Shown here one piece after another: positions 1 through 64,000 of a stretch of 64,000 nt of DNA. The position numbers were made by a program, and so were the translations under genes. Where the stretch lies: contig CANMQO010000004.1 of the NCBI GenBank assembly GCA_947500055.1, positions 1-64,000 of the forward strand, in the 5' to 3' direction. The stretch's first letter is position 1. Every line of letters begins with the position of its first letter. Source of the DNA: an uncultured Paracoccaceae bacterium (lineage in GTDB: Bacteria > Pseudomonadota > Alphaproteobacteria > Rhodobacterales > Rhodobacteraceae). The notes beneath the pieces are model-generated. The model saw only the letters and a list, made by a program, of their open reading frames with translations. It had not been told where the DNA came from and made no database searches.

Positions 1-163
1 CGTTTCGTTCCCATAGTTCGTCTCCTTTGCTGCAATAAATGCTATCAAAGGAGCGGCATCAAACCGCGACAGGTCCAATCTTCTCGGCAGAACTCTCATC
101 GTCAGACTTTGAAGCGAAGTCAGCACGAGGGATCATTGCATCCAAGTTTACTTTCTGTGCCAT
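1..163 (-). CDS. 5' end of an unrecognised gene, cut by the window edge, possibly frameshifted
   Basis: An ATG at 163 (minus strand) has a good ribosome binding site (AGGGGC) and opens a frame beginning MAQKVNLDAMIPRADF that stops after 34 codons at 59. A second frame, from about position 78 to the window edge, reads DLSRFDAAPLIAFIAAK and stays open. The simplest reading is one gene with a frameshift near 75-85 that continues off the left edge. A short leader peptide followed by another gene is also possible. I do not recognise the family. Confidence 0.35.
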
Positions 164-234
164 CGCCTGCCCCTAAAATCATTCTTCTCTATTGGTTATT
201 TCTGTTTGATATCAAATGGTGATCCGAACCGCCA

Positions 235-786
235 TCAAGGAACAGTCGGAACCCTGCGAACGGTTCTTTCGCTAACCTTAAACAGCCGGGCGATCTCGGA
301 TACTGCCCGCTGTTCGCTATCCCTCATGCGACGCACCTCTGCTATCTGGGCAACTGTCAGGGCAGGGGGCCTGCCGCCAATTCGGCCACGTTTGCGGGCA
401 GCCTCCAAGCCTTCCCTTGTTCGTTCTGAAATCCGCTCTCGCTCAAACTGAGCGATGGACGCGAAGACATGAAACACCAGACGGCCTGCCGGCGTCGTGG
501 TGTCGATGTCCTCGGCTAGAGACCGAAAGCCGGCACCGCGCTCGCGGATCGTCTCGACAATCTCCAGAAGGTCCTTTAGCGACCGAGCCAGGCGGTCGTA
601 TTTAGTGACGGTCACCACGTCGCCATCACGGAGCTGCTCCAGCATACGGTCCAGCTCGGGGCGTTCTCGCTTCGATCCGCTAATCTTGTCGGCAAACAGC
701 TTGCCAGCTCCCGCCGCTGTCAGCGCGTCGGTCTGGGCATCAAGACTCTGGTCGTCAGTACTGACGCGGGCATATCCGATAATCAT
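235..786 (-). CDS. serine recombinase (Tn3/Hin-type resolvase/invertase)
   Basis: 183 aa, the usual size for a small serine resolvase. The N-terminal catalytic domain starts MIIGYARVSTDDQSLDAQ, where the Ser of YARVST (about residue 9) is the expected nucleophile. The conserved DRLARS segment follows, then FERERISERTREGLEAAR, which leads into the DNA-binding part. The last 45 residues form a helix-turn-helix (VSEIARLFKVSERTVRR). Such enzymes resolve transposon cointegrates or plasmid dimers. The truncated plasmid replication gene nearby fits a plasmid or transposon origin. The inverted repeat just upstream at 797-843 is a plausible binding site. Confidence 0.9.
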   Translation of the reverse strand: MIIGYARVSTDDQSLDAQTDALTAAGAGKLFADKISGSKRERPELDRMLEQLRDGDVVTVTKYDRLARSLKDLLEIVETIRERGAGFRSLAEDIDTTTPAGRLVFHVFASIAQFERERISERTREGLEAARKRGRIGGRPPALTVAQIAEVRRMRDSEQRAVSEIARLFKVSERTVRRVPTVP

Positions 787-796
787 ACCTCACTGT

Positions 797-843
797 GACA
801 AAAACCTGCCAAAACAGCAAAGGTTTTGCCGTGGGTTTTTGTC
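797..843. promoter_or_regulatory. inverted repeat upstream of resolvase, possible res/operator site
   Basis: GACAAAAAC at 797 is mirrored by GTTTTTGTC ending at 843. Inside these arms, CCAAAAC and GTTTTGCC form a second mirrored pair, giving imperfect arms of about 20 bp. The repeat lies immediately upstream of the resolvase start at 786, where res site I or the operator of Tn3-type resolvases is normally found. The assignment as a binding site rests on position only. Confidence 0.5.
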
Positions 844-982
844 CAGTCTAAGCGGTTGATATGGCGTGGGGCAGGGCAGAGGGGCAAAAAGGACCGTTTC
901 TGACTTTCTACAACTTGCGCTATTAGAGGAGTCGCATCGAATATTGGACTCAGGCAAGCGGATTCGCAAAGGAGGAATAGTT

Positions 983-1657
983 TTGGGCGGGATGGGAGAT
1001 GGCGACGACAACGACTACGGGGGCGACGACAGCTCTCAAGACAATGACAGCGGTCATGATTCTCATTCCAGTGACAGTTCGTCCGATGCTGGAGCAATGG
1101 ACAGCGGCTCGATGGATGCCGGTTCTGACAGTGGAAGCGCAGATTCAGGTTCCGACGCAGGTGGTGACTCCGGCTCCGGCGATAGTGACAGCGGAAGCGA
1201 CGGGTCAGACTACGGGGATTTTGACGGCGACACGGGTTCTTACGGCGACGACGGAAACAGTGATTCCGGAGGAGATTCTAGCAGCGATAGTGGCAGCTCT
1301 GATGGAGGCGGAGACTCTGCTGGTGAAGGTGATGGTTCCTACAACGGTGGAGACAACTTCTTCGACGGTGAGGCCCAAGCGTCCGGCGATGGAGATGCAG
1401 GAAACGGAAGCGACGGTGGCTCATGCGATCCTGGCACTGGCGGTGATAGCGGCACCAACAGTTCTTCGGGCGGTGATCCAAAAGGAGCTGCAGACTGCAT
1501 CGTTGCAGGCACTGGCGCGGCAGCCGGAGCGGCGGCAGCTGCAGGAGCAGTTGGCGCTGCGGCAGGTCCGGCAACAGCGGCAGGCGCTGCTCTAGCGACA
1601 TTTTCGATCACAATGGGTGGCGTGATGTGGGGATGCGCAGTCGCGAATGGATATTAA
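983..1657 (+). CDS. Asp/Ser/Gly-rich low-complexity protein with a hydrophobic Ala/Gly C-terminus
   Basis: The frame is open from 866, but the best start is TTG at 983: AAAGGAGGA at 968-976 lies 6 nt upstream. ATG at 992 is the alternative, with 15-nt spacing. The product is about 224 aa. Residues 1 to about 165 are almost entirely Asp, Ser and Gly, so strongly acidic and probably disordered. They include only two Cys, at the SCDPG and DCIVAG segments. The last 55 residues change sharply to an Ala/Gly-rich hydrophobic stretch with repeated small-xxx-small spacing (AAAGAAAAAGAVGAAAGP), then FSITMGGVMWGCAVANGY. I do not recognise a family. The tail resembles membrane-inserting glycine zippers. 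It is the first gene of a four-gene run with three zinc-ribbon proteins. Confidence 0.7.
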   Translation: MGGMGDGDDNDYGGDDSSQDNDSGHDSHSSDSSSDAGAMDSGSMDAGSDSGSADSGSDAGGDSGSGDSDSGSDGSDYGDFDGDTGSYGDDGNSDSGGDSSSDSGSSDGGGDSAGEGDGSYNGGDNFFDGEAQASGDGDAGNGSDGGSCDPGTGGDSGTNSSSGGDPKGAADCIVAGTGAAAGAAAAAGAVGAAAGPATAAGAALATFSITMGGVMWGCAVANGY

Positions 1658-1659
1658 CC

Positions 1660-2058
1660 ATGGAAGGATTTATTGCTCTATTTGTAATAGTTTTGATCAT
1701 TAGCGCTGGCTTCGGGATATTTCAGTTCATCACTGCTAGTGATCTCCGGTCAACTGAGGAAAGCAATATTGCGCAGATCGCCAGCCTTCGTAGCGAGCTT
1801 TCCAAGCTTCGTGAAAAACTTCAATCCATCCGACTTGGCGAGTACACCCCCACAAGCGCTGAATTGCAGTCAGCGCGATCTCGAATTAAGCAACCTGTAG
1901 GTGAAGAAGCAGGCAGCTTATCATGTTTCTTCTGTGATGAAACAATTCAGCAGTCTGCTCTGGTATGTCGGCATTGCGGTCGACCAAATGCTGAAAATAT
2001 TGAAAATATTGAAAAAAATGATGCCGAAGTAAGAAGGATATTGTCGAATGTCCAATGA
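1660..2058 (+). CDS. membrane-anchored coiled-coil zinc-ribbon protein
   Basis: 132 aa when started at the ATG two bases after the upstream stop; an in-frame ATG at 1627 would overlap the previous gene. Residues 3-25 are one transmembrane segment (FIALFVIVLIISAGFGIF). A heptad-like region follows (IASLRSELSKLREKLQSI), then a zinc ribbon CFFC-x10-CRHC at about 88-105. The same C-x2-C-x10-C-x2-C spacing recurs in the next two genes, so the three are paralogous in that domain. Function unknown. The single anchor with a soluble zinc ribbon suggests a membrane-tethered binding protein. Confidence 0.75.
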   Translation: MEGFIALFVIVLIISAGFGIFQFITASDLRSTEESNIAQIASLRSELSKLREKLQSIRLGEYTPTSAELQSARSRIKQPVGEEAGSLSCFFCDETIQQSALVCRHCGRPNAENIENIEKNDAEVRRILSNVQ

Positions 2059-2353
2059 TTGGAAAGAGATTCAGCAACGGAAGATGAATGTTTCACGCCA
2101 AAGCACGGAGATGTCTTCGCTCCGTGACGACATCAAACGCATAAGAAAAGAGATTGATCACGAACTCACAAAGCGCGTCGCCGCACAAGACTCTCCTCGA
2201 GCAAACGGTAAGCCATGTTTTTATTGCGCAGAGACCATATCCTCCAAGGCTAAAGTTTGTCCAAAGTGCAAGAGAGTCTTCTTAGAAAGCGCAATGGACG
2301 TCTTTCAGATGGAAAAAAAGATACTGGAGATTATCCGCAATGAAGAAATGTGA
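2048..2353 (+). CDS. soluble coiled-coil zinc-ribbon protein
   Basis: 101 aa. The ATG lies 11 bases inside the end of the previous gene, with AGAAGGA just upstream, so translation is probably coupled. Residues about 10-50 are charged and helical (SSLRDDIKRIRKEIDHEL). The zinc ribbon CFYC-x10-CPKC is at about 56-73, followed by a short helical tail. Unlike its upstream paralogue it has no membrane segment. No family recognised; it is probably a partner of the two neighbouring zinc-ribbon proteins. Confidence 0.75.
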   Translation: MSNDWKEIQQRKMNVSRQSTEMSSLRDDIKRIRKEIDHELTKRVAAQDSPRANGKPCFYCAETISSKAKVCPKCKRVFLESAMDVFQMEKKILEIIRNEEM

Positions 2354-2492
2354 CTATTGCAGGGTTGAAATCAAGAAGTCAGCTAAGATCTGTAGCGTCT
2401 GCAATAGGGTACAAAACAAACACCTAGAAGAAATCACCAAGGTTTCAAAGTCCCTTGAGTTGATTAGGAAATCTGTGTTTGAGAACGAATAG
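2340..2492 (+). CDS. 50-residue zinc-ribbon miniprotein
   Basis: This small gene starts at an ATG 14 bases inside the end of the previous gene. It reads MKKCDYCRVEIKKSAKICSV and continues CNRVQNKHLEEITK to FENE and TAG at 2490-2492. The pattern is CDYC-x10-CSVC, exactly the spacing of the ribbons in the two preceding genes. A charged helix follows. The matching motif, the overlapping start and the lack of spacer make it a real member of the operon. It amounts to the zinc ribbon plus tail of its paralogues with nothing in front. Confidence 0.75.
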   Translation: MKKCDYCRVEIKKSAKICSVCNRVQNKHLEEITKVSKSLELIRKSVFENE

Positions 2493-2616
2493 ACTATTCT
2501 TCTTGAACGGATAGTTCTGAGCGCGTTAGTTGTGGCGTTTGTTCCAAGACAGGAAATTACCTATCCGGTGCACCCATTCGCCCTCATCTCAAACTGGCAC
2601 TGTCAGGCCCAAGCAT
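2493..2616. other. intergenic region, nothing recognised
   Basis: Convergent spacer between the zinc-ribbon operon and the minus-strand gene at 2617. No strong hairpin with a T-tract, repeat or RNA gene was seen. Confidence 0.5.
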
Positions 2617-2889
2617 CTACTGCGCCGAAGCTGGCAGGCTGACGAGCAGGATCACGCGACCGTCGCCACTGGCGGGGTCATTGATCAACACAAACAGCAT
2701 ACCAGCCCTGTCCTTCTCGTAAAGGCAACGATATTTCATCTTACCGTCGAGCGGATCACGCACCTGGTCATAGCCGTAGCTGTGCTTGATCCCCCTCTCG
2801 ATCCAGGCCTCGACGCCCGCTCGGGTCACAAGGGACAGCGGTTCTCCTTCCAGCAGGATCGTCTCGCCGACGTTAAAAACTTCGGACAC
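2617..2889 (-). CDS. hypothetical protein, 90 aa
   Basis: Starts at GTG (VSEVFNVGETILLEG), with AAGGGGA about 8 bases upstream. The first half looks like a small beta-rich domain (GETILLEGEPLSLVTRAGVEAWIERG), and the rest includes MKYRCLYEKDRAGMLFVLIND. There is no signal peptide, membrane segment or metal motif. I do not recognise the family. The start signal and codon use support a real gene. Its neighbour on the same strand is the CoiA-like gene. Confidence 0.6.
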   Translation of the reverse strand: MSEVFNVGETILLEGEPLSLVTRAGVEAWIERGIKHSYGYDQVRDPLDGKMKYRCLYEKDRAGMLFVLINDPASGDGRVILLVSLPASAQ

Positions 2890-3000
2890 TCAATCGGTCC
2901 CCTTTCTTAGTTCCGTCCGGTCACGTCTGCCCTGCACTATCGGCCAAAATTCATACGTTTCTGTCATCGGCGATAACGACCGTTTGTGACCTGATGTTTG

Positions 3001-3693
3001 CTAGAACCTTCTGCGCCTTCGATAACCACGCCGGGTGGGTTCTGCGAACTGGACCACTGGCAGCGGCCTCCCTTCACTAATCAACCTAGCGAACTCCACT
3101 TTTGGAAAGTCGAAAAGATAGCGGCTTCTGCCTTGTGCGGCGGTAAGAAGGCACAGGTTATCACCGCCAAAGTCAAATCCGACAATCTTGCCCAACGATC
3201 CCCATTCTTTGAGAAGCCGGGTTTCCTCGCAATAAACAGTGTAGATGGCTACGCCGTCAAACCGTTCCGGATAGTTTTCTGAAAGCATCCGTTCATATTG
3301 GGCCAGATCAGTTGGGCGACGGGTTCCATCGACAATCCAGATCACATGGTCGTAGAACTTGGTACGCTTTCTCACCTCATCCGGCTTGATAGCAGAGTGC
3401 TGGAACTCGATCACAAGGCCATAGGGTGTTTTGATATCCGCTATATGAAGCTCGCCAGCTTCATCACGAGCTGGCACCTCTTGCCAGTCGGTAACAAAAC
3501 GGTTCTTCCATTCGCGGTGCCATTCGGTTTCGTTTTCCCACCAATGATCACAATGACGACGGCCTTTGTGCGCCCAGTGCCAGACCTTCTTGGTGCCGCA
3601 TCGAGCTAGCATTTCTGCATTGCAGCCTGGACAGACACCCTGAGCGCCAGGTGTCGCTTCAACTCGTTGACCATCCAAAAGTGCAAAACGCAT
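3001..3693 (-). CDS. competence protein CoiA-like nuclease
   Basis: 230 aa. The N-terminal part carries CPGC (about 21-24) followed by VWHWAHKGRRHC, the HWAH signature of CoiA-like proteins. Then come the acidic core DIKTPYGLVIEFQHSAI (about 105-121), with the D...ExQ pattern of a PD-(D/E)xK nuclease fold, and YDHVIWIVDGTRR. CoiA helps process incoming DNA for recombination in Gram-positive competence. In proteobacterial accessory regions these relatives occur as stand-alone proteins of uncertain role. The Arg-rich end (RRGYRRRRRF) is probably a nucleic-acid contact. Confidence 0.8.
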   Translation of the reverse strand: MRFALLDGQRVEATPGAQGVCPGCNAEMLARCGTKKVWHWAHKGRRHCDHWWENETEWHREWKNRFVTDWQEVPARDEAGELHIADIKTPYGLVIEFQHSAIKPDEVRKRTKFYDHVIWIVDGTRRPTDLAQYERMLSENYPERFDGVAIYTVYCEETRLLKEWGSLGKIVGFDFGGDNLCLLTAAQGRSRYLFDFPKVEFARLISEGRPLPVVQFAEPTRRGYRRRRRF

Positions 3694-3821
3694 TCTGATT
3701 ATGCCTAGTTCAAATCTGACTTACGTCCTGATACAACGCCACCGGTAGTCACGCCGGTGAAACCCGCTTCAGAAATCTGAAGCTCGGCTCACCCGTTTCA
3801 TCGTCTGTGACCTCTTCAGGC

Positions 3822-4208
3822 TCAATACCCAAAACCTGCGTTGTCTGCCTCTACAAGGCTCTCGATCCAGTAATCCGTCAGACCCTTTGCTGCCATATTC
3901 GTCTGAAAGTCCTGAAGCGCCACCGTCAAGACATAGCGACCGAGTCCTTTTCCACGCTGATCTTCTCGCACGGCGCAACCTATGTGAATGACGGGCAGGT
4001 TTTCGAGCGACTCAGTAATTACAACGACCGCAATTGCAGTGGCATGCGCACCCTTCATTCGCACAAAGCTCAACCGCGGAGTCCCCTCCGGGCTATCTGC
4101 GTGAATGAAAATCTTCGGGTCTGTGGCTGTCGGGCGAACCTCTATCGCTCCTGCTTTCAATGCCGCATTGAAGCCTGTAAGAGCGTCCATCATTTCGACG
4201 CGGTTCAT
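3822..4208 (-). CDS. GNAT-family N-acetyltransferase, C-terminus frameshifted
   Basis: Start at 4208 follows a strong AAAGGAGGT site. The acetyl-CoA loop is AVREDQRGKGLGRYVL (R/Q-x-x-G-x-G/A motif), and the fold continues with WIESLVEADNAGFGY, then a stop at 3822. One base out of frame the reading continues GIEPEEVTDDETGEPSFRFLKRVSPA and stops at 3749. This is a natural C-terminus with the expected last beta strand. A single extra base in the run of three C at 3828-3830 explains the break. The gene is therefore either a recent pseudogene or carries a sequencing error; the intact product would be about 152 aa. Confidence 0.75.
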   Translation of the reverse strand: MNRVEMMDALTGFNAALKAGAIEVRPTATDPKIFIHADSPEGTPRLSFVRMKGAHATAIAVVVITESLENLPVIHIGCAVREDQRGKGLGRYVLTVALQDFQTNMAAKGLTDYWIESLVEADNAGFGY

Positions 4209-4245
4209 TTGTGACCTCCTTTAGAAGCCGCTTGGTAAAGCCCTA

Positions 4246-4368
4246 TCATTTACGGGTCGCGACCACGTTAGCGGTCTTGGGCACATGGACTGCGGCAGGT
4301 TCTGCCTTGCCCTGTGCGATTTCCAGCGCCTCGTAGGCACTCTGGATCAGTTCTTTTCCGAAGCTCAT
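4246..4368 (-). pseudogene. truncated HigA-like antitoxin remnant
   Basis: A 40-codon frame starts MSFGKELIQSAYEALEIAQ, continues GKAEPAAVHVP and ends NVVATRK before a stop. This matches the N-terminal arm of HigA-type XRE antitoxins of about 95 aa, as I know the family. The helix-turn-helix that should follow ATRK is missing. The piece is a deletion remnant, and the GNAT gene begins about 40 bases further on. Confidence 0.55.
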
Positions 4369-4495
4369 GCCAACTCTTTCTCTTTGGGTAGGTATCAGCC
4401 AGCGTAAGCAGGATACGGGCCAGTTCGTTCCGTTCGGTTTTGATCAGGTGCGCCTTGTCGTTCTTCCCTTGGATTCCCAACAGCTTCAGCCTTCG
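4369..4495 (-). pseudogene. C-terminal remnant of a RelE/HigB-like toxin
   Basis: The frame directly upstream of the antitoxin remnant reads GKNDKAHLIKTERNELARIL then LTLADTYPK and runs into the antitoxin start. This resembles the last third of RelE/HigB-family toxins (aromatic-AKNDKANL followed by a helix). No intact N-terminal half is present, because the sequence passes into the end of repC. Toxin and antitoxin remnants in the usual order support each other, but similarity was judged by eye. Confidence 0.4.
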
Positions 4496-5567
4496 CGAAG
4501 ACTATTAGCTCACCAAACAGGCTGTCTACAATAGCTCTCCGGCGGACTTCTGATCGCACCATGCCAATGAACGCGGCGGCAGCATCCCGAACCCGATAGC
4601 CATCCAAGCGTTCAGAGTTGCGATCCGCGATCATGAGGCACAACACCGTCCGGTCCTCCCCCAATACTCCGCATTGTCGCTGCCAGACACCGGACCTTAT
4701 CCCGAGCTGATCGGCCCGATCCCTTGCGGCCATCTGGATTGTTCGCCAACTCAGCGCGCCACGGTTGTCCACAGTGCTCCAGTAAACTTCGGTCAGTTCC
4801 TGAAACGGCTTGCTGGCCAGCAATGCCACTTGAGCAGGCGTTGTGCGGACCGGCTGGGCGACGCGCCGTTTCGCGGCCCTACAGGTTTTATTGATATTTT
4901 CTTTACTTGTATTGAGTGCGGGTGACATGTCGCACTGGTGGGACTTTTCACCCCTACTGACTTCCGCAGAAAAATCGTCCCAGACCGCTTCCAGCGCTTC
5001 GGCTACCTGCTTCAGACGCTCGAAACTCTGAATAGTAGAAGGGCGGCGGTTCGGCAGAATTTCCTCGGCAGCCTCTGTCGCGCCGTCGAATTGCAGCCTG
5101 CGAATGTCGCCGAACAGCTTTCTGATACGGGTGCGCAGCCGTTCGGCCTCCTCCTCTTCAAATGCCGCCTTTCGAGCAGCAGCCTGAACTTCGGTGGCGC
5201 GCGCGATCAGCGGGGCGAGGTTGATCCCGAAATCGTTACCGATTTTGCCGTCTCTTCGTGAGCCGCTACGGCGACTGTGGTCTGATGCCGTTTTAGCCAG
5301 CAGCCCCCGCTGGATCAAATCACCCTCGATGCGCGCGACCTGTCGTCTGTCCAGTTCTGCCTGAGCCGAAATCTTGGTGACCGAGGTCCAGAAGCTGCAA
5401 ATCCGGCCTGCAAGAAAATCCTCGTCCATCGTGTTCGAGATTGCGATCTCTAGGTAGTCGACTGCCCCCTTACTGAGGCCCAGCTGACGTCGTGCCTTTT
5501 TAATCAGCCCGAAGAACTGCCAGCGTGTCATACCATCCGGCAAACCGCCATGTGAGCTACCCCCCAA
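4395..5567 (-). CDS. repC: plasmid replication initiator RepC, 5'-truncated
   Basis: About 390 aa with the two-domain layout of RepC from alphaproteobacterial repABC plasmids. The N-terminal winged helix starts at LPDGMTRWQFFGLIKKARRQ and continues through LDRRQVARIEGDLIQRGLL and NDFGINLAPLIAR. A charged linker follows, and the C-terminal domain includes TVDNRGALSWRTIQMAARDR and GYRVRDAAAAFIG. RepC binds an origin inside its own gene. Here the first 20 or so family residues are replaced by sequence running into an IS3 end at 5553, and repA/repB are absent. The C-terminus runs into a toxin-antitoxin remnant. It is probably a dead piece of an integrated plasmid. Confidence 0.75.
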   Translation of the reverse strand: MGGSSHGGLPDGMTRWQFFGLIKKARRQLGLSKGAVDYLEIAISNTMDEDFLAGRICSFWTSVTKISAQAELDRRQVARIEGDLIQRGLLAKTASDHSRRSGSRRDGKIGNDFGINLAPLIARATEVQAAARKAAFEEEEAERLRTRIRKLFGDIRRLQFDGATEAAEEILPNRRPSTIQSFERLKQVAEALEAVWDDFSAEVSRGEKSHQCDMSPALNTSKENINKTCRAAKRRVAQPVRTTPAQVALLASKPFQELTEVYWSTVDNRGALSWRTIQMAARDRADQLGIRSGVWQRQCGVLGEDRTVLCLMIADRNSERLDGYRVRDAAAAFIGMVRSEVRRRAIVDSLFGELIVFAKAEAVGNPREERQGAPDQNRTERTGPYPAYAG

Positions 5568-5720
5568 TGTGTGGACCGTTTCCAGCGTTACTTAAGCTAC
5601 TATCTGCTCCTGCTGATCGGTTTGGGTTTCTTTTTTCTCAGCCAATAGGCCACGGCCGGAGGTTTGTCGCCAAGGGCGGAATGGGGTCGTTTGCGGTTGT
5701 AGAACTCGATCCATCTGCTT
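5553..5720 (-). mobile_element. IS3-family insertion sequence remnant (end of transposase OrfB)
   Basis: On the minus strand the frame reads ESRWIEFYNRKRPHSALGDK, then PPAVAYWLRKK, and stops at about 5600. The motif YNRKRPHSALG is the classic C-terminus of IS3-group OrfB (DDE transposase). The end next to repC is TGAGCTACCCCCCAATG at 5553, starting with the TG of IS3-family ends. The rest of the transposase is gone by about 5720. The remnant lies between the truncated repC and tRNA-Phe and is what cuts repC. Confidence 0.75.
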
Positions 5721-5899
5721 TCGCCTCCGACCCGGTTTCCCAAGCGTGCAGGTATGTCCATGAGCGGCACAAACGGCAACATCGCCAGCAAGCGAGATTG
5801 TCCGCTGCAAAATGCTACCCAAATGATACCCACGCCCGAAACAGCAGGAAGCACGCGACCAAAATGATGCGTCAATCCATTGTTCATACTTGGCAAAAA
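5721..5899. other. non-coding junction between IS remnant and tRNA-Phe
   Basis: No gene recognised. Frames here are open only by chance and match nothing known to me. The sequence is the border between the accessory segment on the left and core chromosome on the right. Confidence 0.4.
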
Positions 5900-5974
5900 T
5901 GGTGCCCGGGGGCGGAATCGAACCACCGACACGAGGATTTTCAATCCACTGCTCTACCCCTGAGCTACCCGGGC
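5900..5974 (-). tRNA. tRNA-Phe (GAA)
   Basis: Acceptor arms GCCCGGG and CCCGGGC pair perfectly, with discriminator A and an encoded CCA. The D-arm is GCTCAGGGGTAGAGC, the anticodon loop TTGAAAA gives GAA, and the T-loop is TTCGATT. Length is 75 nt including CCA. It marks the border between the accessory segment and the core; no second copy of its 3' end was found in this window. Confidence 0.95.
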
Positions 5975-6050
5975 ATCGGGACGGTCGTGACCGTCGGGTA
6001 GGGGCCTTCTAGACGTGGGCGTGAGGGCTGTCCAGCCCGAAATTATGCGC

Positions 6051-6236
6051 TTAATGTGGTTTTGCGGCGCGCGCGTCGCGCATGCCGCTCTCCGGTTCGT
6101 CGGTGGCTTCGAGATCAGGGGCGGGAATTGCATAATCGCCCTTCAGCCACTTGCCCAAATCCACGTCTGCACAGCGTTTTGAGCAGAACGGCCGAAGTTC
6201 GGTATTTGTCGGCTTTTTGCAGATTGGACAGGCCAT
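6051..6236 (-). CDS. yacG: DNA gyrase inhibitor YacG
   Basis: 61 aa, the usual size. The zinc site is CPICKKPT...PFCSKRCADVDLGKWL, a CxxC-x15-CxxxC pattern, with the family sequence DLGKWLxGDYAIP. YacG binds GyrB and blocks DNA binding by gyrase. The start overlaps the stop of the upstream RNase E/G gene by one base. It is the last gene of the run infA-maf-rne/rng-yacG. Confidence 0.92.
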   Translation of the reverse strand: MACPICKKPTNTELRPFCSKRCADVDLGKWLKGDYAIPAPDLEATDEPESGMRDARAAKPH

Positions 6237-7270
6237 CAGATGTCGCTCAACATCGCGGCCGAAAGCGGCCGTTTTTCGCGTTTGCGTTGCAACTCGAACA
6301 AGCCCATCGGAGTCCAGCCCACCAAAGACGTCTCAACCGGGTCTGCCTTGAATGCAGCGCGGAGCGATTGTTCCACCTGTTTGCGATGCGCCTTGGAGAT
6401 TGAAACAAAATCAACGGTGATTTGCCCGCCAAGCCCCCGCAGGCGCAAGGCACGCGGCAGGGCGCGGCAGGCCGCGAGATTGGCCTTGAGCGCCGCCGCA
6501 GGCGACGTGTCATTGCCTGTGTTCACATCGACAGCAACCAAGGCACGGGTCGGTTCGACATACATGTTCGCCTCGCCCAGGGGCACCAATGCGCGGCCCA
6601 GATCGCCGATCTGATCCAGCACGCCGTGATCCTCAAAGCAGCCGGGTTCCGTGACCACTTGTGCTGCCCGATGCCATTCCCGCCAGGCCATGGCATGCGG
6701 TCCGTCACCCTCGGTCAGGGCCTCCGGCTGATTGCCTTCGGCGTCATCCAGGATCGCATCAGCGAGTGCTGTCATGGCTGCGATATCATCAGCAATCTCA
6801 TCCGCATCCGCGCCGTCACAGGATGACCGCAGGATCAGGCCATGCGGGCTGTCAAAAGCTGCGTGAGCGATCGCCAATAGCGCATCACGGGTGTCATCAT
6901 CGGTGATCTGCCGCGAAATGTTCATACCGGGTTTTCCCGGTGTGACAATTGCATACCGGCTCTTGAACAGGACCCGATCTGTAACAGGAGTTGCCTTCCC
7001 ACCGTCTGCGTAGCCCGTCACCTGAACCAACATCGGCTGCCCGGGCCGAAGCCCCTTGCCGTGCCGCAGAAACGCGGTTTCACTATCGGGCAGCCGCAAC
7101 ATCATGCCGCCTTGCCCCTTGATGGGCCGGTCACAGATGGCACGGAATATTGCACCGGGGCGGGGTGCGTCATTGGTGTCGATCAGCAGGTCGTCCAACT
7201 TTCCATCAACCAGCATGCAGGCGGCTTCGGTGCCGCCGATATGGTCGAGCAGGATCATGCGGCCTTTCAT
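6236..7270 (-). CDS. ribonuclease E/G family protein (short form)
   Basis: 344 aa, clearly shorter than E. coli RNase G (about 490). The N-terminal part carries an S1-like region ([20 protein letters not shown]). The RNase core has [12 protein letters not shown] and [11 protein letters not shown], whose Asp residues are the metal ligands of RNase E/G. The CPxCxG zinc link of large RNase E is absent. It overlaps maf by 4 bases and yacG by 1, so the three are co-translated. It is probably a 5'-end-dependent endonuclease acting on rRNA or mRNA, supplementary to a full RNase E elsewhere. Confidence 0.88.
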
Positions 7271-7872
7271 AGGCGGTCCCCCGGCATTGGGTAGCCTGCG
7301 GCTGTCAGCAGACTAATGGTTTCAGGCACGGGCAACCCCATCACCGCGTGAAAAGATCCGTTGATCCAGGTCACAAACGCGCTTGCGGGTCCTTGAATCC
7401 CGTAGCCGCCAGCCTTGCCCTGCCAGTCCCCGGTCGCAAGATACCAACTGACATCCCTTTCGGTGAGGCATTTGAAGGCGACCGTCGTTTGCACATCCTT
7501 TTGCCAAACCTGACCGGCGCGTTTCACGGCCACCGCGGTAATGACTTTATGCCGCCGCCCGGAAAGGGCACGCAGAAAACCCGCCGCCTCATCCGGGTTT
7601 TCTGGTTTGGACATGATCCGTCGCCCCAAAGCAACCGTTGTGTCAGCGCAAAGGACAACCTCATCATCCATGATCCTGGATGCTTCGGCCTTCTCGCAGG
7701 CAATGCGATTCACATAGTCGCGGGGCAGTTCGCCCTTTCGCACATCTTCGTCAATGTCGGGGGGGCGAATGGCCACCGGCGTCACACCGATTTGCCCCAA
7801 CAATTCCCGGCGGCGCGGCGAGCCGGAGCCGAGGATCAGTTTCAAATCCGGATCGGGGGCGCGGGTTGTCAT
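7267..7872 (-). CDS. maf: Maf-like nucleotide pyrophosphatase
   Basis: About 201 aa from the ATG at 7872 ([20 protein letters not shown]); an in-frame ATG at 7896 is an alternative. The N-terminal [10 protein letters not shown] motif, the CADTTVALG segment and the [16 protein letters not shown] segment identify the Maf/YhdE/YceF family. These hydrolyse non-canonical or dTTP/UTP nucleotides and have been tied to septum arrest. The end overlaps the next gene by four bases. Confidence 0.92.
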
Positions 7873-7947
7873 GAAAAGGCCGACGGGTGGGCGCATTCAT
7901 TGATGCGCCAAACGCTTTTCCGCGATGGGCGACGCATGGCGTGCGCC

Positions 7948-8166
7948 CTACTTGAAGCGGTAATTAATCCGACCCTTCGTCAGATCATATGGTGTCATTT
8001 CCACCTGGACTTTGTCGCCAGCCAGAACCCGGATGCGGTTCTTGCGCATCTTGCCTGCCGTATGCGCGATGATCTCATGGCCGTTTTCCAGCTCGACCCG
8101 AAACGTCGCATTAGGCAGAAGTTCCTTCACGACACCGGGGAATTCGAGCAGTTCTTCCTTGGCCAT
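7948..8166 (-). CDS. infA: translation initiation factor IF-1
   Basis: 72 aa starting [20 protein letters not shown] after GTAGGAGA; this start is set by the family length. The OB fold includes [20 protein letters not shown] and [22 protein letters not shown]-1 blocks the ribosomal A-site during initiation. It stands between the small phosphatase gene and maf, as in other Rhodobacterales. Confidence 0.97.
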
Positions 8167-8306
8167 GTGTTCTCCTACACTTAATTCGCGCAATTCTTTG
8201 CGCGCCGCTTAAATGAGCGCCCAAAGGCGAAATATCAAGTCCTAACCCGCATTTGCATAAGAAATGACGCTGCTGGCTGCGCGGATTGCGCCACAAACGC
8301 GGTGGT

Positions 8307-8777
8307 TCACGTCTGGGCAGGTCCGAAACGCTCTGTCAGCCGCTGCATGATCTGATCGCGTGTCTGACGATAGGCGGTCAGGCGGGTCTCGCGGGCGTCG
8401 CCCAGGCCTGTCGGATCCAGAATAGGCCAGTATTCAACGTCGATATGGTAAAATTGAGTCAGATCCAGCGCCCGACGCTGGCTGGCCGGTGACAGCGCAA
8501 GCACCAGATCAAAGGATGACAGATCATCGCCCCAATCCTCCATCTCGTCAAAGGATCGAGATCTGTGCCGTGACAGTTCCACCCCTATTTCGGCACAAAC
8601 CGTGATGGCGAAGCCGTCGATTTCAAGGTCACTTTTTACCCCGGCAGACTGGATATAACATTCAGTTCCATAAAGCTTTTTCATGATCCCCTCGGCCATT
8701 GGGGATCTGACTGCGTTGTGATCGCAGCAAAACAGCAGCGATTGTGGAAGTTGCTGATATGTGCCGCCGTCTGCCAA
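8307..8777 (-). CDS. low-molecular-weight phosphatase family protein
   Basis: 156 aa if started at TTG 8777, one base after the stop of the UPF0262 gene and behind GGGGGG. The longer frame upstream is only open space inside the neighbour. The phosphate loop is LLFCCDHNAVRSPMAEG (C-x5-R-S pattern), and the general acid is the Asp of WPILDPTG. The protein belongs with LMW protein-tyrosine phosphatases and ArsC-like reductases. Its conserved place between UPF0262 and infA is a Rhodobacterales trait; substrate unknown. Confidence 0.85.
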   Translation of the reverse strand: MADGGTYQQLPQSLLFCCDHNAVRSPMAEGIMKKLYGTECYIQSAGVKSDLEIDGFAITVCAEIGVELSRHRSRSFDEMEDWGDDLSSFDLVLALSPASQRRALDLTQFYHIDVEYWPILDPTGLGDARETRLTAYRQTRDQIMQRLTERFGPAQT

Positions 8778-8778
8778 G

Positions 8779-9258
8779 TTACCCCCCGAAATGCAGGACG
8801 CAGATAAGGGTGAACAGGCGGCGCGCGGTGTCGATATCCACGTCGGCCTTGCCTTCGAGCCGTTCTTGCAGCACGCGCGCGCCTTCGTTGTGGATACCCC
8901 GGCGGGCCATATCAATGGTTTCGATCTGGCTGGGGGGCAGCGTTTTGACCGCGCTGAAATAGCTTTCGCAGATCTGGAAATAGTCCTTTACCACCTGCCG
9001 GAATGGGCCAAGCGACAGATGAAACTCGCCTGCGGGGCTTTCGTCTTCCTGCTGGATGTCAAAAACCAGCCGCCGTTCCTTGATTGAGAGCCCCAACCGG
9101 TACGGGCCCGGTGGCACGGTCCGGCCATCGCGTTCGGGAATCGCAAAGCTGTTATCCTCAAGCAGGTCAAACATCGCCACTTTGCGTTCCTGATCGATCT
9201 CCGGCGTCGGCGGCGGCAGATTTCGGTCGTCGATACTGATATGGGTAATCTTGTTCAT
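8779..9258 (-). CDS. UPF0262 family protein
   Basis: 159 aa from the ATG at 9258, one base beyond the hisD stop. It shows family sequence throughout: ISIDDRNLPPPTPEIDQER, FAIPERDGRTVPPGPYRLGL and FHLSLGPFRQVVKDYF. No catalytic motif, signal or membrane segment is evident. The family is limited to alphaproteobacteria and lies next to hisD. Function is unknown; the spacing indicates one transcript with hisD and the phosphatase. Confidence 0.9.
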   Translation of the reverse strand: MNKITHISIDDRNLPPPTPEIDQERKVAMFDLLEDNSFAIPERDGRTVPPGPYRLGLSIKERRLVFDIQQEDESPAGEFHLSLGPFRQVVKDYFQICESYFSAVKTLPPSQIETIDMARRGIHNEGARVLQERLEGKADVDIDTARRLFTLICVLHFGG

Positions 9259-9259
9259 G

Positions 9260-10570
9260 TCATGCGCCGCCGTTGAGTTGATCCAGACGCGCACGCACCG
9301 ACAGGCCATGTGCCTCAAGCCCTTCGGATTTCGCGAGTCTTTCCGCAGAAGGACCTATTGCGGCCAGTGCTTCGGGCGTCATGCGCGACAAGGTGGTGCG
9401 TTTGATAAAGTCCATCACTGACAATCCGCTCGAAAACCGCGCCGACCGCGCCGTCGGCAATACATGGTTTGGACCACCAATGTAGTCACCAATTGCTTCG
9501 GGTGTCCAACCCCCGATGAAAATCGCACCAGCATGGGTGACTTTGTCCACCAGCGTATCGGCATTGTCGGTGCAAATCTCAAGATGCTCCGGCGCGATCC
9601 GGTCAGATAGGATAACGGCCTGCTCCAGATCATTGACCGTGATAACGGCGCCAAAGTCGCGCCAGCTGGCCGTTGCGATATCCCGACGGTCCAGCGTCTG
9701 AAGGCGGGTGTCAACCGCATCGGCCACGGCCTGTCCAAAGCCAGCATCATCGGTGATCAGCAGCGATTGCGCGCTTTCATCGTGCTCGGCCTGGCTGAGC
9801 AGATCCAACGCGATCCAGTCGGGATTATTGTTCTTATCCGCAATCACAAGGATTTCCGATGGCCCCGCGATCATATCAATGCCCACTTTGCCAAAGACCC
9901 TGCGTTTGGCGGCGGCGACAAAGGCGTTGCCCGGGCCGGTGATCTTGTCCACCGGCGCGATCGTTTCAGTGCCATAGGCGAGGGCCGCAATCGCTTGTGC
10001 ACCACCGATCCGGTAAACTTCGTCAACGCCGGCAATCCTTGCGGCCATCAGGACAAGCGGGTTTGTCACCCCGTCCGGCGTGGGGACAACCATGGCCAAA
10101 CGTTCAACACCGGCAGTCTTGGCCGGAATCGCGTTCATAAGCACCGACGATGGATAGGAAGCGAGCCCACCAGGCACATAAAGTCCGGCTGCCGATACAG
10201 GCGTCCAGCGCCATCCCAGCATCGCGCCGGTTTCTGGCTCAATCCACGTCTGATCCTCCGGCATCTGGCGGGCGTGGTAGTCGCGAATGCGATCAGCCGC
10301 GAGCCGGAGTGCTGCCTCATCTTCTGCACAGACCTTCGCACAGTCAGCATCAATTTCATCATCGGTGAAACGCATCGTGTCTGCCGTCAGTGACAAACGA
10401 TCAAATTTTTCAGTCAGTTCCAGCACCGCCTGATCACCCCGGGCGCGGACATCGGCGATGATGTCGGCAACCACGTGATCAACATCCGGGCTATCCTCGC
10501 GCTTGGCCGCCAGCAGCGCAGCAAACCGGGTTTCGAAATCAGGATCAGCGGTCGATAGAAACTGTGGCAT
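9260..10570 (-). CDS. hisD: histidinol dehydrogenase
   Basis: 436 aa, full length. It carries out the last two oxidations of histidine synthesis, L-histidinol to L-histidine, with NAD and zinc. Recognisable blocks are YVPGGLASYPSSVLMNAIPA, GGAQAIAALAYGT, GPGNAFVAAAKR, DMIAGPSEIL and AEHDESAQSLL. The HisD signature GPNHVLPT...R..SGLSVMDF is near the end. It is not linked to the other his genes of this window (hisE/F/A and hisH/B). Confidence 0.97.
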   Translation of the reverse strand: MPQFLSTADPDFETRFAALLAAKREDSPDVDHVVADIIADVRARGDQAVLELTEKFDRLSLTADTMRFTDDEIDADCAKVCAEDEAALRLAADRIRDYHARQMPEDQTWIEPETGAMLGWRWTPVSAAGLYVPGGLASYPSSVLMNAIPAKTAGVERLAMVVPTPDGVTNPLVLMAARIAGVDEVYRIGGAQAIAALAYGTETIAPVDKITGPGNAFVAAAKRRVFGKVGIDMIAGPSEILVIADKNNNPDWIALDLLSQAEHDESAQSLLITDDAGFGQAVADAVDTRLQTLDRRDIATASWRDFGAVITVNDLEQAVILSDRIAPEHLEICTDNADTLVDKVTHAGAIFIGGWTPEAIGDYIGGPNHVLPTARSARFSSGLSVMDFIKRTTLSRMTPEALAAIGPSAERLAKSEGLEAHGLSVRARLDQLNGGA

Positions 10571-10635
10571 GGAACACTCCTTCTGGCACCCACATAGCGG
10601 GGCACCAGGGTGGCATCAATGCCCGGGCAGGGAGA

Positions 10636-11103
10636 TCAGTCCGGATGGGATGGGGTTTTGCCGGAAGGAGCAACATAAGGTTTGGTGACATCGCGCAAGA
10701 CAACTTCCAGCGCTTCGACATCCAATGCGATTGCACCATCGCCGGCCAAGGTCAGTTCGATCCGGCCAGCGCCGTCCTCGGCAGGCTGATAGGTGACGGC
10801 CAATAGCGAATACACCATGTCTGGATCGGCCTTGCTGACGCCATGGCTCTGGACCCGCATCACGTCCTCGAACGCCAGAACCGCCTGCACGCGTTCCTTC
10901 TGTCCGGCGGTGGCGCCGATTTCCCAGCGGAATCGGTTCACCAACAAGGCAAAGCGGCGCGCCTTGCGGTCCCAGCGCATTTCGGCAGCGGGAAAGACCG
11001 CATCCTGTGTCAAGGATGACAGGACAGCCAAATCCTCCGCATCCAGCGCTTTCAACCGCAATGGGGCGTCATCGCCATCCTCGAAACGCGCGTCAGTGGT
11101 CAT
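10636..11103 (-). CDS. DUF2948 family protein
   Basis: 155 aa. Typical sequence is [20 protein letters not shown] and [20 protein letters not shown], with an RWE motif and a C-terminal [13 protein letters not shown]. Function unknown. Start and murA stop overlap by four bases (ATGA), so it is translated with murA, a fixed neighbour in this order. No signal peptide is seen. Confidence 0.9.
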
Positions 11104-12368
11104 GATCCGGCGACCCGTTCAATTTTTGCGCCCACAGCGGAGAGTTTTTCTTCGACATGTTCATAGCCGCGATCCAGGTGATAGACGCGGCTTACGACCG
11201 TCTCACCCTCTGCGGCCAGACCGGCCAGAATGAGGGACACAGAAGCCCGCAAATCAGTTGCCATCACCGGCGCGCCTTTCAGTCGCTCGACACCGTGGAC
11301 AGTGGCCGTGCCGCCATGCACCTCGATATCCGCCCCCATGCGGATTAGCTCGGGTGCATGCATGAAACGGTTCTCAAATATCTTTTCTTCCAGAACAGAT
11401 GTGCCCTTCGCGGTGCATAACATCGCCATCATCTGCGCTTGCAGGTCCGTTGGGAAACCGGGGAAGACTTCGGTGGTGACGTTCACCGCAGAAGGGCGAC
11501 CATTCTTGCGCGCGACCTTCAAACCATCAGCGGTTTCGGTAACGGCAACTCCGGCGGCATCGAGTTTCTCCGCAAAGGACTGCACCAGATCAAGACGACC
11601 GCCAATGCACTCCACCTCGCCACCGGCAAAAACCGGGGCCAGCATATAGGTGCCCAACTCGATCCGGTCGGTGACAACCGGGTGTGTCGCGGCCCCCAAA
11701 CGGTCCACCCCTTCGATGGTGATGGTTGACGTGCCCTCACCTTCAATCTGGGCGCCCATACGGCGCAGACAATGGGCGAGGTCGACAATCTCAGGCTCAC
11801 GGGCCGCGTTTTCGATGATCGTGGTACCCTTTGCCAATGTGGCCGCCATCAGCACGTTTTCCGTGGCCCCGACAGAGGCAAAGCGCAAAGGCACGCGCGC
11901 ACCTTTCAAGCCACCCTTGGCAGTGGCGTGCAGGTATCCGTCTTTGAGTTCAATCTCCGCCCCCATCGTCTCAAGTGCAGTGACATGGATATCCATGGGG
12001 CGTGCACCAATCGCGCAGCCACCGGGCAAGGACACCACGGCCTGATGGTGCCGTGCCAGCAATGGGCCCAGCACGAGGTTGGAGGCACGCATCTTGCGCA
12101 CGATTTCATAGTCGGCGGTGGTTGAGGTCATCGCATGTGATGACAGGACCTGCACCTTGCCATCCTGCATGGAGGTCACTTCGACACCCAAAGACTGCAA
12201 CAGTGCGGTCATGGTCTGAATATCTGACAGGCGCGGCGCGTTTGTCAGCGTCAGCGGCTCTTCCGACAGCAAGGTGGCGGGCATCAGCGTCAATGCCGCG
12301 TTCTTGGCCCCTGCGATTTTTATCTTTCCTTGCAGGGCTGTACCGCCCTGGACGACAATCGAATCCAT
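11100..12368 (-). CDS. murA: UDP-N-acetylglucosamine 1-carboxyvinyltransferase
   Basis: 422 aa, full length. It transfers enolpyruvate from PEP to UDP-GlcNAc, the first committed step of peptidoglycan synthesis. Visible are the N-terminal [15 protein letters not shown] (with the substrate Lys-Asn pair) and the catalytic loop [15 protein letters not shown], whose Cys binds PEP and fosfomycin. Also present are the [21 protein letters not shown] block and the [17 protein letters not shown] segment. The Cys form suggests normal fosfomycin sensitivity of this enzyme. Confidence 0.97.
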
Positions 12369-12374
12369 GCCTGC

Positions 12375-12524
12375 CTACTCTTTCTCTTTGTTATCACCCG
12401 CATTGCTGCGCGCTCTTTTCTGGGCCTTGCGCTTGGCCATATTCGCCTTCAATGCAGCTTTCAACCGATCGTCCCGGCTTGGCGCTGGTTTGCGGACGCT
12501 GTTTTTTTCTTGCCTGTCAGTCAT
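12375..12524 (-). CDS. short basic protein upstream of murA
   Basis: 49 aa from the ATG at 12524: MTDRQEKNSVRKPAPSRDDR, then LKAALKANMAKRKAQKRARS and an acidic end. Highly charged, with a helix-forming centre. Small proteins of this composition precede murA in relatives, as I recall. It ends 6 bases before the murA start, so it is co-transcribed. Function unknown. Confidence 0.65.
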   Translation of the reverse strand: MTDRQEKNSVRKPAPSRDDRLKAALKANMAKRKAQKRARSNAGDNKEKE

Positions 12525-12611
12525 GTGGACCCTGTTAGCAATAAGGGCAAAAAGCGTCCAGAGAGGGCTTGCAACAATTGGCAATAGCCGCTAATTCCCC
12601 GCCTCACGGAT

Positions 12612-12686
12612 GCTGTGGTAGCTCAGTGGCAGAGCACACCCTTGGTAAGGGTGAGGTCGAGAGTTCAATCCTCTCTCACAGCACCA
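12612..12686 (+). tRNA. tRNA-Thr (GGT)
   Basis: GCTGTGG and TCACAGC form the acceptor with one G-T pair, followed by ACCA. The D-arm is GCTCAGTGGCAGAGC, the anticodon arm CACCC-TTGGTAA-GGGTG gives GGT, and the T-loop is TTCAATC. CCA is encoded. An eroded integrase-like reading frame follows its 3' end. Confidence 0.95.
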
Positions 12687-12696
12687 TCTTTTCTTT

Positions 12697-13032
12697 TTGA
12701 AATTCAGTAAGATGCTGTCTGGCAGGGCTTTGGTCTCGCCCACAGCGACATGCGGTGCTTTGAATGTCACGACCAAAACTACAAAAGGAACCCGGTGTTT
12801 GGACACGAGGGAGCCCAAAGGGGTTATCCCGAAAGTTGGCAAAGCAAAGGGTCATATCTCGCTGGGGACAAAAGACCCAGAGGAAGCCACGGCACGTTTC
12901 TCTGAGGAGTTGCTACAATCCGCGCGGACGACACTCCGCACTCGGCCCGAAAAGCTCCTTGGTCTGCGAAAGAAAGGCCGCTTCGATGAGCGACCGGAGC
13001 GACACGAATTCCTGACAGGTCCGATATCTTAA
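12697..13032 (+). pseudogene. decayed integrase N-terminus downstream of tRNA-Thr
   Basis: One frame reads REPKGVIPKVGKAKGHISLG, then TKDPEEATARFSEELLQ. This resembles the N-terminal region of tyrosine integrases with a DUF6538-type arm (VPKDLIPxxGKREIxRSLxTRDPxEAxxR). No catalytic domain follows. Its position at the 3' end of a tRNA is where such integrases sit. I take it as a remnant of an old element; the match is by eye. Confidence 0.45.
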
Positions 13033-13196
13033 TACGATTACGCCTGCCGCTGGGTTGATCGGCATCCGGGATGGGGTACCGAAGGTAAAAATGCCATGCC
13101 GCGAGGTCCTGATATAGGCTGCGAGGCGCATGATGTGTCCCAACATTATGGTCCACCTGCGGTATTTGCCGTCTAAGTCATTGGCTTAAAAGAAAA

Positions 13197-13280
13197 TGGT
13201 GGGCGACCCTGGAATCGAACCAGGCGTGCGTCTCCGCGAGGGAGTTACAGTCCCCTGCCACACCTTGCGGCCTGTCGCCC
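13197..13280 (-). tRNA. tRNA-Tyr (GTA)
   Basis: Class II tRNA of 84 nt including CCA. The acceptor is GGGCGAC with GTCGCCC and discriminator A. The anticodon loop CTGTAAC gives GTA. The extra arm CGCGGAGACGCACG is long, and the T-loop is TTCGATT. It faces away from tRNA-Thr; about 510 bases of non-coding DNA and the integrase remnant lie between them. Confidence 0.93.
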
Positions 13281-13405
13281 ACTGACGGGCTGATTACCCG
13301 CCGTCCCGTGGGCCGTCAATAACAAAGTGGCCCTTCTGCCTCCTCTTCACAGCAAAGGGGATGTGGGTTATCGCCAACACATAGAAAATCAAAGTGGGTC
13401 ACTGC

Positions 13406-14182
13406 ATGAAAAAACCAAAATGGGTCATTGCCAAGGAGCAGGCCAAGCGTGTTGCGTCCAATGAGACCGTCTGGCTTTTTGGTTTGCATGCTGTCCGTGA
13501 CGCCCTGGAAAACCCTGCCCGCGAAAAGTTACGCCTCGTGGTCACCCGCAATGCGCTGGAACGCCTCGGGGATGCAGTGGCCAAGGGTGGGTTGGAGCCC
13601 GAAATATCAGATCCACGCAAGTTTGCTGCCCCGCTTGACCCGCAATCGGTGCATCAGGGGGCCGCGCTGGAGGTGAAACCGCTGAACTGGGGATCGGTTG
13701 AGGATGTGGCCACGGGTGATGGTCCAATGCCACCCCGTCTTGTGCTGTTGGACCGGGTGACTGATCCACATAACGTGGGTGCGATCCTGCGTTCGGCCGA
13801 AGTGTTCGGCGCAAGGGCGGTGATTGCCGTGCAGCGCCATGCCGCCCCTGAAACCGGGGCTTTGGCCAAGACGGCAAGCGGCGCATTGGAGCGGCAGCCC
13901 TATCTGAGGGTGCGTAATCTGGCCGATACGATGGAATCGCTAAAGGGCATGGGCTATCTGGTACTGGGCCTGGATGGCACGGCCGAGCAGACCATCGAAG
14001 AAGCGCTGGAAGGTCGCCGCAATCATGCCGTGGCACTGGTCATGGGGGCAGAGGGTCCGGGCCTGCGTGAAAAGACCCTTGCCACCTGTGATATACTGGT
14101 GCGCATCGATGCCGCCGGTGGCTTTGGTTCACTGAATGTGTCCAATGCTGCCGCAGTCGCCCTTTATGCCGCGAAAGGTTAG
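13406..14182 (+). CDS. rlmB: 23S rRNA (guanosine-2'-O-)-methyltransferase RlmB
   Basis: 258 aa from the ATG at 13406 (MKKPKWVIAKEQAKR); a GTG at 13394 is possible. A short N-terminal substrate domain starts at WLFGLHAVRDALENPARE. The SpoU knot follows: motif 1 LLDRVTDPHNVGAILRSAEV, motif 2 VMGAEGPGLREKTL and motif 3 GSLNVSNAAAVALY. It probably methylates G2251 of 23S rRNA with SAM. It begins just downstream of tRNA-Tyr on the opposite strand. Confidence 0.92.
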   Translation: MKKPKWVIAKEQAKRVASNETVWLFGLHAVRDALENPAREKLRLVVTRNALERLGDAVAKGGLEPEISDPRKFAAPLDPQSVHQGAALEVKPLNWGSVEDVATGDGPMPPRLVLLDRVTDPHNVGAILRSAEVFGARAVIAVQRHAAPETGALAKTASGALERQPYLRVRNLADTMESLKGMGYLVLGLDGTAEQTIEEALEGRRNHAVALVMGAEGPGLREKTLATCDILVRIDAAGGFGSLNVSNAAAVALYAAKG

Positions 14183-14185
14183 CGG

Positions 14186-14497
14186 ATGGCGGTCACTAAA
14201 GTGGCGACCTGCTGTTATTGCGGCACCAAAGCGGCCCTTGTTCTGCGTGGGAAGACCCGCCACGAGTTGAGCTGTGGCCGCTGTGGCGCGCCGTTGCGCG
14301 CGCTGAAAATGTTACCGATTGCGCCCGGACGGGTGACCGCGCCTGCGGCGACGCCCACCCGCCCGGACCATCGGCCGGCACCCAAGAAACCACGTTCGGC
14401 CAGGCCCGATAAGTACCGAAAACGCAGGAAATACAAGGGTTTGTTTCGCAAAGTTCTGGAAGAGGTCTGGGACGAAATTGAGGATATTTTCGACTGA
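14186..14497 (+). CDS. small zinc-ribbon protein with a basic middle
   Basis: 103 aa, four bases after the rlmB stop. The N-terminal ribbon is CCYCG...LSCGRCGAPLRALK (CxxC-x18-CxxC, about residues 10-33). A Pro/Arg/Lys-rich linker follows, and the end is an acidic helix (FRKVLEEVWDEIEDIFD). No known family. Its link to rlmB suggests an RNA-related role, but this is only inference. Confidence 0.7.
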   Translation: MAVTKVATCCYCGTKAALVLRGKTRHELSCGRCGAPLRALKMLPIAPGRVTAPAATPTRPDHRPAPKKPRSARPDKYRKRRKYKGLFRKVLEEVWDEIEDIFD

Positions 14498-14610
14498 CAA
14501 GCGATTTCACCTTCGCTCACGCCTTGGCGAGGAGGGCTTTGCGGGGCGTGTTTTGGGGCGCATCTAGGTAGGATAAGATAACTGATCCTTGTACCGGAGC
14601 CACCTTTGGC

Positions 14611-15060
14611 ATGCTGACACGTCGCGAAGCCATCTGCACCATCCTTGCCACGCCCATGTTGGCCGTGCCTGTTCACGCGGATACGCCCCTGATCTATGCA
14701 GTGGATGGATGGGCGATTGATGGCTTTGACCCGGTCGCCTATTTTCGCGATCACGCTGTCATTCAGGGATCCCGTCGAGAGGCGATCCGCTGGCGCGGCG
14801 CGCAGTGGTGTTTCAAATCCGCCGCCTATCGCGAGGCCTTTGAATCTGATCCACATAGATATGCCCCACGTTACGGCGGTTATTGTGCCCTGGCGTTGGC
14901 CCATGGTGAACTGACCCCGTCTGACCCGCAGGTCTGGTCTATTGAGCAGGGGCAGCTGTTTTTGAATGCATCGCTGGCTGCTCGTGTTGCCTGGCTTGCG
15001 GATCCAGCCGCCAATATCCGGCGTGCGGATACTTATTGGGCCCGATTGGTCAATGCGTGA
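14611..15060 (+). CDS. YHS domain-containing secreted protein
   Basis: 149 aa with an N-terminal signal (MLTRREAICTILATPMLAVP...HAD), probably cleaved near residue 24. The YHS-like core is DGFDPVAYFRD, then IRWRGAQWCFKSAAYREAF, and finally DPHRYAPRYGGYCALALAHG. YHS domains often bind metals. In Roseobacters such single-domain proteins are periplasmic and uncharacterised. Confidence 0.85.
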   Translation: MLTRREAICTILATPMLAVPVHADTPLIYAVDGWAIDGFDPVAYFRDHAVIQGSRREAIRWRGAQWCFKSAAYREAFESDPHRYAPRYGGYCALALAHGELTPSDPQVWSIEQGQLFLNASLAARVAWLADPAANIRRADTYWARLVNA

Positions 15061-15185
15061 ATCACGTTACCTTCACAAAGACATGACCAGCCCTTTTTGC
15101 ACCATGGCATGCGCCCTATCTTAAATATCAGAGATGTGTGACTGGAACCCATGCATCTTGTTCACTGTCCCTCGTTCCGTAACTT

Positions 15186-15214
15186 GCGCCCGGTTTTTTT
15201 CCGGGCGCTTTTTT
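15186..15214 (+). terminator. strong Rho-independent terminator
   Basis: GCGCCCGG and CCGGGCGC form a perfect 8-bp stem around a T7 loop, followed by TTTTTT. It lies 25 bases before the CoA-binding gene. It would end transcription from the YHS gene or a short RNA made in the 126 bases between. Confidence 0.85.
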
Positions 15215-15239
15215 GAGCGGTCGGTTATAGGGTTGCGTT

Positions 15240-15707
15240 ATGACTTATTCTGATGATTTTCTGCGCCGCATACTGAAGCGCACGCGCACCGTGGCTATCG
15301 TCGGCGTTTCGGCCAATCCGGTGCGCCCCAGCTATTTCGTGGCCCGCTATCTTGGACTGAAAGCCTTTCGCGTGATCCCGGTCAATCCCGGTTTGGCTGG
15401 GCAGGTTTTGCTGGGCGAAACGGTTTATGGCGATCTGTCGGAGATACCCGGCGATGTGGATATGGTTGATATCTTCCGGCGCTCTGATGCGGTACCGCCG
15501 ATTGTTGATGCCGCATTGGCCCGTTGGCCCAACCTGCAAACGATCTGGATGCAGATCGGTGTTGAACATGAAGAGGCGGCGGCCAAGGCGCAGGCGCGGG
15601 GGGTGGATGTTATCCAGAACCGTTGCCCCAAGATCGAGTATCAGCGGCTTTTTGGGGAGTTGCGCATGGGCGGTTTTTCCACCGGGACGATTTCGTCGCG
15701 GCTTTAG
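15240..15707 (+). CDS. CoA-binding domain protein
   Basis: 155 aa. A Rossmann-type CoA-binding domain like the N-terminal part of succinyl-CoA synthetase alpha: TVAIVGVSANPVRPSYFVAR, VIPVNPGLAGQ, DMVDIFRRSDAVPPIVDAAL and TIWMQIGVEHEEAAAKA. The C-terminal VIQNRCPKIEY is conserved in the YccU-type group. Ligand CoA is inferred. No operon partner is evident; the hisE gene is convergent and overlaps its last bases. Confidence 0.88.
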   Translation: MTYSDDFLRRILKRTRTVAIVGVSANPVRPSYFVARYLGLKAFRVIPVNPGLAGQVLLGETVYGDLSEIPGDVDMVDIFRRSDAVPPIVDAALARWPNLQTIWMQIGVEHEEAAAKAQARGVDVIQNRCPKIEYQRLFGELRMGGFSTGTISSRL

Positions 15708-16009
15708 CGGCTCGCCTTTTCGGCAATCCCGGAGGTGCCTTGTCTTTTGCTCAGTTCAGCTAACACATCGTCAAGGCTCACATCGCATGCGGTGAGCATG
15801 ACGAGCAGGTGATAAAGCACATCGGCTGCCTCTGAAGTCAGCCGATCCTTGTCGCCCTTGACGGCTTCGATAATGGCTTCAATCGCCTCTTCCCCGAACT
15901 TCTCGGCGCATCTCTCGGGCCCCTTGGCCAGCAATTGCGCTGTCCAGCTGCTGGACGGGTCAGCGCCCTTGCGTGAAGCGATCAGGGAGGCGAGGTCATC
16001 AAGCGTCAT
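15704..16009 (-). CDS. hisE: phosphoribosyl-ATP diphosphatase
   Basis: 101 aa, the normal size. It hydrolyses PR-ATP to PR-AMP in histidine synthesis. The MazG-like helical core holds the metal site [16 protein letters not shown]...[13 protein letters not shown]. The start overlaps the hisF stop by four bases. The last codons overlap the convergent CoA-binding gene. Confidence 0.95.
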
Positions 16010-16764
16010 GGTCGCACCGGAATGCCTGCGGCGGCCATATGCGCCTTGGCCTGCCCAATTGTGTAGGTGCCGAAATGGAAGATCGAGGCGGCCAGCACGG
16101 CAGAGGCGCCGCCTTGGGTCACGCCTTCGACCAGATGATCAAGCGTGCCGACGCCGCCCGAGGCGATCACCGGCACATCTACCGCGTCTGATATCGCCCT
16201 GGTCAATGGCAGGTTGAACCCGGCTTTGGTGCCATCGCGATCCATCGAGGTCAGCAGGATTTCACCCGCACCTTTTTCCACGACGGTCTTTGCAAATTCG
16301 ACAGCATCAATACCGGTTTCCCGTCTGCCGCCATGGGTGAAGATCTCCCATTTCCCGGGCGCAACCGTTTTGGCATCGATTGCCACGACGATGCATTGGG
16401 AGCCGAACCGCATCGCGGCCTCTGCCACAACATCGGGATTGGCGACAGCGGCAGAGTTGAAACTAACCTTGTCGGCCCCGGCCAGCAAAAGGTTACGCAC
16501 GTCATGATGCGTGCGCACGCCGCCCCCGATGGTCAACGGCATGAAGCACTGCTCAGCCGTGCGGGTGGCCAGATCAAACATGGTGCCGCGGTTTTCCTCG
16601 GTCGCCATGATATCGAGAAAACACAGCTCATCCGCACCGGCGGCATTATAGGCGATGGCCGCATCAACCGGATCGCCTGCATCAATCAGATCGACGAAGT
16701 TGACGCCTTTAACGACGCGCCCTTCGGCCACGTCCAGACAGGGGATGATCCGGGTTTTCAACAT
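16006..16764 (-). CDS. hisF: imidazole glycerol phosphate synthase, cyclase subunit
   Basis: 252 aa from [20 protein letters not shown]; the longer upstream frame is not needed. It is a TIM barrel with catalytic Asp in PCLDV and in VVAIDAKTV. Phosphate loops are SGGVGTLDH and the [10 protein letters not shown] block. It uses ammonia from HisH (at 26797-27435 in this window) to make IGP and AICAR. Confidence 0.97.
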
Positions 16765-16843
16765 GCCGTGAGGTCTAGGCCGAATGGGGCGAAATGGGAA
16801 GGGGGTGCTGATAGTAGTCGGGCACTGGAAAAGGGAGCATCTG

Positions 16844-17287
16844 ATGAAACATGTGATCGCAGCGGCCCTGATCGGGCTTTGTGCAACACCAATACTGGCA
16901 GAAAACATGATGAAGAGTTCACCGCTATCCGTTGGCGAAACGATTGACGGGCTGGAGGCTGCGGTGACCGCAGCTGGCGCGACTGTTTTTGCGCGCGTGG
17001 ATCACGCCAAAGGGGCGGAAAGCGTGGGCAAATCCATCCCCGACGCGCAATTGCTGATCTTTGGCAACCCGGCACTGGGGACATTGGCAATGGAGGATGA
17101 CATTCGCGCCGGTCTTGTCCTGCCCCTGCGGGTTCTGGCCTATCAGGATGCGGACGGATACACGCAGATGACATGGACCCCGGCGGAAGACCTGTTTGCG
17201 GGTCTTGATATTGCCGCTGATGCGGAGGTCGTGGGCAAGATCAATGGTGCCCTGAACATGTTGACGGATAAGGCGGCGGGGAACTAG
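16844..17287 (+). CDS. DUF302 domain secreted protein
   Basis: 147 aa from the ATG at 16844 behind AAGGGAG. The signal peptide is [20 protein letters not shown]. The DUF302 core is [20 protein letters not shown]...[15 protein letters not shown]...[13 protein letters not shown], a beta-alpha fold of unknown function seen in periplasmic proteins. It lies between hisF and hisA on the opposite strand. Confidence 0.88.
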
Positions 17288-17736
17288 GCCCGCGCGACCC
17301 GGCTCAGCGCATTGCGCGCAATGGCGATATGGAACGGCATGATTGCCGCCAGATAAAGGCGCCCCCCGATATTGTGGGGGGCGACCCATGTGGCGAGGCT
17401 GATCCTGCCCTCATGTGACAAGACGGATACCCGGAAATCCAGATGTTTGTCGTCAAACCCGGCGATGATCTCGGTCTCGGTTTCGGCTTCCACGGGGAAG
17501 GCGCCCAGCTTGTCCTCTGCCGCTGGCCCATCATTGTCGAGGCCAAATGGTGCCGTGACCGTGCGCCGGATCAGCAGAAGGAACTGCGCCCAGCTTGGGA
17601 AATCTGTGATGATCTCGGCGGCGCGGCGCACAGGCATGTTGGACGTTACGGCGTAGCAATCCAGAAAATCACTCGGCCTGCGGCGTGCATGCAGCACGCT
17701 TATTTCGGGCAGGGGGATCGCCGTGACATGGCCCAT
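17284..17736 (-). CDS. DUF2867 domain protein
   Basis: 150 aa. Family features are DFPSWAQFLLLIRRTVTAPFGL, then AETETEIIAGFDDKHLDFRV and the ending YLAAIMPFHIAIARNALSRV. Possible SRPBCC-like fold; function unknown. It starts three bases after the hisA stop, so it is in one transcript with hisA. Confidence 0.82.
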   Translation of the reverse strand: MGHVTAIPLPEISVLHARRRPSDFLDCYAVTSNMPVRRAAEIITDFPSWAQFLLLIRRTVTAPFGLDNDGPAAEDKLGAFPVEAETETEIIAGFDDKHLDFRVSVLSHEGRISLATWVAPHNIGGRLYLAAIMPFHIAIARNALSRVARA

Positions 17737-17739
17737 AAT

Positions 17740-18459
17740 CTAGCCTTTCAACAGCGCCAGTGCCTCGCCCAGATCAATCGCCCCATCGTACAGCGCCCGC
17801 CCGGAAATCGCCCCGGAGATAACGCCGGTTTTCTGCAATGCCGTCAGGTCAGCCATGGACGACACCCCGCCGGAGGCGATGACGGGGATACTGACCGCGC
17901 GGGCGAGGGCAGCTGTGGCTTCGATATTTGGCCCCTTCATCGCACCGTCGCGCAGGATGTCGGTGTAGATGATGGCGGCGATGCCTGCATCCTCAAACGA
18001 TTTGGCCAGATCGGTGACCATCACATCGGTTTCTTCCGCCCATCCGCGGGTTGCAACCTTGCCGTTGCGGGCGTCAAGTCCAACGGCCACCTGACCTGGG
18101 AAGGCCCTTGCCGCCTCGCGGACCAGATCGGGGTCCTCGACGGCGACGGTGCCGAGAATCACCCGCGCCAGCCCCTTATCCAACCAGCGCTCGATCGTGG
18201 CCATGTCCCTGATGCCGCCGCCTAGCTGGGCGGGGACTGGGCAGGCTTTCAGAATCGCCTCAACCGGGGCGGCGTTGACAGGCTCCCCCGCAAAGGCCCC
18301 GTTGAGGTCCACCAGATGCAGCCATGCGCAACCCGCATCCACAAAGGCGCGCGCCTGTGCAGCGGGATCATCATTGAAGACAGTGGTCTGATCCATGTCC
18401 CCATGGACCAGCCGAACGGCATTACCATCTTTGAGATCAATTGCGGGATAAAGGATCAT
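17740..18459 (-). CDS. hisA: 1-(5-phosphoribosyl)-5-[(5-phosphoribosylamino)methylideneamino]imidazole-4-carboxamide isomerase
   Basis: 239 aa from the ATG at 18459 ([20 protein letters not shown]). A (beta-alpha)8 barrel whose catalytic Asp residues are in PAIDLKDG and in the YTDILRDG segment, with phosphate loops GGGIRD and ASGGVSSM. It isomerises ProFAR to PRFAR, the substrate of HisF. It forms a histidine block with DUF2867, hisF and hisE. Confidence 0.97.
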
Positions 18460-18597
18460 CGGGCACACCTTTCACAGTTTTCAAGCGCGTTTATGCATGC
18501 GCTGTGCCTGAATGCAACGCGACGACCCTACGTAAGACTTGATCGGGGCGGCCTGTGGCGCGCATGCTGTGGGCAATTCTGAGGGAGGATATCAGAC

Positions 18598-18987
18598 ATG
18601 AAGAAGATCTTGATGACAGCCGTGGCCGCTATTGGCCTTGCCGGTGCAGCACTTGCAGACCCGCTTGAAGGGATCTGGCAAACATCCAAGGATGACAACG
18701 GTAATTTCGGGTTCATTCAAGTGGCCCCTTGTGGCGCAGCGCTTTGTGGTGTGTTGATCAAATCTTTTGACACCAACGGGAATGAGATTTCGTCTGCCCA
18801 TACCGGGCGAAACATTATTTCCGAAACCGTGGCCGATGGTGGCGGTTCCTATTCGGGCAAGATTTATTCGCCCGACCGCGACAAAACCTACACGTCCAGT
18901 CTGGAACTTAGCGGTGACCGGCTTGCCGTGTCTGGTTGCGTGTTCGGCATCTGCCGCAGCGGCGGCACTTGGGTGCGCGTGCAGTAA
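18598..18987 (+). CDS. DUF2147 domain secreted protein
   Basis: 129 aa. Signal peptide MKKILMTAVAAIGLAGAALA then DPLEGIWQTSKDDNGNFGFI, the characteristic start of DUF2147. Two Cys (VAPCGAALCG) and a second pair (SGCVFGICRSGGTWVRV) could form disulfides. A lipocalin-like beta barrel is likely. Function unknown. A strong terminator follows. Confidence 0.9.
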   Translation: MKKILMTAVAAIGLAGAALADPLEGIWQTSKDDNGNFGFIQVAPCGAALCGVLIKSFDTNGNEISSAHTGRNIISETVADGGGSYSGKIYSPDRDKTYTSSLELSGDRLAVSGCVFGICRSGGTWVRVQ

Positions 18988-19007
18988 CGCACCCAATCGA
19001 ACGACAG

Positions 19008-19040
19008 GGCCGATCCTTGAGAAAAGGATCGGCCTTTTTT
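19008..19040 (+). terminator. Rho-independent terminator after DUF2147 gene
   Basis: GGCCGATCCTT (19008-19018) and AAGGATCGGCC (19024-19034) make a perfect 11-bp stem with a 5-nt loop, followed by TTTTTT. Confidence 0.92.
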
Positions 19041-19081
19041 GCACTCATTAGCGATTGCCCCCAAGCGTCTTTTTTGCCTGT

Positions 19082-19558
19082 CTAGCTTGGCCGCAGCCCT
19101 GTCTCGACCAGCATGCCGCGCCGTTTGGCCTCGTAATAATAGCCGCGTGCGTACCAGCTGACCGCTGTTGCCTCATCCCCGTCAGAGATCAGCCAAGCGC
19201 CCCGCAGATAGCGCCCGGCATATTTCAGGTTGGTTTCTGCATCCAGAAGCCCCTCGGGCGACCCGCGGTAGCCCATTGTTCGGGCGGTTTCGGGCAGGAT
19301 TTGCATCAACCCGTAATAGGGGCCGTTACGGGCGGCGGGGTTATGGGTGCTTTCGCGGATGATGACCCGGTGCAGCAGGGTGACAGGGATCTCGTGGATC
19401 GCGGCGTATTTGTTGATCAGCCGCCGCAGTTCCGGCGTTTCATTGGGGTGAAGCGGGATATCGTTATTGTTGCGGGCCCGGGTTGGGGCGCGTTCCTTTC
19501 GTCCGCATGCGGCCAGCGTGGCTAGTGCTGCGACCATGACAAAGCGTCGGGTATACAT
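19082..19558 (-). CDS. lytic transglycosylase (SLT domain), lipoprotein
   Basis: 158 aa from the ATG at 19558 (MYTRRFVMVAALATLAACGR). The lipobox LAAC puts the lipid on about Cys18. The SLT domain has the catalytic Glu in VIIRESTHNPAARNG, then YYGLMQILPETARTMGY and LKYAGRYLRGAW. It cuts peptidoglycan glycan strands to anhydro-MurNAc ends. A small single-domain form attached to a membrane. Confidence 0.9.
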   Translation of the reverse strand: MYTRRFVMVAALATLAACGRKERAPTRARNNNDIPLHPNETPELRRLINKYAAIHEIPVTLLHRVIIRESTHNPAARNGPYYGLMQILPETARTMGYRGSPEGLLDAETNLKYAGRYLRGAWLISDGDEATAVSWYARGYYYEAKRRGMLVETGLRPS

Positions 19559-19702
19559 CGGCTGCTCCTGTTGTTCTTTTCCCGTTGACCTAACCGGTTT
19601 TGCGCCAGCATGCCAGAACCGGTGTGGTTGTGTCGGCGGCTTGCCTCTGCCGCGTGCAAGTTGCAGACAGGTGCTGCCGATTATGACGGGAGACATGCGC
19701 CG

Positions 19703-20473
19703 ATGATTGCCAGCCTGATGATGTATGCACGGCCCCAGCTTGCCGATGCGCATGATCGGCTTTGGGCGCTGATCCGGACCAGCCTTGCAGATGCGGGTGT
19801 GGCCGCCCCTGAAAACCTGTCGCAGGATGCCGAAGAGCTTGCCGTTTGGACCCATCCCGAACTGGTCCTGAGCCAAACCTGCGGAATGCCATACCGGCTA
19901 TGGCTGCATGACAAGGTGCGGCTGGTGGGCACACCCGATTACGGGGTGGAAGGTTGCCCACCGGGCCATTACCGCAGTGCGCTGGTGGTCCGCGCGGATG
20001 ACCCGCGCAACGGTCTGGCCGCATACCGGGATGCGCTTTTTGCCTATAACCAGGTATTTTCGCAGTCCGGATATGCCGCGCCCTATTTTCACATCAAGCC
20101 GCATGGTTTCTGGTTCGAAAACCGGCTGCATTGCGACGCACATCTGCAATCTGCCAAGGCGGTGGCAGAGGGTCGGGCCGATATCGCATCGCTTGACGCG
20201 GTATCCTGGCGACTGATGCAGGAATATGAACCATCAGCCAGCAAGCTGCGCGTATTGGAATACACCACCCCCACGCCGGGGCTGCCGATGATCACCTCCA
20301 TGCAGCACGATCCGGCGGTGATTTTGCACGCGGTTTCGGCGGCCATCGATGCCATGCTGCCCGCCGACCGTTTGGCACTGGGGCTGCGCGGGATCGTGAC
20401 GATTGCCAAGGATGCTTACCTGGCTGTCCCGAACCCGGACCGTCCAGAAGAAAACATGGCGGAGGCCCCATGA
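19703..20473 (+). CDS. PhnD/SsuA-type substrate-binding protein
   Basis: 256 aa from the ATG at 19703 (MIASLMMYARPQLADAHDRL). It has the family blocks LSQTCGMPYRL, HYRSALVVRADDPR, AYNQVFSQSGYAAP, HLQSAKAVAEGRADIASLDA and TTPTPGLPMIT. No clear export signal is seen and no ABC permease is adjacent, so it may act in the cytoplasm or with distant partners. It overlaps the following FAD oxidoreductase by four bases, which suggests they share a substrate. Confidence 0.82.
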   Translation: MIASLMMYARPQLADAHDRLWALIRTSLADAGVAAPENLSQDAEELAVWTHPELVLSQTCGMPYRLWLHDKVRLVGTPDYGVEGCPPGHYRSALVVRADDPRNGLAAYRDALFAYNQVFSQSGYAAPYFHIKPHGFWFENRLHCDAHLQSAKAVAEGRADIASLDAVSWRLMQEYEPSASKLRVLEYTTPTPGLPMITSMQHDPAVILHAVSAAIDAMLPADRLALGLRGIVTIAKDAYLAVPNPDRPEENMAEAP

Positions 20474-21822
20474 GCCCGACAAGGCGCATCACGATTGCAA
20501 CGGATATCCGGTTCAAGGATCCCCTGCCGCGTCAGGTCGATGTTGTTGTCATTGGTGGCGGCGTGATTGGTGTCTTTACCGCGCTTAATCTGGCCGAGGC
20601 TGGTCGTCGCGTTCTGCTGTGCGAGAAGGGCCGGGTTGCTGGCGAACAATCGTCGCGCAACTGGGGTTGGATACGCCAACAGGGCCGGGATGAGGATGAG
20701 CTGCCGATCGCCATGCAATCAGTGCAGCTGTGGAAAGAGATCGACAGCAAGCTGCATGGCCGTTGCGGGGTTAGGGAAAACGGCGTGGCCTATCTGACGA
20801 CCACAAGATCGGAATTGGCGAGGTTTGAAACATGGGTCGAAACCGCGCGTCGGCATGGGCTGCATTCCGAAATGATGACCCCTGCGCAGATCAGGCAGTG
20901 TTTTTCAGGCCAATCTGCCGGTAAATGGATCGGCGGTGTCAGAACGCCCAGCGACTGCAAGGGGGAACCTTGGCAGGCGGTGCCAGCAGTCGCCAAATAC
21001 GCGAATTCGCTTGGCGTTGCGATGATTGAAAACTGTGCCGTGCGCCGATTGGACATGCAGGCAGGTAAGGTTGTCGGTGTCATGACCGAGATGGGGAAGG
21101 TGACCTGCGATCAGGTTGTGCTGGCCGGTGGGGCGTGGTCGCGCCTGTTTCTGGGCGCGCATGGGGTGCAGATCCCGCAGCTATCGGTGCTGGCGACTGC
21201 GGCGCGCACCAGCCCTTTGCCGGATTTTGCCAAGATGAATTGCGTTGATGAACAGCTTGCCATTCGTCGCCGTGATGATGGCGGTTATACTTTGGCCACA
21301 GCGGACCGGCACGTGTTTCACCTGGGGCCGGATGCCTTCGCCAATCTCAGGTTTTGGTTGCCGGAAGCGCGCCGCCAGTGGCGGCACACGGCACTTTTGC
21401 CTGCATCCCCCAAAGGGTTCCCTGATGGCTGGCGCACGCCACGCAATTGGACGGCTGACGAAGTGACACCGTTTGAGGTTATGCGCGTGCTGGAACCGGG
21501 GCTGATGAAGGGCGCAACCGACCGTATGGTCGCGCGGTTCAGGGACCGTTTTCCGCGCGTTGGCCCGCCGCAGATCGCCGAAGCCTGGTCAGGCATGATC
21601 GATGCCATGCCAGATATCGTGCCGATTGTGGATGCGGTCCCCGAGCTTCCGGGCCTGACGCTGGCGGCAGGGATGAGCGGTCATGGCTTCGGGATTGGTC
21701 CGGGGTTTGGCCGGGCCGTCGCGCGCCGATTGCTGGGTGAGGCGGACGAGCATGACCTGTCCCGTTTTCGGTTTGGGCGGTTCACGGATGGGTCTGTGCT
21801 CAGGCCGGGGCCATCGCTTTAG
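20470..21822 (+). CDS. FAD-dependent oxidoreductase (DAO/DadA-like)
   Basis: 450 aa. FAD-binding Rossmann start VDVVVIGGGVIGVFTALNLA with the glutamate LLCEKGRVAGEQSSRNWGW. The second FAD contact is DQVVLAGGAWSRLF, and the closing motif is GMSGHGFGIGPGFGRAVA. It resembles D-amino-acid dehydrogenase and glycine/sarcosine oxidase relatives. Overlap with the PhnD-like gene indicates joint uptake or sensing and oxidation of an amine; the substrate is not readable from the sequence. Confidence 0.85.
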   Translation: MSPTRRITIATDIRFKDPLPRQVDVVVIGGGVIGVFTALNLAEAGRRVLLCEKGRVAGEQSSRNWGWIRQQGRDEDELPIAMQSVQLWKEIDSKLHGRCGVRENGVAYLTTTRSELARFETWVETARRHGLHSEMMTPAQIRQCFSGQSAGKWIGGVRTPSDCKGEPWQAVPAVAKYANSLGVAMIENCAVRRLDMQAGKVVGVMTEMGKVTCDQVVLAGGAWSRLFLGAHGVQIPQLSVLATAARTSPLPDFAKMNCVDEQLAIRRRDDGGYTLATADRHVFHLGPDAFANLRFWLPEARRQWRHTALLPASPKGFPDGWRTPRNWTADEVTPFEVMRVLEPGLMKGATDRMVARFRDRFPRVGPPQIAEAWSGMIDAMPDIVPIVDAVPELPGLTLAAGMSGHGFGIGPGFGRAVARRLLGEADEHDLSRFRFGRFTDGSVLRPGPSL

Positions 21823-21863
21823 GTTGTGTCATTGGCCAGGATGGTAGAAATGAAGCCTCGCTT

Positions 21864-22478
21864 CTATGTCTTTCGCAGCACCAGAAATGTCATCATGCCC
21901 AAGGGCGGCAGCGTCTTTTGTTCTTCGATATCCAGCGAGGGTTCCTGAAGGACGGTGTCGATCTCGAAATCTGAATGCCAGCCGATTGTATTGGCCAAGG
22001 GGGCGGTGATCCGTTCCAGAAAGGCCAGCGCGCCGCGTTCGCGTTTGAAGTGGTTGGTGATCACCACCCGGCCGCCGGGTTTCAGAACGCGTGCGATCTC
22101 GGCCATAACCCGTTCCGGCTCAGGGACAACGGACAGCACATGCATGGCGGCCACGGAATCAAATGACTGATCTGGAAAATCAAGCGTTCTGGCATCCATC
22201 TGGCGCAATGCAACGACATGGTCGAGTTGCAATTGATCGACCTTGGCCTGTGCCTTGGCCAACATCTCCTCGCTGAAATCGATCCCGGTCACCTGAAGCT
22301 GTGGTTTGTAATGTTGCAGCGACAGCCCGGTGCCGACCCCAACCTCCAACACGCTGCCGGATTGCGTGTTGAGATATGCCACGGCCCGGCGCCTGCCGAC
22401 ATTGGTGATGGCCCCGAAGGTCTTGTCATAAACCGGTGCCCAACGAGCATAGGACGTTTCAACCGCTTCGATATCCAT
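21864..22478 (-). CDS. pmtA: phosphatidylethanolamine N-methyltransferase (PmtA-type SAM methyltransferase)
   Basis: 204 aa from MDIEAVETSYARWAPVYDKT. The SAM motif is VLEVGVGTGLSLQHY, then GIDFSEEMLAKAQ, AAMHVLSVV and RVLKPGGRVVITNHF. It matches Rhodobacter-type PmtA, which methylates phosphatidylethanolamine three times to phosphatidylcholine. It follows pssA by one base, so pmtA, pssA and psd form one phospholipid operon: PS synthesis, decarboxylation to PE, and methylation to PC. Confidence 0.85.
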   Translation of the reverse strand: MDIEAVETSYARWAPVYDKTFGAITNVGRRRAVAYLNTQSGSVLEVGVGTGLSLQHYKPQLQVTGIDFSEEMLAKAQAKVDQLQLDHVVALRQMDARTLDFPDQSFDSVAAMHVLSVVPEPERVMAEIARVLKPGGRVVITNHFKRERGALAFLERITAPLANTIGWHSDFEIDTVLQEPSLDIEEQKTLPPLGMMTFLVLRKT

Positions 22479-22479
22479 C

Positions 22480-23223
22480 TCAGTTTCCCTTGGTGTTGAT
22501 TGCAGGTGATTTGCTGACAAGATGCCAGAGGACCATGCCGATATAGCCCACGCAAAGCGCCACCAATGTGATCCATGCGTAGGTCAGAACCGCCGCACCG
22601 AAAACCGCAAAGCCCAACAAGAAGAATTTCACATTCTCCCGTGAGATACGGATGTTCTTGAAGGACCATGTGGGGATCTTGCTGATCATTAACAAGCCGA
22701 CCAATACCATATTGATGCTGATGATCGCACCCGGCAGCAGTGGCGTATTGGCAAAGGCGAATGAAATAAACATCGGCAGCATGACCAATAAGGCCCCAAA
22801 GGGCGAAGGGACGCCCACGAAATAATCGCTTGGCGTGTCGCCGTCATCGGCGCGATTGCTGATGTTGAACCGGGCAAGGCGCATGGCGCAACAAATCGCG
22901 TAGATCAGGACCGAGATCCAGCCTGCGCTGCGCATATCCTGCAAGGCCCAGAAATAGATGACCAGCGGGGCTGCAACGCCGAAGTTCACGAAATCAGCCA
23001 GTGAATCCAGCTCGGCGCCCATATCGCTGTCGCTGTCGAGTAGCCTTGCAAGCCGCCCATCCAATCCGTCCAGGACGCAGGCGGCAAGGATGAATTGCGC
23101 AGCCAATACGTAATTGCCCTGCACGCCAAACCGGATCGCCGATAACCCCGCGCAAACGGCCGCAATTGTCAGCATGTTGGGAATAAGCTGGATCAGCGAA
23201 AACTCAGCCTTTGGCGTGCTCAC
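22480..23223 (-). CDS. pssA: CDP-diacylglycerol-serine O-phosphatidyltransferase
   Basis: 247 aa, integral membrane. The CDP-alcohol phosphotransferase signature D-G-x2-A-R-x8-G-x3-D-x3-D is present as [20 protein letters not shown] followed by ELDSLADF. Several hydrophobic helices follow. It makes phosphatidylserine. Its end overlaps nothing, but its start overlaps the psd stop by four bases. Confidence 0.95.
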
Positions 23224-23894
23224 TTCACCGCCTCGTCACCGAGCTGCGCCAGCACCGTCTCACCGGCAACCATCGTTTGGCCAACGCTGACCAAGGGCGC
23301 TACGCCGGGGGGCAGATAGACATCCAACCGTGATCCAAAGCGGATCAACCCGAACCGTTCACCGGTTTGCAACGTGTCGCCGGATTTGACGAAACAGACG
23401 ATCCGTCGCGCCACCAGCCCCGCGATCTGGACCACAGCCAGTTCCTGCCCGGATATCAAACGCAGCCGCAGGCTGTTGCGTTCATTATCGACGCTGGCCT
23501 TATCCAGCGAGGCGTTGAAAAACTTGCCCGGTCGATAGGATACCGCCAGAACCTCGCCCGTCATGGGCGTTCGGTTCACATGGCAGTTGAATACATTCAT
23601 GAACACGCTGACACGTGTCAGGGCGGTATCATCCATGCCCAGTTCCGCCGGGGGCACCGCCGGTTCGATAAGCGAAACGATGCCATCCGCCGGGCTGACG
23701 ATCAGGCCCGGGCGGTCGGGCGGCACCCTTTCAGGATCGCGGAAGAAATAGTAGCACCAGATCGTCAACCCGACACCGATCCAACCCAAATAGGGTGTCA
23801 GCAGGAACAGACCTGCCGTTATGGCAGCGAAGATAGCGACGAACTTGATGCCTTCGGGGTGCATCGGCTTGATGAAGGTCCCAAGCATGGACAT
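23220..23894 (-). CDS. psd: phosphatidylserine decarboxylase, short form
   Basis: 224 aa from [20 protein letters not shown]; the frame upstream is not needed. One or two membrane segments ([33 protein letters not shown]) precede the soluble core. The self-cleavage site is the Gly-Ser of [13 protein letters not shown], which gives the pyruvoyl group. PSD-B type of about 23 kDa. It supplies PE for PmtA. Confidence 0.93.
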
Positions 23895-24093
23895 GTGGCA
23901 GTTTCCCTCGCGGCAACTTGAGCCACACTCATAAGGTGATCCCTGCTGGATACAAGTGCATTTTGGGAGGCTAGGCGAATGTCGACGGACGCCCATTTGC
24001 AAACCACATCGAATACACCCGGATGGGATAGATTTGCGTGCAGGTCTATGCCCTCATGTCGGAAACGCGGCCAGTCAATCCGTGCCCAAAAAG

Positions 24094-24151
24094 AAAACGC
24101 CCGAGAAGACCCGGACGTTTTCCATAAAAAGGGGCGCCAGCGCGGCGCCCC
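24094..24151 (-). terminator. tandem terminator hairpins downstream of the AGCS transporter
   Basis: On the minus strand, GGGGCGCC and GGCGCCCC (24131-24151) form an 8-bp stem followed by TTTTTATGG. A second hairpin, AAAACGTCCG with CGGGCGTTTT (24094-24121), comes next with another T-rich tail. Both end the transporter transcript before psd. Confidence 0.8.
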
Positions 24152-24162
24152 AATTGGATCAC

Positions 24163-25707
24163 TTAGTGGAATTTTGCAATCTCACCTGATTTCAGGCGCG
24201 ACATGTAGCTTTCCAGTTCGCGCTTGACGATAGGCATCAGGCAGTACAGCGCCACGATGTTCACAACCGCCATGGCAAAGATCGCTGCATCAGAGAAATC
24301 GATGACCGGGCCGAGGCTGGCGGATGCGCCGATGATCACAAAGATGCAGAAGATCACCTTGAACACCAGTTCCTTGGTATGACCTTCGCCAAACAGGAAA
24401 GTCCAGGCCTTCAGCCCGTAATAGGACCAGCTGATCATGGTCGAGAAGGCAAACAGGATCACCGCAATCGCAAGGATATACTTGAAGAACGGGAAGGCAG
24501 AGGAGAACGCCGCAGAGGTCAGCGCAACACCCTTGTTTCCGTCCACAGTCTGAATGGTGCTTGCACCTTCATCCAGAAGATACATGCCTGTATTTGCATC
24601 CATCACCAACTGACCGGTGATGATGATCACAAGTGCCGTCATCGTACAGATCACAACCGTGTCGATGAACGGTTCCAGCAGGGATACGAACCCTTCGGTG
24701 ATCGGTTCCTTGGTTTTCACCGCAGAGTGGGCGATCGCCGCAGAGCCAACGCCCGCTTCGTTCGAGAACGCCGCCCGCTTGAAACCCTGGATCAGCGCGC
24801 CGACCATGCCGCCAGCGACACCGGCTCCGGTGAAGGCCCCGCGGAAGATCTCGCCAAAGGCCCAGCCGATCATGTTTGCGTTCATCAGCAGGATGACCAA
24901 TGCGGTCAGCACATACATCACGCCCATGATAGGTACGACCTTTTCGGTCACCTTGGCGATGGATTTCAGACCACCGACGATGACGGCAAAAACGATGCCT
25001 GCAAAGACGATGCCAGTGATCCATCCGGGATATTCGCCAACCACATTGGTGATTTGCGCATGCGCCTGATTGGCCTGGAACATGTTGCCGCCACCAAGGG
25101 CGCCAAGGATACAAAAGACCGAAAACAGGATTGCCATGAACCGGCCCAATGGCAGTCCGCGTTCGGCAAAGCCCTTGGTCATGTAATACATCGGGCCACC
25201 TGATACGGTGCCGTCATCATATTCATTCCGGTATTTCACGCCCAGCGTACATTCGGTGAACTTGGACGCCATGCCCATCAGGCCTGCAAGGATCATCCAG
25301 AAGGTCGCACCGGGGCCACCAATGCCCACGGCCACGGCCACACCGGCGATGTTGCCCAGACCGACCGTACCCGAAAGCGCTGTTGCAAGCGCCTGAAAGT
25401 GGCTGACCTCACCCGCATCATTGGGGTCGGAATAATCACCTTTCACCAGAGAGATGGAATGCGGGAACGCCCGGAACTGGATCAGCCCGAAATAGACGGT
25501 GAAGATGGTTGCCGCGATGACAAGCCAGGCCACGATCCATGGAAAGGTTGTTCCTGGAAACGGGCTGAAGATGAAACTGACGAACCAGCCGGTTGCGCTT
25601 GCAAAACCGTCATTGATCGTTTGGTCCAATGATTGCGCCATGGCTGGTGCGCTTGCGGCCAGCGTGGCGGGTACGGCCAGTGTTGCCGCCCTGATTGATC
25701 TATGCAT
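24163..25707 (-). CDS. alanine/glycine:cation symporter (AGCS family)
   Basis: 514 aa from the ATG at 25707 behind AGGGGAAA. A signal-like first segment (LAVPATLAASAPAMAQ) precedes about 10-11 membrane helices. AGCS signatures are GTVGLGNIAGVAVAVGIGGP, GPGATFWMILAGLMGMASKF and FSNEAGVGSAAIAHSAVKTK. It imports alanine or glycine with Na+ or H+. A universal stress protein and an Lrp-type regulator lie next to it, fitting amino-acid control. Confidence 0.93.
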   Translation of the reverse strand: MHRSIRAATLAVPATLAASAPAMAQSLDQTINDGFASATGWFVSFIFSPFPGTTFPWIVAWLVIAATIFTVYFGLIQFRAFPHSISLVKGDYSDPNDAGEVSHFQALATALSGTVGLGNIAGVAVAVGIGGPGATFWMILAGLMGMASKFTECTLGVKYRNEYDDGTVSGGPMYYMTKGFAERGLPLGRFMAILFSVFCILGALGGGNMFQANQAHAQITNVVGEYPGWITGIVFAGIVFAVIVGGLKSIAKVTEKVVPIMGVMYVLTALVILLMNANMIGWAFGEIFRGAFTGAGVAGGMVGALIQGFKRAAFSNEAGVGSAAIAHSAVKTKEPITEGFVSLLEPFIDTVVICTMTALVIIITGQLVMDANTGMYLLDEGASTIQTVDGNKGVALTSAAFSSAFPFFKYILAIAVILFAFSTMISWSYYGLKAWTFLFGEGHTKELVFKVIFCIFVIIGASASLGPVIDFSDAAIFAMAVVNIVALYCLMPIVKRELESYMSRLKSGEIAKFH

Positions 25708-25722
25708 GATTTCCCCTGTCAT

Positions 25723-26157
25723 TTATGGAACGATTGTAACCGGCACGGGTGCCGCCTGTGCCAGACTGCCAGCAACAGATCCGAAGATCCGTGTTGCCAG
25801 TCCGGAATGACCCGTGCGCCCGATAACGATCTGGTCTGCGCCTTCGTCTTTTGCGATCTTGCACAGTGTTTCGGTGATGTGTCCGTATTTGAGCGCCGTG
25901 CTGACAGCGACCCCGCTATCGGACAGCCCATCCACAACCGGCTTCAGCACGGCAGTTTCGGCACGCTCCAGTTCTTCACCACGCCGCTTGTGGCGTTCTT
26001 CGAGCTCTTGCGGCGTCAGAAATGAATATGGCGACCATTCCAACACATGCGCAACAACAACGCTGCCGCCCTGTGCTTTGGCCAGGCTCACTGAAAAATC
26101 CAATGCGGCTTTTGCACTGTCACTGCCGTCATAGCCGACGACGATTTTACGGGACAT
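25723..26157 (-). CDS. universal stress protein (UspA family)
   Basis: 144 aa. VVGYDGSDSAKAALDFSVSL start, DQIVIGRTGHSGLATRIFGS and the C-terminal GSLAQAAPVPVTIVP. The ATP-binding pattern G-x2-G-x9-G-S is present in GRTGHSGLATRIFGS, so it is the nucleotide-binding kind. It is 15 bases upstream of the transporter start and probably co-transcribed. Confidence 0.92.
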   Translation of the reverse strand: MSRKIVVGYDGSDSAKAALDFSVSLAKAQGGSVVVAHVLEWSPYSFLTPQELEERHKRRGEELERAETAVLKPVVDGLSDSGVAVSTALKYGHITETLCKIAKDEGADQIVIGRTGHSGLATRIFGSVAGSLAQAAPVPVTIVP

Positions 26158-26249
26158 GTTTCCCCTCCCTCTCTTTATTCAGCTTCTCTTGAAGCGCCTT
26201 CAGATTAACTGAATTTCGATTGTAAAGCTTCTCCTATTCTTTGCTTGCC

Positions 26250-26302
26250 GGGAAAATTTTCGGAATTATTATCACCAGAGTTACAGATCTGGGAAATTTT
26301 CC
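26250..26302. promoter_or_regulatory. pair of palindromic GGAAAATTTTCC-like sites before lrp
   Basis: GGGAAAATTTTCGG at 26250 and GGGAAATTTTCC at 26291, 41 bases apart, lie between the divergent usp and lrp genes; the second touches the lrp start region. AT-rich palindromes about four helical turns apart suit Lrp/AsnC octamers. The role is inferred. Confidence 0.5.
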
Positions 26303-26303
26303 A

Positions 26304-26771
26304 ATGGATAGGCTTGATCTTCGTATCCTTTCCGTCCTGCAAAGTGATGGCCAGATATCGATGGCCCGCCTTTCAGAAACGATCGGGCTGTCGCTGTCAG
26401 CCTGCCACCGACGCGTCAAGATATTGGAGGCAGAGGGTAAAATCTCGCATTATGCGGCACGGCTCAATCGTCGGTCAGTCGGGCTTGAGATACAGGTGTT
26501 CATTGAGGCCAAGCTGACCAGCCAGCGAAAGCATGACATTGAAGCGTTCGAGACAGCAATTTCCCAGATGCCAGAGGTGCTTGAGTGTCACCTGATTTCA
26601 GGTGAATTCGACTATCTCATTCGTGTGGCCGCACAGAATACCGAAGGCTATGAAACCCTATATCGCGAGCGGCTGACACTCATCCCGTCGGTGGCCCAGA
26701 TGAAGACACTGCTGTGCCTGTCCACGGTCAAGGAATTCAGGGGGTTTCATTTACCTGAGTCGCTCGCCTAG
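26304..26771 (+). CDS. Lrp/AsnC family transcriptional regulator
   Basis: 155 aa from the ATG at 26304 (MDRLDLRILSVLQSDGQISM). Winged HTH ARLSETIGLSLSACHRRVKI, then the RAM effector domain with LECHLISGEFDYLIRVAA. It faces the usp-AGCS pair, so it probably controls that amino-acid transporter and itself. Confidence 0.93.
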   Translation: MDRLDLRILSVLQSDGQISMARLSETIGLSLSACHRRVKILEAEGKISHYAARLNRRSVGLEIQVFIEAKLTSQRKHDIEAFETAISQMPEVLECHLISGEFDYLIRVAAQNTEGYETLYRERLTLIPSVAQMKTLLCLSTVKEFRGFHLPESLA

Positions 26772-26796
26772 GCCGCGCACCAGATGCAGATGACGG

Positions 26797-27435
26797 TTAG
26801 GGCATCCAGCGCAGGAAGTTCCCAATCATCCGCAGCCCGGCATCCTGACTTTTTTCGGGATGGAACTGGGTGCCGATCATGGTGTCCCGCCCGATGATCG
26901 CTGTGACATCGCCCCCGTAATCAACATGGGCCAGCCGTTCCACCGGTTTGGCTACATCCATGGCATAGGAGTGCACGAAATAGGCGTGATCGCCGGTACT
27001 GATCCCGTCCAGCACCGGGTGTGGATTGTCGATTACCAGATCGTTCCAGCCCATATGCGGTACTTTCAGCGCGGGATCCGCCGGGTTAATCCGCCTAATA
27101 TCTCCCGCCACCCAGTCAAAGCCGGGTGTTGGTTCATATTCATGGCCCATGGTCGCCATCATCTGCATGCCCACGCAAATACCAAAGAAAGGCCGCGCCC
27201 GTGTGGTCACTGCTTCGGTTATGGCCTCGGCCAATGCCGTGCGGGCAAATAGCTCTGCCCGGCAATGCGGGAACGCGCCGTCACCGGGCAACACGATCCG
27301 GTCAGCCTTGGCCACTGTATCCGGGTCCGAGGTCACGATGATCGGGCCTGACCCGACCTCTGCCGCCATCCGTTCAAACGCCTTTTGCGCCGAATGCAGG
27401 TTGCCGCTGTCATAGTCGATCAACGCGGTTGTCAT
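26797..27435 (-). CDS. hisH: imidazole glycerol phosphate synthase, glutaminase subunit
   Basis: 212 aa. Class I glutaminase with nucleophile Cys in [15 protein letters not shown] and the His-Glu pair in [12 protein letters not shown]. It releases ammonia for HisF. Start and hisB stop overlap by four bases. Confidence 0.97.
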
Positions 27436-28019
27436 AGGCTGCCCTTGGTGGAAGGGATCGCATCCGCCTTGCGCGGGTCCGTTTCGACCGCCTCGCGCAG
27501 CGCACGGGCGACCGCCTTGAACGCGGCCTCGGCAATGTGATGGGCATTGAAACCATGCAGCTTGTCGATATGCAGGGTGATCCCGCCATGGGTGCTGAGC
27601 GCCTGAAAAAACTCGCGCACCAGTTCGGTATCAAATGTCCCGATCTTGCCAAACGGCAGGTCGAGATTGCAGATCAAATAGGGCCGCGCGGACAGATCCA
27701 GCGCACAACGCACCTGCGCGTCATCCATGGCCAGATGGCACGAGCCATAACGGCGGATGCCGCGCTTGTCGCCCAACGCCTCTGTCAGGGCCTGGCCAAG
27801 GGCGATGCCTACATCCTCAACGGTGTGGTGATCATCGATATGCAGATCGCCCTGCGCACGCACCGTCATGTCAATCAGCGCGTGGCGGGACAACTGGTCC
27901 AGCATATGGTCGAAGAAACCGACGCCGGTCTGATTGTCATAAACACCCGTCCCATCCAGATCGATGGTGACGGAGATATCGGTTTCGGCCGTTTTGCGTG
28001 TGATTGTCGCTGTCCGCAT
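27432..28019 (-). CDS. hisB: imidazoleglycerol-phosphate dehydratase
   Basis: 195 aa from [20 protein letters not shown]. The single-domain alphaproteobacterial form with Mn-binding motifs [14 protein letters not shown] and [14 protein letters not shown] (family H-H-x-x-E pairs, second one [11 protein letters not shown]). It makes imidazole acetol phosphate. No HisB phosphatase domain is fused. Confidence 0.97.
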
Positions 28020-28167
28020 GATGCGCGCCCCTTTTCTTCGTGCGGGCTTATAGGCGGAACCGGGGCAGGGGCCAAGCCTGCGCAGGAAATGTTGCGGCTT
28101 TTCAGCAAAATTTAATCGTTGCGCGCCTAGGGTCGGCCCAATCGCTGCCAACCATTAGGAGAATCCG

Positions 28168-28950
28168 ATGAAAGCGCTCATTCTGCGTGATGATACCGAA
28201 ACGGCCGTTGCCTCCGCGCAGGCCCTAATGAAAAAGGGGTTTCAGGTCGTCTGCGTCGAAAGCCGTCACATCGCCCGGGCGCTGCTGCGCATTGAAACGA
28301 TTGATCTTTTGGTGATGGACGAACGGATTGATGGGCGGTTGACCCATTCCATCGCGCTTTCCGCCGAACGGCAGAACCCCTATATCAACGCGATCCTGAT
28401 GACAGACCGGACGGGGCAGGAGGTGGATGAGCTTCATGATCTCTTGCCGTGTCTCTATGCGATTGCAGGCATGGAAACAGGACCGGTCGTCCTGGCGAAA
28501 CTGGCGATGTCGTCAATCGAAACCTATGAGGAGGCCGAGATCCGGGTGCAACGCAACCGCGCCGCAGCCGCCGCCGCGCAGGAAGCGCACGACGCACTTA
28601 TTGCGGCGGAGGCCGCGCGCGAATTGCAGGAATTGCGCGAAGCCTTGGTGCAGGAGATCGACGAAGTTTCGGAAGTGCATCCGGTGCCATCTAGCGTGCC
28701 GGACGATTTGCCGGAATTTACCACTGATATGCCACTGACTGCAGCAGAGCTTCCCCAAGTTGGTGAAAGCGTGCCAATAACTGCCGAAGATGAGAACGAT
28801 CACATGCCAATTGACAGCATTATCTTTGCCGCCGAACGGCCAAAGCCATATATCCTTGAAGATGAGGTGCCTGCTGACGAAACGTCCGGCGCGGTCGAAC
28901 TGCCTCGTTTTGACGTCAAAGCAGAGCTGCAACATTCCCCTGCGGCCTAA
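28168..28950 (+). CDS. atypical receiver-domain protein with an acidic tail
   Basis: 260 aa. Residues 1-115 have a CheY-like pattern: MKALILRDDTETAVASAQAL, then the beta-3 Asp in LLVMDERIDG and the Thr in ILMTDRTGQE. The conserved Lys after beta-5 is not evident (the segment reads AIAGMETGPV). A coiled, Ala/Glu-rich helix follows (about 120-165). The rest is acidic and Pro-rich, probably disordered. Phosphorylation may be lost. Its neighbour is hisB, divergent. Confidence 0.65.
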   Translation: MKALILRDDTETAVASAQALMKKGFQVVCVESRHIARALLRIETIDLLVMDERIDGRLTHSIALSAERQNPYINAILMTDRTGQEVDELHDLLPCLYAIAGMETGPVVLAKLAMSSIETYEEAEIRVQRNRAAAAAAQEAHDALIAAEAARELQELREALVQEIDEVSEVHPVPSSVPDDLPEFTTDMPLTAAELPQVGESVPITAEDENDHMPIDSIIFAAERPKPYILEDEVPADETSGAVELPRFDVKAELQHSPAA

Positions 28951-28973
28951 GTTTCATGTCCCAAAACGACGAA

Positions 28974-28993
28974 GGGCCGCCCAATGGCGGCCC
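28974..28993 (-). terminator. terminator hairpin outside the island (original tRNA-Gly terminator)
   Basis: GGGCCGCC-CAAT-GGCGGCCC. On the minus strand it is followed by TTCGTCGTTTTGGG. A hairpin of the same design (GGGCCACC-CTAA-GGTGGCCC) follows the intact tRNA-Gly at 43755-43774. It may also end the receiver gene. Confidence 0.7.
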
Positions 28994-29023
28994 TATCGTA
29001 TCCAGTCTGGGTCAACCGGCAAT

Positions 29024-29069
29024 TTGGAGCGGGCGATGAGATTCGAACTCACGACCCTAACCTTGGCAA
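29024..29069 (-). repeat. att repeat: 3' fragment of tRNA-Gly (far end of island)
   Basis: 46 bases identical to 43808-43853, which is the 3' part of tRNA-Gly including CCA, acceptor 3' strand, T-arm and half of the anticodon stem-loop. Identity stops right after the anticodon loop (TTGGCAA). This is the expected product of integration into a tRNA 3' end by a tyrosine integrase crossing over at the anticodon loop. Confidence 0.92.
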
Positions 29070-29197
29070 TCTTTGGTTCGATCCGAAATTCCTTTTTTAC
29101 TGCGGTTGGTGGACAGCCCGGACTGACAATTGTGCCTCAGTTGGGGTTCGTACCGGGGCCAGATGAGACGGGATTTGGCAGTTTTGGCAGCAGATGA

Positions 29198-30343
29198 TCA
29201 AGCTATGGTAACTTCATGCGCCTCCCACATCTCAGGCGGTTCCAGTTTGCGTGCAAGATGATCAATCACAGCATCAGGTACTGCATCGGGCCGATCTCGG
29301 TTTTGTCGATGGACTTTGTTGGGACCGACTTCAACATAGACGATCTCAACCTTCGCTCCATAGTCCCGCAACAGCCGCAGCACTTTTGATCGGTTCAAGC
29401 GTGTCACGTTCGTCGCGTTCCACACAAAATCCGTGCCTTTGCGCAGATACTCTCGTGCCCGCTCATGGGCCGCTTGAATGACCTGACCTTGGTTGTCGGT
29501 GGCTGAGACACCGAGTTCATCGCGGATGAGGTCAAGGCTAACGACCGGGTGATATGGCCGGTTTTGCGCGATCCAAGTGTCTTTGCCAGACCCCGGCAGG
29601 CCGGACATTACAGTGACGGTGCAGGTGAAGTCAGCATGGGCGGCATAGTGTGGGTCCCGGTCCGGCAGATCGAAATAGGCGACACGGCTTTCGTCATTGG
29701 CAAAGGCGAATGGCGCATCGAAGCAACAAGCCTCTTGGAATGTGATCGCAGCAAGGCTGACACTCTCCAAGATCGCATCTTGATCCGCGCAGACCCGGCC
29801 CAGAGCATCTGCCTTGGCGTGCAGGCACAGGTGATCTGGCCTGCATCGCCATGATGTTTCAATCGCCATCCGCGTTGGATCAGGCCTTTCGATCAGCCAG
29901 AACGGCAATTGGTGGTGCGCGATGATCCCGCACAGCGCTTCTCGCCAAGCGAATGGTGATCCTGCATGCCAGAGCAATTGGCGGGCGATGGATGCGCCGA
30001 CACGGGAATGGCGGCGAGACGAGATGCGCCCGTCTTCCTCATGTTTGGTCACCGCAGGTTTGCCGATGTCATGCAGTACTGCCGCCCAAAACAGGTAGGT
30101 TTGATCGTCCCTTGCAAGGTTCCGCCAATAGGGTTCGGCAACCAACGCTTCGACTACCATCCGGGTATGCGTGCCGACATCACCTTCGGCATGATGGATC
30201 GGGCCCTGCGGGCAGGTGTCGAGCGCGGCCAGTTCTGGCCACAAGGGCCAGATTGCATCCCAATCGATCCGCCAAAGCGGACCGGTTGGAACCAGTAACA
30301 TCAGATCGTCATGGGTGTCACTGGCTCTTCTCAGTTTAGGCAT
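29198..30343 (-). CDS. HD-Pnk: HD phosphoesterase-polynucleotide kinase
   Basis: 381 aa from the ATG at 30343, which overlaps the RNA ligase stop by eight bases. The N-terminal HD domain carries AAVLHDIGKPAVTKHEED (His-Asp about 91-92) and IIAHHQLPFWL. The C-terminal P-loop kinase starts TVMSGLPGSGKDTWIAQ (about 246-260) with SLDLIRDELG and NATNVTRLNR. This is the layout of HD-Pnk end-healing enzymes: the HD part removes 2',3'-cyclic phosphate and the kinase phosphorylates 5'-OH. The product ends suit the ligase encoded next to it. Confidence 0.88.
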   Translation of the reverse strand: MPKLRRASDTHDDLMLLVPTGPLWRIDWDAIWPLWPELAALDTCPQGPIHHAEGDVGTHTRMVVEALVAEPYWRNLARDDQTYLFWAAVLHDIGKPAVTKHEEDGRISSRRHSRVGASIARQLLWHAGSPFAWREALCGIIAHHQLPFWLIERPDPTRMAIETSWRCRPDHLCLHAKADALGRVCADQDAILESVSLAAITFQEACCFDAPFAFANDESRVAYFDLPDRDPHYAAHADFTCTVTVMSGLPGSGKDTWIAQNRPYHPVVSLDLIRDELGVSATDNQGQVIQAAHERAREYLRKGTDFVWNATNVTRLNRSKVLRLLRDYGAKVEIVYVEVGPNKVHRQNRDRPDAVPDAVIDHLARKLEPPEMWEAHEVTIA

Positions 30344-31148
30344 CGTATGCGCCCTCCAAACCCAAAACTGGGGCAAAGATATCGACCCCGTCTGCCAAAG
30401 TATTCGGCAAAATAGGACGGTCATGCCAGTGGCCATCCGATGCCGCGATAGCTTGCAGGAAGTCGGCACGCACGAACTTGAACCGATCCACGACCCGATT
30501 TGCATCCTCCTGCTTCAGATAAAGGCCCTCGGCCAGATCACTATCCTCGGTCTGCTGATCTACCATGTCAGGGCGACTGCCCGACCGCCTTGCTGCAACC
30601 GTCAAGGCATCCCGCCAATCAGCGGACTTGTAGGGCGTGGGCCGGGTCATACTGTTGAGGTGATCAACAGATGTGACCTCGCCAGTGTGCACCACCGGTA
30701 CCGGCATAACCGGTAGGCCAGTCAGTAATGATCTGCGAGCCTCTGTACTCAAGAACACCCCGGTATCGCGATCCAGCACGTCAAATTCCATGAAGTAATG
30801 GGGTAGGCGATCATAGAACACGGTGTGCTTGGCATACATCCATTCGCCGTACATGACGAAACGATGGCCCAGCACCGGGTGCAGGACATGGGCGTGGGCC
30901 GCAGCCCATGTTTTGAGTAAGGCAAAGTGGCGCTCGCGGCCACCGCCATTCAAGAAATGCCCACGGCTTTGCAACAGCAGACTGCCGTCCACGTCGAAGG
31001 ACACGGCGGAATTGGCCCCGTCGAGTTTCTCTTCCAAGATTAGGTGTTCACCTGCGAGGTCCTTAATTGGTTTGTCGTCCGCCATATCGCCCACTTGAAG
31101 GCGCGAACCTTCAATGTGCCGCGTACGTGGGTATTTGTAGATATTCAT
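30336..31148 (-). CDS. RNA ligase (Rnl family, ATP-dependent)
   Basis: 270 aa. Nucleotidyltransferase motif I is EEKLDGAN, with the AMP-accepting Lys about residue 41. Motif III is in VMYGEWMYAKH, motif IV is EGLYLK (about 207-212), and motif V is RFKFVR (about 222-227). It seals 3'-OH/5'-phosphate RNA ends through ligase-AMP and RNA-AMP. Translationally coupled to HD-Pnk, it forms a heal-and-seal unit for RNA cut by ribotoxins. Confidence 0.9.
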   Translation of the reverse strand: MNIYKYPRTRHIEGSRLQVGDMADDKPIKDLAGEHLILEEKLDGANSAVSFDVDGSLLLQSRGHFLNGGGRERHFALLKTWAAAHAHVLHPVLGHRFVMYGEWMYAKHTVFYDRLPHYFMEFDVLDRDTGVFLSTEARRSLLTGLPVMPVPVVHTGEVTSVDHLNSMTRPTPYKSADWRDALTVAARRSGSRPDMVDQQTEDSDLAEGLYLKQEDANRVVDRFKFVRADFLQAIAASDGHWHDRPILPNTLADGVDIFAPVLGLEGAYDA

Positions 31149-31432
31149 AGTAGTCTCATGATGTTGTCATTGGTCGCACAAAGCCACCCGACGGCGAGCG
31201 TCAGGATGGATGATGAATATGTGCGCAAGAACTACATCGGACTTCCGTGGGGTTCGGGGTTGAGACAAGGTGGGTGCATTACCGCGACCCGGTTTAGTGA
31301 TCAAGGCATCAGTGTCGGGGTCGTTGATTGTGACGCAACCATGCAACGGCTCTAAAATCGCACTGTATTTTGGTGAAATGATAGCCCTCATTTGGACTTG
31401 CGCTGAGTTGCTATCCATCGTCATTTCGAACC
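31149..31432. other. divergent intergenic region between RNA ligase and PhyH genes
   Basis: 284 bases with no convincing gene. It must hold promoters for the leftward ligase pair and the rightward PhyH cassette. The minus-strand frame 31167-31424 has no recognisable domain and no clear start signal. No strong inverted repeat found. Confidence 0.4.
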
Positions 31433-32104
31433 ATGACTTTTGATATCAATCTGAAAAATGAATTAGAGGCGAGTGGACGGCTTTGGTTGAGAAATGCCAT
31501 CTCGGAAGATGACCTTGAACACTTCGATGCTGCCGCACTTCTTGACGCAAAGCCAGGTGCGCGCGTTAAGCCTTCACATGCCCTAAGTGCGGCATTGGAT
31601 GGTCAGGGGACGTTGATGCAATCTATCAGATCACTTGACCCGATGACGAAACCGGTCAGGACAGTGGCATTCAATAAGACGCCGGACACAAACTGGGGCG
31701 TCCCATGGCATCAGGATCGTGTCATTGCCGTAGCGGATAAGCATGAGGTTACTGGTTTTGATAAGTGGACCAATAAGTCTGGCGTTTGGCATTGTGAACC
31801 ACCTCAACATGTACTGGATGAGATGCTATTTGTACGGATTCATCTTGATGATACCGACCATGACAACGGCGCGATGGAAATAGCGGTTGGAAGCCATGTT
31901 CACGGTGTTGTTCCGGCTGCAAACGCCGCAGACACCGCTCTTCAACACCCAATCGAAAGCTGCGAAGCAAAACGTGGTGATGTCCTTGTTTTGAAGATGC
32001 TTACTCTGCATGGATCGAAACCTTCAAAGGTTTCGTCCAATCGTAGGGTTTTTCGTATCGATTTTGCTTCGAAAGACTTACCTGCCCCTTTAAGTTGGGG
32101 ATAA
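31433..32104 (+). CDS. phytanoyl-CoA dioxygenase (PhyH)-like oxygenase
   Basis: 223 aa. The iron site is probably the His-x-Asp of GVPWHQDRVIAV and the distal His of MLTLHGSKPSKV, followed by the 2-oxoglutarate-binding Arg of SSNRRVFRIDFA. DDTDHDNGAMEIAVGSHVHG is the usual PhyH lid. Cytoplasmic Fe(II)/2OG oxygenase; substrate unknown. It lies between RNA ligase and phosphatase genes in the island and is lower in GC than the repair genes. Confidence 0.82.
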   Translation: MTFDINLKNELEASGRLWLRNAISEDDLEHFDAAALLDAKPGARVKPSHALSAALDGQGTLMQSIRSLDPMTKPVRTVAFNKTPDTNWGVPWHQDRVIAVADKHEVTGFDKWTNKSGVWHCEPPQHVLDEMLFVRIHLDDTDHDNGAMEIAVGSHVHGVVPAANAADTALQHPIESCEAKRGDVLVLKMLTLHGSKPSKVSSNRRVFRIDFASKDLPAPLSWG

Positions 32105-32127
32105 CTAACGGGCAATATGCCACCGAG

Positions 32128-32463
32128 ATGAATATTCTCTTCATATGTAGCATGAACAAATGGCGCAGCCCCACGGGCGAAGCTATTTTTCGACGTCATG
32201 ACGGCGTGAACACCCGATCCGCTGGGACGAACAGCAAGGCACGGCGGCAAGTGAAGCTGGCTGATATCCAATGGGCCGATCGGATCTGCGTGATGGAAGA
32301 AAAGCATCAGTCACGCTTGCGGGCCGAGTTTCGGGGCGATGTGAAGCACAAGATCATCCACGTGCTCGACATACCCGACGACTATCAATTCATGGACCCT
32401 GAGTTGGTTGATCTGATCAGGGATGCGGTGGAACCGATGATTGAGGTCACAGCTAAACTCTGA
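32128..32463 (+). CDS. low-molecular-weight protein tyrosine phosphatase-like protein
   Basis: 111 aa from MNILFICSMNKWRSPTGEAI. The phosphate loop is CSMNKWRSPT (C-x5-R-S), with the acid candidate in HVLDIPDDYQFMDPEL. This is the short LMW-PTP group (about 110 aa) rather than the 150-aa McsB/Wzb type. It follows PhyH by 23 bases, same strand. Confidence 0.85.
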   Translation: MNILFICSMNKWRSPTGEAIFRRHDGVNTRSAGTNSKARRQVKLADIQWADRICVMEEKHQSRLRAEFRGDVKHKIIHVLDIPDDYQFMDPELVDLIRDAVEPMIEVTAKL

Positions 32464-32508
32464 TGCAACGCCACCCAATCAGTCCCACGCAAGGCATAAA
32501 GTAAGCAA

Positions 32509-33216
32509 ATGGAACCAATCATCTACGCAATAGGCGACGTACATGGACGTGACGATCTGCTGTCGGAACTCCATGAGCACATCCGCAATCATCATACATT
32601 ATTACACGCGAAGCGGTCTGCCGAAATCGTTCACGTCGGTGACTACATTGATGGAGGATCACAGAGCGTTGCGGTCTTGGACAGATTAATGACAGGCTTG
32701 GATGGGTTCTCTATGATATGTCTGCTTGGCAATCATGAGGCAATGATGTTGGAATGTCTTGCCACAGATAACCGCCAAGCATGGTACACGTGGTTGTCTA
32801 ACGGCGGTGAAGAAACCGTTTCATCGCTCGGCATCTCACTGCGGTTTGGCGGATATGATCCAAATGAATTGGCTGAGGCGTTGGGAGCGGAGCGTTTGAA
32901 ATGGCTCAAGTCACTGCCGCTTTCTCATGCTATTGACCCGTATATCTTTGTGCATGCTGGCATTGCTCCGGGCATTCCGTTGGATCAACAACAGCCCAAA
33001 GACTTACCTTGGATACGGTCGCGGTTTCTCGATAGTGATGTGGATCATGGATATATTGTAGTTCACGGCCATACGCCCGGTAATGACCCTGTTGTGAAAA
33101 ACAATCGTATTTGTGTGGATACTGGGGCCATATCAAATGGGTGCCTAACCGCTGCCGTGCTTGACGGAACGAATGCGCCACTGTTTTTGCGTGCTGTTGG
33201 CCAGCCGGAGAAATGA
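32509..33216 (+). CDS. PPP-type metallophosphatase (serine/threonine phosphatase/Ap4A hydrolase-like)
   Basis: 235 aa. Metal motifs are IGDVHGRDDLLSEL, VHVGDYIDGGSQS, LLGNHEAMML and VVHGHTPGND, in the standard GDxHG-GDxxDxG-GNHE-HGHT order. Ends with a variable tail. Such bacterial PPP enzymes act on phosphoproteins or dinucleoside polyphosphates. It is third in the PhyH/LMW-PTP run and converges with prfH. Confidence 0.9.
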   Translation: MEPIIYAIGDVHGRDDLLSELHEHIRNHHTLLHAKRSAEIVHVGDYIDGGSQSVAVLDRLMTGLDGFSMICLLGNHEAMMLECLATDNRQAWYTWLSNGGEETVSSLGISLRFGGYDPNELAEALGAERLKWLKSLPLSHAIDPYIFVHAGIAPGIPLDQQQPKDLPWIRSRFLDSDVDHGYIVVHGHTPGNDPVVKNNRICVDTGAISNGCLTAAVLDGTNAPLFLRAVGQPEK

Positions 33217-33280
33217 ACGTCATTTTGACGCCGCCGAAGTTGCTGAAACTGCGTTGTTCGGCAACGTCGACAGGCACCCA

Positions 33281-33925
33281 CTAGCGGTCTTTCACATCCT
33301 CCTTGAACCTTTCCCCAACAAACCGCCGCACTGGGCTGCCCCGCTCCAACGCCCGATGCATTTGGTTTTGGCTACTCTTACGATCTTCTTGATCAGCAAC
33401 GGCCTGCGCATCGGCAAGGCTTTGAAGTCGCTCCAAAGCCAGTGCTTTATTACGATGTTGGGATCGTGCCTCACGCACGACCACCGTCAGGCTGGATGGC
33501 TTGTGCACCGCCCGTACCGCGCTGTCAGTCGTATTCTGATGCTGCCCACCAGGACCACCAGCACGCAGGGTTGAGAAATTGACATCGGCTTGTCGGATGT
33601 TAGCGACCCCAGCTTGGGATTGTTCCAACAGGAAGACCCCGACGAACCAATTGGCCCGCTTGTGATGCTTGCGCAACTGACTTTGCATGCGCCACTGAAC
33701 AGTACCTGTCCACGACTTTGCAAATGCTGTACGGCCTTCGCCGTTCACCACAACCACCGCTGATTTAGGGCCATGTTTGGCCTCGGTCCGGTGGATCGAC
33801 AAAGCGAGGCCGAACATGTCGGCCTCCTCCTGCATCCGGTCGAGGATGTGTCCTACAGCCTGATTACATTCTGCAGGTCCATCGCCCGCCGTGACCAGCA
33901 GGGAGATGTGATCAATGCCCTTCAT
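33281..33925 (-). CDS. prfH: peptide chain release factor H
   Basis: 214 aa, shorter than RF1/RF2 because the codon-reading domain is reduced. The GGQ loop is TLRAGGPGGQHQNTTDSAVR, and the tail is basic. The start overlaps the rtcB stop (ATGA). Published work on RtcB2-PrfH pairs shows PrfH freeing peptides from ribosomes with a cut decoding-centre rRNA and RtcB2 rejoining the cut. The same pairing is present here. Confidence 0.93.
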   Translation of the reverse strand: MKGIDHISLLVTAGDGPAECNQAVGHILDRMQEEADMFGLALSIHRTEAKHGPKSAVVVVNGEGRTAFAKSWTGTVQWRMQSQLRKHHKRANWFVGVFLLEQSQAGVANIRQADVNFSTLRAGGPGGQHQNTTDSAVRAVHKPSSLTVVVREARSQHRNKALALERLQSLADAQAVADQEDRKSSQNQMHRALERGSPVRRFVGERFKEDVKDR

Positions 33926-35052
33926 CGCGATCCCTCCTTGCGTGTCTTCTTGAATGTCAGCAGCGGGTTCAGCGTGGCGATTCGGCGTGCCACACCCGTT
34001 GCTTCCAGATCAGATACGACGCTGTCGGCAGACTTATACGCTTGTGGAGCCTCCTCGATCAGCAGGTCCCGGTCTTCGCAGATGACGCGTCCGCCAAAAG
34101 GCGTTCGTTCCATCGCTGCGATGTCAGAGCGTTTACCACGCACCCGACCATGCATTGACGACCGGTCATACCGACGACCAGCCCCATGGGCTAGGGAAGC
34201 CAAGGCTGCATCCTGCCCAAGCGGCTGAACCAGATGACTCGACGTGGCCCGCGAACCAGCCACCGGTACCAGGTCGGCAGCCATGGCAGCGCCTTTGCGG
34301 TGCAACCAACCAGCCGGAGTTTCTGCCAAAATGTTGTGCGGCACATCGCTGATCAGCCGGACATCTGCCCGCAATGCCTCTGCGGCCCGTTCAGCAATGA
34401 TCTGACGGTTCAACATCGCCCAACGAACGGCGCTGTCGTGGCCAGCGACATAGCTCGCCGCGTCTTCGCTGCCTGGCATCAGCCCATCAAACGCGTCTTG
34501 TGGTAGAGCGTTCAACGTCGCTTCGCCCAGCCCACGTGACCCCGAATGGACCAGCAGGTAGGTAAGGCCCTGATCAAGACCACAACCTGTCTGAGGGTCC
34601 ACAAGTGTCTGGACCTCGCAGAAGTGATTGCCGCCGCCGATGGTGCCCAAGGCACCGGCAAACAGATCGGCAGACAGATTGATCTCTTCCAGTCGCCCTT
34701 CCAGCGACGTGTCCAGCGGTTCGCCCAACACTCTGATCCGTCGCACCGCCTTTTCCAGCTTGAGCTTGCGCACGGGCATGTCGAGTTGAAACAACGACAT
34801 CCCGCACCCAATGTCGTTGCCGATCAGTTGCGGATAGATGCGGGCGGCCAGTACCGCACAGCCCACCGGCCCGTATTTTCCGGGGTGCAGGTCGGGGAAC
34901 GCCGCGACTTTGGTGACACCAGCCCATGTGCTGACGTGTTTCAGTTGATCCTCTGCACGGCCTTCGATCCATGCGGAAGAGGTGTAGAAATTTGAGATGA
35001 TCCCGTCTGACTGCGATGCAGATAGACGGCCATCCATATCAGGATTGCCCAT
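33922..35052 (-). CDS. rtcB: RNA ligase RtcB (RtcB2-type, PrfH partner)
   Basis: 376 aa, the short form linked to prfH. Motifs are HPGKYGPVGCAV, LIGNDIGCGMSLFQ, IGGGNHFCEV, VHSGSRGLG, GSRATSSHLV and the GMP-accepting His in LAHGAGRRYDRSSMHGR. RtcB joins 2',3'-cyclic phosphate or 3'-phosphate to 5'-OH ends with GTP and Mn. No archease gene is seen nearby. It probably repairs ribosomal RNA in concert with PrfH. Confidence 0.93.
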   Translation of the reverse strand: MGNPDMDGRLSASQSDGIISNFYTSSAWIEGRAEDQLKHVSTWAGVTKVAAFPDLHPGKYGPVGCAVLAARIYPQLIGNDIGCGMSLFQLDMPVRKLKLEKAVRRIRVLGEPLDTSLEGRLEEINLSADLFAGALGTIGGGNHFCEVQTLVDPQTGCGLDQGLTYLLVHSGSRGLGEATLNALPQDAFDGLMPGSEDAASYVAGHDSAVRWAMLNRQIIAERAAEALRADVRLISDVPHNILAETPAGWLHRKGAAMAADLVPVAGSRATSSHLVQPLGQDAALASLAHGAGRRYDRSSMHGRVRGKRSDIAAMERTPFGGRVICEDRDLLIEEAPQAYKSADSVVSDLEATGVARRIATLNPLLTFKKTRKEGSR

Positions 35053-35318
35053 TGGTATGGTTCCGTATTCGTATGTTCTGGAATGGCCAGACGGCCAGTA
35101 TGATCACGCCGGATCAGCTTTGCTGATTTAGCTTGTGGTGCGCCCGATGAGGGTGGCTGTGATACTGGTCATGTGCTGCCCTCCTGTTTGCGTTACGAAC
35201 GAAACCGATCTTTCGGTAACACGGACGTAGAGCATTCATCTTTTTCAAGCAACTTGAATGAACGCTGTGTAGCTTGCTGTTGCGGAATTGCAGCAGCTTT
35301 GTCGTCGCTTGCTGATGA

Positions 35319-35699
35319 TCAATGGTCAATATCACCCAGCGGACCAGCAAGCAGACCCTTTGGTAGCTCATACCCACAGTCTGCGCACATCTTTGCCTTC
35401 GGTGTTCTGAACGGTTTTGAACACCGTGGGCACAGTGATCCGTAGAATTTCATCTGAATGGCCCAGAGTTGGTCAGGATGTTCAAGGCGGACGCCAGTCA
35501 GTTCTTCATATTTGTCCAGTGCTGACATTCCAATTGGTTCGCGCTTTCTCGCCTCTTCAATAGAGCAACCGGTCTCGGTCCTATATTTTTTGATCCATGT
35601 CAGGCGATCTTGCAGCAAGGGTGCGATAACAGACCATTCACCTTCGTCCAGAAGCGCTGCTTCGCGACCGATGCGATAAGCATAAGTTATGAACGGCAT
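35319..35699 (-). CDS. uncharacterised zinc-ribbon protein within the RNA repair operon
   Basis: 126 aa from MPFITYAYRIGREAALLDEG, chosen because GGAGAG precedes it. Residues about 20-95 are helical (SVIAPLLQDRLTWIKKYRTE, then SALDKYEELTGVRLEHPDQL). A zinc ribbon ends the protein: LCPRCSKPFRTPKAKMCADC (CxxC-x12-CxxC), followed by GYELP. I do not recognise the family. It starts 36 bases after the pnkp stop and precedes rtcB, on the same strand, so it belongs to the repair transcript and may be an RNA- or ribosome-binding accessory. Confidence 0.75.
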   Translation of the reverse strand: MPFITYAYRIGREAALLDEGEWSVIAPLLQDRLTWIKKYRTETGCSIEEARKREPIGMSALDKYEELTGVRLEHPDQLWAIQMKFYGSLCPRCSKPFRTPKAKMCADCGYELPKGLLAGPLGDIDH

Positions 35700-35734
35700 G
35701 TGCTTCTCTCCGTAACCTTGCGGCACAAATATGC

Positions 35735-38290
35735 TTACAGTCGTGGATCAACAGGCTCGCTTTCCAACGCCAGAACCGCCAACGCGCATTCATGGACCTT
35801 GGACAGCGGCAGCGCCTCGACGAACCGATGCAGCCCCTCGAAACCGAGCTTGAATTCGCGTTCAGCGAGTGAGAATTTTCGGCCCAACCCGCGTTGTCGC
35901 AACCTGTCGATGTTCTCTGGCAGGTCATAGTCAGGCCCGTAGATGATCCGCAAATAGTCGCGTCCACGTACTTTCATCGCGGGTTGGATCAAGCCCTTTT
36001 CGCCGCGTTGCGTAAACGCGTTGGGTTTGAAGACCAAGCCTTCGCCGCCTTTGTCGGTATGTGCCATCCACCACGCAACAACCGCTTCGCGATCTTCGAC
36101 GTTGTTCAGGTCAATCTGTTTCCAGCCCGTGGTCTGCAAGATCGGATCAGCATCCGCCAGTTTTGTGAGGGTTTCCATGTGCCATGTATGTGGCTTTTCG
36201 CCGTGAACCTGCCCCTCGGTTGCCAAGATGTGGAACGGAGCGATGCGGTAATCTTCGATACTGTCAGCTGCCCAGCAGTAGCCATCAATCGTTTGACCCA
36301 TCAGCGATGCATTGGACAACCGCGCCTCAGTTTGCGTCTTGAGCGCATCCAGCCCGTCAATGTCACCGGCTTGGCTTATTGCCGCCAAAAGCGCCGAAGC
36401 CGAGGATTTGGCAGCAGCAACGGTGGGCAGGTATTGCCGTTTGAGCAAATCCTGCGCCTTGGCTGACCATGGCATCAATTCGGCATCGAGTAGGACCCAA
36501 TCGGTTTCAAGCGCATCCCATAGACCTGACGTCTGCATCGCGGTGCCGACACGGGCGACCACAGCAGCCTCCATACTTTCGTCCTTGAAGAAAGGGCGAC
36601 CAGTACGGGTGAAGATCACGCCAGCCTTGCCATCTTCGACGCCAAACCGGGTTTGGGCGGCCTCTGCATTCTTGGCAATAACCAAGAGCGCACGCGATCC
36701 CATGTGCTTTTCTTCAACGACAATGTCGGTCACACCTCGGCTGGCATAATGATCCATCGCTTGGTCAGGGTGTTCAAGGAACGGACCCTCGGTCGCGGTC
36801 GGACAGGCGGCCATCGTCGGTGGCAAATAGATCAGCCAACGGGGATCAACGGCAAAACGGCTCATCACCTCCAAAGCCGCAAGGGCGTTCTCCTCTGGGA
36901 TTTGCAGTGTGGATTTGAACCGCGTCTCAATCCGCATCTTGGTGGCGTAGTCATCAAAGTAGAGCAGGCGATCATGATCCTGTTGCGCTGACAACGACTG
37001 ATCCGCGTCCAGCGGTTTCGCCGGTACTGCGTATTGTGCCTTTGCTTTGACAGACAGTGTTTCCCGTTCCGGCCATCGCAGGGCCGTCAGCTTGCCACCA
37101 AACACACAGCCGGTGTCGATACACATCGTGTGGTTCAGCCACTCGGCCTCTGCCATCGGGGTATGTCCAAAGACGACATCGGCCTTACCGCGATAGTCTC
37201 GTGCCCATTCCAGTCTGACTGGCAAGCCAAACTCATCAACCTCGCCAGTTGTTTCACCAAACATCGCGAAATTGCGCACATGGCCTGACCCACGCCCGTG
37301 CATTTCCTCTTTCAGACCCGCGTGGGCGATGACCAATTTGCCGTCAGCAAGCCATGCATGAGACCTTAGGTTCCAGATGAAGTCTGCGGCCTGTTTGCGG
37401 AACGCATCCGACGTCTGTTCGAGTTCCGCAACGGTCAGGTCCAACCCATGCGTTTGCATCACAGACCGGCCCTTGAGCCATTTGTTCAACTTGAAGTCGT
37501 GATTGCCCACGACGCAGTGCCCTGAACCTTCGTCACACATGCCCATCACAAGGCGCAAAGCATCCAAGTTGCGCGGGCCGCGATCTGTTATGTCACCAAC
37601 AAAGAAGGCCCTGCGGCCTTCGAGGTGACGAGCACGGATTAGGTCCTCGGCATCTGTTTCAAATGGGTCAATCTGATACCCAAGATCACCCAGCAATTCG
37701 GTCAGTTCATCAAAGCAGCCGTGAATATCACCGATAATGTCAAACGGCCCATGATCAGTTCGATTGTCCGTCCACAATGGTTCGCGAGAGATGTCGAGCG
37801 CATCAACCTCCTCCGGCGACTTCATGATCTGAACTTGGCGGAACCCTTCCTTTCGCAAACCGCGCAGGCCACGTCGCAGCGCCTTAGCGTGGTTGCGGGG
37901 CACATGTTCGCCAAAGTCGCGGTTGGGACGCTGCTGGTTGCGCTCATGGCAAATCTTTGTGTCAATATCCAAAACCAACGCCACTGGCAGAGCATGATAC
38001 TTGCGGGCCAGTTGGACGAGCTTTGCCCGGTCTTCCCGTTTGACAGACGTGGCATCAATGACCGTCATCAATCGGCGTTTCAGACGGATCGACGCCGTGT
38101 AGTTGAGCAAGTCAAACGCATCACCTGTCGCGGCAAGATCGGTTTCATCATCGGACACTAATGCCCGGCAATGGTCCGAGGACACGATTTCGGTTTCAAG
38201 AAAGTGCTTGCGTGCAAAGCTGGATTTGCCGGACCCAGTGGAACCGATCAGAACAACAAGGGCGTAGTCGGGAATAGAAATCTTTGCCAT
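35735..38290 (-). CDS. pnkp: polynucleotide kinase-phosphatase (bacterial Pnkp)
   Basis: 851 aa, three domains. Kinase: P-loop LIGSTGSGKSSFARK (about 14-28). Phosphatase: metallophosphoesterase GDIHG (187-191), GDITDRG (232-238), GNHD (262-265) and GHTP (375-378). C-terminal ligase-like adenylyltransferase with the Lys of VVEEKHMGSRALLV (about 528). Known Pnkp-Hen1 complexes heal both RNA ends, 2'-O-methylate the 3' end, and seal, which protects the site from a second cut. The start directly abuts the rlaP stop. Confidence 0.95.
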   Translation of the reverse strand: MAKISIPDYALVVLIGSTGSGKSSFARKHFLETEIVSSDHCRALVSDDETDLAATGDAFDLLNYTASIRLKRRLMTVIDATSVKREDRAKLVQLARKYHALPVALVLDIDTKICHERNQQRPNRDFGEHVPRNHAKALRRGLRGLRKEGFRQVQIMKSPEEVDALDISREPLWTDNRTDHGPFDIIGDIHGCFDELTELLGDLGYQIDPFETDAEDLIRARHLEGRRAFFVGDITDRGPRNLDALRLVMGMCDEGSGHCVVGNHDFKLNKWLKGRSVMQTHGLDLTVAELEQTSDAFRKQAADFIWNLRSHAWLADGKLVIAHAGLKEEMHGRGSGHVRNFAMFGETTGEVDEFGLPVRLEWARDYRGKADVVFGHTPMAEAEWLNHTMCIDTGCVFGGKLTALRWPERETLSVKAKAQYAVPAKPLDADQSLSAQQDHDRLLYFDDYATKMRIETRFKSTLQIPEENALAALEVMSRFAVDPRWLIYLPPTMAACPTATEGPFLEHPDQAMDHYASRGVTDIVVEEKHMGSRALLVIAKNAEAAQTRFGVEDGKAGVIFTRTGRPFFKDESMEAAVVARVGTAMQTSGLWDALETDWVLLDAELMPWSAKAQDLLKRQYLPTVAAAKSSASALLAAISQAGDIDGLDALKTQTEARLSNASLMGQTIDGYCWAADSIEDYRIAPFHILATEGQVHGEKPHTWHMETLTKLADADPILQTTGWKQIDLNNVEDREAVVAWWMAHTDKGGEGLVFKPNAFTQRGEKGLIQPAMKVRGRDYLRIIYGPDYDLPENIDRLRQRGLGRKFSLAEREFKLGFEGLHRFVEALPLSKVHECALAVLALESEPVDPRL

Positions 38291-39109
38291 TCATGCCACT
38301 CCCAGCGATGATCGGTTCACGATAGCATGCAGAATGTCATTGCCTTCCGCCATGAGGTCCGGGCGTTCTTCTAGCTTGGCCACGACGTTTGCCCATGCGA
38401 TCTGTTCGTGAATGAAGGCATCAATCATCGGGATGCGTTCACCTCGTCCGATCTCTTTTGCTGACGCCTTCGCGATAAGCAATTGCTCGATTTGTGCCAC
38501 GAGAGCATCGTCCAATGATTGCCCTGCGACGAGCGCCTGTAGGTTCATTGGCGGCTGTACCGTCGGGTTCTGTTTGATCCATGAGATCGCGAGGGCCGGA
38601 CGCAAGATGTAGAAATACTTCTTCAACGGCACATCGGTATTGTCGCCGACGTGCTTATCCCACTGCTTCACAGCTAGATTGCGGTAGTGATGCAGGCAGC
38701 TTTCGCCAAATGTCGTCTTGTCGGCAAAGCGTGTCAGGCGGGCGCAAATATCTTCGTTCCAGCGGTACCGGATCGGACTGGACAGCCATTCTAACATTAC
38801 CGGGTTGGGTTTGATCAGCAGACCCAACGCCTTGCGAATATCCCAACCGTTGATGTCCCAGTCGCCTTCGATGGGCAATTCGATGACATCGCGTCCCGGC
38901 TCGATGCTCAGATACCAGTTGGGTTTGTGCGCATAGATGAACCGCACATCATAGTCGCTGTCCGGCGATGGGAAGCCCCATGCGCGGCTACCGCTTTCGA
39001 TGGCAAACAGGATGCGAACATCGTGATCAGCCTCTAAAGCGGCCAATTTGGATTGAATGGTAGCTTCAATGTCGGGCGCGACTGATGGCACGAATGGTGG
39101 CAAGGTCAT
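38291..39109 (-). CDS. nucleotidyltransferase RlaP (RNA-ligase-associated Pol-beta family)
   Basis: 272 aa. Nucleotidyltransferase core ILFAIESGSRAWGFPSPDSD, then YDVRFIY, giving the GSxxWG and DxD catalytic pattern. Helical C-terminal part with HHYRNLAVKQW and KKYFYILRPALAISWI. COG3541-like proteins found with RtcB and Pnkp were named RlaP and suggested to add or remove nucleotides at damaged RNA ends; activity unproven. Starts four bases inside hen1, ends at pnkp. Confidence 0.87.
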   Translation of the reverse strand: MTLPPFVPSVAPDIEATIQSKLAALEADHDVRILFAIESGSRAWGFPSPDSDYDVRFIYAHKPNWYLSIEPGRDVIELPIEGDWDINGWDIRKALGLLIKPNPVMLEWLSSPIRYRWNEDICARLTRFADKTTFGESCLHHYRNLAVKQWDKHVGDNTDVPLKKYFYILRPALAISWIKQNPTVQPPMNLQALVAGQSLDDALVAQIEQLLIAKASAKEIGRGERIPMIDAFIHEQIAWANVVAKLEERPDLMAEGNDILHAIVNRSSLGVA

Positions 39110-40509
39110 TGGGCACCCTCCTGATTGAATATCGCCATCTGCGAGGGACCTCCACGGGTGTCGTCCACTGGCCCCACTGGGGCAAAACTGACAGAGTAGC
39201 CATGCTCCTCAGCTACGCCCGTGGCCCAGCTTTCAAATTCGGCGCGTGTCCACTCGAAACGATGATCGGGATGGCGTAGCTTGCCATCCTTCAGCCCTTC
39301 GAACAGAGCGTTGTATTCTCGGTTTGGTGTCGTCATCACAACAATTTTCGGGCGGGCATCTGCAAACAGTGACAGCACCAACGCCGATAGCCGGTGCGGT
39401 TCGATATGTTCGATCACCTCGACCAACGTTGCCGCATCAAACCCCTGCCAACGCCGGTCACCGTAGGTCAGGCTGCCCATCTGCAAGGAGATACGAGACG
39501 CCATAGCATCGCCAGCCTGATGCAGCCGTAATTTGCGATGGGCGGCTTCCAAAGTCCGTACCGAAGGGTCCACGCCGACGATACGGTCAATGCCACGTTC
39601 TTTGATCAGCCGGGCGATGAGCTTGCCCTCACCACACCCCAGATCAAGGACCGAACTGACCTTGTTCTGCTTGAGTACTTCAGCCACGGTGTCTAGCCGC
39701 AAGGCATGCAGTCGTAGCGGCTGTTCAAGCTGTTCCTCAGGCTTCAGCTTGGGCGTCTCTTCATCCTCGTTTTCGCGCGTCATGCCTTCCTCAAGGCGTG
39801 CGAGGGCCAGGTTCATCAACGACCGGCGATGTTTCAACGCCCGTCTTGTGATCAGTTCTTTGTCTGGGTGATCGGCCAACCAGCCCTCACCCTTCGCCAG
39901 CAATTTGTCGATCTCTTCTTCACTGACATAGTAGTGTTTGAAATTGTCGAGTACTGGGATCAGCACATAAAGGTGGTTGAGCATATCGGCCAAACGGATG
40001 GTGGCACGGACTTGCAGGGCAACGACATAGTCGTCTTCTTGTACCGTCACAGTGTATCCCAAAGGCGCGAACAGCCGTTCGACGAGGTCGAGATCACCCG
40101 AAAGGGCCAAGGGGACAATGCGGACTTCAAATGGTAGCGCCTGATCGGCAAGGGCTTGTCGGTCTTTCGACTTGCCTGCCATGGATTGCGCAAAGGCGCG
40201 AGCCAATGCGACTGAAAGGAAAGAACTTGCAACGTATGGACGGTCGTTGACGTACTGGGCCAATAGCCCATCGCTTTGTTGGTTCTTACCGCGCACAAGG
40301 CCAACCGGATCAACGTCCAGATGCAGGACGGCCGTTGTGCGCTCTTGCGACTTCTCGGTGAAGAAAATTGTAACGTCGCCTGCGGACGTGCCCCGCGTGT
40401 GCAAATGATCAGGGTGTTTGTGCAGCAAAAAGCCAAGATCAGTCGCTGAATACTCGGCGGACGGCAGTGCTGTAAGCGTGATCTCGATCTGCATAGGTCT
40501 TTGCTTCAA
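39106..40509 (-). CDS. hen1: 3'-terminal RNA ribose 2'-O-methyltransferase Hen1
   Basis: 467 aa. The N-terminal Hen1-specific region (MQIEITLTALPSAEYSATDL to about 250) activates Pnkp ligation. The C-terminal SAM domain has SVLDLGCGEGKLIARLIKER, GVDPSVRTLEAAHRK and the metal motif LVEVIEHIEPHRLSAL (E-x2-E-H-x4-H). It methylates the 2'-OH of the 3' nucleotide at a break before sealing. First gene of the repair operon after the XRE gene. Confidence 0.95.
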   Translation of the reverse strand: MKQRPMQIEITLTALPSAEYSATDLGFLLHKHPDHLHTRGTSAGDVTIFFTEKSQERTTAVLHLDVDPVGLVRGKNQQSDGLLAQYVNDRPYVASSFLSVALARAFAQSMAGKSKDRQALADQALPFEVRIVPLALSGDLDLVERLFAPLGYTVTVQEDDYVVALQVRATIRLADMLNHLYVLIPVLDNFKHYYVSEEEIDKLLAKGEGWLADHPDKELITRRALKHRRSLMNLALARLEEGMTRENEDEETPKLKPEEQLEQPLRLHALRLDTVAEVLKQNKVSSVLDLGCGEGKLIARLIKERGIDRIVGVDPSVRTLEAAHRKLRLHQAGDAMASRISLQMGSLTYGDRRWQGFDAATLVEVIEHIEPHRLSALVLSLFADARPKIVVMTTPNREYNALFEGLKDGKLRHPDHRFEWTRAEFESWATGVAEEHGYSVSFAPVGPVDDTRGGPSQMAIFNQEGAQ

Positions 40510-40587
40510 ATGACAAAATATTGTGCCCCCGCAGTATCAACCTCGGAGGTTTCCTACAACATCTCATGGTTGTTGAAAGTGGCGTGA

Positions 40588-41103
40588 CTATGACCGGAAC
40601 ATTGCTCGGATGATCCCGATATGACGATTTGGATCGAACGAGGCCTTTGGATCGCTGACGATGTGACCGATCTCAAGCTGGTAAAGTTCGGTTATAGCTG
40701 CCGACATCTTCTCAGGCGACGGTTTCGCGTCGCATTCGTTTACGACTTGCTGGACCGCCTCTACCACCTTTCGCAACCGGTCGAGATCGATTGTTGAGGG
40801 CTTTGTCACGACGGTGCCCTCAACCAGTGCAGATGCAGACACGCCATAGAGTGCTGCCAAGACCTCCAAGCGGTCGATGGTGACCTTTGCGAGGCCATTT
40901 TCCATGCGAGAAAAACTCGCGCCGCTGATGCCAATACTGGCAGCGGCCCTTTCCAATGTGAGACCCGCGCGTTCACGGGCTTCTTTAAGTGTGTCGTGGA
41001 TCGCCACTGGTTTCGTCTCGGCTGCAATTTCACTCCTACCATTACATTTTTCGTAACGCTTGGGAAGTCCAAGCAAGTAATTCGCAAAGTACTGGCGAAT
41101 CAC
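40588..41103 (-). CDS. XRE-family transcriptional regulator
   Basis: The frame gives 171 aa from a GTG at 41103, but that codon lies inside the 31-bp inverted repeat at 41075-41105, so a later start is likelier, for example GTG 41007 giving 139 aa starting VAIHDTLKEARERAGLTLER. HTH: LTLERAAASIGISGASFSRM, then ENGLAKVTIDRLEVLAALYG. C-terminal helical domain. Upstream of hen1 in the same direction, with a 78-base gap; likely controls the repair operon. Confidence 0.82.
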   Translation of the reverse strand: MIRQYFANYLLGLPKRYEKCNGRSEIAAETKPVAIHDTLKEARERAGLTLERAAASIGISGASFSRMENGLAKVTIDRLEVLAALYGVSASALVEGTVVTKPSTIDLDRLRKVVEAVQQVVNECDAKPSPEKMSAAITELYQLEIGHIVSDPKASFDPNRHIGIIRAMFRS

Positions 41104-41105
41104 TT
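41075..41105. promoter_or_regulatory. 31-bp inverted repeat between divergent HTH genes (operator candidate)
   Basis: AAGTAATTCGC (41075-41085) and GCGAATCACTT (41095-41105) match in 10 of 11 positions around a 9-base centre. It sits between the XRE gene and the rightward HTH gene, where a cI/cro-like switch would bind. Confidence 0.6.
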
Positions 41106-41120
41106 ACGCAAAACGTAATA

Positions 41121-41372
41121 ATGGAATTCATGACACTTGGTAACTCCCTGGTCTCCCGAAACACCTCAATGGCAGCGTTTGCGGCGATGGTGGACACGAC
41201 AACAGCCACGATCAGTCGAGTGGCTGACGGCTCCGTTGTCCCAAGAAAAGACCTCATGCGGCGTATCCATGATGCCACCGACGGGTTGGTCACGCCAAAC
41301 GACCTTACCGGACTGCATGGCAATGAGCGGGCCAAAATTGACGTTGAGAAGGAGGAAACTGATGACGAATAG
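41121..41372 (+). CDS. small HTH (Cro/YdaS-like) protein
   Basis: 83 aa from MEFMTLGNSLVSRNTSMAAF. The helix-turn-helix reads AAFAAMVDTTTATISRVADG and is followed by RKDLMRRIHDATDGLVTPND, as in Cro/YdaS-type proteins that choose their operator by a short acidic loop. Divergent from the XRE gene with the inverted repeat between them. Its end overlaps the next gene by 11 bases. Confidence 0.72.
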   Translation: MEFMTLGNSLVSRNTSMAAFAAMVDTTTATISRVADGSVVPRKDLMRRIHDATDGLVTPNDLTGLHGNERAKIDVEKEETDDE

Positions 41373-41637
41373 TCGTTGGCTATTGTGGGCCGGGCCATTG
41401 GTCGTCGTTGGTGTCTTAGGGTTTTCATGGATGATGGAAGCCGGGATGAAAGAGCAAGTTCGGCAGTGCTTGAAGGAGAACTGGCAAGCCAACGGCCAAG
41501 ATCATCTCTATTTGAGTGCGGTCGTCTCTGATACGCGAGGGGGATCGTTCCCGAACGGTACCACACTCCATTACATCGAATACAAGACGCGTGGCGATGA
41601 TCGGATCAAGACGACAACATGCGGGTGGGATTGGTAA
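41362..41637 (+). CDS. small membrane-anchored protein
   Basis: 91 aa, start preceded by AAGGAGG. One N-terminal transmembrane segment (WLLWAGPLVVVGVLGFSWMM), then a short exported domain with two Cys (RQCLKENWQA, TTCGWDW). No known family. Translation is coupled on both sides: its start lies in the HTH gene and its stop overlaps the next ATG (TAATG). Confidence 0.7.
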   Translation: MTNSRWLLWAGPLVVVGVLGFSWMMEAGMKEQVRQCLKENWQANGQDHLYLSAVVSDTRGGSFPNGTTLHYIEYKTRGDDRIKTTTCGWDW

Positions 41638-42770
41638 TGCAACATGTTGCGCACTTTCCAACACCTCGAAGGGCAAATTACATTAGGCGGACCGTAGCCT
41701 CATTATTATTGCTCGTAGCCCTATCGGCCTGCAGTGCTGGGGCACCTGTGCTGCCATCAGATGGATTGCCGAACCCCGGTATCAGCTTCTTCGACGCAAC
41801 GGCAAGGAAAGCCGCGTTGCGTTCAACATCCTGCGACCCTTATCAGCCGCCCTCATTAGCCAGCTTCCAGCCAAGCGTGATCAACGGTACCGGAGGTTGG
41901 TCCGGCTTCTCTCGGCAGCCACGTGCCTTCGCTGAGGCCGTCAACGGTGTCGCCATGCAGTATCTCGATACCAGTAACCCGATCTACGCAAACGACGCGA
42001 TCAAAAATCTACGCCGGTTTGCGGATGCAGATGCGTTTCAACTGCGCGGAAAGAACAATGCGTCGGCCTATGCCGCCGGTCAGGCCATTCAGTTCCTGCT
42101 CCCTGCATGGCAGGTCTTACTGACCTATCAAGGCCTCACAGCGGGCGACAAAGCCGCCATTGAGCCATGGCTGCTCCGCATGGTGGAGCGCAACCACCGT
42201 GAACGGCCCGACCGCAATAACCACAACACCTCGAAGGCAATGACGCGGGTGCTGGCCGGTGCAACCTTCAACCGTCCCGACTGGTTCGAAAGCGGCGTGC
42301 GGGACGGATACTTCGATCAGATTGATCAGCTTCGCCCAGATGGGAGCTTCCCGTTCGAGACGGCACGCGGTCAGTGGGGTGTGGTCTATCAGAGCCGGAA
42401 CATCGCGCATCTGGTCACCATTGCGGAGACCGCCCGCAATCAAGGCATCGACCTCTACGACTATGCTCCGAATGGTGTGTCTTTGCATGACGCCATCCGT
42501 TCCTTGATCGCCGCCAATGACAACCACAGCCTGATCGACGGCTACGCCCAAGCGAACCAGTTTGTCCCGGATGATTACGCCACCTTCCAGTTCGACGCTC
42601 AAAGGGACCCATTTGCTGGACATGACACGTCGTGGGTACCGGTTTATGCTCGGCGATTCGCAGGCACGCCTCTTGCCGCTGTCTTGCGGTCTCGCAAACC
42701 TCCGACAGCCAACCAAGGCATCCGTTACCCCCCGGTCAGTGGCAATGTCACTTGTATGGTGGGCCTTTAG
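41637..42770 (+). CDS. alginate-lyase-like lipoprotein
   Basis: 377 aa from the ATG in TAATG at 41635-41639. The lipoprotein signal ends in LLLLVALSACSAG (lipobox LSAC). The mature part is alpha/alpha-barrel-like, with NNHNTSKAMTRVLAGATFNR and LRPDGSFPFETARGQWGVVY, which match the Asn-His-centred catalytic region of PL5-type alginate lyases. It may cleave alginate or a related uronate polymer at the cell envelope. Cargo unrelated to RNA repair. Confidence 0.72.
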   Translation: MQHVAHFPTPRRANYIRRTVASLLLLVALSACSAGAPVLPSDGLPNPGISFFDATARKAALRSTSCDPYQPPSLASFQPSVINGTGGWSGFSRQPRAFAEAVNGVAMQYLDTSNPIYANDAIKNLRRFADADAFQLRGKNNASAYAAGQAIQFLLPAWQVLLTYQGLTAGDKAAIEPWLLRMVERNHRERPDRNNHNTSKAMTRVLAGATFNRPDWFESGVRDGYFDQIDQLRPDGSFPFETARGQWGVVYQSRNIAHLVTIAETARNQGIDLYDYAPNGVSLHDAIRSLIAANDNHSLIDGYAQANQFVPDDYATFQFDAQRDPFAGHDTSWVPVYARRFAGTPLAAVLRSRKPPTANQGIRYPPVSGNVTCMVGL

Positions 42771-42772
42771 AT

Positions 42773-43153
42773 TTGGGGCCAGCGCCAAGACCAATTTCCA
42801 TCGATATCGAACCAACCTCCACTGAAAGGCAGGCGATCTACGAACGATTGCTGGAACGTCAGCAGATCAGGATCGCGGCCCGCTTGCCGCGTTTGGACAT
42901 CCCGATGCTATATCGTCGCAAGCTGCACCAACTGCGATGCCGAAATTTCAATGACTTGCTGGGACCATATTTGGATGCCGCGTTCGGCAGCATTACCGAG
43001 CCACCAAACGGTTATGGTGGTCGTATCCTTGCAACGGTCCGGGGCTACCGAGCCGCGCGTCTGGCGTTGTTCAACGCGACCGGCATAACTGACCCACTGC
43101 GAGACGACCCCGATTTTGCAGCACTGGCTGAGGTAAGGTTCCCGACGCAATAG
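42773..43153 (+). CDS. hypothetical protein, about 126 aa
   Basis: Open frame continuing directly after the lyase-like gene, possibly from TTG 42773. Contains RQAIYERLLERQQIRIAARL and FNDLLGPYLDAAFGS, mainly helical and charged. No family recognised, and the start is uncertain because no ATG is well placed. Similar codon use to its neighbours supports a gene. Confidence 0.45.
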   Translation: MGPAPRPISIDIEPTSTERQAIYERLLERQQIRIAARLPRLDIPMLYRRKLHQLRCRNFNDLLGPYLDAAFGSITEPPNGYGGRILATVRGYRAARLALFNATGITDPLRDDPDFAALAEVRFPTQ

Positions 43154-43364
43154 GTCAGCTACTGAAGAGCCATTATCGTTAAAAGCAATAGTTCAGCGCT
43201 CAAGGCATGCCCGCGATAAGACAACAATGACTTCGGTCGGTTGTTTCTCATACCATCCATCACCATATCAACTGCGCCAGCGAGGTTGCTGTGCCGTCCA
43301 AGGGTTTCAGCCCCTGTACGCTCAGGAGGGTGTTTGATGTGTGAACGAAGTAGTCGGCCGTTGA
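43154..43364. other. non-coding stretch before the integrase remnant
   Basis: No gene supported. Probably the eroded N-terminal part of the island integrase and its promoter; frames in all directions lack known domains. Confidence 0.35.
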
Positions 43365-43721
43365 CATGAGGGCCTAGCGGCAGACCTTGCCGAGCTTCCA
43401 AGAGAGTCTGAGTGGGTTTTTCCGGCTAGATTTGATAAGACAAAACACATGGACAACTATCGCAAGTCGCTGAATTCGGCTGTTAAACGGTCCGGTGTTC
43501 AACGCTTGGGCAAACCGATGCGCTTTACTCCGAAATTCGCTCGGAAAGCCTTTACATCTTACCAATGGATAAAAGGCACGCCGCTTGAGTTGATCAAGAA
43601 GATGGTCGGGCACTCACCAAATTCGAGGGTGACAGAGCGCAACTACCTGTTTTTGCCCGACTGTGCTGTCAAAGAAGCAATGTTTGAACTGGATATGTCG
43701 CCAAAGAAAACCGACACGTAA
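43365..43721 (+). pseudogene. tyrosine integrase, C-terminal remnant
   Basis: The in-frame reading before the first ATG (43449) already belongs to the protein: GLAADLAELPRESEWVFPAR, then FDKTKHMDNYRKSLNSAVKR. The catalytic end follows: RFTPKFARKAFTSYQWIKG, MVGHS and VTERNYLFL with the nucleophile Tyr. An upstream TGA and loss of the N-terminal two thirds mark it as dead. It ends about 90 bases from tRNA-Gly, as expected of the integrase that targeted it. Confidence 0.75.
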
Positions 43722-43754
43722 ATGGTAGCATTTGGCAGTTTTCTGAAACACGAA

Positions 43755-43774
43755 GGGCCACCCTAAGGTGGCCC
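43755..43774 (-). terminator. island-borne terminator behind tRNA-Gly
   Basis: GGGCCACC-CTAA-GGTGGCCC, on the minus strand followed by TTCGTGTTT. It copies the design of the hairpin at 28974-28993 outside the island. The island therefore restored not only the tRNA 3' end but also its terminator. Confidence 0.7.
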
Positions 43775-43807
43775 TTTATCGTAACTAACTGGGTTTGTTA
43801 GTTTAAA

Positions 43808-43853
43808 TTGGAGCGGGCGATGAGATTCGAACTCACGACCCTAACCTTGGCAA
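43808..43853 (-). repeat. att repeat inside the intact tRNA-Gly
   Basis: 46 bases identical to 29024-29069; covers the tRNA from the anticodon loop to CCA. Confidence 0.92.
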
Positions 43854-43883
43854 GGTTATGCTCTACCCCTGAGCTACGCCCGC
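43809..43883 (-). tRNA. tRNA-Gly (GCC)
   Basis: Acceptor GCGGGCG with CGCCCGC, discriminator T, CCA encoded. D-arm GCTCAGGGGTAGAGC, anticodon arm TAACC-TTGCCAA-GGTTA giving GCC, T-arm GTGAG-TTCGAAT-CTCAT. It is the integration site of the RNA repair island, and its 3' part is now supplied by the island side. Confidence 0.95.
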
Positions 43884-44048
43884 ATCCGTTGGTGATCGCT
43901 GATCTATAAAGAGTTCATCGGTTCTGCAAGACAAAAATGACCCTGCATTGCAGTTTTCCGCGCGTCAGCCTGGATCGCGCTGCCACAAATGAAAACACCG
44001 GACATATTCGCCATGCCCGGTGTCAAAATCAAAACTATGTCGCCTCGA

Positions 44049-44567
44049 TCAGGCGGTTTTGCGGCGGGCACCCATTGCACCCAATCCAGCGAGGCCGACC
44101 AGCAAGAAAACAGCTGATGCAGGCAATGGGACAGGGTTGACGACGACTTCAGCGCGTTCAAATTCCAATGTGAAAGAATTGAACGCAAAAGACTCGTAAC
44201 CGTCCGCAAAGAAGGTTGGCGCGAACGCAAAAACATTCACACCGTCACGCAGAAAACCCGTGGTGTCGAATGTCGACGTCGTTGGCCCCGAGACGATTCC
44301 TGTCGTGGCTTCCCAAACGCCAGCGAAGACGGCGTTGATAAACACATCACCGGATACGCTGGGAGGGAAGGGAGGGATCAATCCTTCCCAACCGCCATAG
44401 GTAACATCAAGTGAGGAGGCGGCGCTTTCGTCCACCGCGCCCAGATCGAACGAATAGGTGTGGGTTGTCGTCAGGGCGCTGTAAAGCGTTGTGTCTGTGA
44501 CTGTAGCGGCTTGCGCTGACCCGGCCAAACCAATGATCGCAGCAAGTGTCGCTGCACTTTTCTTCAT
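44049..44567 (-). CDS. VPLPA-CTERM sorting-signal protein
   Basis: 172 aa from MKKSAATLAAIIGLAGSAQA, a signal peptide. A beta-rich domain follows (TYSFDLGAVDESAASSLDVT). The C-terminus is PVPLPASAVFLLVGLAGLGA then MGARRKTA: the VPLPA motif, one membrane helix and a basic tail, the substrate signal of an exosortase-type system. Secreted or surface-bound; role unknown. Confidence 0.9.
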   Translation of the reverse strand: MKKSAATLAAIIGLAGSAQAATVTDTTLYSALTTTHTYSFDLGAVDESAASSLDVTYGGWEGLIPPFPPSVSGDVFINAVFAGVWEATTGIVSGPTTSTFDTTGFLRDGVNVFAFAPTFFADGYESFAFNSFTLEFERAEVVVNPVPLPASAVFLLVGLAGLGAMGARRKTA

Positions 44568-44579
44568 GATATCAAACAC

Positions 44580-44799
44580 TCGATACTTCCCAAACCACGA
44601 CTATTCCCTTGAAGTTACGTAAAAAAAAACCATGCGACAAGTGGGATGCGCGGCTCTGTTAACAAAGCGTTAATGTTTGCCGCATTGCCCAAAAATCCTC
44701 AACAATACGCCGCTTGAGCGCCTCATCTTGCTGCAATTTTGCCACAATTGACCGGCCCCGGGTCAGAGAATCATCGCGGAAATCGATGCCGCCTAAGGC
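44580..44799. other. intergenic region, nothing recognised
   Basis: Promoter region of the leftward VPLPA-CTERM gene. It has an A9 run near 44623 but no clear hairpin or RNA gene. Confidence 0.4.
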
Positions 44800-45189
44800 T
44801 TATGCCTTAAATGCAATCAAGTCCCACCGATTGCCGAACGGGTCGCGGAAGACCGCGACTTTCCCATAAGCCTCGTCGCGTGGGGCTTCTTCGAAATGCA
44901 CGCCGTTGTCGCGCATCCGGGCATAGTCTTCGTCAAATGCATCGGTTTGCAGGAACAGCCAGACGCGCCCGCCGCCCTGGTTCCCTATGGCTTCGACCTG
45001 CCGGTCACCCACTGCCTTGGCCAGCAAAAATGCCGTTTCTGCCCCGGTTGGCGCAACCCTGACCCAGCGCTTTCCCTGCCCAAGGTCAGTGTCCTCAAGC
45101 AGATCAAACCCCATCATCCCGGTATAGAACGCGATCGCCGCGTCGTAATCAGGCACGAGAAGCGAAACGAGGGCGAGTTTCCGTGTCAT
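44800..45189 (-). CDS. VOC-family (glyoxalase/bleomycin-resistance fold) protein
   Basis: 129 aa from MTRKLALVSLLVPDYDAAIA. Two beta-alpha-beta3 units: FYTGMMGFDLLEDTDLG, then VWLFLQTDAFDEDYARMRDN and the end VAVFRDPFGNRWDLIAFK. Metal ligands are probably the usual edge His/Glu, not all visible. Substrate unknown. Confidence 0.88.
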   Translation of the reverse strand: MTRKLALVSLLVPDYDAAIAFYTGMMGFDLLEDTDLGQGKRWVRVAPTGAETAFLLAKAVGDRQVEAIGNQGGGRVWLFLQTDAFDEDYARMRDNGVHFEEAPRDEAYGKVAVFRDPFGNRWDLIAFKA

Positions 45190-45212
45190 AAGGCTTTTCC
45201 CCTGGTCATGCG

Positions 45213-45764
45213 TCAGTCCCAATCGGGGGGGATATATTGCGGCTGCAAACCCAATTCTGCGAGCTGCGCGTCGGTTGGGTTCTTGAGTGACGCGCGGGTC
45301 GTGTATCCTCCAAACGCAAGCTGCACCCCATTTGGCGCAAAGCGCCAGTCGATGATCATTTCAGGGTCAACGATCACCGGGTCGTAAACGAACATCGGGT
45401 AATCCCGGCTGGTGGGGACAATGGCCCCGGTGACAACGCCATCAGGTGACATATGAAGCCGTTCCACGAAGTAGTCCGCCAGGCAGGGGGCGGCACCACC
45501 ACGTGAAACCGGGATCATCAAAGTCAGGCTGAGCTGGGCGTCGACTTTCCCATCGGCGCCAAAGGCATTTTTGAGAACGCGCGGCCAGCTGTCCCGCACT
45601 GCGGCCGATTGCATCCCAACCGGGGTGGCGATCAAAGTGCAGAGTGGCACTGCAGGGGCTTGCTCGGCCTGCGCGGATTCGGCCACCGGGGCTGCCATCA
45701 GAACCGCCCCGGTGGCCAGGCGACAAAACCCTTTATTCAAATTCGACCAAAAGATCTTTTGCAT
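45213..45764 (-). CDS. hypothetical secreted protein
   Basis: 183 aa from the ATG at 45764, which overlaps the end of pyc by 32 bases. Signal MQKIFWSNLNKGFCRLATGA, then VLMAAPVAESAQA. The mature part includes VPLCTLIATPVGMQSAAVRD, DYFVERLHMSPDGVV and FAPNGVQLAFGGYTTRASLK, a mostly beta protein. No family recognised. Confidence 0.65.
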   Translation of the reverse strand: MQKIFWSNLNKGFCRLATGAVLMAAPVAESAQAEQAPAVPLCTLIATPVGMQSAAVRDSWPRVLKNAFGADGKVDAQLSLTLMIPVSRGGAAPCLADYFVERLHMSPDGVVTGAIVPTSRDYPMFVYDPVIVDPEMIIDWRFAPNGVQLAFGGYTTRASLKNPTDAQLAELGLQPQYIPPDWD

Positions 45765-48700
45765 CGATCTGTCCGCCCGCTTGCACATGGACCGCCTTGA
45801 TCACCGCGTCCCGTTCGGCGTGGATGCCGGTTTCCATCTTCATCGCCTCGATCGTCAGCAGCAGATCGCCCTCTTTGACTTCCTTGCCTGCACTTGCGGC
45901 AATCGTCGCCACGACACCGGGCATCGGGGCGCCGATATGGTTGGCATTGCCATCCTCGGCCTTTGGTCGCGAGACTTTTTCGGCTGCTGCCAGCCGGTTC
46001 ATCACGCGGATGGTCCGGGGTTGCCCATTGAGTTCGAAAAAGACCTTCACCTCGCCGTCTTCGTTCATATCTGCCACGGCCTGCAGCCGGATTTCGAGGA
46101 TCTTGCCGGGGTCAATTTCGGCCACGATCTCATCCCCCGGTTCCATCCCGTAAAAAAATGTCCGCGTCGGCAGCGTCCGCACCGGGCCATAAATTTTATG
46201 ACGGCCCATGTAATCCAGGAACACTTTGGGATACATCAGATAGCCGTTCAGATCCTCATCATCGATCTGTTTCCCATCAAGCAGGGATGACAGGTCCGCA
46301 CGCGCCGCGTCCAGATCGGTGGCAGGCAGGGATTTGCCGGGCCGGTCGGTAAAAGGCTTTTCGCCCTTCAATACCTTCTTCTGGATCGCCTTTGGCCAGC
46401 CGCCGGGGGGCTGGCCCAGACTGCCCTTCATCATATCAACCACACTGTCGGGGAAGACCACGTCGACATTTGGCTCCTCAACATCGGCGCGGGTCAGGTT
46501 TTGGCTGACCATCATCAACGCCATGTCGCCGACAACCTTTGACGATGGTGTCACCTTGACGATGTCACCGAACATCTGGTTCACATCCGCGTAGGTCTGG
46601 GCCACCTCATGCCAGCGTTCCTCCAGCCCGAGCGAGCGCGCCTGCGCCTTGAGGTTGGTAAACTGCCCGCCGGGCATTTCGTGCAGATACACTTCTGAGG
46701 CAGGGGCCTGCAGACCAGATTCGAAAGCACTGTAATGTGCGCGCACCTGTTCGAAATAATTGCTGATCTCGCGGATAGCGGCGACATCGAGCCCCGTGTC
46801 GCGTGCGTCGCCGCGCAATGCCTCGACGATTGATCCCAATGTCGGCTGTGAGGTGTTGCCCGACAGCGCGTCCATCGCCCCATCGACACAATCCACCCCG
46901 GCGGCAGAGGCCGCAAGCACAGTCGCGATCGCCGCCCCTGAGGTGTCATGGGTATGGAAATGGATCGGCAGATTGGTTTCTTCCTTCAACGCTTTGATCA
47001 GCGCGGTCGCCGCCGCCGGCTTCAGCAACCCGGCCATGTCCTTCAGGCCCAGCACATGTGCGCCTGCGGCCTCCAGTTCTCTGGCCATGCCCACATAATA
47101 TTTCAGGTCATATTTTGAACGTTTCGAGTCCAGCAGGTCGCCTGTGTAACAAATCGTCCCTTCGCAGACCTTTTCGGCCTTGATCACCGCGTCCATGGCG
47201 ACGCGCATGTTTTCAACCCAGTTCAGGCTGTCAAATACCCGGAATACATCAACACCCGATGTGGCGGCCTGCGCCACAAAGCTTTGCACAACATTATCGG
47301 GGTAGTTGGTGTAGCCCACACCATTTGACGCCCGCAGCAGCATTTGCGTCATGATGTTCGGCATTGCCGCACGGATATCACGCAGGCGCTGCCAGGGGCA
47401 TTCCTGCAAGAACCGATAGGCCACATCAAACGTCGCCCCGCCCCAGCATTCCACGCTGAAAAGCTGATGCATCTTGGTGGCATAGGCGGGGGCCGCGTTG
47501 ATCATGTCAATGGACCGCATACGGGTCGCCAGCAGCGACTGATGACCATCCCGCATGGTTGTGTCGGTGATCAGCAATTGTTTCTGATCCCGCATCCACT
47601 GGGCGACGGCTTCTGGCCCGGACGTATCCAGAATGTTGCGTGTCCCCGGGGTCACGTCGGTCGTTGGTTTGACCGGCGGGCGTGGCGGTTTCACATCAGC
47701 GCCCGGGCGTTGCCGACCGGCAGTTTCGGGATGACCGTTTACCGTGATATCAGCGATATAGGTCAGGATCTTCGTCGCCCGGTCACGGCGCTGTTTGAAA
47801 TCGAACAACTCCGGCGTCTGATCAATGAACTTGGTATGGTATTCATTGTTCAGGAACGTCGGATGCTTGAGCAGGTTTTCTACAAATGCAATGTTGGTCG
47901 ACACGCCGCGAATGCGGAATTCACGCAAGGCGCGGTCCATCCGGGCAATCGCCATTTCAGGCGTCGGCGCGCGCGCGGTCACCTTTTCCAGCAGGCTGTC
48001 ATAGTAGCGGGTGATCACCGCGCCGGAATAGGCGGTGCCACCATCCAGCCTGATCCCCGGGCCGGTGGCCGACCGATAGGTCTGGATACGGCCGTAATCG
48101 GGGATGAAGTTGTTTTGCGGATCTTCGGTTGTAACCCGGCACTGGATGGCATGACCGTCCAGCTTCACATCATATTGCGAGGCGCAGCCTGTCGCCTCCA
48201 CCAGTGATTTGCCTTCAGCGATCAGGATCTGGGCGCGCACGATATCAATGCCGGTGACTTCCTCGGTCACCGTATGTTCCACCTGCACGCGGGGGTTCAC
48301 CTCGATAAAGTAGAACTCTCCCGAATCCATATCCATCAGGAATTCGACGGTGCCCGCGCATTCATAATTCACGTGCTGGCAGATTTTCTTGCCCAGATTG
48401 CACAGCTTTTCGCGCTGCGTGCCGGACAGATAGGGGGCGGGGGCACGCTCCACGACTTTCTGGTTGCGCCGCTGCACCGAACAATCCCGCTCCCACAGGT
48501 GATACATCTGCCCATGCGTATCGCCGAGGATCTGCACCTCCACATGGCGGGCGCGGATGATCATCTTTTCCAGATAGCCTTCGCCATTGCCAAAGGCGGC
48601 TTCCGCCTCGCGCCGTCCTTCCAGCACTTTTTCCTCCAGCTCGCCTTCGGACATGATCGGGCGCATGCCGCGCCCGCCGCCACCCCATGACGCCTTGAGC

Positions 48701-49176
48701 ATCAGGGGATAGCCGACCTCCTTGGCCTGCTTCTTGATCAGGGCCATGTCATCGCCAAGCACATCGGTGGCAGGAATAACCGGCACGCCCGCATCAATCG
48801 CAACCTGTCGCGCGCTGGCCTTGTCGCCCAGTTCGCGCATGGTCTTCGCCTTGGGACCGATAAAGGCAATGCCATTGGCCGCGCAGGCATCCACAAAATC
48901 GGGGTTTTCCGACAACAGCCCGTATCCGGGATGGATCGCATCTGCGCCGGACATCTTGGCGACGCGAATGATCTCTTCGATGCTCAGATAGGCGGCGACC
49001 GGCCCCATGCCTTCACCGATGCGATAGGCCTCATCCGCTTTGAACCGGTGCAGGCCCAGCTTGTCCTCTTCGGCAAAGACCGCAACGGTCTTTTTGCCCA
49101 TCTCGTTGGCGGCCCGCATGATGCGGATTGCAATCTCGCCACGGTTGGCAATCAGGATTTTCTTGAAATCAGCCAT
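45733..49176 (-). CDS. pyc: pyruvate carboxylase
   Basis: 1147 aa, the complete single-chain enzyme. Biotin carboxylase: KILIANRGEIAIRIMRAANE and KASWGGGGRGMRPIM. Carboxyltransferase: DTTMRDGHQSLLATRMRS. Biotin carrier: TIEAMKMETGIHAERD with the biotinyl Lys. It makes oxaloacetate from pyruvate, feeding the TCA cycle in heterotrophic Roseobacters. Upstream lldD supplies pyruvate from lactate. Confidence 0.98.
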   Translation of the reverse strand: MADFKKILIANRGEIAIRIMRAANEMGKKTVAVFAEEDKLGLHRFKADEAYRIGEGMGPVAAYLSIEEIIRVAKMSGADAIHPGYGLLSENPDFVDACAANGIAFIGPKAKTMRELGDKASARQVAIDAGVPVIPATDVLGDDMALIKKQAKEVGYPLMLKASWGGGGRGMRPIMSEGELEEKVLEGRREAEAAFGNGEGYLEKMIIRARHVEVQILGDTHGQMYHLWERDCSVQRRNQKVVERAPAPYLSGTQREKLCNLGKKICQHVNYECAGTVEFLMDMDSGEFYFIEVNPRVQVEHTVTEEVTGIDIVRAQILIAEGKSLVEATGCASQYDVKLDGHAIQCRVTTEDPQNNFIPDYGRIQTYRSATGPGIRLDGGTAYSGAVITRYYDSLLEKVTARAPTPEMAIARMDRALREFRIRGVSTNIAFVENLLKHPTFLNNEYHTKFIDQTPELFDFKQRRDRATKILTYIADITVNGHPETAGRQRPGADVKPPRPPVKPTTDVTPGTRNILDTSGPEAVAQWMRDQKQLLITDTTMRDGHQSLLATRMRSIDMINAAPAYATKMHQLFSVECWGGATFDVAYRFLQECPWQRLRDIRAAMPNIMTQMLLRASNGVGYTNYPDNVVQSFVAQAATSGVDVFRVFDSLNWVENMRVAMDAVIKAEKVCEGTICYTGDLLDSKRSKYDLKYYVGMARELEAAGAHVLGLKDMAGLLKPAAATALIKALKEETNLPIHFHTHDTSGAAIATVLAASAAGVDCVDGAMDALSGNTSQPTLGSIVEALRGDARDTGLDVAAIREISNYFEQVRAHYSAFESGLQAPASEVYLHEMPGGQFTNLKAQARSLGLEERWHEVAQTYADVNQMFGDIVKVTPSSKVVGDMALMMVSQNLTRADVEEPNVDVVFPDSVVDMMKGSLGQPPGGWPKAIQKKVLKGEKPFTDRPGKSLPATDLDAARADLSSLLDGKQIDDEDLNGYLMYPKVFLDYMGRHKIYGPVRTLPTRTFFYGMEPGDEIVAEIDPGKILEIRLQAVADMNEDGEVKVFFELNGQPRTIRVMNRLAAAEKVSRPKAEDGNANHIGAPMPGVVATIAASAGKEVKEGDLLLTIEAMKMETGIHAERDAVIKAVHVQAGGQIDAKDLLVEFE

Positions 49177-49236
49177 GGGTATTCCTTTCGCAGTTGCAGC
49201 ATTCCTAAGCTGCCGCCGCGTAATCGTCCATATGTG

Positions 49237-50376
49237 TTATTTCCTCAAACATGGGTTATTCGCCAGATCACCCAGTGATCGCACCCCCATTTGGCCCATA
49301 TTGCTGATCATATCCTGACGCAGGATATCAATCACATGTGCGGCTCCGGCTTCGCCGAGCGCCCCCAAACCATAGTGAAAACCCCGCCCCAGCATCACGA
49401 AATCCGCGCCCATCGCGATGGCGCGCAAGACGTCCAGCCCACCTGCGATGCCACTGTCAAAGATCACCGGCAGGGTTGTTGCAGCCCGGATCGCGGGCAG
49501 AATTTCGATGGTCGCTGGGCCGCCATCAAACTGCCGCCCGGCATGGTTGCTGACCCAGATCGCATCGGCTCCGGCGTTTGTCAGGCGCGCGGCATCATCC
49601 GGGCGCCCGATGCCCTTGACGATGAGAGGTCCGTCCCAGGCATCGCGCAGTGATTTGAAGTAATCCCAATCGGGGGAGGTCCGTAAAAGATATCCGATAT
49701 GCTGGGTCGAGGGCAGCGCCGTCTTGATATCGGAATAGCTGTCCATCAATCGCATCCTGGGCATGCCGGTCTTGCGGATGCCGTTCAGCCATTCGGGGCA
49801 GCGCGCGGCCTGCAGCGCCAGCCGCGGCGTCAGCTTGGGCGGGTTGGTCAGCCCGCCGCGCGTCTGCCGTTCCCGGCGCGAGGCGACGGGTACATCAACA
49901 GTCAGGACCAAAGTATCAAATCCGCTCGCCTTCACCCGTCGAAGGATATCATCCCGAATGCCCGGATCGCGGGGCGGATAAAGCTGAAACCATCCCTGAT
50001 CGGCGACCTGCGGCCCGACATCCTCGGGCAATTGGGTCGCAACAGTCGAAAGGGTGTAAGGGATACCCTCTTTCGCCGCCGTGCGGGCCAGCATCTGTTC
50101 GGCGCCCGGCCAGATCAGCCCTGACATGCCGACAGGGGCGATACCGATTGGCAGCGGATGGGATTTGCCAAGCAATGTGGTCGTCAGATCCGGCGCAAAC
50201 TCACCGTGTAGAATGGAGGGATCGAACAGCACCCTGTCCAGCGCCGCGCGGTTGCGGCGCTGCGTCTGCTCATCCCCCGTTGCACTGTCCAGATATTCCC
50301 ACACGAAATGCGGAATTCGCCGCCGGGCGCGGGCCTTCAGGTCTGAAATCGCGGGGTAACGGCTGTGCAAATTCAT
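49237..50376 (-). CDS. lldD: FMN-dependent alpha-hydroxy acid dehydrogenase (LldD-like)
   Basis: 379 aa. N-terminal YPAISDLKARARRRIPHFVW and EYLDSATGDE. The catalytic His lies in WVSNHAGRQFDGGP, and the FMN phosphate loop is DSGIAGGLDVLRAIAMGADF with VMLGRGFHYGLGALGEAG. Probably oxidises L-lactate to pyruvate in the respiratory chain; 2-hydroxy acids other than lactate are possible. Confidence 0.9.
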   Translation of the reverse strand: MNLHSRYPAISDLKARARRRIPHFVWEYLDSATGDEQTQRRNRAALDRVLFDPSILHGEFAPDLTTTLLGKSHPLPIGIAPVGMSGLIWPGAEQMLARTAAKEGIPYTLSTVATQLPEDVGPQVADQGWFQLYPPRDPGIRDDILRRVKASGFDTLVLTVDVPVASRRERQTRGGLTNPPKLTPRLALQAARCPEWLNGIRKTGMPRMRLMDSYSDIKTALPSTQHIGYLLRTSPDWDYFKSLRDAWDGPLIVKGIGRPDDAARLTNAGADAIWVSNHAGRQFDGGPATIEILPAIRAATTLPVIFDSGIAGGLDVLRAIAMGADFVMLGRGFHYGLGALGEAGAAHVIDILRQDMISNMGQMGVRSLGDLANNPCLRK

Positions 50377-50473
50377 GGGCGCGACGTTAGTGACGCCGGG
50401 GGCGGAGTCAATGTAGGGAACATTAAGAGAACAAGGGCTTTTCCTAGCTGGCTTTTCAGTTTACCTTTGCGCC

Positions 50474-52861
50474 ATGAGCAGTTTTTCCGAAGAAGACGCA
50501 TTCGAGGCCGCCGTCCCGCTAAGCCAGCGGGCGATGGCGCGTCCTAATTTCGTCAAAGGTCCTTATAAGGAAGGCCTCAACGACGCTCAGCTTGAAGCAT
50601 TGAATCATTTGGGTTCTCCGGTTCTGATGCTTGCTGGCGCAGGAACTGGCAAAACTCGTGCGCTTATGGCCTGTGTTGCACATTTGGTCGATCATCATGG
50701 ATTTGCTCCATGGAGCATTCTTGCCGTCACTTTCACAAATAAAGCGGCTCGAGAAATGAAGCTCCGTTTGGAGCAGCATCCTTATGGCCTTGATGAGCCG
50801 ATCCGATGGCTCGGTACTTTCCATGCGATAAGCGTGAAGATATTGCGGATTCATGCAGAGTTGGCTGGTTTGAAGTCGTCCTTCACTATTTTGGATACGG
50901 ACGATCAGATCAGGCTGCTCAAACAATTACTCGCAGCTGCCAATATCGATGAGAAGCGTTGGCCTGCGAGGATGCTGGCGGGTATTATCGATAGCTGGAA
51001 AAACAAGGCCTATACGCCGGACAAGGTGCCTGTCGCCGAAAGCGGGGCGTTTGATCACAAAGGCGTCGAACTTTACGCAGCTTATCAGCAGCGCCTATTG
51101 GAACTGAACGCCGTCGATTTTGGCGACATCCTATTGCATGTCGTCGCGATATTTCAAAAGTACTCAGATGTTTTGAAGGAATGGCAGCAGAGGTTCCGCT
51201 ACATCCTCGTTGACGAATATCAGGATACGAACGTTGCCCAATATATGTGGCTGCGACTGCTGGCGGCGGATCACAAGAATATCTGCTGTGTGGGCGACGA
51301 CGACCAGTCGATCTATGGCTGGCGCGGGGCCGAAGTGGGCAATATCCTGCGGTTTGAGGCGGATTTTCCCGGCGCGCATGTGGTGCGGCTGGAAGAAAAC
51401 TATCGCTCTACCCCGCATATCCTCGCCGCCGCCTCCGGCGTGATTGCTGCCAATAAGGGGCGGTTGGGCAAGACGCTGTTCACATCCCGCAAGGATGGCG
51501 AAAAGGTCCGTCTGATCGGCCATTGGGATGGCGAGGAAGAGGCGCGCTGGATCGGCGAGGAAGTCGAGGCGATGCAGCGCGGCACACGCGGACTGGAGCC
51601 CATCGGTCTGGATCGGATGGCGATCCTTGTCCGCGCCAGCCACCAGATGCGCGCCTTTGAAGACCGGTTTCTGACCATTGGCCTGCCTTACCGCGTCATT
51701 GGCGGCCCACGGTTTTACGAACGGATGGAGATCCGGGATGCCATGGCCTATTTCCGGCTGGCTGTCAGCCCCGCGGATGATCTGGCGTTTGAGCGGATCG
51801 TGAATACCCCCAAACGGGGCCTTGGCGAAAAGGCCGTGCAGACAATCCAGCGGACGGCCCGCAGCAATGGCGTGTCGCTGGTCGACGGCGCGCGGCTTTG
51901 CTGTCAGGGCAAACTGCTGGGGGGCAAAGGGTTGAAAGAGCTGACCATTCTGGTTGATGCGCTTGACCGCTGGCACGGGCAAATCCGGGCCGAGGCGGAT
52001 ACCCATGTGGAACTGGCCGAAATGATTCTGGATGAGTGCGGCTATACCGGGTTCTGGCAGAACGACAAGACGCCCGAGGCGCCGGGACGGTTGGAAAACC
52101 TCAAGGAACTGGTCAAGGCACTGGAGAATTTCGAGAATCTGCAAGGGTTCCTCGAACATGTCAGCCTGATCATGGATAATGAGACCGAAGAAGCGGGCGA
52201 GAAAGTCAGCATCATGACGCTGCATGCGGCCAAGGGGCTCGAATTTCCTGCGGTATTCCTGCCGGGCTGGGAGGATGGGCTGTTCCCCTCGCAACGATCA
52301 ATGGATGAAAGCGGGCTGAAGGGCCTCGAGGAGGAACGCAGGCTGGCCTATGTGGGTATCACCCGGGCCGAGGAGATTTGCACCATTTCCTTTGCCGCCA
52401 ACCGGCGGGTTTATGGCCAGTGGCAATCGCAGATGCCGTCGCGGTTCATTGATGAATTGCCGGAGGAACATGTGGATGTGTTGACCCCGCCGGGCCTGTA
52501 TGGTGGCGGTTACGGGGCCGCTGCCGCGTCACCCGCCATGCAAGGGATGATGGGATCAGACCTGCATGAGAAGGCGCATCGGGCCGACGTCTATAACTCA
52601 CCCGGATGGAAAAGGCTTCAAAGCCGTAGCCAGCAGCGCGGCATGTCGATGCCATCCGAAGCCCGTAACATGACAATTGATCTGGATGCGGTCAGCGCCT
52701 TTACGGTTGGCGACCGGGTGTTTCATCAGAAATTCGGCTATGGCGAGGTGATGGGGATCGAGGGCGACAAGCTGGAGATCGCATTCGACAAGGCCGGTGC
52801 CAAACATGTTGTCGCCAAATTCGTTGTCAGTGCCGCGCAGGCGGATGACGTGCCGTTTTGA
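50474..52861 (+). CDS. uvrD: UvrD/PcrA superfamily I DNA helicase
   Basis: 795 aa, full length. Walker A LMLAGAGTGKTRALMACVAH, motif II ILVDEYQDTN, motif III GDDDQSIYGWRGA, motif IV LEENYRSTPHIL, motifs V-VI MTLHAAKGLEF and YVGITRAEE. C-terminal Tudor-like RNAP contact (VGDRVFHQKFGYGEV). 3'-5' helicase for nucleotide excision and mismatch repair. Oddity: about the first 730 bases have GC near 48%, after which it jumps to about 63% with no break in the protein. Confidence 0.95.
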   Translation: MSSFSEEDAFEAAVPLSQRAMARPNFVKGPYKEGLNDAQLEALNHLGSPVLMLAGAGTGKTRALMACVAHLVDHHGFAPWSILAVTFTNKAAREMKLRLEQHPYGLDEPIRWLGTFHAISVKILRIHAELAGLKSSFTILDTDDQIRLLKQLLAAANIDEKRWPARMLAGIIDSWKNKAYTPDKVPVAESGAFDHKGVELYAAYQQRLLELNAVDFGDILLHVVAIFQKYSDVLKEWQQRFRYILVDEYQDTNVAQYMWLRLLAADHKNICCVGDDDQSIYGWRGAEVGNILRFEADFPGAHVVRLEENYRSTPHILAAASGVIAANKGRLGKTLFTSRKDGEKVRLIGHWDGEEEARWIGEEVEAMQRGTRGLEPIGLDRMAILVRASHQMRAFEDRFLTIGLPYRVIGGPRFYERMEIRDAMAYFRLAVSPADDLAFERIVNTPKRGLGEKAVQTIQRTARSNGVSLVDGARLCCQGKLLGGKGLKELTILVDALDRWHGQIRAEADTHVELAEMILDECGYTGFWQNDKTPEAPGRLENLKELVKALENFENLQGFLEHVSLIMDNETEEAGEKVSIMTLHAAKGLEFPAVFLPGWEDGLFPSQRSMDESGLKGLEEERRLAYVGITRAEEICTISFAANRRVYGQWQSQMPSRFIDELPEEHVDVLTPPGLYGGGYGAAAASPAMQGMMGSDLHEKAHRADVYNSPGWKRLQSRSQQRGMSMPSEARNMTIDLDAVSAFTVGDRVFHQKFGYGEVMGIEGDKLEIAFDKAGAKHVVAKFVVSAAQADDVPF

Positions 52862-52867
52862 GGGCGC

Positions 52868-52925
52868 GAAGATTTTTCGTCACGAAAAATCTTCTGTCGG
52901 GCAAATTTTTTTGCAAAAAATTTGC
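52868..52925. terminator. two adjacent palindromes, bidirectional terminator
   Basis: A 27-bp perfect palindrome (arm GAAGATTTTTCGT, centre at 52881) is followed by GCAAATTTTTT-TGC-AAAAAATTTGC (52901-52925). They fill the gap between the convergent uvrD and lysE genes, and each reads as a stem with T-rich sides in either direction. The first resembles short repeats dispersed in Rhodobacterales genomes, as I recall. Confidence 0.65.
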
Positions 52926-52930
52926 GCCCG

Positions 52931-53530
52931 TCACTGCGTCAGCATCGGGTAAAGCGACCCCACCAACAGCACCGCCATTGTCACATTGAACATCCGCAGC
53001 CGTCGCACGGAACCAAGCCATTGACGCACCTGCACACCCATCCATGCCCAGATCGTGATTGACGGCAGGTTGGTTGCCGCAAATACCCCAGCCACCAAAA
53101 GAGAGCCGATCAGGATGCCCCGGTCCTGCGGGGCATAGGCGCTAATCGCCGTGATCGCCATGAACCAGGCCTTGGGATTGACCCATTGAAACGCGGCGGC
53201 CTGCAGGAACGTAAAGGGTTTGCCCTCGACCTGTCTTGCTTCTGGCGGGACGGCATTGGCGATTTTCCATGCCAGCCAGATCATATAGGTGCCGCTTGCC
53301 ACCTTCAGGACGATGTTGAGCAACGGAAAGCTGTCAAACACTTTCAACAGGACAACCCCGACCATCGTCACCATAAAGGCATGCCCCAATGAAATCCCCA
53401 GCATATGCGGGATCGTGCGGCGCAGGCCGTAATTCGCGCCTGACGCCATCAGCATCAGGTTATTCGGGCCGGGAGTGATTGAACTGGCGATGGCAAAGCC
53501 AATCAAACCAATCAGAAGTTCATATGTCAT
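52931..53530 (-). CDS. LysE-family amino acid exporter
   Basis: 199 aa, about six membrane helices. The family start is YELLIGLIGFAIASSITPGP, then NNLMLMASGANYGLRRTIPH and FQWVNPKAWFMAITAISAYA. Divergent from an Lrp regulator 73 bases away, the usual way amino-acid exporters are induced. Confidence 0.93.
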   Translation of the reverse strand: MTYELLIGLIGFAIASSITPGPNNLMLMASGANYGLRRTIPHMLGISLGHAFMVTMVGVVLLKVFDSFPLLNIVLKVASGTYMIWLAWKIANAVPPEARQVEGKPFTFLQAAAFQWVNPKAWFMAITAISAYAPQDRGILIGSLLVAGVFAATNLPSITIWAWMGVQVRQWLGSVRRLRMFNVTMAVLLVGSLYPMLTQ

Positions 53531-53550
53531 TGCGCAACATTAGACGCAAA

Positions 53551-53599
53551 TTTGCACAATGAAATTGCCAGATTGCAGCGATTTGGGGTATTTGCACAA
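53551..53599. promoter_or_regulatory. TTTGCACAA direct repeats between lysE and lrp
   Basis: TTTGCACAA at 53551-53559 and 53591-53599, 40 bases (about four turns) apart, with related TTGCAG and TGCGCAA in and near the interval. Probable Lrp/AsnC operator acting on both divergent genes. Confidence 0.55.
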
Positions 53600-53602
53600 C
53601 CT

Positions 53603-54055
53603 ATGACGCATATTGATCCAATGAACGACAGAATATTGCGTATCCTTTCAGGTGACGGGCGCATCAGTAATCTGATGCTGGCTGAAAAGGTCGGGCTGTC
53701 ACCGTCGGCCTGCCTGCGCCGGGTGCAGGAACTGGAGCGATCTGGCGTCATCAAGGGATATCGCGCGCGGCTGGATCCTGCACAGACCGGGCGGGCCTAT
53801 GTGGTTTACGTGGCGGTGGGGCTGGCCGAACATACGAAGGCCGCCCAAGAGGGATTTGAACGCGCCATGCAGGCTGCCGATCAGGTGACCGAATGCCATA
53901 ACGTGGCCGGCGCCTTTGAATACATGTTGCGGGTCGAGGTGGCGGACCTGCCCGCATACAAGGCGTTCCATACCGATATTCTGGGCACGGTGCCGCATGT
54001 CCGGGCAATCACCAGCTATATGGTCATGGGATCACCCAAGGACACCCGGGGGTAG
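53603..54055 (+). CDS. Lrp/AsnC family transcriptional regulator
   Basis: 150 aa from MTHIDPMNDRILRILSGDGR. HTH: LMLAEKVGLSPSACLRRVQE. RAM domain: VTECHNVAGAFEYMLRVEVA. It is expected to sense an amino acid and control the divergent LysE exporter. Confidence 0.93.
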   Translation: MTHIDPMNDRILRILSGDGRISNLMLAEKVGLSPSACLRRVQELERSGVIKGYRARLDPAQTGRAYVVYVAVGLAEHTKAAQEGFERAMQAADQVTECHNVAGAFEYMLRVEVADLPAYKAFHTDILGTVPHVRAITSYMVMGSPKDTRG

Positions 54056-54124
54056 TCTGCCTGCCGCCAATCTTGCCCATTACGAGATTGAGAGCTGGCA
54101 AAGGGCCCCCGCCTGACCCGCAAA

Positions 54125-54430
54125 ACAAAAAAACGACGATGCCCGGGAGGAGGTGGGCATCGCCGTCTTTATTGATCAGCGCCATCCTCGATGGGAGGAA
54201 AGAGCATGGCGCGTCCTCGCTGACATTGCCCGGGAGGAGGTGAGCGCCCTCAGCGGTATCATCGGTTCCAACCCGGGAGGAGGTGGGCGGTTCCGAAACT
54301 GGTGATAAAGTGGCGGCACCCGGGAGGAGGTGGATGCCGCCACCTTATTGGTGACCCCTTGCCCAGGGAGGAGGAAAGAGCGCGGGGTCTGTCAGATCAG
54401 CCGAAAATGGGAGGAGGCAGCCGATCCGAT
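54125..54430 (-). ncRNA. array of seven CcsR-like small RNA hairpins with CCUCCUCCC loops
   Basis: Seven hairpins on the minus strand, each about 32-44 nt: 54395-54426, 54353-54389, 54305-54348, 54262-54296, 54218-54255, 54179-54212 and 54133-54166. Six loops hold CCTCCTCCC; 54179-54212 holds a shortened form. In 54305-54348 the stem is 17 bp. Mismatches on the plus strand (A-C) become G-U pairs on the minus strand, so the minus strand is the transcript. The last hairpin is followed by TTTTTTTGTTTTG and ends the transcript. In Rhodobacter, CcsR1-4 lie behind a DUF1127 gene under stress sigma factors and are processed from that mRNA; this locus has the same plan with more copies. Confidence 0.85.
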
Positions 54431-54437
54431 CCTTGAA

Positions 54438-54668
54438 TTATTTGCCGTATGCGGCCTCATGGGCCAGGCTGTGGATCATTGATCGGCTGATGCCCAGATC
54501 AGCAAGATCACGGTTCGACAGGCTGTCGAGCTCTTGAACCGTTGTACGGTACACTTTGTGTTTTGCTGCGTTTTCAGCCCATTGTGCGCGCAGTGCTGCA
54601 AAGCGAGCGGCCCATGTTGTGCCGCCGGTGCGGATGTCTGTGATAAATGCCATCGGTTCGTCTTTCAT
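54438..54668 (-). CDS. DUF1127 protein (CcaF1-like)
   Basis: 76 aa (MKDEPMAFITDIRTGGTTWA), or 71 aa from the second ATG at 54653. The DUF1127 end is TTVQELDSLSNRDLADLGIS followed by RSMIHSLAHEAAYGK. In Rhodobacter the equivalent (RSP_6037, CcaF1) is an RNA-binding protein that affects processing and stability of the CcsR RNAs made from its own transcript. The first hairpin of the array starts 12 bases after its stop. Confidence 0.88.
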   Translation of the reverse strand: MKDEPMAFITDIRTGGTTWAARFAALRAQWAENAAKHKVYRTTVQELDSLSNRDLADLGISRSMIHSLAHEAAYGK

Positions 54669-54900
54669 CTAATTCGGTTCCGGGCGTTTTGCCCTGTTGC
54701 CGCTAACATGTATGAAGATGCTGCATCTGCACAATGCCTATTGCTGCAATGCGGCTATGCAGAAAATGCATGAGCCTTTTCAGCCTTTGGTCATGAAATT
54801 GTCGCAATACGGGTTATCGCGCCGCTTGCCCTTGCGGTTTGCCTAAAAGCTGCCCAAAACGGCCTGAAATTCAGCCAGTTCAAATAGCGGAGCCTTCATC
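54669..54900. promoter_or_regulatory. divergent promoter region of the DUF1127-CcsR locus and mrp
   Basis: No gene. The DUF1127 leader contains a GGGC-AAAAC-GCCC hairpin. A stress sigma factor promoter (RpoH-type) is expected upstream of it, but I cannot assign the boxes by eye. Confidence 0.4.
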
Positions 54901-55974
54901 ATGGCCATCACACGCGAAGAGATAATGAGCGCCTTGTCGCGACTCGCCTTGCCCGGCGGTAAGGATCTGGTCTCCGCCGATATGATCCGGGCGCTGACAA
55001 TCGAAGGCGACTCAGTGCGTTTTGTCATTGAGGCGGCTGATCCGGGCGAGGCGGCAAAGATGGAAGGCATCCGAAAGGCCGCCGAGCAACTGGTCACGGC
55101 CCTTGACGGGGTTGAAAAGACCTCTGTCATTCTGACCGCCCACGGCCCGGCGCCCAAAGCCCCCGAACCGCCGCAGTTGAAAGTCGGGCGGCACCCGACG
55201 CCGCAATCCGGCCCCGCACCGGTGGCGGGTGTGGACCGGATCATCGCCGTCGGCTCGGGCAAGGGCGGCGTGGGCAAATCCACTGTCTCATCAAATCTGG
55301 CGGTTGCTTTGGCCAAGGAAGGGCGCAGGGTTGGTCTGTTGGACGCCGATATCTACGGCCCGTCGCAACCGCGCATGATGGGCGTGTCCAAACGCCCCGG
55401 CAGCCCCGACGGAAAAACCATTATCCCATTGCAGGCGCATGGGGTGACGATGATGTCCATTGGTCTGATGGTGGACCCTGACAAGGCCGTGGTCTGGCGC
55501 GGGCCAATGCTGATGGGCGCCTTGCAGCAGATGCTGGGACAGGTGCAATGGGGCGATCTGGATGTGCTGATCGTCGATCTGCCACCCGGCACCGGGGATG
55601 TGCAATTGACGCTTTGTCAGAAAACACAACTGACCGGCGCGGTTGTCGTCAGCACACCGCAGGATGTGGCACTGATTGATGCGCGCAAGGCCATCGACAT
55701 GTTCAACAACCTGCACACGCCTGTACTGGGTCTGATCGAAAATATGTCCACCTTTGTCTGCCCCACCTGTAACAGCGAATGGGATATCTTTGGGCAAGGC
55801 GGCGTCGCGGCAGAGGCGAAGAGGATGAACTTGCCATTTCTCGGGGCGCTCCCTATCGATCTGGACACACGGCTTGCTGGCGACGGGGGCACGCCCATCG
55901 CCGCAGGTGACGGCCCTATGGCAGAGGCTTACGGGGTTCTGGCCCGGCGGTTCATCGAAGGGGGCATGGCGTGA
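54901..55974 (+). CDS. mrp: Mrp/NBP35-type iron-sulfur carrier P-loop ATPase
   Basis: 357 aa. An N-terminal DUF59-like part (EIMSALSRLALPGGKDLVSA) is joined by a linker to the deviant Walker A VGSGKGGVGKSTVSSNLAVA. Then come DLPPGTGDVQLTL and the cluster-binding CxxC of FVCPTCNSEWDIFG. It loads Fe-S clusters onto target proteins. Its stop overlaps the next gene by four bases. Confidence 0.94.
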   Translation: MAITREEIMSALSRLALPGGKDLVSADMIRALTIEGDSVRFVIEAADPGEAAKMEGIRKAAEQLVTALDGVEKTSVILTAHGPAPKAPEPPQLKVGRHPTPQSGPAPVAGVDRIIAVGSGKGGVGKSTVSSNLAVALAKEGRRVGLLDADIYGPSQPRMMGVSKRPGSPDGKTIIPLQAHGVTMMSIGLMVDPDKAVVWRGPMLMGALQQMLGQVQWGDLDVLIVDLPPGTGDVQLTLCQKTQLTGAVVVSTPQDVALIDARKAIDMFNNLHTPVLGLIENMSTFVCPTCNSEWDIFGQGGVAAEAKRMNLPFLGALPIDLDTRLAGDGGTPIAAGDGPMAEAYGVLARRFIEGGMA

Positions 55975-56462
55975 TCATCCGCAAGGCGCGGGATGGTGAT
56001 TTTGACGCCATCTGGCCACTGCTCCGCGATGTGTTTCGCGCGGGCGACACCTATGCCGTTGATCCGCAAATCAGCAAGGCGGATGCAAAAATCTACTGGA
56101 TGACCAGCGCGGCTGCGACCTATGTCGCGGAAACCGAACAGGGGCTTGCAGGCACCTACTATATCCGGACAAACCAGCCCGGCGGCGGGGCACATATCTG
56201 CAATTGCGGTTATATTGTCAGCCCTGACGCACGGGGGCAGGGGGTGGCGGCCCAGATGTGCCTGGCAAGTCAGGAACAGGCGGCAGCGCTGGGCTACCTG
56301 GCGATGCAGTTCAACTTTGTGCTGGCGAGCAACACCGGGGCGGTGCGGCTTTGGCACCGTCTTGGGTTTGAAACGGTCGGAACGATTCCAGACGCGTTTC
56401 ACCACCCTGCCCAGGGGCCGGTGGACGCGTTCGTGATGTATAAGCGGCTGACCACGGCCTAG
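55971..56462 (+). CDS. GNAT-family N-acetyltransferase
   Basis: 163 aa. ICNCGYIVSPDARGQGVAAQ holds the acetyl-CoA loop (RGQGVA), then MCLASQEQAAALGYLAMQFN and TGAVRLWHRLGFETVGTIPD. Translationally coupled to mrp. Substrate unknown. Confidence 0.9.
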   Translation: MIIRKARDGDFDAIWPLLRDVFRAGDTYAVDPQISKADAKIYWMTSAAATYVAETEQGLAGTYYIRTNQPGGGAHICNCGYIVSPDARGQGVAAQMCLASQEQAAALGYLAMQFNFVLASNTGAVRLWHRLGFETVGTIPDAFHHPAQGPVDAFVMYKRLTTA

Positions 56463-56814
56463 ACGGGCGCGCTGCCAGCGGAGCCAACGGTCTGGGAAAT
56501 CATGGAATCGAAGGGAATCACGAATCAATAGCGGGTGAGTTGCGCGCGGTTTTGCTGCGAGTTAAGGCGATTTTACCTGTGACACATCCCTTTTGGGTGC
56601 ATCGAAGTGATAAACTTGGGATTTTCTGGAACAGGTCGGATTTATCGATTTATCACCTACATATTGTGGTTATCGTCTTTCCGTGTGCCACAAATATGGC
56701 CTATTCGTGTAGGCGCTCTCAATATCTTGTTCTGCAGTGGCTCCAAAAACACCATGTGGTACCATGAATTCCCAGAAAACTGTTGATCGAAACAAAAACT
56801 GATGTCACAACAGT
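56463..56814. other. long AT-rich intergenic region before the mraZ leader
   Basis: No gene recognised; a weak frame at 56540-56767 has no domain. It probably holds the promoters of the mraZ leader RNA and the dcw operon. Confidence 0.4.
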
Positions 56815-57024
56815 TGCACGGTAACGACGGACAGACTTCAAACGGGGCATCTTAAGAACCCCAACCGGCAAAAGCAGGTTTCATACAGGCTTCGTCATTA
56901 CCCAACCAGATCCGGCGCGTGAGCGAGCAGACATCCCCCCAGGTGGCACGCGCGATCGGACTTTCCCCCAAAGAGGGGCGGAAGCGGCGGATTGATCAGT
57001 GGCAGCAGATCAATCCGCCGTTTT
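56815..57024 (+). ncRNA. upsM: UpsM-like small RNA from the mraZ 5' leader
   Basis: A leader of about 200 nt ends in a strong terminator 55 bases before mraZ. In Rhodobacter sphaeroides the 206-nt UpsM RNA arises in just this place by termination inside the mraZ leader and RNase E cleavage. The 3' end is set by the hairpin at 56985-57024. The 5' end is only estimated from the known length; no promoter was assigned. Read-through would express the dcw genes. Confidence 0.6.
56985..57024 (+). terminator. attenuator-like terminator upstream of mraZ
   Basis: CGGCGGATTGATC (56985-56997) and GATCAATCCGCCG (57008-57020) form a perfect 13-bp stem with a 10-base loop, then TTTTC. Placed between the dcw promoter region and mraZ, so it can limit dcw transcription. 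Confidence 0.92.
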
Positions 57025-57078
57025 CATATCTGGCGTTAGGTTTTCATGGGGGCTTGAACAGGTAAGGACCGAGGGACA

Positions 57079-57573
57079 GTGGTTCTGAGTTTTACAGGCG
57101 AACACACCCAGCGGGTGGACGGCAAGGGGCGCATGTCGATCCCGGCCGATTTTCGTCGTGTACTCGAAGCAGGCGATCCGGAATGGACGCCCGGCCTCAG
57201 CCCGCGCATGTATCTGCTTTACGGTGATCATCTGAAAAACGAGTTGCATGGGTATACGGTTGAGGAATTCGGCAAGGTCATGGCGCAGATCAACGCCATG
57301 CCGCGCGGTTCCGCGAACAAGAAGAAACTGCAGCGCCTCATCATTGGCCAATCCATCAAACTGGATGTCGATAAGGATGGGCGCACCGTCATGCCGCTCA
57401 AGCAGCGGCAAAAGCTTGGCATCACCGACGGTGATCTGGCTTTCAGCGGCATGGGCGACCATTTCGAGATATGGAAGGCGGATGTCTTTGCCGAAGAGGT
57501 GGCAGAGGATATCAGCGGCTGGCTCGCTGAGCATGAGGATGGCTTTGATCCGCTCATCCTGCTGGACGAGTAG
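57079..57573 (+). CDS. mraZ: transcriptional regulator MraZ
   Basis: 164 aa from GTG at 57079 behind GAGGGA. Two AbrB-like SpoVT repeats: FTGEHTQRVDGKGRMSIPAD and IKLDVDKDGRTVMPLKQRQK. MraZ represses the dcw promoter, of which it is the first gene. Followed by rsmH after three bases. Confidence 0.95.
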   Translation: MVLSFTGEHTQRVDGKGRMSIPADFRRVLEAGDPEWTPGLSPRMYLLYGDHLKNELHGYTVEEFGKVMAQINAMPRGSANKKKLQRLIIGQSIKLDVDKDGRTVMPLKQRQKLGITDGDLAFSGMGDHFEIWKADVFAEEVAEDISGWLAEHEDGFDPLILLDE

Positions 57574-57576
57574 ACC

Positions 57577-58551
57577 ATGACCGACGCTGCCGCGCCTCAC
57601 ATCCCCGTTCTGATCCGACCGCTCATTGCAGCGGTTTCTCCCGTTTCAGGGGTCTGGCTTGATGGGACTTTCGGAAATGGGGGCTACACCCGCGCCTTGC
57701 TGGCTGCCGGGGCCGATCAGGTGATCGGTGTGGACCGTGACCCGCTGGCCTTTGAAATGGCCGCCGACTGGGTCGGCGATTATGGTGACCGGATCGTCTT
57801 GAAACAGGGCGTGTTTTCGAAGCTGGATGAATACGGGTCGGATCTGGATGGTGTCGTGCTCGACCTTGGGGTCAGTTCCATGCAGCTTGATCTGGCCGAA
57901 CGGGGTTTTTCCTTCATGCGGGATGGGCCACTGGATATGCGCATGTCGCAGGATGGACCATCGGCGGCTGATCTTTGCAACGACGCGGATGAAACTGAAC
58001 TCGCCGATATCATCTATCTCTATGGTGAAGAACGGGCCTCGCGCCGCATCGCCAAGGCTATCGTCGCGGCGCGGCCCCTGACGACAACCGGTCAACTGGC
58101 CCGCGTCGTGGAATCCTGCCTGCCCCGCGCCAAACCGGGGCAATCACACCCCGCGACACGGACCTTTCAGGCACTGCGGATTGCGGTGAACAACGAATAT
58201 CAGGAACTGGCCGAAGGGTTGATGGCCGCCGAACGTGCGCTGAAATCCGGCGGGCAATTGGCCGTTGTGACCTTCCACTCGGTTGAGGATCGAATGGTCA
58301 AACGGTTCATTCAGGCGCGGTCCGGCAATACGGCCAACGCGAACCGCTACGCGCCGGAAACACAAACCGTCACACCCGCCTTCACCGTCAAAAGCCGCAA
58401 GGCAATTGGCCCGGATGAACAGGAACTGGCGGAAAACCCACGATCGCGGTCATCAAAACTGCGGGTGGCGATCCGCACCGATGCACCGGCCGAAAATATC
58501 GACCCAAGCGTGTTGGGCATGCCGATGAAAAAGCAAAGGAGGGGCAGGTAA
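57577..58551 (+). CDS. rsmH: 16S rRNA (cytosine(1402)-N(4))-methyltransferase
   Basis: 324 aa. SAM motif [20 protein letters not shown] with GVDRDPLAF, then [20 protein letters not shown] and [20 protein letters not shown]. It methylates C1402 in the 16S P site. Its stop overlaps the ftsL start (TAATG). Confidence 0.97.
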
Positions 58552-58910
58552 TGCGTGGTTTTTTATATGTTTTCGCCGCTCTCGCCGTGATGGGGCTGGC
58601 CTTTTGGGCCTATCAGGAAAACTACAAAACGCAGCAATCGATCAAGGACATGCGCATTCTGCACGCCCGGATCGGGGCAGCGCATGAGCGGCTGGGCATG
58701 TTGCGCGCGGAATGGGCCTATTTGAACCGACCCGACCGGTTGGCCGATCTGGCGGAACTGAATTTCGACCGGCTGGGGCTTCTGCCCCTGATGCCTGACG
58801 CCTTTGGCGCGGTCGATCAGATCATCTATCCGATCCCGCCGATCAGCCCGATCATCAACCCGATTGAGCTTTCCGCAGACGCATTCGCCGACATCGAGAA
58901 CCCGCTATGA
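58551..58910 (+). CDS. ftsL: cell division protein FtsL
   Basis: 119 aa. One N-terminal transmembrane helix (GFLYVFAALAVMGLAFWAYQ), then a coiled coil (DMRILHARIGAAHERLGMLR) and the periplasmic tail. FtsL forms the FtsQLB complex that activates septal peptidoglycan synthesis. Identified mainly from its place between rsmH and ftsI. Confidence 0.9.
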   Translation: MRGFLYVFAALAVMGLAFWAYQENYKTQQSIKDMRILHARIGAAHERLGMLRAEWAYLNRPDRLADLAELNFDRLGLLPLMPDAFGAVDQIIYPIPPISPIINPIELSADAFADIENPL

Positions 58911-60688
58911 GGACACCGCTTCGCCCCCTTGCCCGTATCCTCAAGGCGCGCGCGCGCGGTGAAGACCCTGCCGCGATTGAGGCCGAAAACAAACGCCGTC
59001 GGCACGAAGAAATGGCTGACAAGGCCCGGCAACGCGCCGAGGGGCGACTTCTGGTGCTGGGGCTCGCGTTTTTCTGCGCCTTCATTGTGATCGGCGGGCG
59101 CATGGGTACGTTAGCATCGTCGGTTCCGGAGGAGCCGCGCGCCTCTGCCGTTGGTAACCCTATCATCGGGCAACGCGCTGATATCGTAGACAGAAACGGG
59201 CGCTTGCTGGCGACCAATCTGGAAACCCATTCGCTTTACGCCCATCCGCGCGACATGATTGACCCAATCAATACTGCGACCGGTCTGGCAGACATTTTCC
59301 CGGAGCTGGACAAGGATGAACTGATCAAGGATTTCACCGGCGACCGGAAATTCCTCTGGATCAGACGGCAGATCAGCCCCGAACAGATGCAGGCGGTGCA
59401 CGACCTTGGCTCGCCCGGTCTGCTCTTCGGTCCGCGCGAAATGCGGCTTTACCCCAACGGGCCAATCGCGGCGCATATCCTGGGCGGGGCCAGTTATGGG
59501 CGCGAAGGGGTGGCAAGCGCCGAAGTGATCGGCGTTGCGGGTGTCGAACGGAAATTCGATGCGTTCCTGCGCGATCCGGCCAATGAAGGGGCGCCGCTGG
59601 AATTGTCGCTTGACCTGACGGTGCAGGCCGCCGCAGAACAGGTGCTGTCGGGCGGCATGTCCCTGATGAACGCCAAAGGTGCCGCATCGGTTCTGATGGA
59701 TGTGCATACGGGCGAGATTATCTCGATGGTCTCGCTTCCCGATTTTGACCCCAATAACCGACCGCGCGTTCTGACCACAGGCGACCAATCCGACAGCCCG
59801 CTCTTCAACCGGGCAGTGCAAGGGGTCTATGAGCTGGGATCGGTGTTCAAGATATTCACCGTGGCGCAGGCGATGGAACTTGGGCTGGTCAACCCCAACA
59901 CTCTGATCGACACGCAGGGGCCGCTCACCTGGGGCCGGTTTAGGATCCGGGATTTCCACGATTACGGGCCGGAACTCAGCACAACAGACGTGATCGTCAA
60001 ATCCTCGAATATCGGGACCGCGCGGATCGCCATGATGATCGGGGCGGAACGGCAAAAGGCATTCCTCGGCTCGCTGGGTTTCCTCGAACCCACGCCAGTG
60101 GAAATGGTGGAAGCGCCAACAGGCAAACCGCTTCTGCCGCGCAATTGGTCGGAAATCTCTACAATGACAATCTCTTACGGGCATGGGCTGTCCTCATCGC
60201 CGCTGCATCTGGCAGCAGCCTATGCGACGCTCGCCAATGGCGGGACGCAGGTTGAGCCGACGCTTTTGCGCACGCCCAACCCACCCCAAGGCCCGCGCGT
60301 GATGCGTGAGGTCATCGCGCAGCGTTCCGTCTCCATGCTGCGGCAGGTGGTCGAACGGGGCACAGCGTCATTTGGCGAAGTGCCCGGCTACGCGGTCGGC
60401 GGGAAAACCGGAACGGCGGATAAGCCGCGCACATCCGGGGCAGGCTATTACGACGACAAGGTCATCGCGACCTTCGCCTCTGTCTTTCCGGCCGATGATC
60501 CGCGATATGTTCTGGTGGTCACGCTGGATGAACCATCCGAAAACTCGGGCGATAAACCGCGCCGCACTGCCGGTTGGACAGCCGTTCCGGTGGCCGCTGA
60601 AATGATACGTCGCGTCGCCCCCTTGTTGGGTCTGCGCCCGCAAGTGGACATGCCGCAATCCATCGGTGTAACACTCACCTCGAACTAG
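58907..60688 (+). CDS. ftsI: peptidoglycan D,D-transpeptidase FtsI (PBP3)
   Basis: 593 aa. Short cytoplasmic start, one membrane helix (LLVLGLAFFCAFIVIGGRMG), a PBP dimer domain, then the transpeptidase with SxxK in YELGSVFKIF, SxN in IVKSSNIGTA and KTG in VGGKTGTADK. Septum-specific cross-linking enzyme. Overlaps ftsL by four bases. Confidence 0.96.
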   Translation: MRTPLRPLARILKARARGEDPAAIEAENKRRRHEEMADKARQRAEGRLLVLGLAFFCAFIVIGGRMGTLASSVPEEPRASAVGNPIIGQRADIVDRNGRLLATNLETHSLYAHPRDMIDPINTATGLADIFPELDKDELIKDFTGDRKFLWIRRQISPEQMQAVHDLGSPGLLFGPREMRLYPNGPIAAHILGGASYGREGVASAEVIGVAGVERKFDAFLRDPANEGAPLELSLDLTVQAAAEQVLSGGMSLMNAKGAASVLMDVHTGEIISMVSLPDFDPNNRPRVLTTGDQSDSPLFNRAVQGVYELGSVFKIFTVAQAMELGLVNPNTLIDTQGPLTWGRFRIRDFHDYGPELSTTDVIVKSSNIGTARIAMMIGAERQKAFLGSLGFLEPTPVEMVEAPTGKPLLPRNWSEISTMTISYGHGLSSSPLHLAAAYATLANGGTQVEPTLLRTPNPPQGPRVMREVIAQRSVSMLRQVVERGTASFGEVPGYAVGGKTGTADKPRTSGAGYYDDKVIATFASVFPADDPRYVLVVTLDEPSENSGDKPRRTAGWTAVPVAAEMIRRVAPLLGLRPQVDMPQSIGVTLTSN

Positions 60689-60701
60689 GACGGGGCAGGC
60701 G

Positions 60702-62189
60702 ATGACATCTCTGGCAGAACTTGGATTACGGGCACAAGGCGGGGCAGAGGCGCAGATCACCGGCCTTGCCGTCGATAGTCGCGAGGTGAAGCCGGGATAT
60801 CTTTTTGCGGCCCTTCCCGGCGCAAAAGTGCATGGCGCGGAATTCATTCAAAACGCATTGCGGATGCAGGCAGCGGCCATCCTGACCGATTCCGAAGGGG
60901 CGCGCATCGCAAAAGATCAACTGGCAACATCCGATGCCGTCCTGATTATCGCGCAAGACCCGCGTCAGGCACTGGCGCAGACCGCGTCGCTCTGGTCTGG
61001 GGCGCATCCGGGCACGGTTGTGGCTGTCACCGGCACCAATGGCAAAACATCGGTTTCCACCTTCTGCCGACAGATTTGGGAGGAAATGGGGATCGCCGGT
61101 GTCAATCTTGGCACAACAGGCGTCGAAGGGGCCTGGACCCATCCGCTCAAACACACAACACCCGAACCAATCACCCTCCACCGGGTCATGGCAGAGGCCG
61201 CGCAAAACGGCATCACCCATGTCGCGATGGAGGCGTCATCCCATGGGCTCGACCAACGCCGCCTTGACGGGGTGTTGCTGGCCGCAGCAGGGTTTTCCAA
61301 CTTCACACAGGATCACCTCGATTACCACGAAACCTTCGAAGCCTATTTCGACGCCAAGATGGGCCTATTCAAACGCGTGCTGCCCGATGACGGGGTGGCC
61401 GTGGTCAATCTGGACGATCCCAAAGGGCCAGAGGTTGCCGATATCTGCACCGCGCGGGGGCAAGAGGTGATTGGCGTCGGTCGGTCCACCGATGCCCGGC
61501 TGCGCCTGACCGGCCAGCGATTTGATGCAACAGGGCAGGACCTGCTTTTTACATGGCAGGACCGGCCCTATCAGGTACGGCTTGATCTGATTGGCGGTTT
61601 TCAGGCCGATAACGTCTTGCTGGCCGCCGGTCTGGTCATCGCCGCAGGGGGTGACCCGGCGCAGGTTTTTGACTCCCTGCCGCATCTGGACACGGTGCAT
61701 GGCCGGATGGAACTGGCCGCCACCCGCGAGAACGGCGCGGCGGTGTTTGTGGATTACGCCCACACACCCGACGCGGTTGAAACAGCGCTTAGGGCGATGC
61801 GACCGCATGTGATGGGGCGGATCATCGTGATTGTGGGGGCCGGTGGCGACCGGGATGCGGGCAAACGCCCACTGATGGGGGCGGCAGCCGCGCAAAATGC
61901 TGAAATTGTCATCGTGACCGATGACAACCCACGCTCTGAGGACCCCGGCACGATCCGCGCCGCCGTGATGGCCGGGGCTGTTGAGGTGGGCGGCAGCGAC
62001 AGCATCACCGAAGTGGGCGACCGGGCAGAGGCGATCCTGCGCGGCATCGACATGCTCGGCCCCGGCGATGCCCTCCTGATCGCGGGCAAAGGGCATGAAA
62101 CCGGGCAGGTCGTGGGTGATAGCGTGCTGCCCTTTGACGATGTGGAACAGGCTAGCGTTGCCGTCGCAGCACTTGAGGGGCGGATATGA
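60702..62189 (+). CDS. murE: UDP-MurNAc-tripeptide ligase MurE
   Basis: 495 aa. ATP loop VAVTGTNGKTSVSTFCRQIW. The amino-acid site DDNPRSEDP (DNPR) selects meso-diaminopimelate, as in Gram-negatives. Overlaps murF by four bases. Confidence 0.97.
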   Translation: MTSLAELGLRAQGGAEAQITGLAVDSREVKPGYLFAALPGAKVHGAEFIQNALRMQAAAILTDSEGARIAKDQLATSDAVLIIAQDPRQALAQTASLWSGAHPGTVVAVTGTNGKTSVSTFCRQIWEEMGIAGVNLGTTGVEGAWTHPLKHTTPEPITLHRVMAEAAQNGITHVAMEASSHGLDQRRLDGVLLAAAGFSNFTQDHLDYHETFEAYFDAKMGLFKRVLPDDGVAVVNLDDPKGPEVADICTARGQEVIGVGRSTDARLRLTGQRFDATGQDLLFTWQDRPYQVRLDLIGGFQADNVLLAAGLVIAAGGDPAQVFDSLPHLDTVHGRMELAATRENGAAVFVDYAHTPDAVETALRAMRPHVMGRIIVIVGAGGDRDAGKRPLMGAAAAQNAEIVIVTDDNPRSEDPGTIRAAVMAGAVEVGGSDSITEVGDRAEAILRGIDMLGPGDALLIAGKGHETGQVVGDSVLPFDDVEQASVAVAALEGRI

Positions 62190-63619
62190 CGCCTCTCTGG
62201 ACCTCTGCCGATGCCGCAGCCGCAACCGGCGGGCAGGCGGCAACTGACTGGCAGGCGCATGGCGTATCCATCGACACACGCACGATCAGACCCGGTGATC
62301 TGTTTGTAGCACTCAAGGATGTGCGCGACGGCCATGACTTTGTGGCCCAGGCGATGGACAAAGGGGCCGCCGCCGCATTGGTCACCCATCGACCCGAAGG
62401 CGTCGCGGACGATGCGCCGCTCCTGATTGTGCCCGACGTGCTGGATGCACTCGCCAATTTGGGCCGCGCGGCCCGCGCCCGGACCAAAGCCCGGATCGCC
62501 GCAATCACGGGCTCCGTCGGCAAAACCTCTACCAAGGAAATGCTGCTGACCGTGTTGTCACGGCAAGGCAAATGCCACGCCGCAGAAGCATCCTACAACA
62601 ACCACTGGGGGGTGCCCCTGACATTGGCGCGGATGCCAACAGATGCAGATTACGCAATTATCGAGATTGGGATGAGCAATCCGGGCGAAATCGCGCCCCT
62701 GTCACAGATGACCCAACCCGATGCGATCATGATCACCACAGTCGCTGCGGCGCATTTGGCGGCGTTCGACGATCTGGCCGGGATTGCGCGGGAAAAGGCC
62801 GCGATCATCGACGGGCTGGTGCCCGGTGGGGTCGCCATCCTGAACGCGGATATCGAAACCAGCCAGATCCTGCGCGACCACGCCAGCCAGCACGCGGCAC
62901 AGCAAGTGCTGTTTGGGGAAACCGGCGACGACTGGACGGTGCAGGATGTGCAACTGTCCGGCGATGTCACCGTGATCCGCGCCAAAGGGCAGGGGCATGA
63001 TTACCTTTTCAAACTATCCGTGCCCGGGCGACATTTTGCGATGAATGCCGTGGGCGTATTGGCAGTCACCGACGCGCTTGGGGCCGATCCGGTGCGCGCC
63101 GCGCTCGACATCGCCCAATGGGTGCCACCAGCGGGGCGCGGTACGCGCGAAGTGATCGTGATCGACGGAGCTAAAGTGAATGAAACGATCGACTTGATCG
63201 ATGACGCCTTCAACGCCAATCCCACATCGCTCGCCGCATCGCTTGAGGTGATCGCGGCCAGCAAACCGCATGACAATGTTGGGCGGACGATCAAGGGACG
63301 GCGGGTTGCGATCCTTGGCGACATGCTGGAACTGGGTCCGGATGAGGTCGCCATGCACCGCGCCATCGCGGACAACACAGACCTGCAAAAGCTGGACCTG
63401 GTGCATTGCTCCGGCCCCTTGATGCACAACTTGTGGCAATCCCTGCCCGAAGGGCAACGCGGGCAATGGGCCGAACGGGCCAGCGATCTGGTGCCGAAGG
63501 TTTCAAACCTCGTGGATGCAGGGGACGTGGTGCTCGTCAAAGGGTCCAAAGGCAGCAAGGTCAGCCTAATCGTTGACGCCATCCGCAAATTGGGGCATCG
63601 GCGCCCTCAAGAACAATAA
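62186..63619 (+). CDS. murF: UDP-MurNAc-tripeptide D-alanyl-D-alanine ligase MurF
   Basis: 477 aa. ATP loop IAAITGSVGKTSTKEMLLTV, NNHWGVPLTLARMP and the C-terminal AILGDMLELGPDEVAMHRAI. It adds D-Ala-D-Ala to finish the pentapeptide. Confidence 0.97.
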   Translation: MTPLWTSADAAAATGGQAATDWQAHGVSIDTRTIRPGDLFVALKDVRDGHDFVAQAMDKGAAAALVTHRPEGVADDAPLLIVPDVLDALANLGRAARARTKARIAAITGSVGKTSTKEMLLTVLSRQGKCHAAEASYNNHWGVPLTLARMPTDADYAIIEIGMSNPGEIAPLSQMTQPDAIMITTVAAAHLAAFDDLAGIAREKAAIIDGLVPGGVAILNADIETSQILRDHASQHAAQQVLFGETGDDWTVQDVQLSGDVTVIRAKGQGHDYLFKLSVPGRHFAMNAVGVLAVTDALGADPVRAALDIAQWVPPAGRGTREVIVIDGAKVNETIDLIDDAFNANPTSLAASLEVIAASKPHDNVGRTIKGRRVAILGDMLELGPDEVAMHRAIADNTDLQKLDLVHCSGPLMHNLWQSLPEGQRGQWAERASDLVPKVSNLVDAGDVVLVKGSKGSKVSLIVDAIRKLGHRRPQEQ

Positions 63620-63628
63620 GGTATCCCC

Positions 63629-64000
63629 ATGTTATACTGGCTCACGGCACTCTCAGATGGCGGCGACTTCTTCAACCTGTTCCGGTACATCACCTTCCGG
63701 GCGGGCGGGGCGTTCATGACGGCACTTCTGTTCGGATTCATCTTCGGGCCACCACTGATCAATGTGTTGCGACGCAAGCAAGGCAAGGGGCAGCCGATCC
63801 GCAGCGACGGGCCGGAAGGGCATTTTGAAAAGGCGGGCACGCCGACCATGGGCGGGCTTTTGATCGTGGGGGCGCTGACCACATCCACCCTGCTTTGGGC
63901 GCGGCTGGACAACCCGTTCATCTGGATGGTGCTGTTTGTGACCCTGTCCTTCGCCATGATCGGCTTTGCAGATGACTATGCCAAAGTGTCGAAACAAAAC
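63629..64000 (+). CDS. mraY: phospho-MurNAc-pentapeptide transferase MraY, N-terminal part
   Basis: 124 codons, cut by the window edge. Starts [20 protein letters not shown] nine bases after murF. Contains [13 protein letters not shown] and the Asp pair of [13 protein letters not shown], the MraY signature. Makes lipid I on the inner face of the membrane. Confidence 0.96.

Follow-up and report, generated by a model that had tools for sequence, protein, structure and literature searches.

A tRNA-Gly island carrying genes for three different RNA repair systems in an uncultured Paracoccaceae bacterium

According to published accounts, the RtcB2-PrfH module, whose two genes are adjacent (PMC9223846; PMC6514570), makes E. 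coli resistant to colicin E3 (PMC9223846), and RNA repair by bacterial Pnkp-Hen1, which pairs a full-length Pnkp carrying a ligase domain with a Hen1 carrying an N-terminal region, includes methylation (PMC4411300). The DNA analysed here (the window) is a stretch of 64,000 nucleotides from an uncultured Paracoccaceae bacterium (contig CANMQO010000004.1), and it contains genes for counterparts of both systems and of HD-Pnk with its RNA ligase (Rnl). In this third known system, an HD phosphohydrolase and a P-loop kinase form one protein and the ligase gene adjoins; we assign the genes in the window to this family, described in work from the Shuman laboratory, by domain order.

The original prediction placed these genes between two perfect 46-bp copies of a tRNA-Gly 3′ end, about 14.8 kb apart. 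The repeat is indeed exact (29024-29069 equals 43808-43853, and one more base fails on either side), and the copies enclose 14.8 kb. Within the 3.97-Mb genome, a 33-bp core of the repeat, searched with up to two mismatches, occurs at no other position, and a reversed control gave zero matches. The right copy lies within the tRNA-Gly (gcc) gene (43809..43883, minus strand), the integration site, and constitutes its 3′ end; the left copy is a displaced remnant of that end. The proposal that this is an island, not core sequence, is borne out by close relatives: the tRNA-Gly site is unoccupied in 10 of 12 same-genus genomes, in which hisB and tRNA-Gly(GCC) are 0.8-1.4 kb apart, versus 15.7 kb here. 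In the eleventh, G012, this tRNA-Gly is occupied by another island, whose tyrosine integrase is intact, and the twelfth, G001 (190 contigs), has the tRNA at a contig end, which places it outside this comparison. The G+C content is 0.548 in the island versus 0.575 and 0.590 in the window flanks. When sequence behind the tRNA at 11 loci of relatives was compared with the left flank of the window, scores were above the best of 100 shuffles at three loci (L062, L068 and L070), equal to it at two and below it at six. At all 11 loci the left-flank score was at least as high as the island-side score (two ties), and the only clear score, that of L070, was 37 against the left flank and also 33 against the island side. 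We lean towards the left flank as the ancestral border, and go no further.

At the left end of the island, on the minus strand, lie the HD-Pnk-like gene (29198..30343, 381 aa; Pfam HD 3.6e-9 and AAA_33 9.1e-23, searched with a 435-aa open reading frame) and the Rnl gene (30336..31148, 270 aa; Pfam RNA_ligase 8.5e-33, KLDG motif). The former contains HDIGK and GLPGSGK, which we take to be catalytic motifs, and its HD domain precedes the P-loop kinase, as in the family; its activity here is predicted. Rnl had no match among PDB sequences up to an E-value of 0.1. Judging from the overlap with Rnl, the ATG at 30343, which leaves an overlap of 8 bp, is a more likely start for HD-Pnk than 30505.

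The second pair, also on the minus strand, consists of PrfH (33281..33925; TIGR03072 184.8 bits, cut-off 166.65; best PDB match the PrfH 9mor, 1.2e-38) and an RtcB of the PrfH-associated type (33922..35052, 376 aa). This RtcB passes TIGR03073 (328.2 bits, cut-off 271.8) and scores 386.7 bits, 20 short of the cut-off of 407, with NF007153. The two genes have a gap of -4 bp and form one operon, and what we take to be the GGQ of PrfH and the active-site residues of RtcB are present. As in the published RtcB2-PrfH modules (PMC9223846; PMC6514570), the genes are adjacent, here with a 4-bp overlap and a PrfH above the curated cut-off; in contrast to those modules, the island pair is accompanied by two other ligase systems.

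The third set is a single minus-strand gene string with gaps of -4, 0 and +8 bp. It runs from Hen1 (39106..40509, 467 aa, with N-terminal ligase-associating region and methyltransferase; TIGR04074 600 bits, cut-off 340; Hen1_L 9e-84) through the nucleotidyltransferase RlaP (38291..39109; Pfam RlaP 1.2e-84) and Pnkp (35735..38290, 851 aa, kinase, phosphatase and ligase; TIGR04075 1243 bits, cut-off 750; PDB matches to all three domains) to a zinc-ribbon protein (35319..35726; CX2C-X11-CX2C, with a weak Pfam DZR_2 match of 0.002, under the cut-off). Homologues of the latter number 15 proteins at E ≤ 0.001, its own copy included. An XRE-type regulator (40588..41103, minus strand; Pfam HTH_31 3.1e-13) is encoded 78 bp upstream of hen1. 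The full-length Pnkp with its ligase domain and the Hen1 with its N-terminal region resemble bacterial Pnkp-Hen1 as published (PMC4411300), from which the island differs by the RlaP gene in between and the zinc-ribbon gene after. None of 80 phage records with a Pnkp match covers 80% of Pnkp. All repair genes are open reading frames, and the predicted set (HD-Pnk and Rnl, RtcB and PrfH, Hen1, RlaP and Pnkp) was recovered in full by Pfam, which detects PrfH through an RF-1 domain; PrfH, Pnkp and Hen1 are over NCBIfam equivalog cut-offs. Three repair systems of differing end chemistry are present, as had been claimed.

Beyond the repair, zinc-ribbon and regulator genes, the island holds, all on the plus strand, genes for a PhyH-family dioxygenase-like protein (31433..32104, 223 aa; Pfam PhyH 4.7e-12), a small LMW-phosphatase-like protein (32128..32463, from an ATG in a frame that opens at TTG 32095; Pfam LMWPc 8.5e-7; CX5RS), a calcineurin-like metallophosphatase (32509..33216, 235 aa; Pfam Metallophos 1.1e-13), an alginate-lyase-like protein that appears to be cargo (41619..42770; Pfam Alginate_lyase 4e-33; a lipoprotein by inspection of its N-terminus), a small protein of uncertain start (42632..43153; 33% identity over 123 aa to L018, E 1e-19) and a recombinase fragment. 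Homologues of the small protein also occur near the HD-Pnk clusters of L018 and L074. A PADLOC search with ten island proteins (RlaP left out) gave weak Cas3-HD and MADS matches only, and promoter and terminator scans remained at shuffle level (6 vs 9.5 and 16 vs 15).

In the same-genus genome G152, genes for PhyH, LMW-phosphatase, HD-Pnk, Rnl, PrfH and RtcB lie together, with 82-89% identity and away from any tRNA-Gly (PhyH, in the same setting, 89% identical; LMW-phosphatase 85% over 86%). PhyH homologues (E ≤ 1e-25) occur in 30 of 390 genomes of the order, and in stretches of 2.6-3.7 kb around them other island genes were found only in the window and G152, so PhyH is a weak candidate for a general repair partner; one further homologue lies near Hen1-Pnkp in L021. 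The LMW-phosphatase name proves little, because the family is large (412 matches). We would give only a slim chance to the idea that repair modules of different chemistry are time and again brought together in portable superclusters conferring broad ribotoxin immunity, with these two proteins as overlooked accessory enzymes whose substrate would be either damaged RNA ends or a toxin's modification.

The tyrosine recombinase is represented by a C-terminal fragment (43401..43721, plus strand; PF00589 positions 91-165, 24.9 bits, below the cut-off of 27.1). Its 90-aa open reading frame had no Pfam match by itself, and the fragment had no match in phages and is not like the G012 integrase. Since just this piece is left, and no intact integrase such as a mobile island requires, the element looks fixed, i.e. 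now immobile, and the description of the island as mobile is not supported.

We think it likely that this acquired tRNA-Gly island, brought in by a tyrosine recombinase of which a fragment survives, is an RNA-repair stronghold with three parallel routes for ribotoxin-cut RNAs. The insertion, gene identities, catalytic motifs, tight spacing and recurrent clustering come from this analysis, and the reactions from earlier work on these protein families. In the first route, HD-Pnk would heal the ends, removing the 2′,3′-phosphate and phosphorylating the 5′-OH, and Rnl would seal them. In the second, PrfH would release the peptide from a damaged ribosome and its partner RtcB would join cyclic-phosphate and 5′-OH ends directly. 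In the third, a Hen1-Pnkp complex would heal, 2′-O-methylate and seal, such that the same cut could not be made again, and RlaP may refill nucleotides that were lost. That the three systems act jointly and protect the host is something we infer; joint action is not required, because the modules also occur apart. In G059 and G190, Hen1 and PrfH are separated by 1.2 Mb or lie on different contigs, PrfH and HD-Pnk are on separate contigs in G076, and HD-Pnk/Rnl stands without other repair modules in the examined stretches of G004, G008 and G012.

Hen1 is found at full length in 9 of the 390 genomes, PrfH in 19 and HD-Pnk in 14, and all three together in three (that of the window included), clustered every time. 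A fourth system, RtcR-Ro60-tRNAs-RtcB1, adjoins the set in two of these, intact in one of them (Aliiroseovarius). An uncultured Jannaschia carries these genes with the exception of RlaP. Because the HD-Pnk gene of G234, G311 and the Jannaschia (L012) is split or decayed, a state that speaks against the stronghold reading, the intact triple cluster is limited to the window and G250 among the 390 genomes and Jannaschia. The combination, called unusual in the original prediction, is therefore rare but not unique. Among the matches listed in a literature search, no title or abstract opening described a triple cluster or tRNA island of this kind, although an earlier description is possible; the repair parts are all known, and their combination within a tRNA island may be what is new.

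Three functionally unlinked defence modules could instead have piled up at an integration hotspot, as the different island with its intact integrase at this tRNA-Gly in G012, the alginate-lyase-like cargo and the scarcity of the other modules in most genomes with one of them would allow. We consider this possible though unlikely, since co-occurrence exceeds chance even among the 389 genomes other than the window's (Hen1/PrfH, 5 shared, P 6e-6; Hen1/HD-Pnk, 3 shared, P 0.0015; PrfH/HD-Pnk, 5 shared, P 1.2e-4; kinship ignored). Moreover, the genes are clustered in most shared genomes, the window's counted (4/6, 4/4 and 5/6, respectively), and Hen1-Pnkp and RtcB-PrfH lie within 8 kb on the Skermanella rosea plasmid pSR-1. 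Common descent, or hitch-hiking within defence islands, may also account for the co-occurrence. On pSR-1 the order of Hen1, Pnkp, RtcB and PrfH is that of the island, but three hypothetical genes, one on the opposite strand, separate Pnkp from RtcB, and the stretch lacks matches to RlaP and HD-Pnk; the small protein that follows Pnkp in Skermanella has no similarity to the island zinc ribbon.

Another reading, which we rate as improbable, is that the island derives, rearranged and reduced, from one ancestral roseobacter repair supercluster. In the supercluster loci of this analysis (L046/L045, L051/L050, L047, L048/L049 and L012) the same gene families span from about 9 kb (L012) to 19 kb (G250), and every locus except that of G250 has missing or broken parts. 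These loci also have a BCS1-like AAA gene and, L012 excepted, an RtcR-Ro60-RtcB1 operon, and their gene order and strands are unlike those of the island. A Hen1-Pnkp-RlaP concatenate puts the window weakly (81/81) next to the supercluster clade, and AU tests leave the grouping standing for the concatenate (p 0.24) and for Pnkp (p 0.19), whose own tree sets the window apart (97/95). The island RtcB, however, groups with those of the same-genus genomes G152 and G059 (100/99), and an AU test (p-AU 0.0001, an optimistic value, as the groups were chosen after the trees were inspected) rejects its placement with the supercluster type. Trees omitted segments with stops or covering less than 75% of the query (70% for the concatenate), which removed the split genes for HD-Pnk in G311 and L012 and for Pnkp in L020, as well as second copies of one locus and identical rows; the RtcB and Pnkp AU tests also omitted L060, L061, L091 and L092. 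An independent origin of all three modules is upheld by RtcB only, not by Pnkp or the concatenate. Because the PrfH-type RtcB is of another lineage and the gene order differs from those clusters, the combination is, as the trees read, at least partly reassembled.

Certain RNA ligases process host RNA, but a housekeeping role in place of toxin defence is very improbable for modules that occur so seldom and so patchily (in 9, 19 and 14 of 390 genomes), in a host that owns a separate RtcR-Ro60-RtcB1 locus as well.

If the island is a stronghold of RNA repair, it would be a natural test case for the idea that bacteria stack several repair chemistries because their attackers differ in how they cut RNA. 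Three systems that the papers cited here treat apart are here on one deletable 14.8-kb island, so that their additivity or synergy would be measurable in a single strain.

The minus strand carries the tRNA-Gly(gcc) gene at 43809-43883, and the 3′ end of this gene has an exact 46-bp second copy at 29024-29069. The 33-bp core of this border repeat occurs nowhere else in the 3.97-Mb genome that holds the window, with up to two mismatches allowed. G+C content is 0.548 in the island versus 0.575 and 0.590 in the window flanks. In 10 of 12 same-genus genomes (G002-G011), the hisB match lies 0.79-1.40 kb from tRNA-Gly(gcc) (the nearer copy, in the two genomes that have two near hisB), versus 15.7 kb in the window. 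By this spacing the site is empty in these ten relatives. G001 was left out because its tRNA match is at a contig end, and G012 has hisB and tRNA-Gly on separate contigs. The border repeat is single (44-46 of 46 letters) in 8 of the 11 relatives' loci containing the tRNA, and was not found in the other three (L065, L068, L070) by a search needing 20 exact end letters. In G012, an intact tyrosine integrase begins about 120-200 bp behind tRNA-Gly, with a coupling-protein-like gene beyond; other elements thus use the same site.

Genes on the minus strand encode, in transcription order, an XRE regulator, Hen1, RlaP, Pnkp, a zinc-ribbon protein, RtcB (266 bp from the zinc-ribbon gene), PrfH, Rnl and HD-Pnk. 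PhyH, LMW-phosphatase and calcineurin-like phosphatase genes occupy the plus strand within the 2.1 kb between PrfH and Rnl. Each repair gene is one uninterrupted open frame, and all the repair enzymes show the expected motifs. A small protein (42632-43153), whose window copy has no Pfam match, recurs near HD-Pnk clusters (L018:19476-19922, L074:11570-11974), and XRE-like regulator matches share these stretches with it.

The original prediction of a repeat-bordered tRNA-Gly island with three repair systems was accurate as an observation. The island is real and acquired, and each of its systems is already known. It was also called mobile, but the tyrosine recombinase at the right border is present as a fragment only, and the island is probably immobile.

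The three modules were further predicted to be unusual together. We scored the best candidates in 390 genomes of the order; misses are possible, so counts are minima. Hen1 exceeded the cut-off in at least 9 genomes, PrfH in at least 19 (at least 23 at E <= 1e-35), and HD-Pnk, at E <= 1e-30, in at least 14, which include G208 (with a stop), G311 (split, two frames) and G234 (decayed). All three occur in the window's genome, G250 and G311 (chance expectation 0.016), where HD-Pnk and Hen1 match starts are 9.9-12.4 kb apart. The combination is therefore rare (at least 3 of 390), but not unique. Pairwise overlaps stay above chance without the window's genome, by a statistic that ignores kinship. 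With that genome counted, Hen1 and PrfH cluster in 4/6 genomes, Hen1 and HD-Pnk in 4/4, and PrfH and HD-Pnk in 5/6. Separately, at least 19 of the 390 genomes (e.g. at G261:C2:2728744-2729337) encode the Hen1 C-terminal methyltransferase without the N-terminal half; these matches score 178-210 bits, starting near model position 249-267 and ending at 462.

G250 (Aliiroseovarius) holds Rnl, HD-Pnk, RtcB, PrfH, a BCS1-like AAA protein, RtcR, Ro60, RtcB1, Hen1, RlaP and Pnkp within about 19 kb, and G311 (Boseongicola) packs the same set, its HD-Pnk split over two frames, into about 16 kb. No HD-Pnk match was found in the related supercluster of G146 (Roseovarius); in that of G234 (Roseobacter insulae), Rnl is still present alongside remnants of HD-Pnk and RtcB, and no PrfH match was found in this genome. 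In an uncultured Jannaschia the set lacks the RtcR operon, HD-Pnk is broken in two, and no match to RlaP was found. On a Skermanella plasmid, Hen1, Pnkp, RtcB and PrfH follow the window's order, with three hypothetical genes in between. One Rhizobium leguminosarum megaplasmid carries relatives of Pnkp, RtcB and HD-Pnk 170-540 kb apart. At L018:3261-12553, a tyrosine integrase gene lies between HD-Pnk/Rnl and Hen1-RlaP-Pnkp, with a resolvase further on; this is possibly another mobile repair set.

The same-genus genome G152 has the island's left half (HD-Pnk, Rnl, LMW-phosphatase, PhyH, PrfH, RtcB) at 82-89%, adjoining RtcR and RtcB1; no tRNA was found in its repair stretches. A reverse transcriptase gene (PF00078; L077:16476-17900) adjoins RtcB there. 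The window RtcB falls in a clade with G152 and G059 (support 100/99), and forcing it into the supercluster group, named after the tree was seen, was rejected (p-AU 0.0001). Grouping the window with the superclusters was undecided for Pnkp (AU p 0.19) and for the Hen1-Pnkp-RlaP concatenate (AU p 0.24), which places the window beside them (81/81). HD-Pnk/Rnl did not decide the placement either. The RtcB tree and AU test show that at least part of the combination was put together afresh; they do not establish full independence.

A fourth repair locus of the host, RtcR-Ro60-RtcB1 (L129:4083-10730, G000:C5), lies away from the island; its Ro60 and RtcB1 genes flank genes for tRNA-Pro(cgg) and tRNA-Gln(ttg). 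In the roseobacter-type repair clusters L003, L006, L007, L008, L010, L011, L020, L023, L051 and L090, this position is taken by genes for tRNA-Lys, -Asn, -Gln or -Pro, perhaps replacement or decoy tRNAs; none was found there in L093. In Anabaena, one repressor is reported to be common to a tRNA array and rtcB (PMC10272220).

HD-Pnk represents one known repair route. The three routes accept and leave different RNA ends. RtcB2-PrfH is reported to make E. coli resistant to colicin E3 (PMC9223846), and PrfH-RtcB, in some cases accompanied by zinc-ribbon and charged proteins, has been interpreted as horizontally spread rescue linked to repair (PMC6514570). Pnkp-Hen1 is described as healing, methylating and sealing, with the Pnkp ligase turned on by Hen1 (PMC4411300). 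Given such differing end chemistry, stacking these routes could widen the range of toxins that the host survives.
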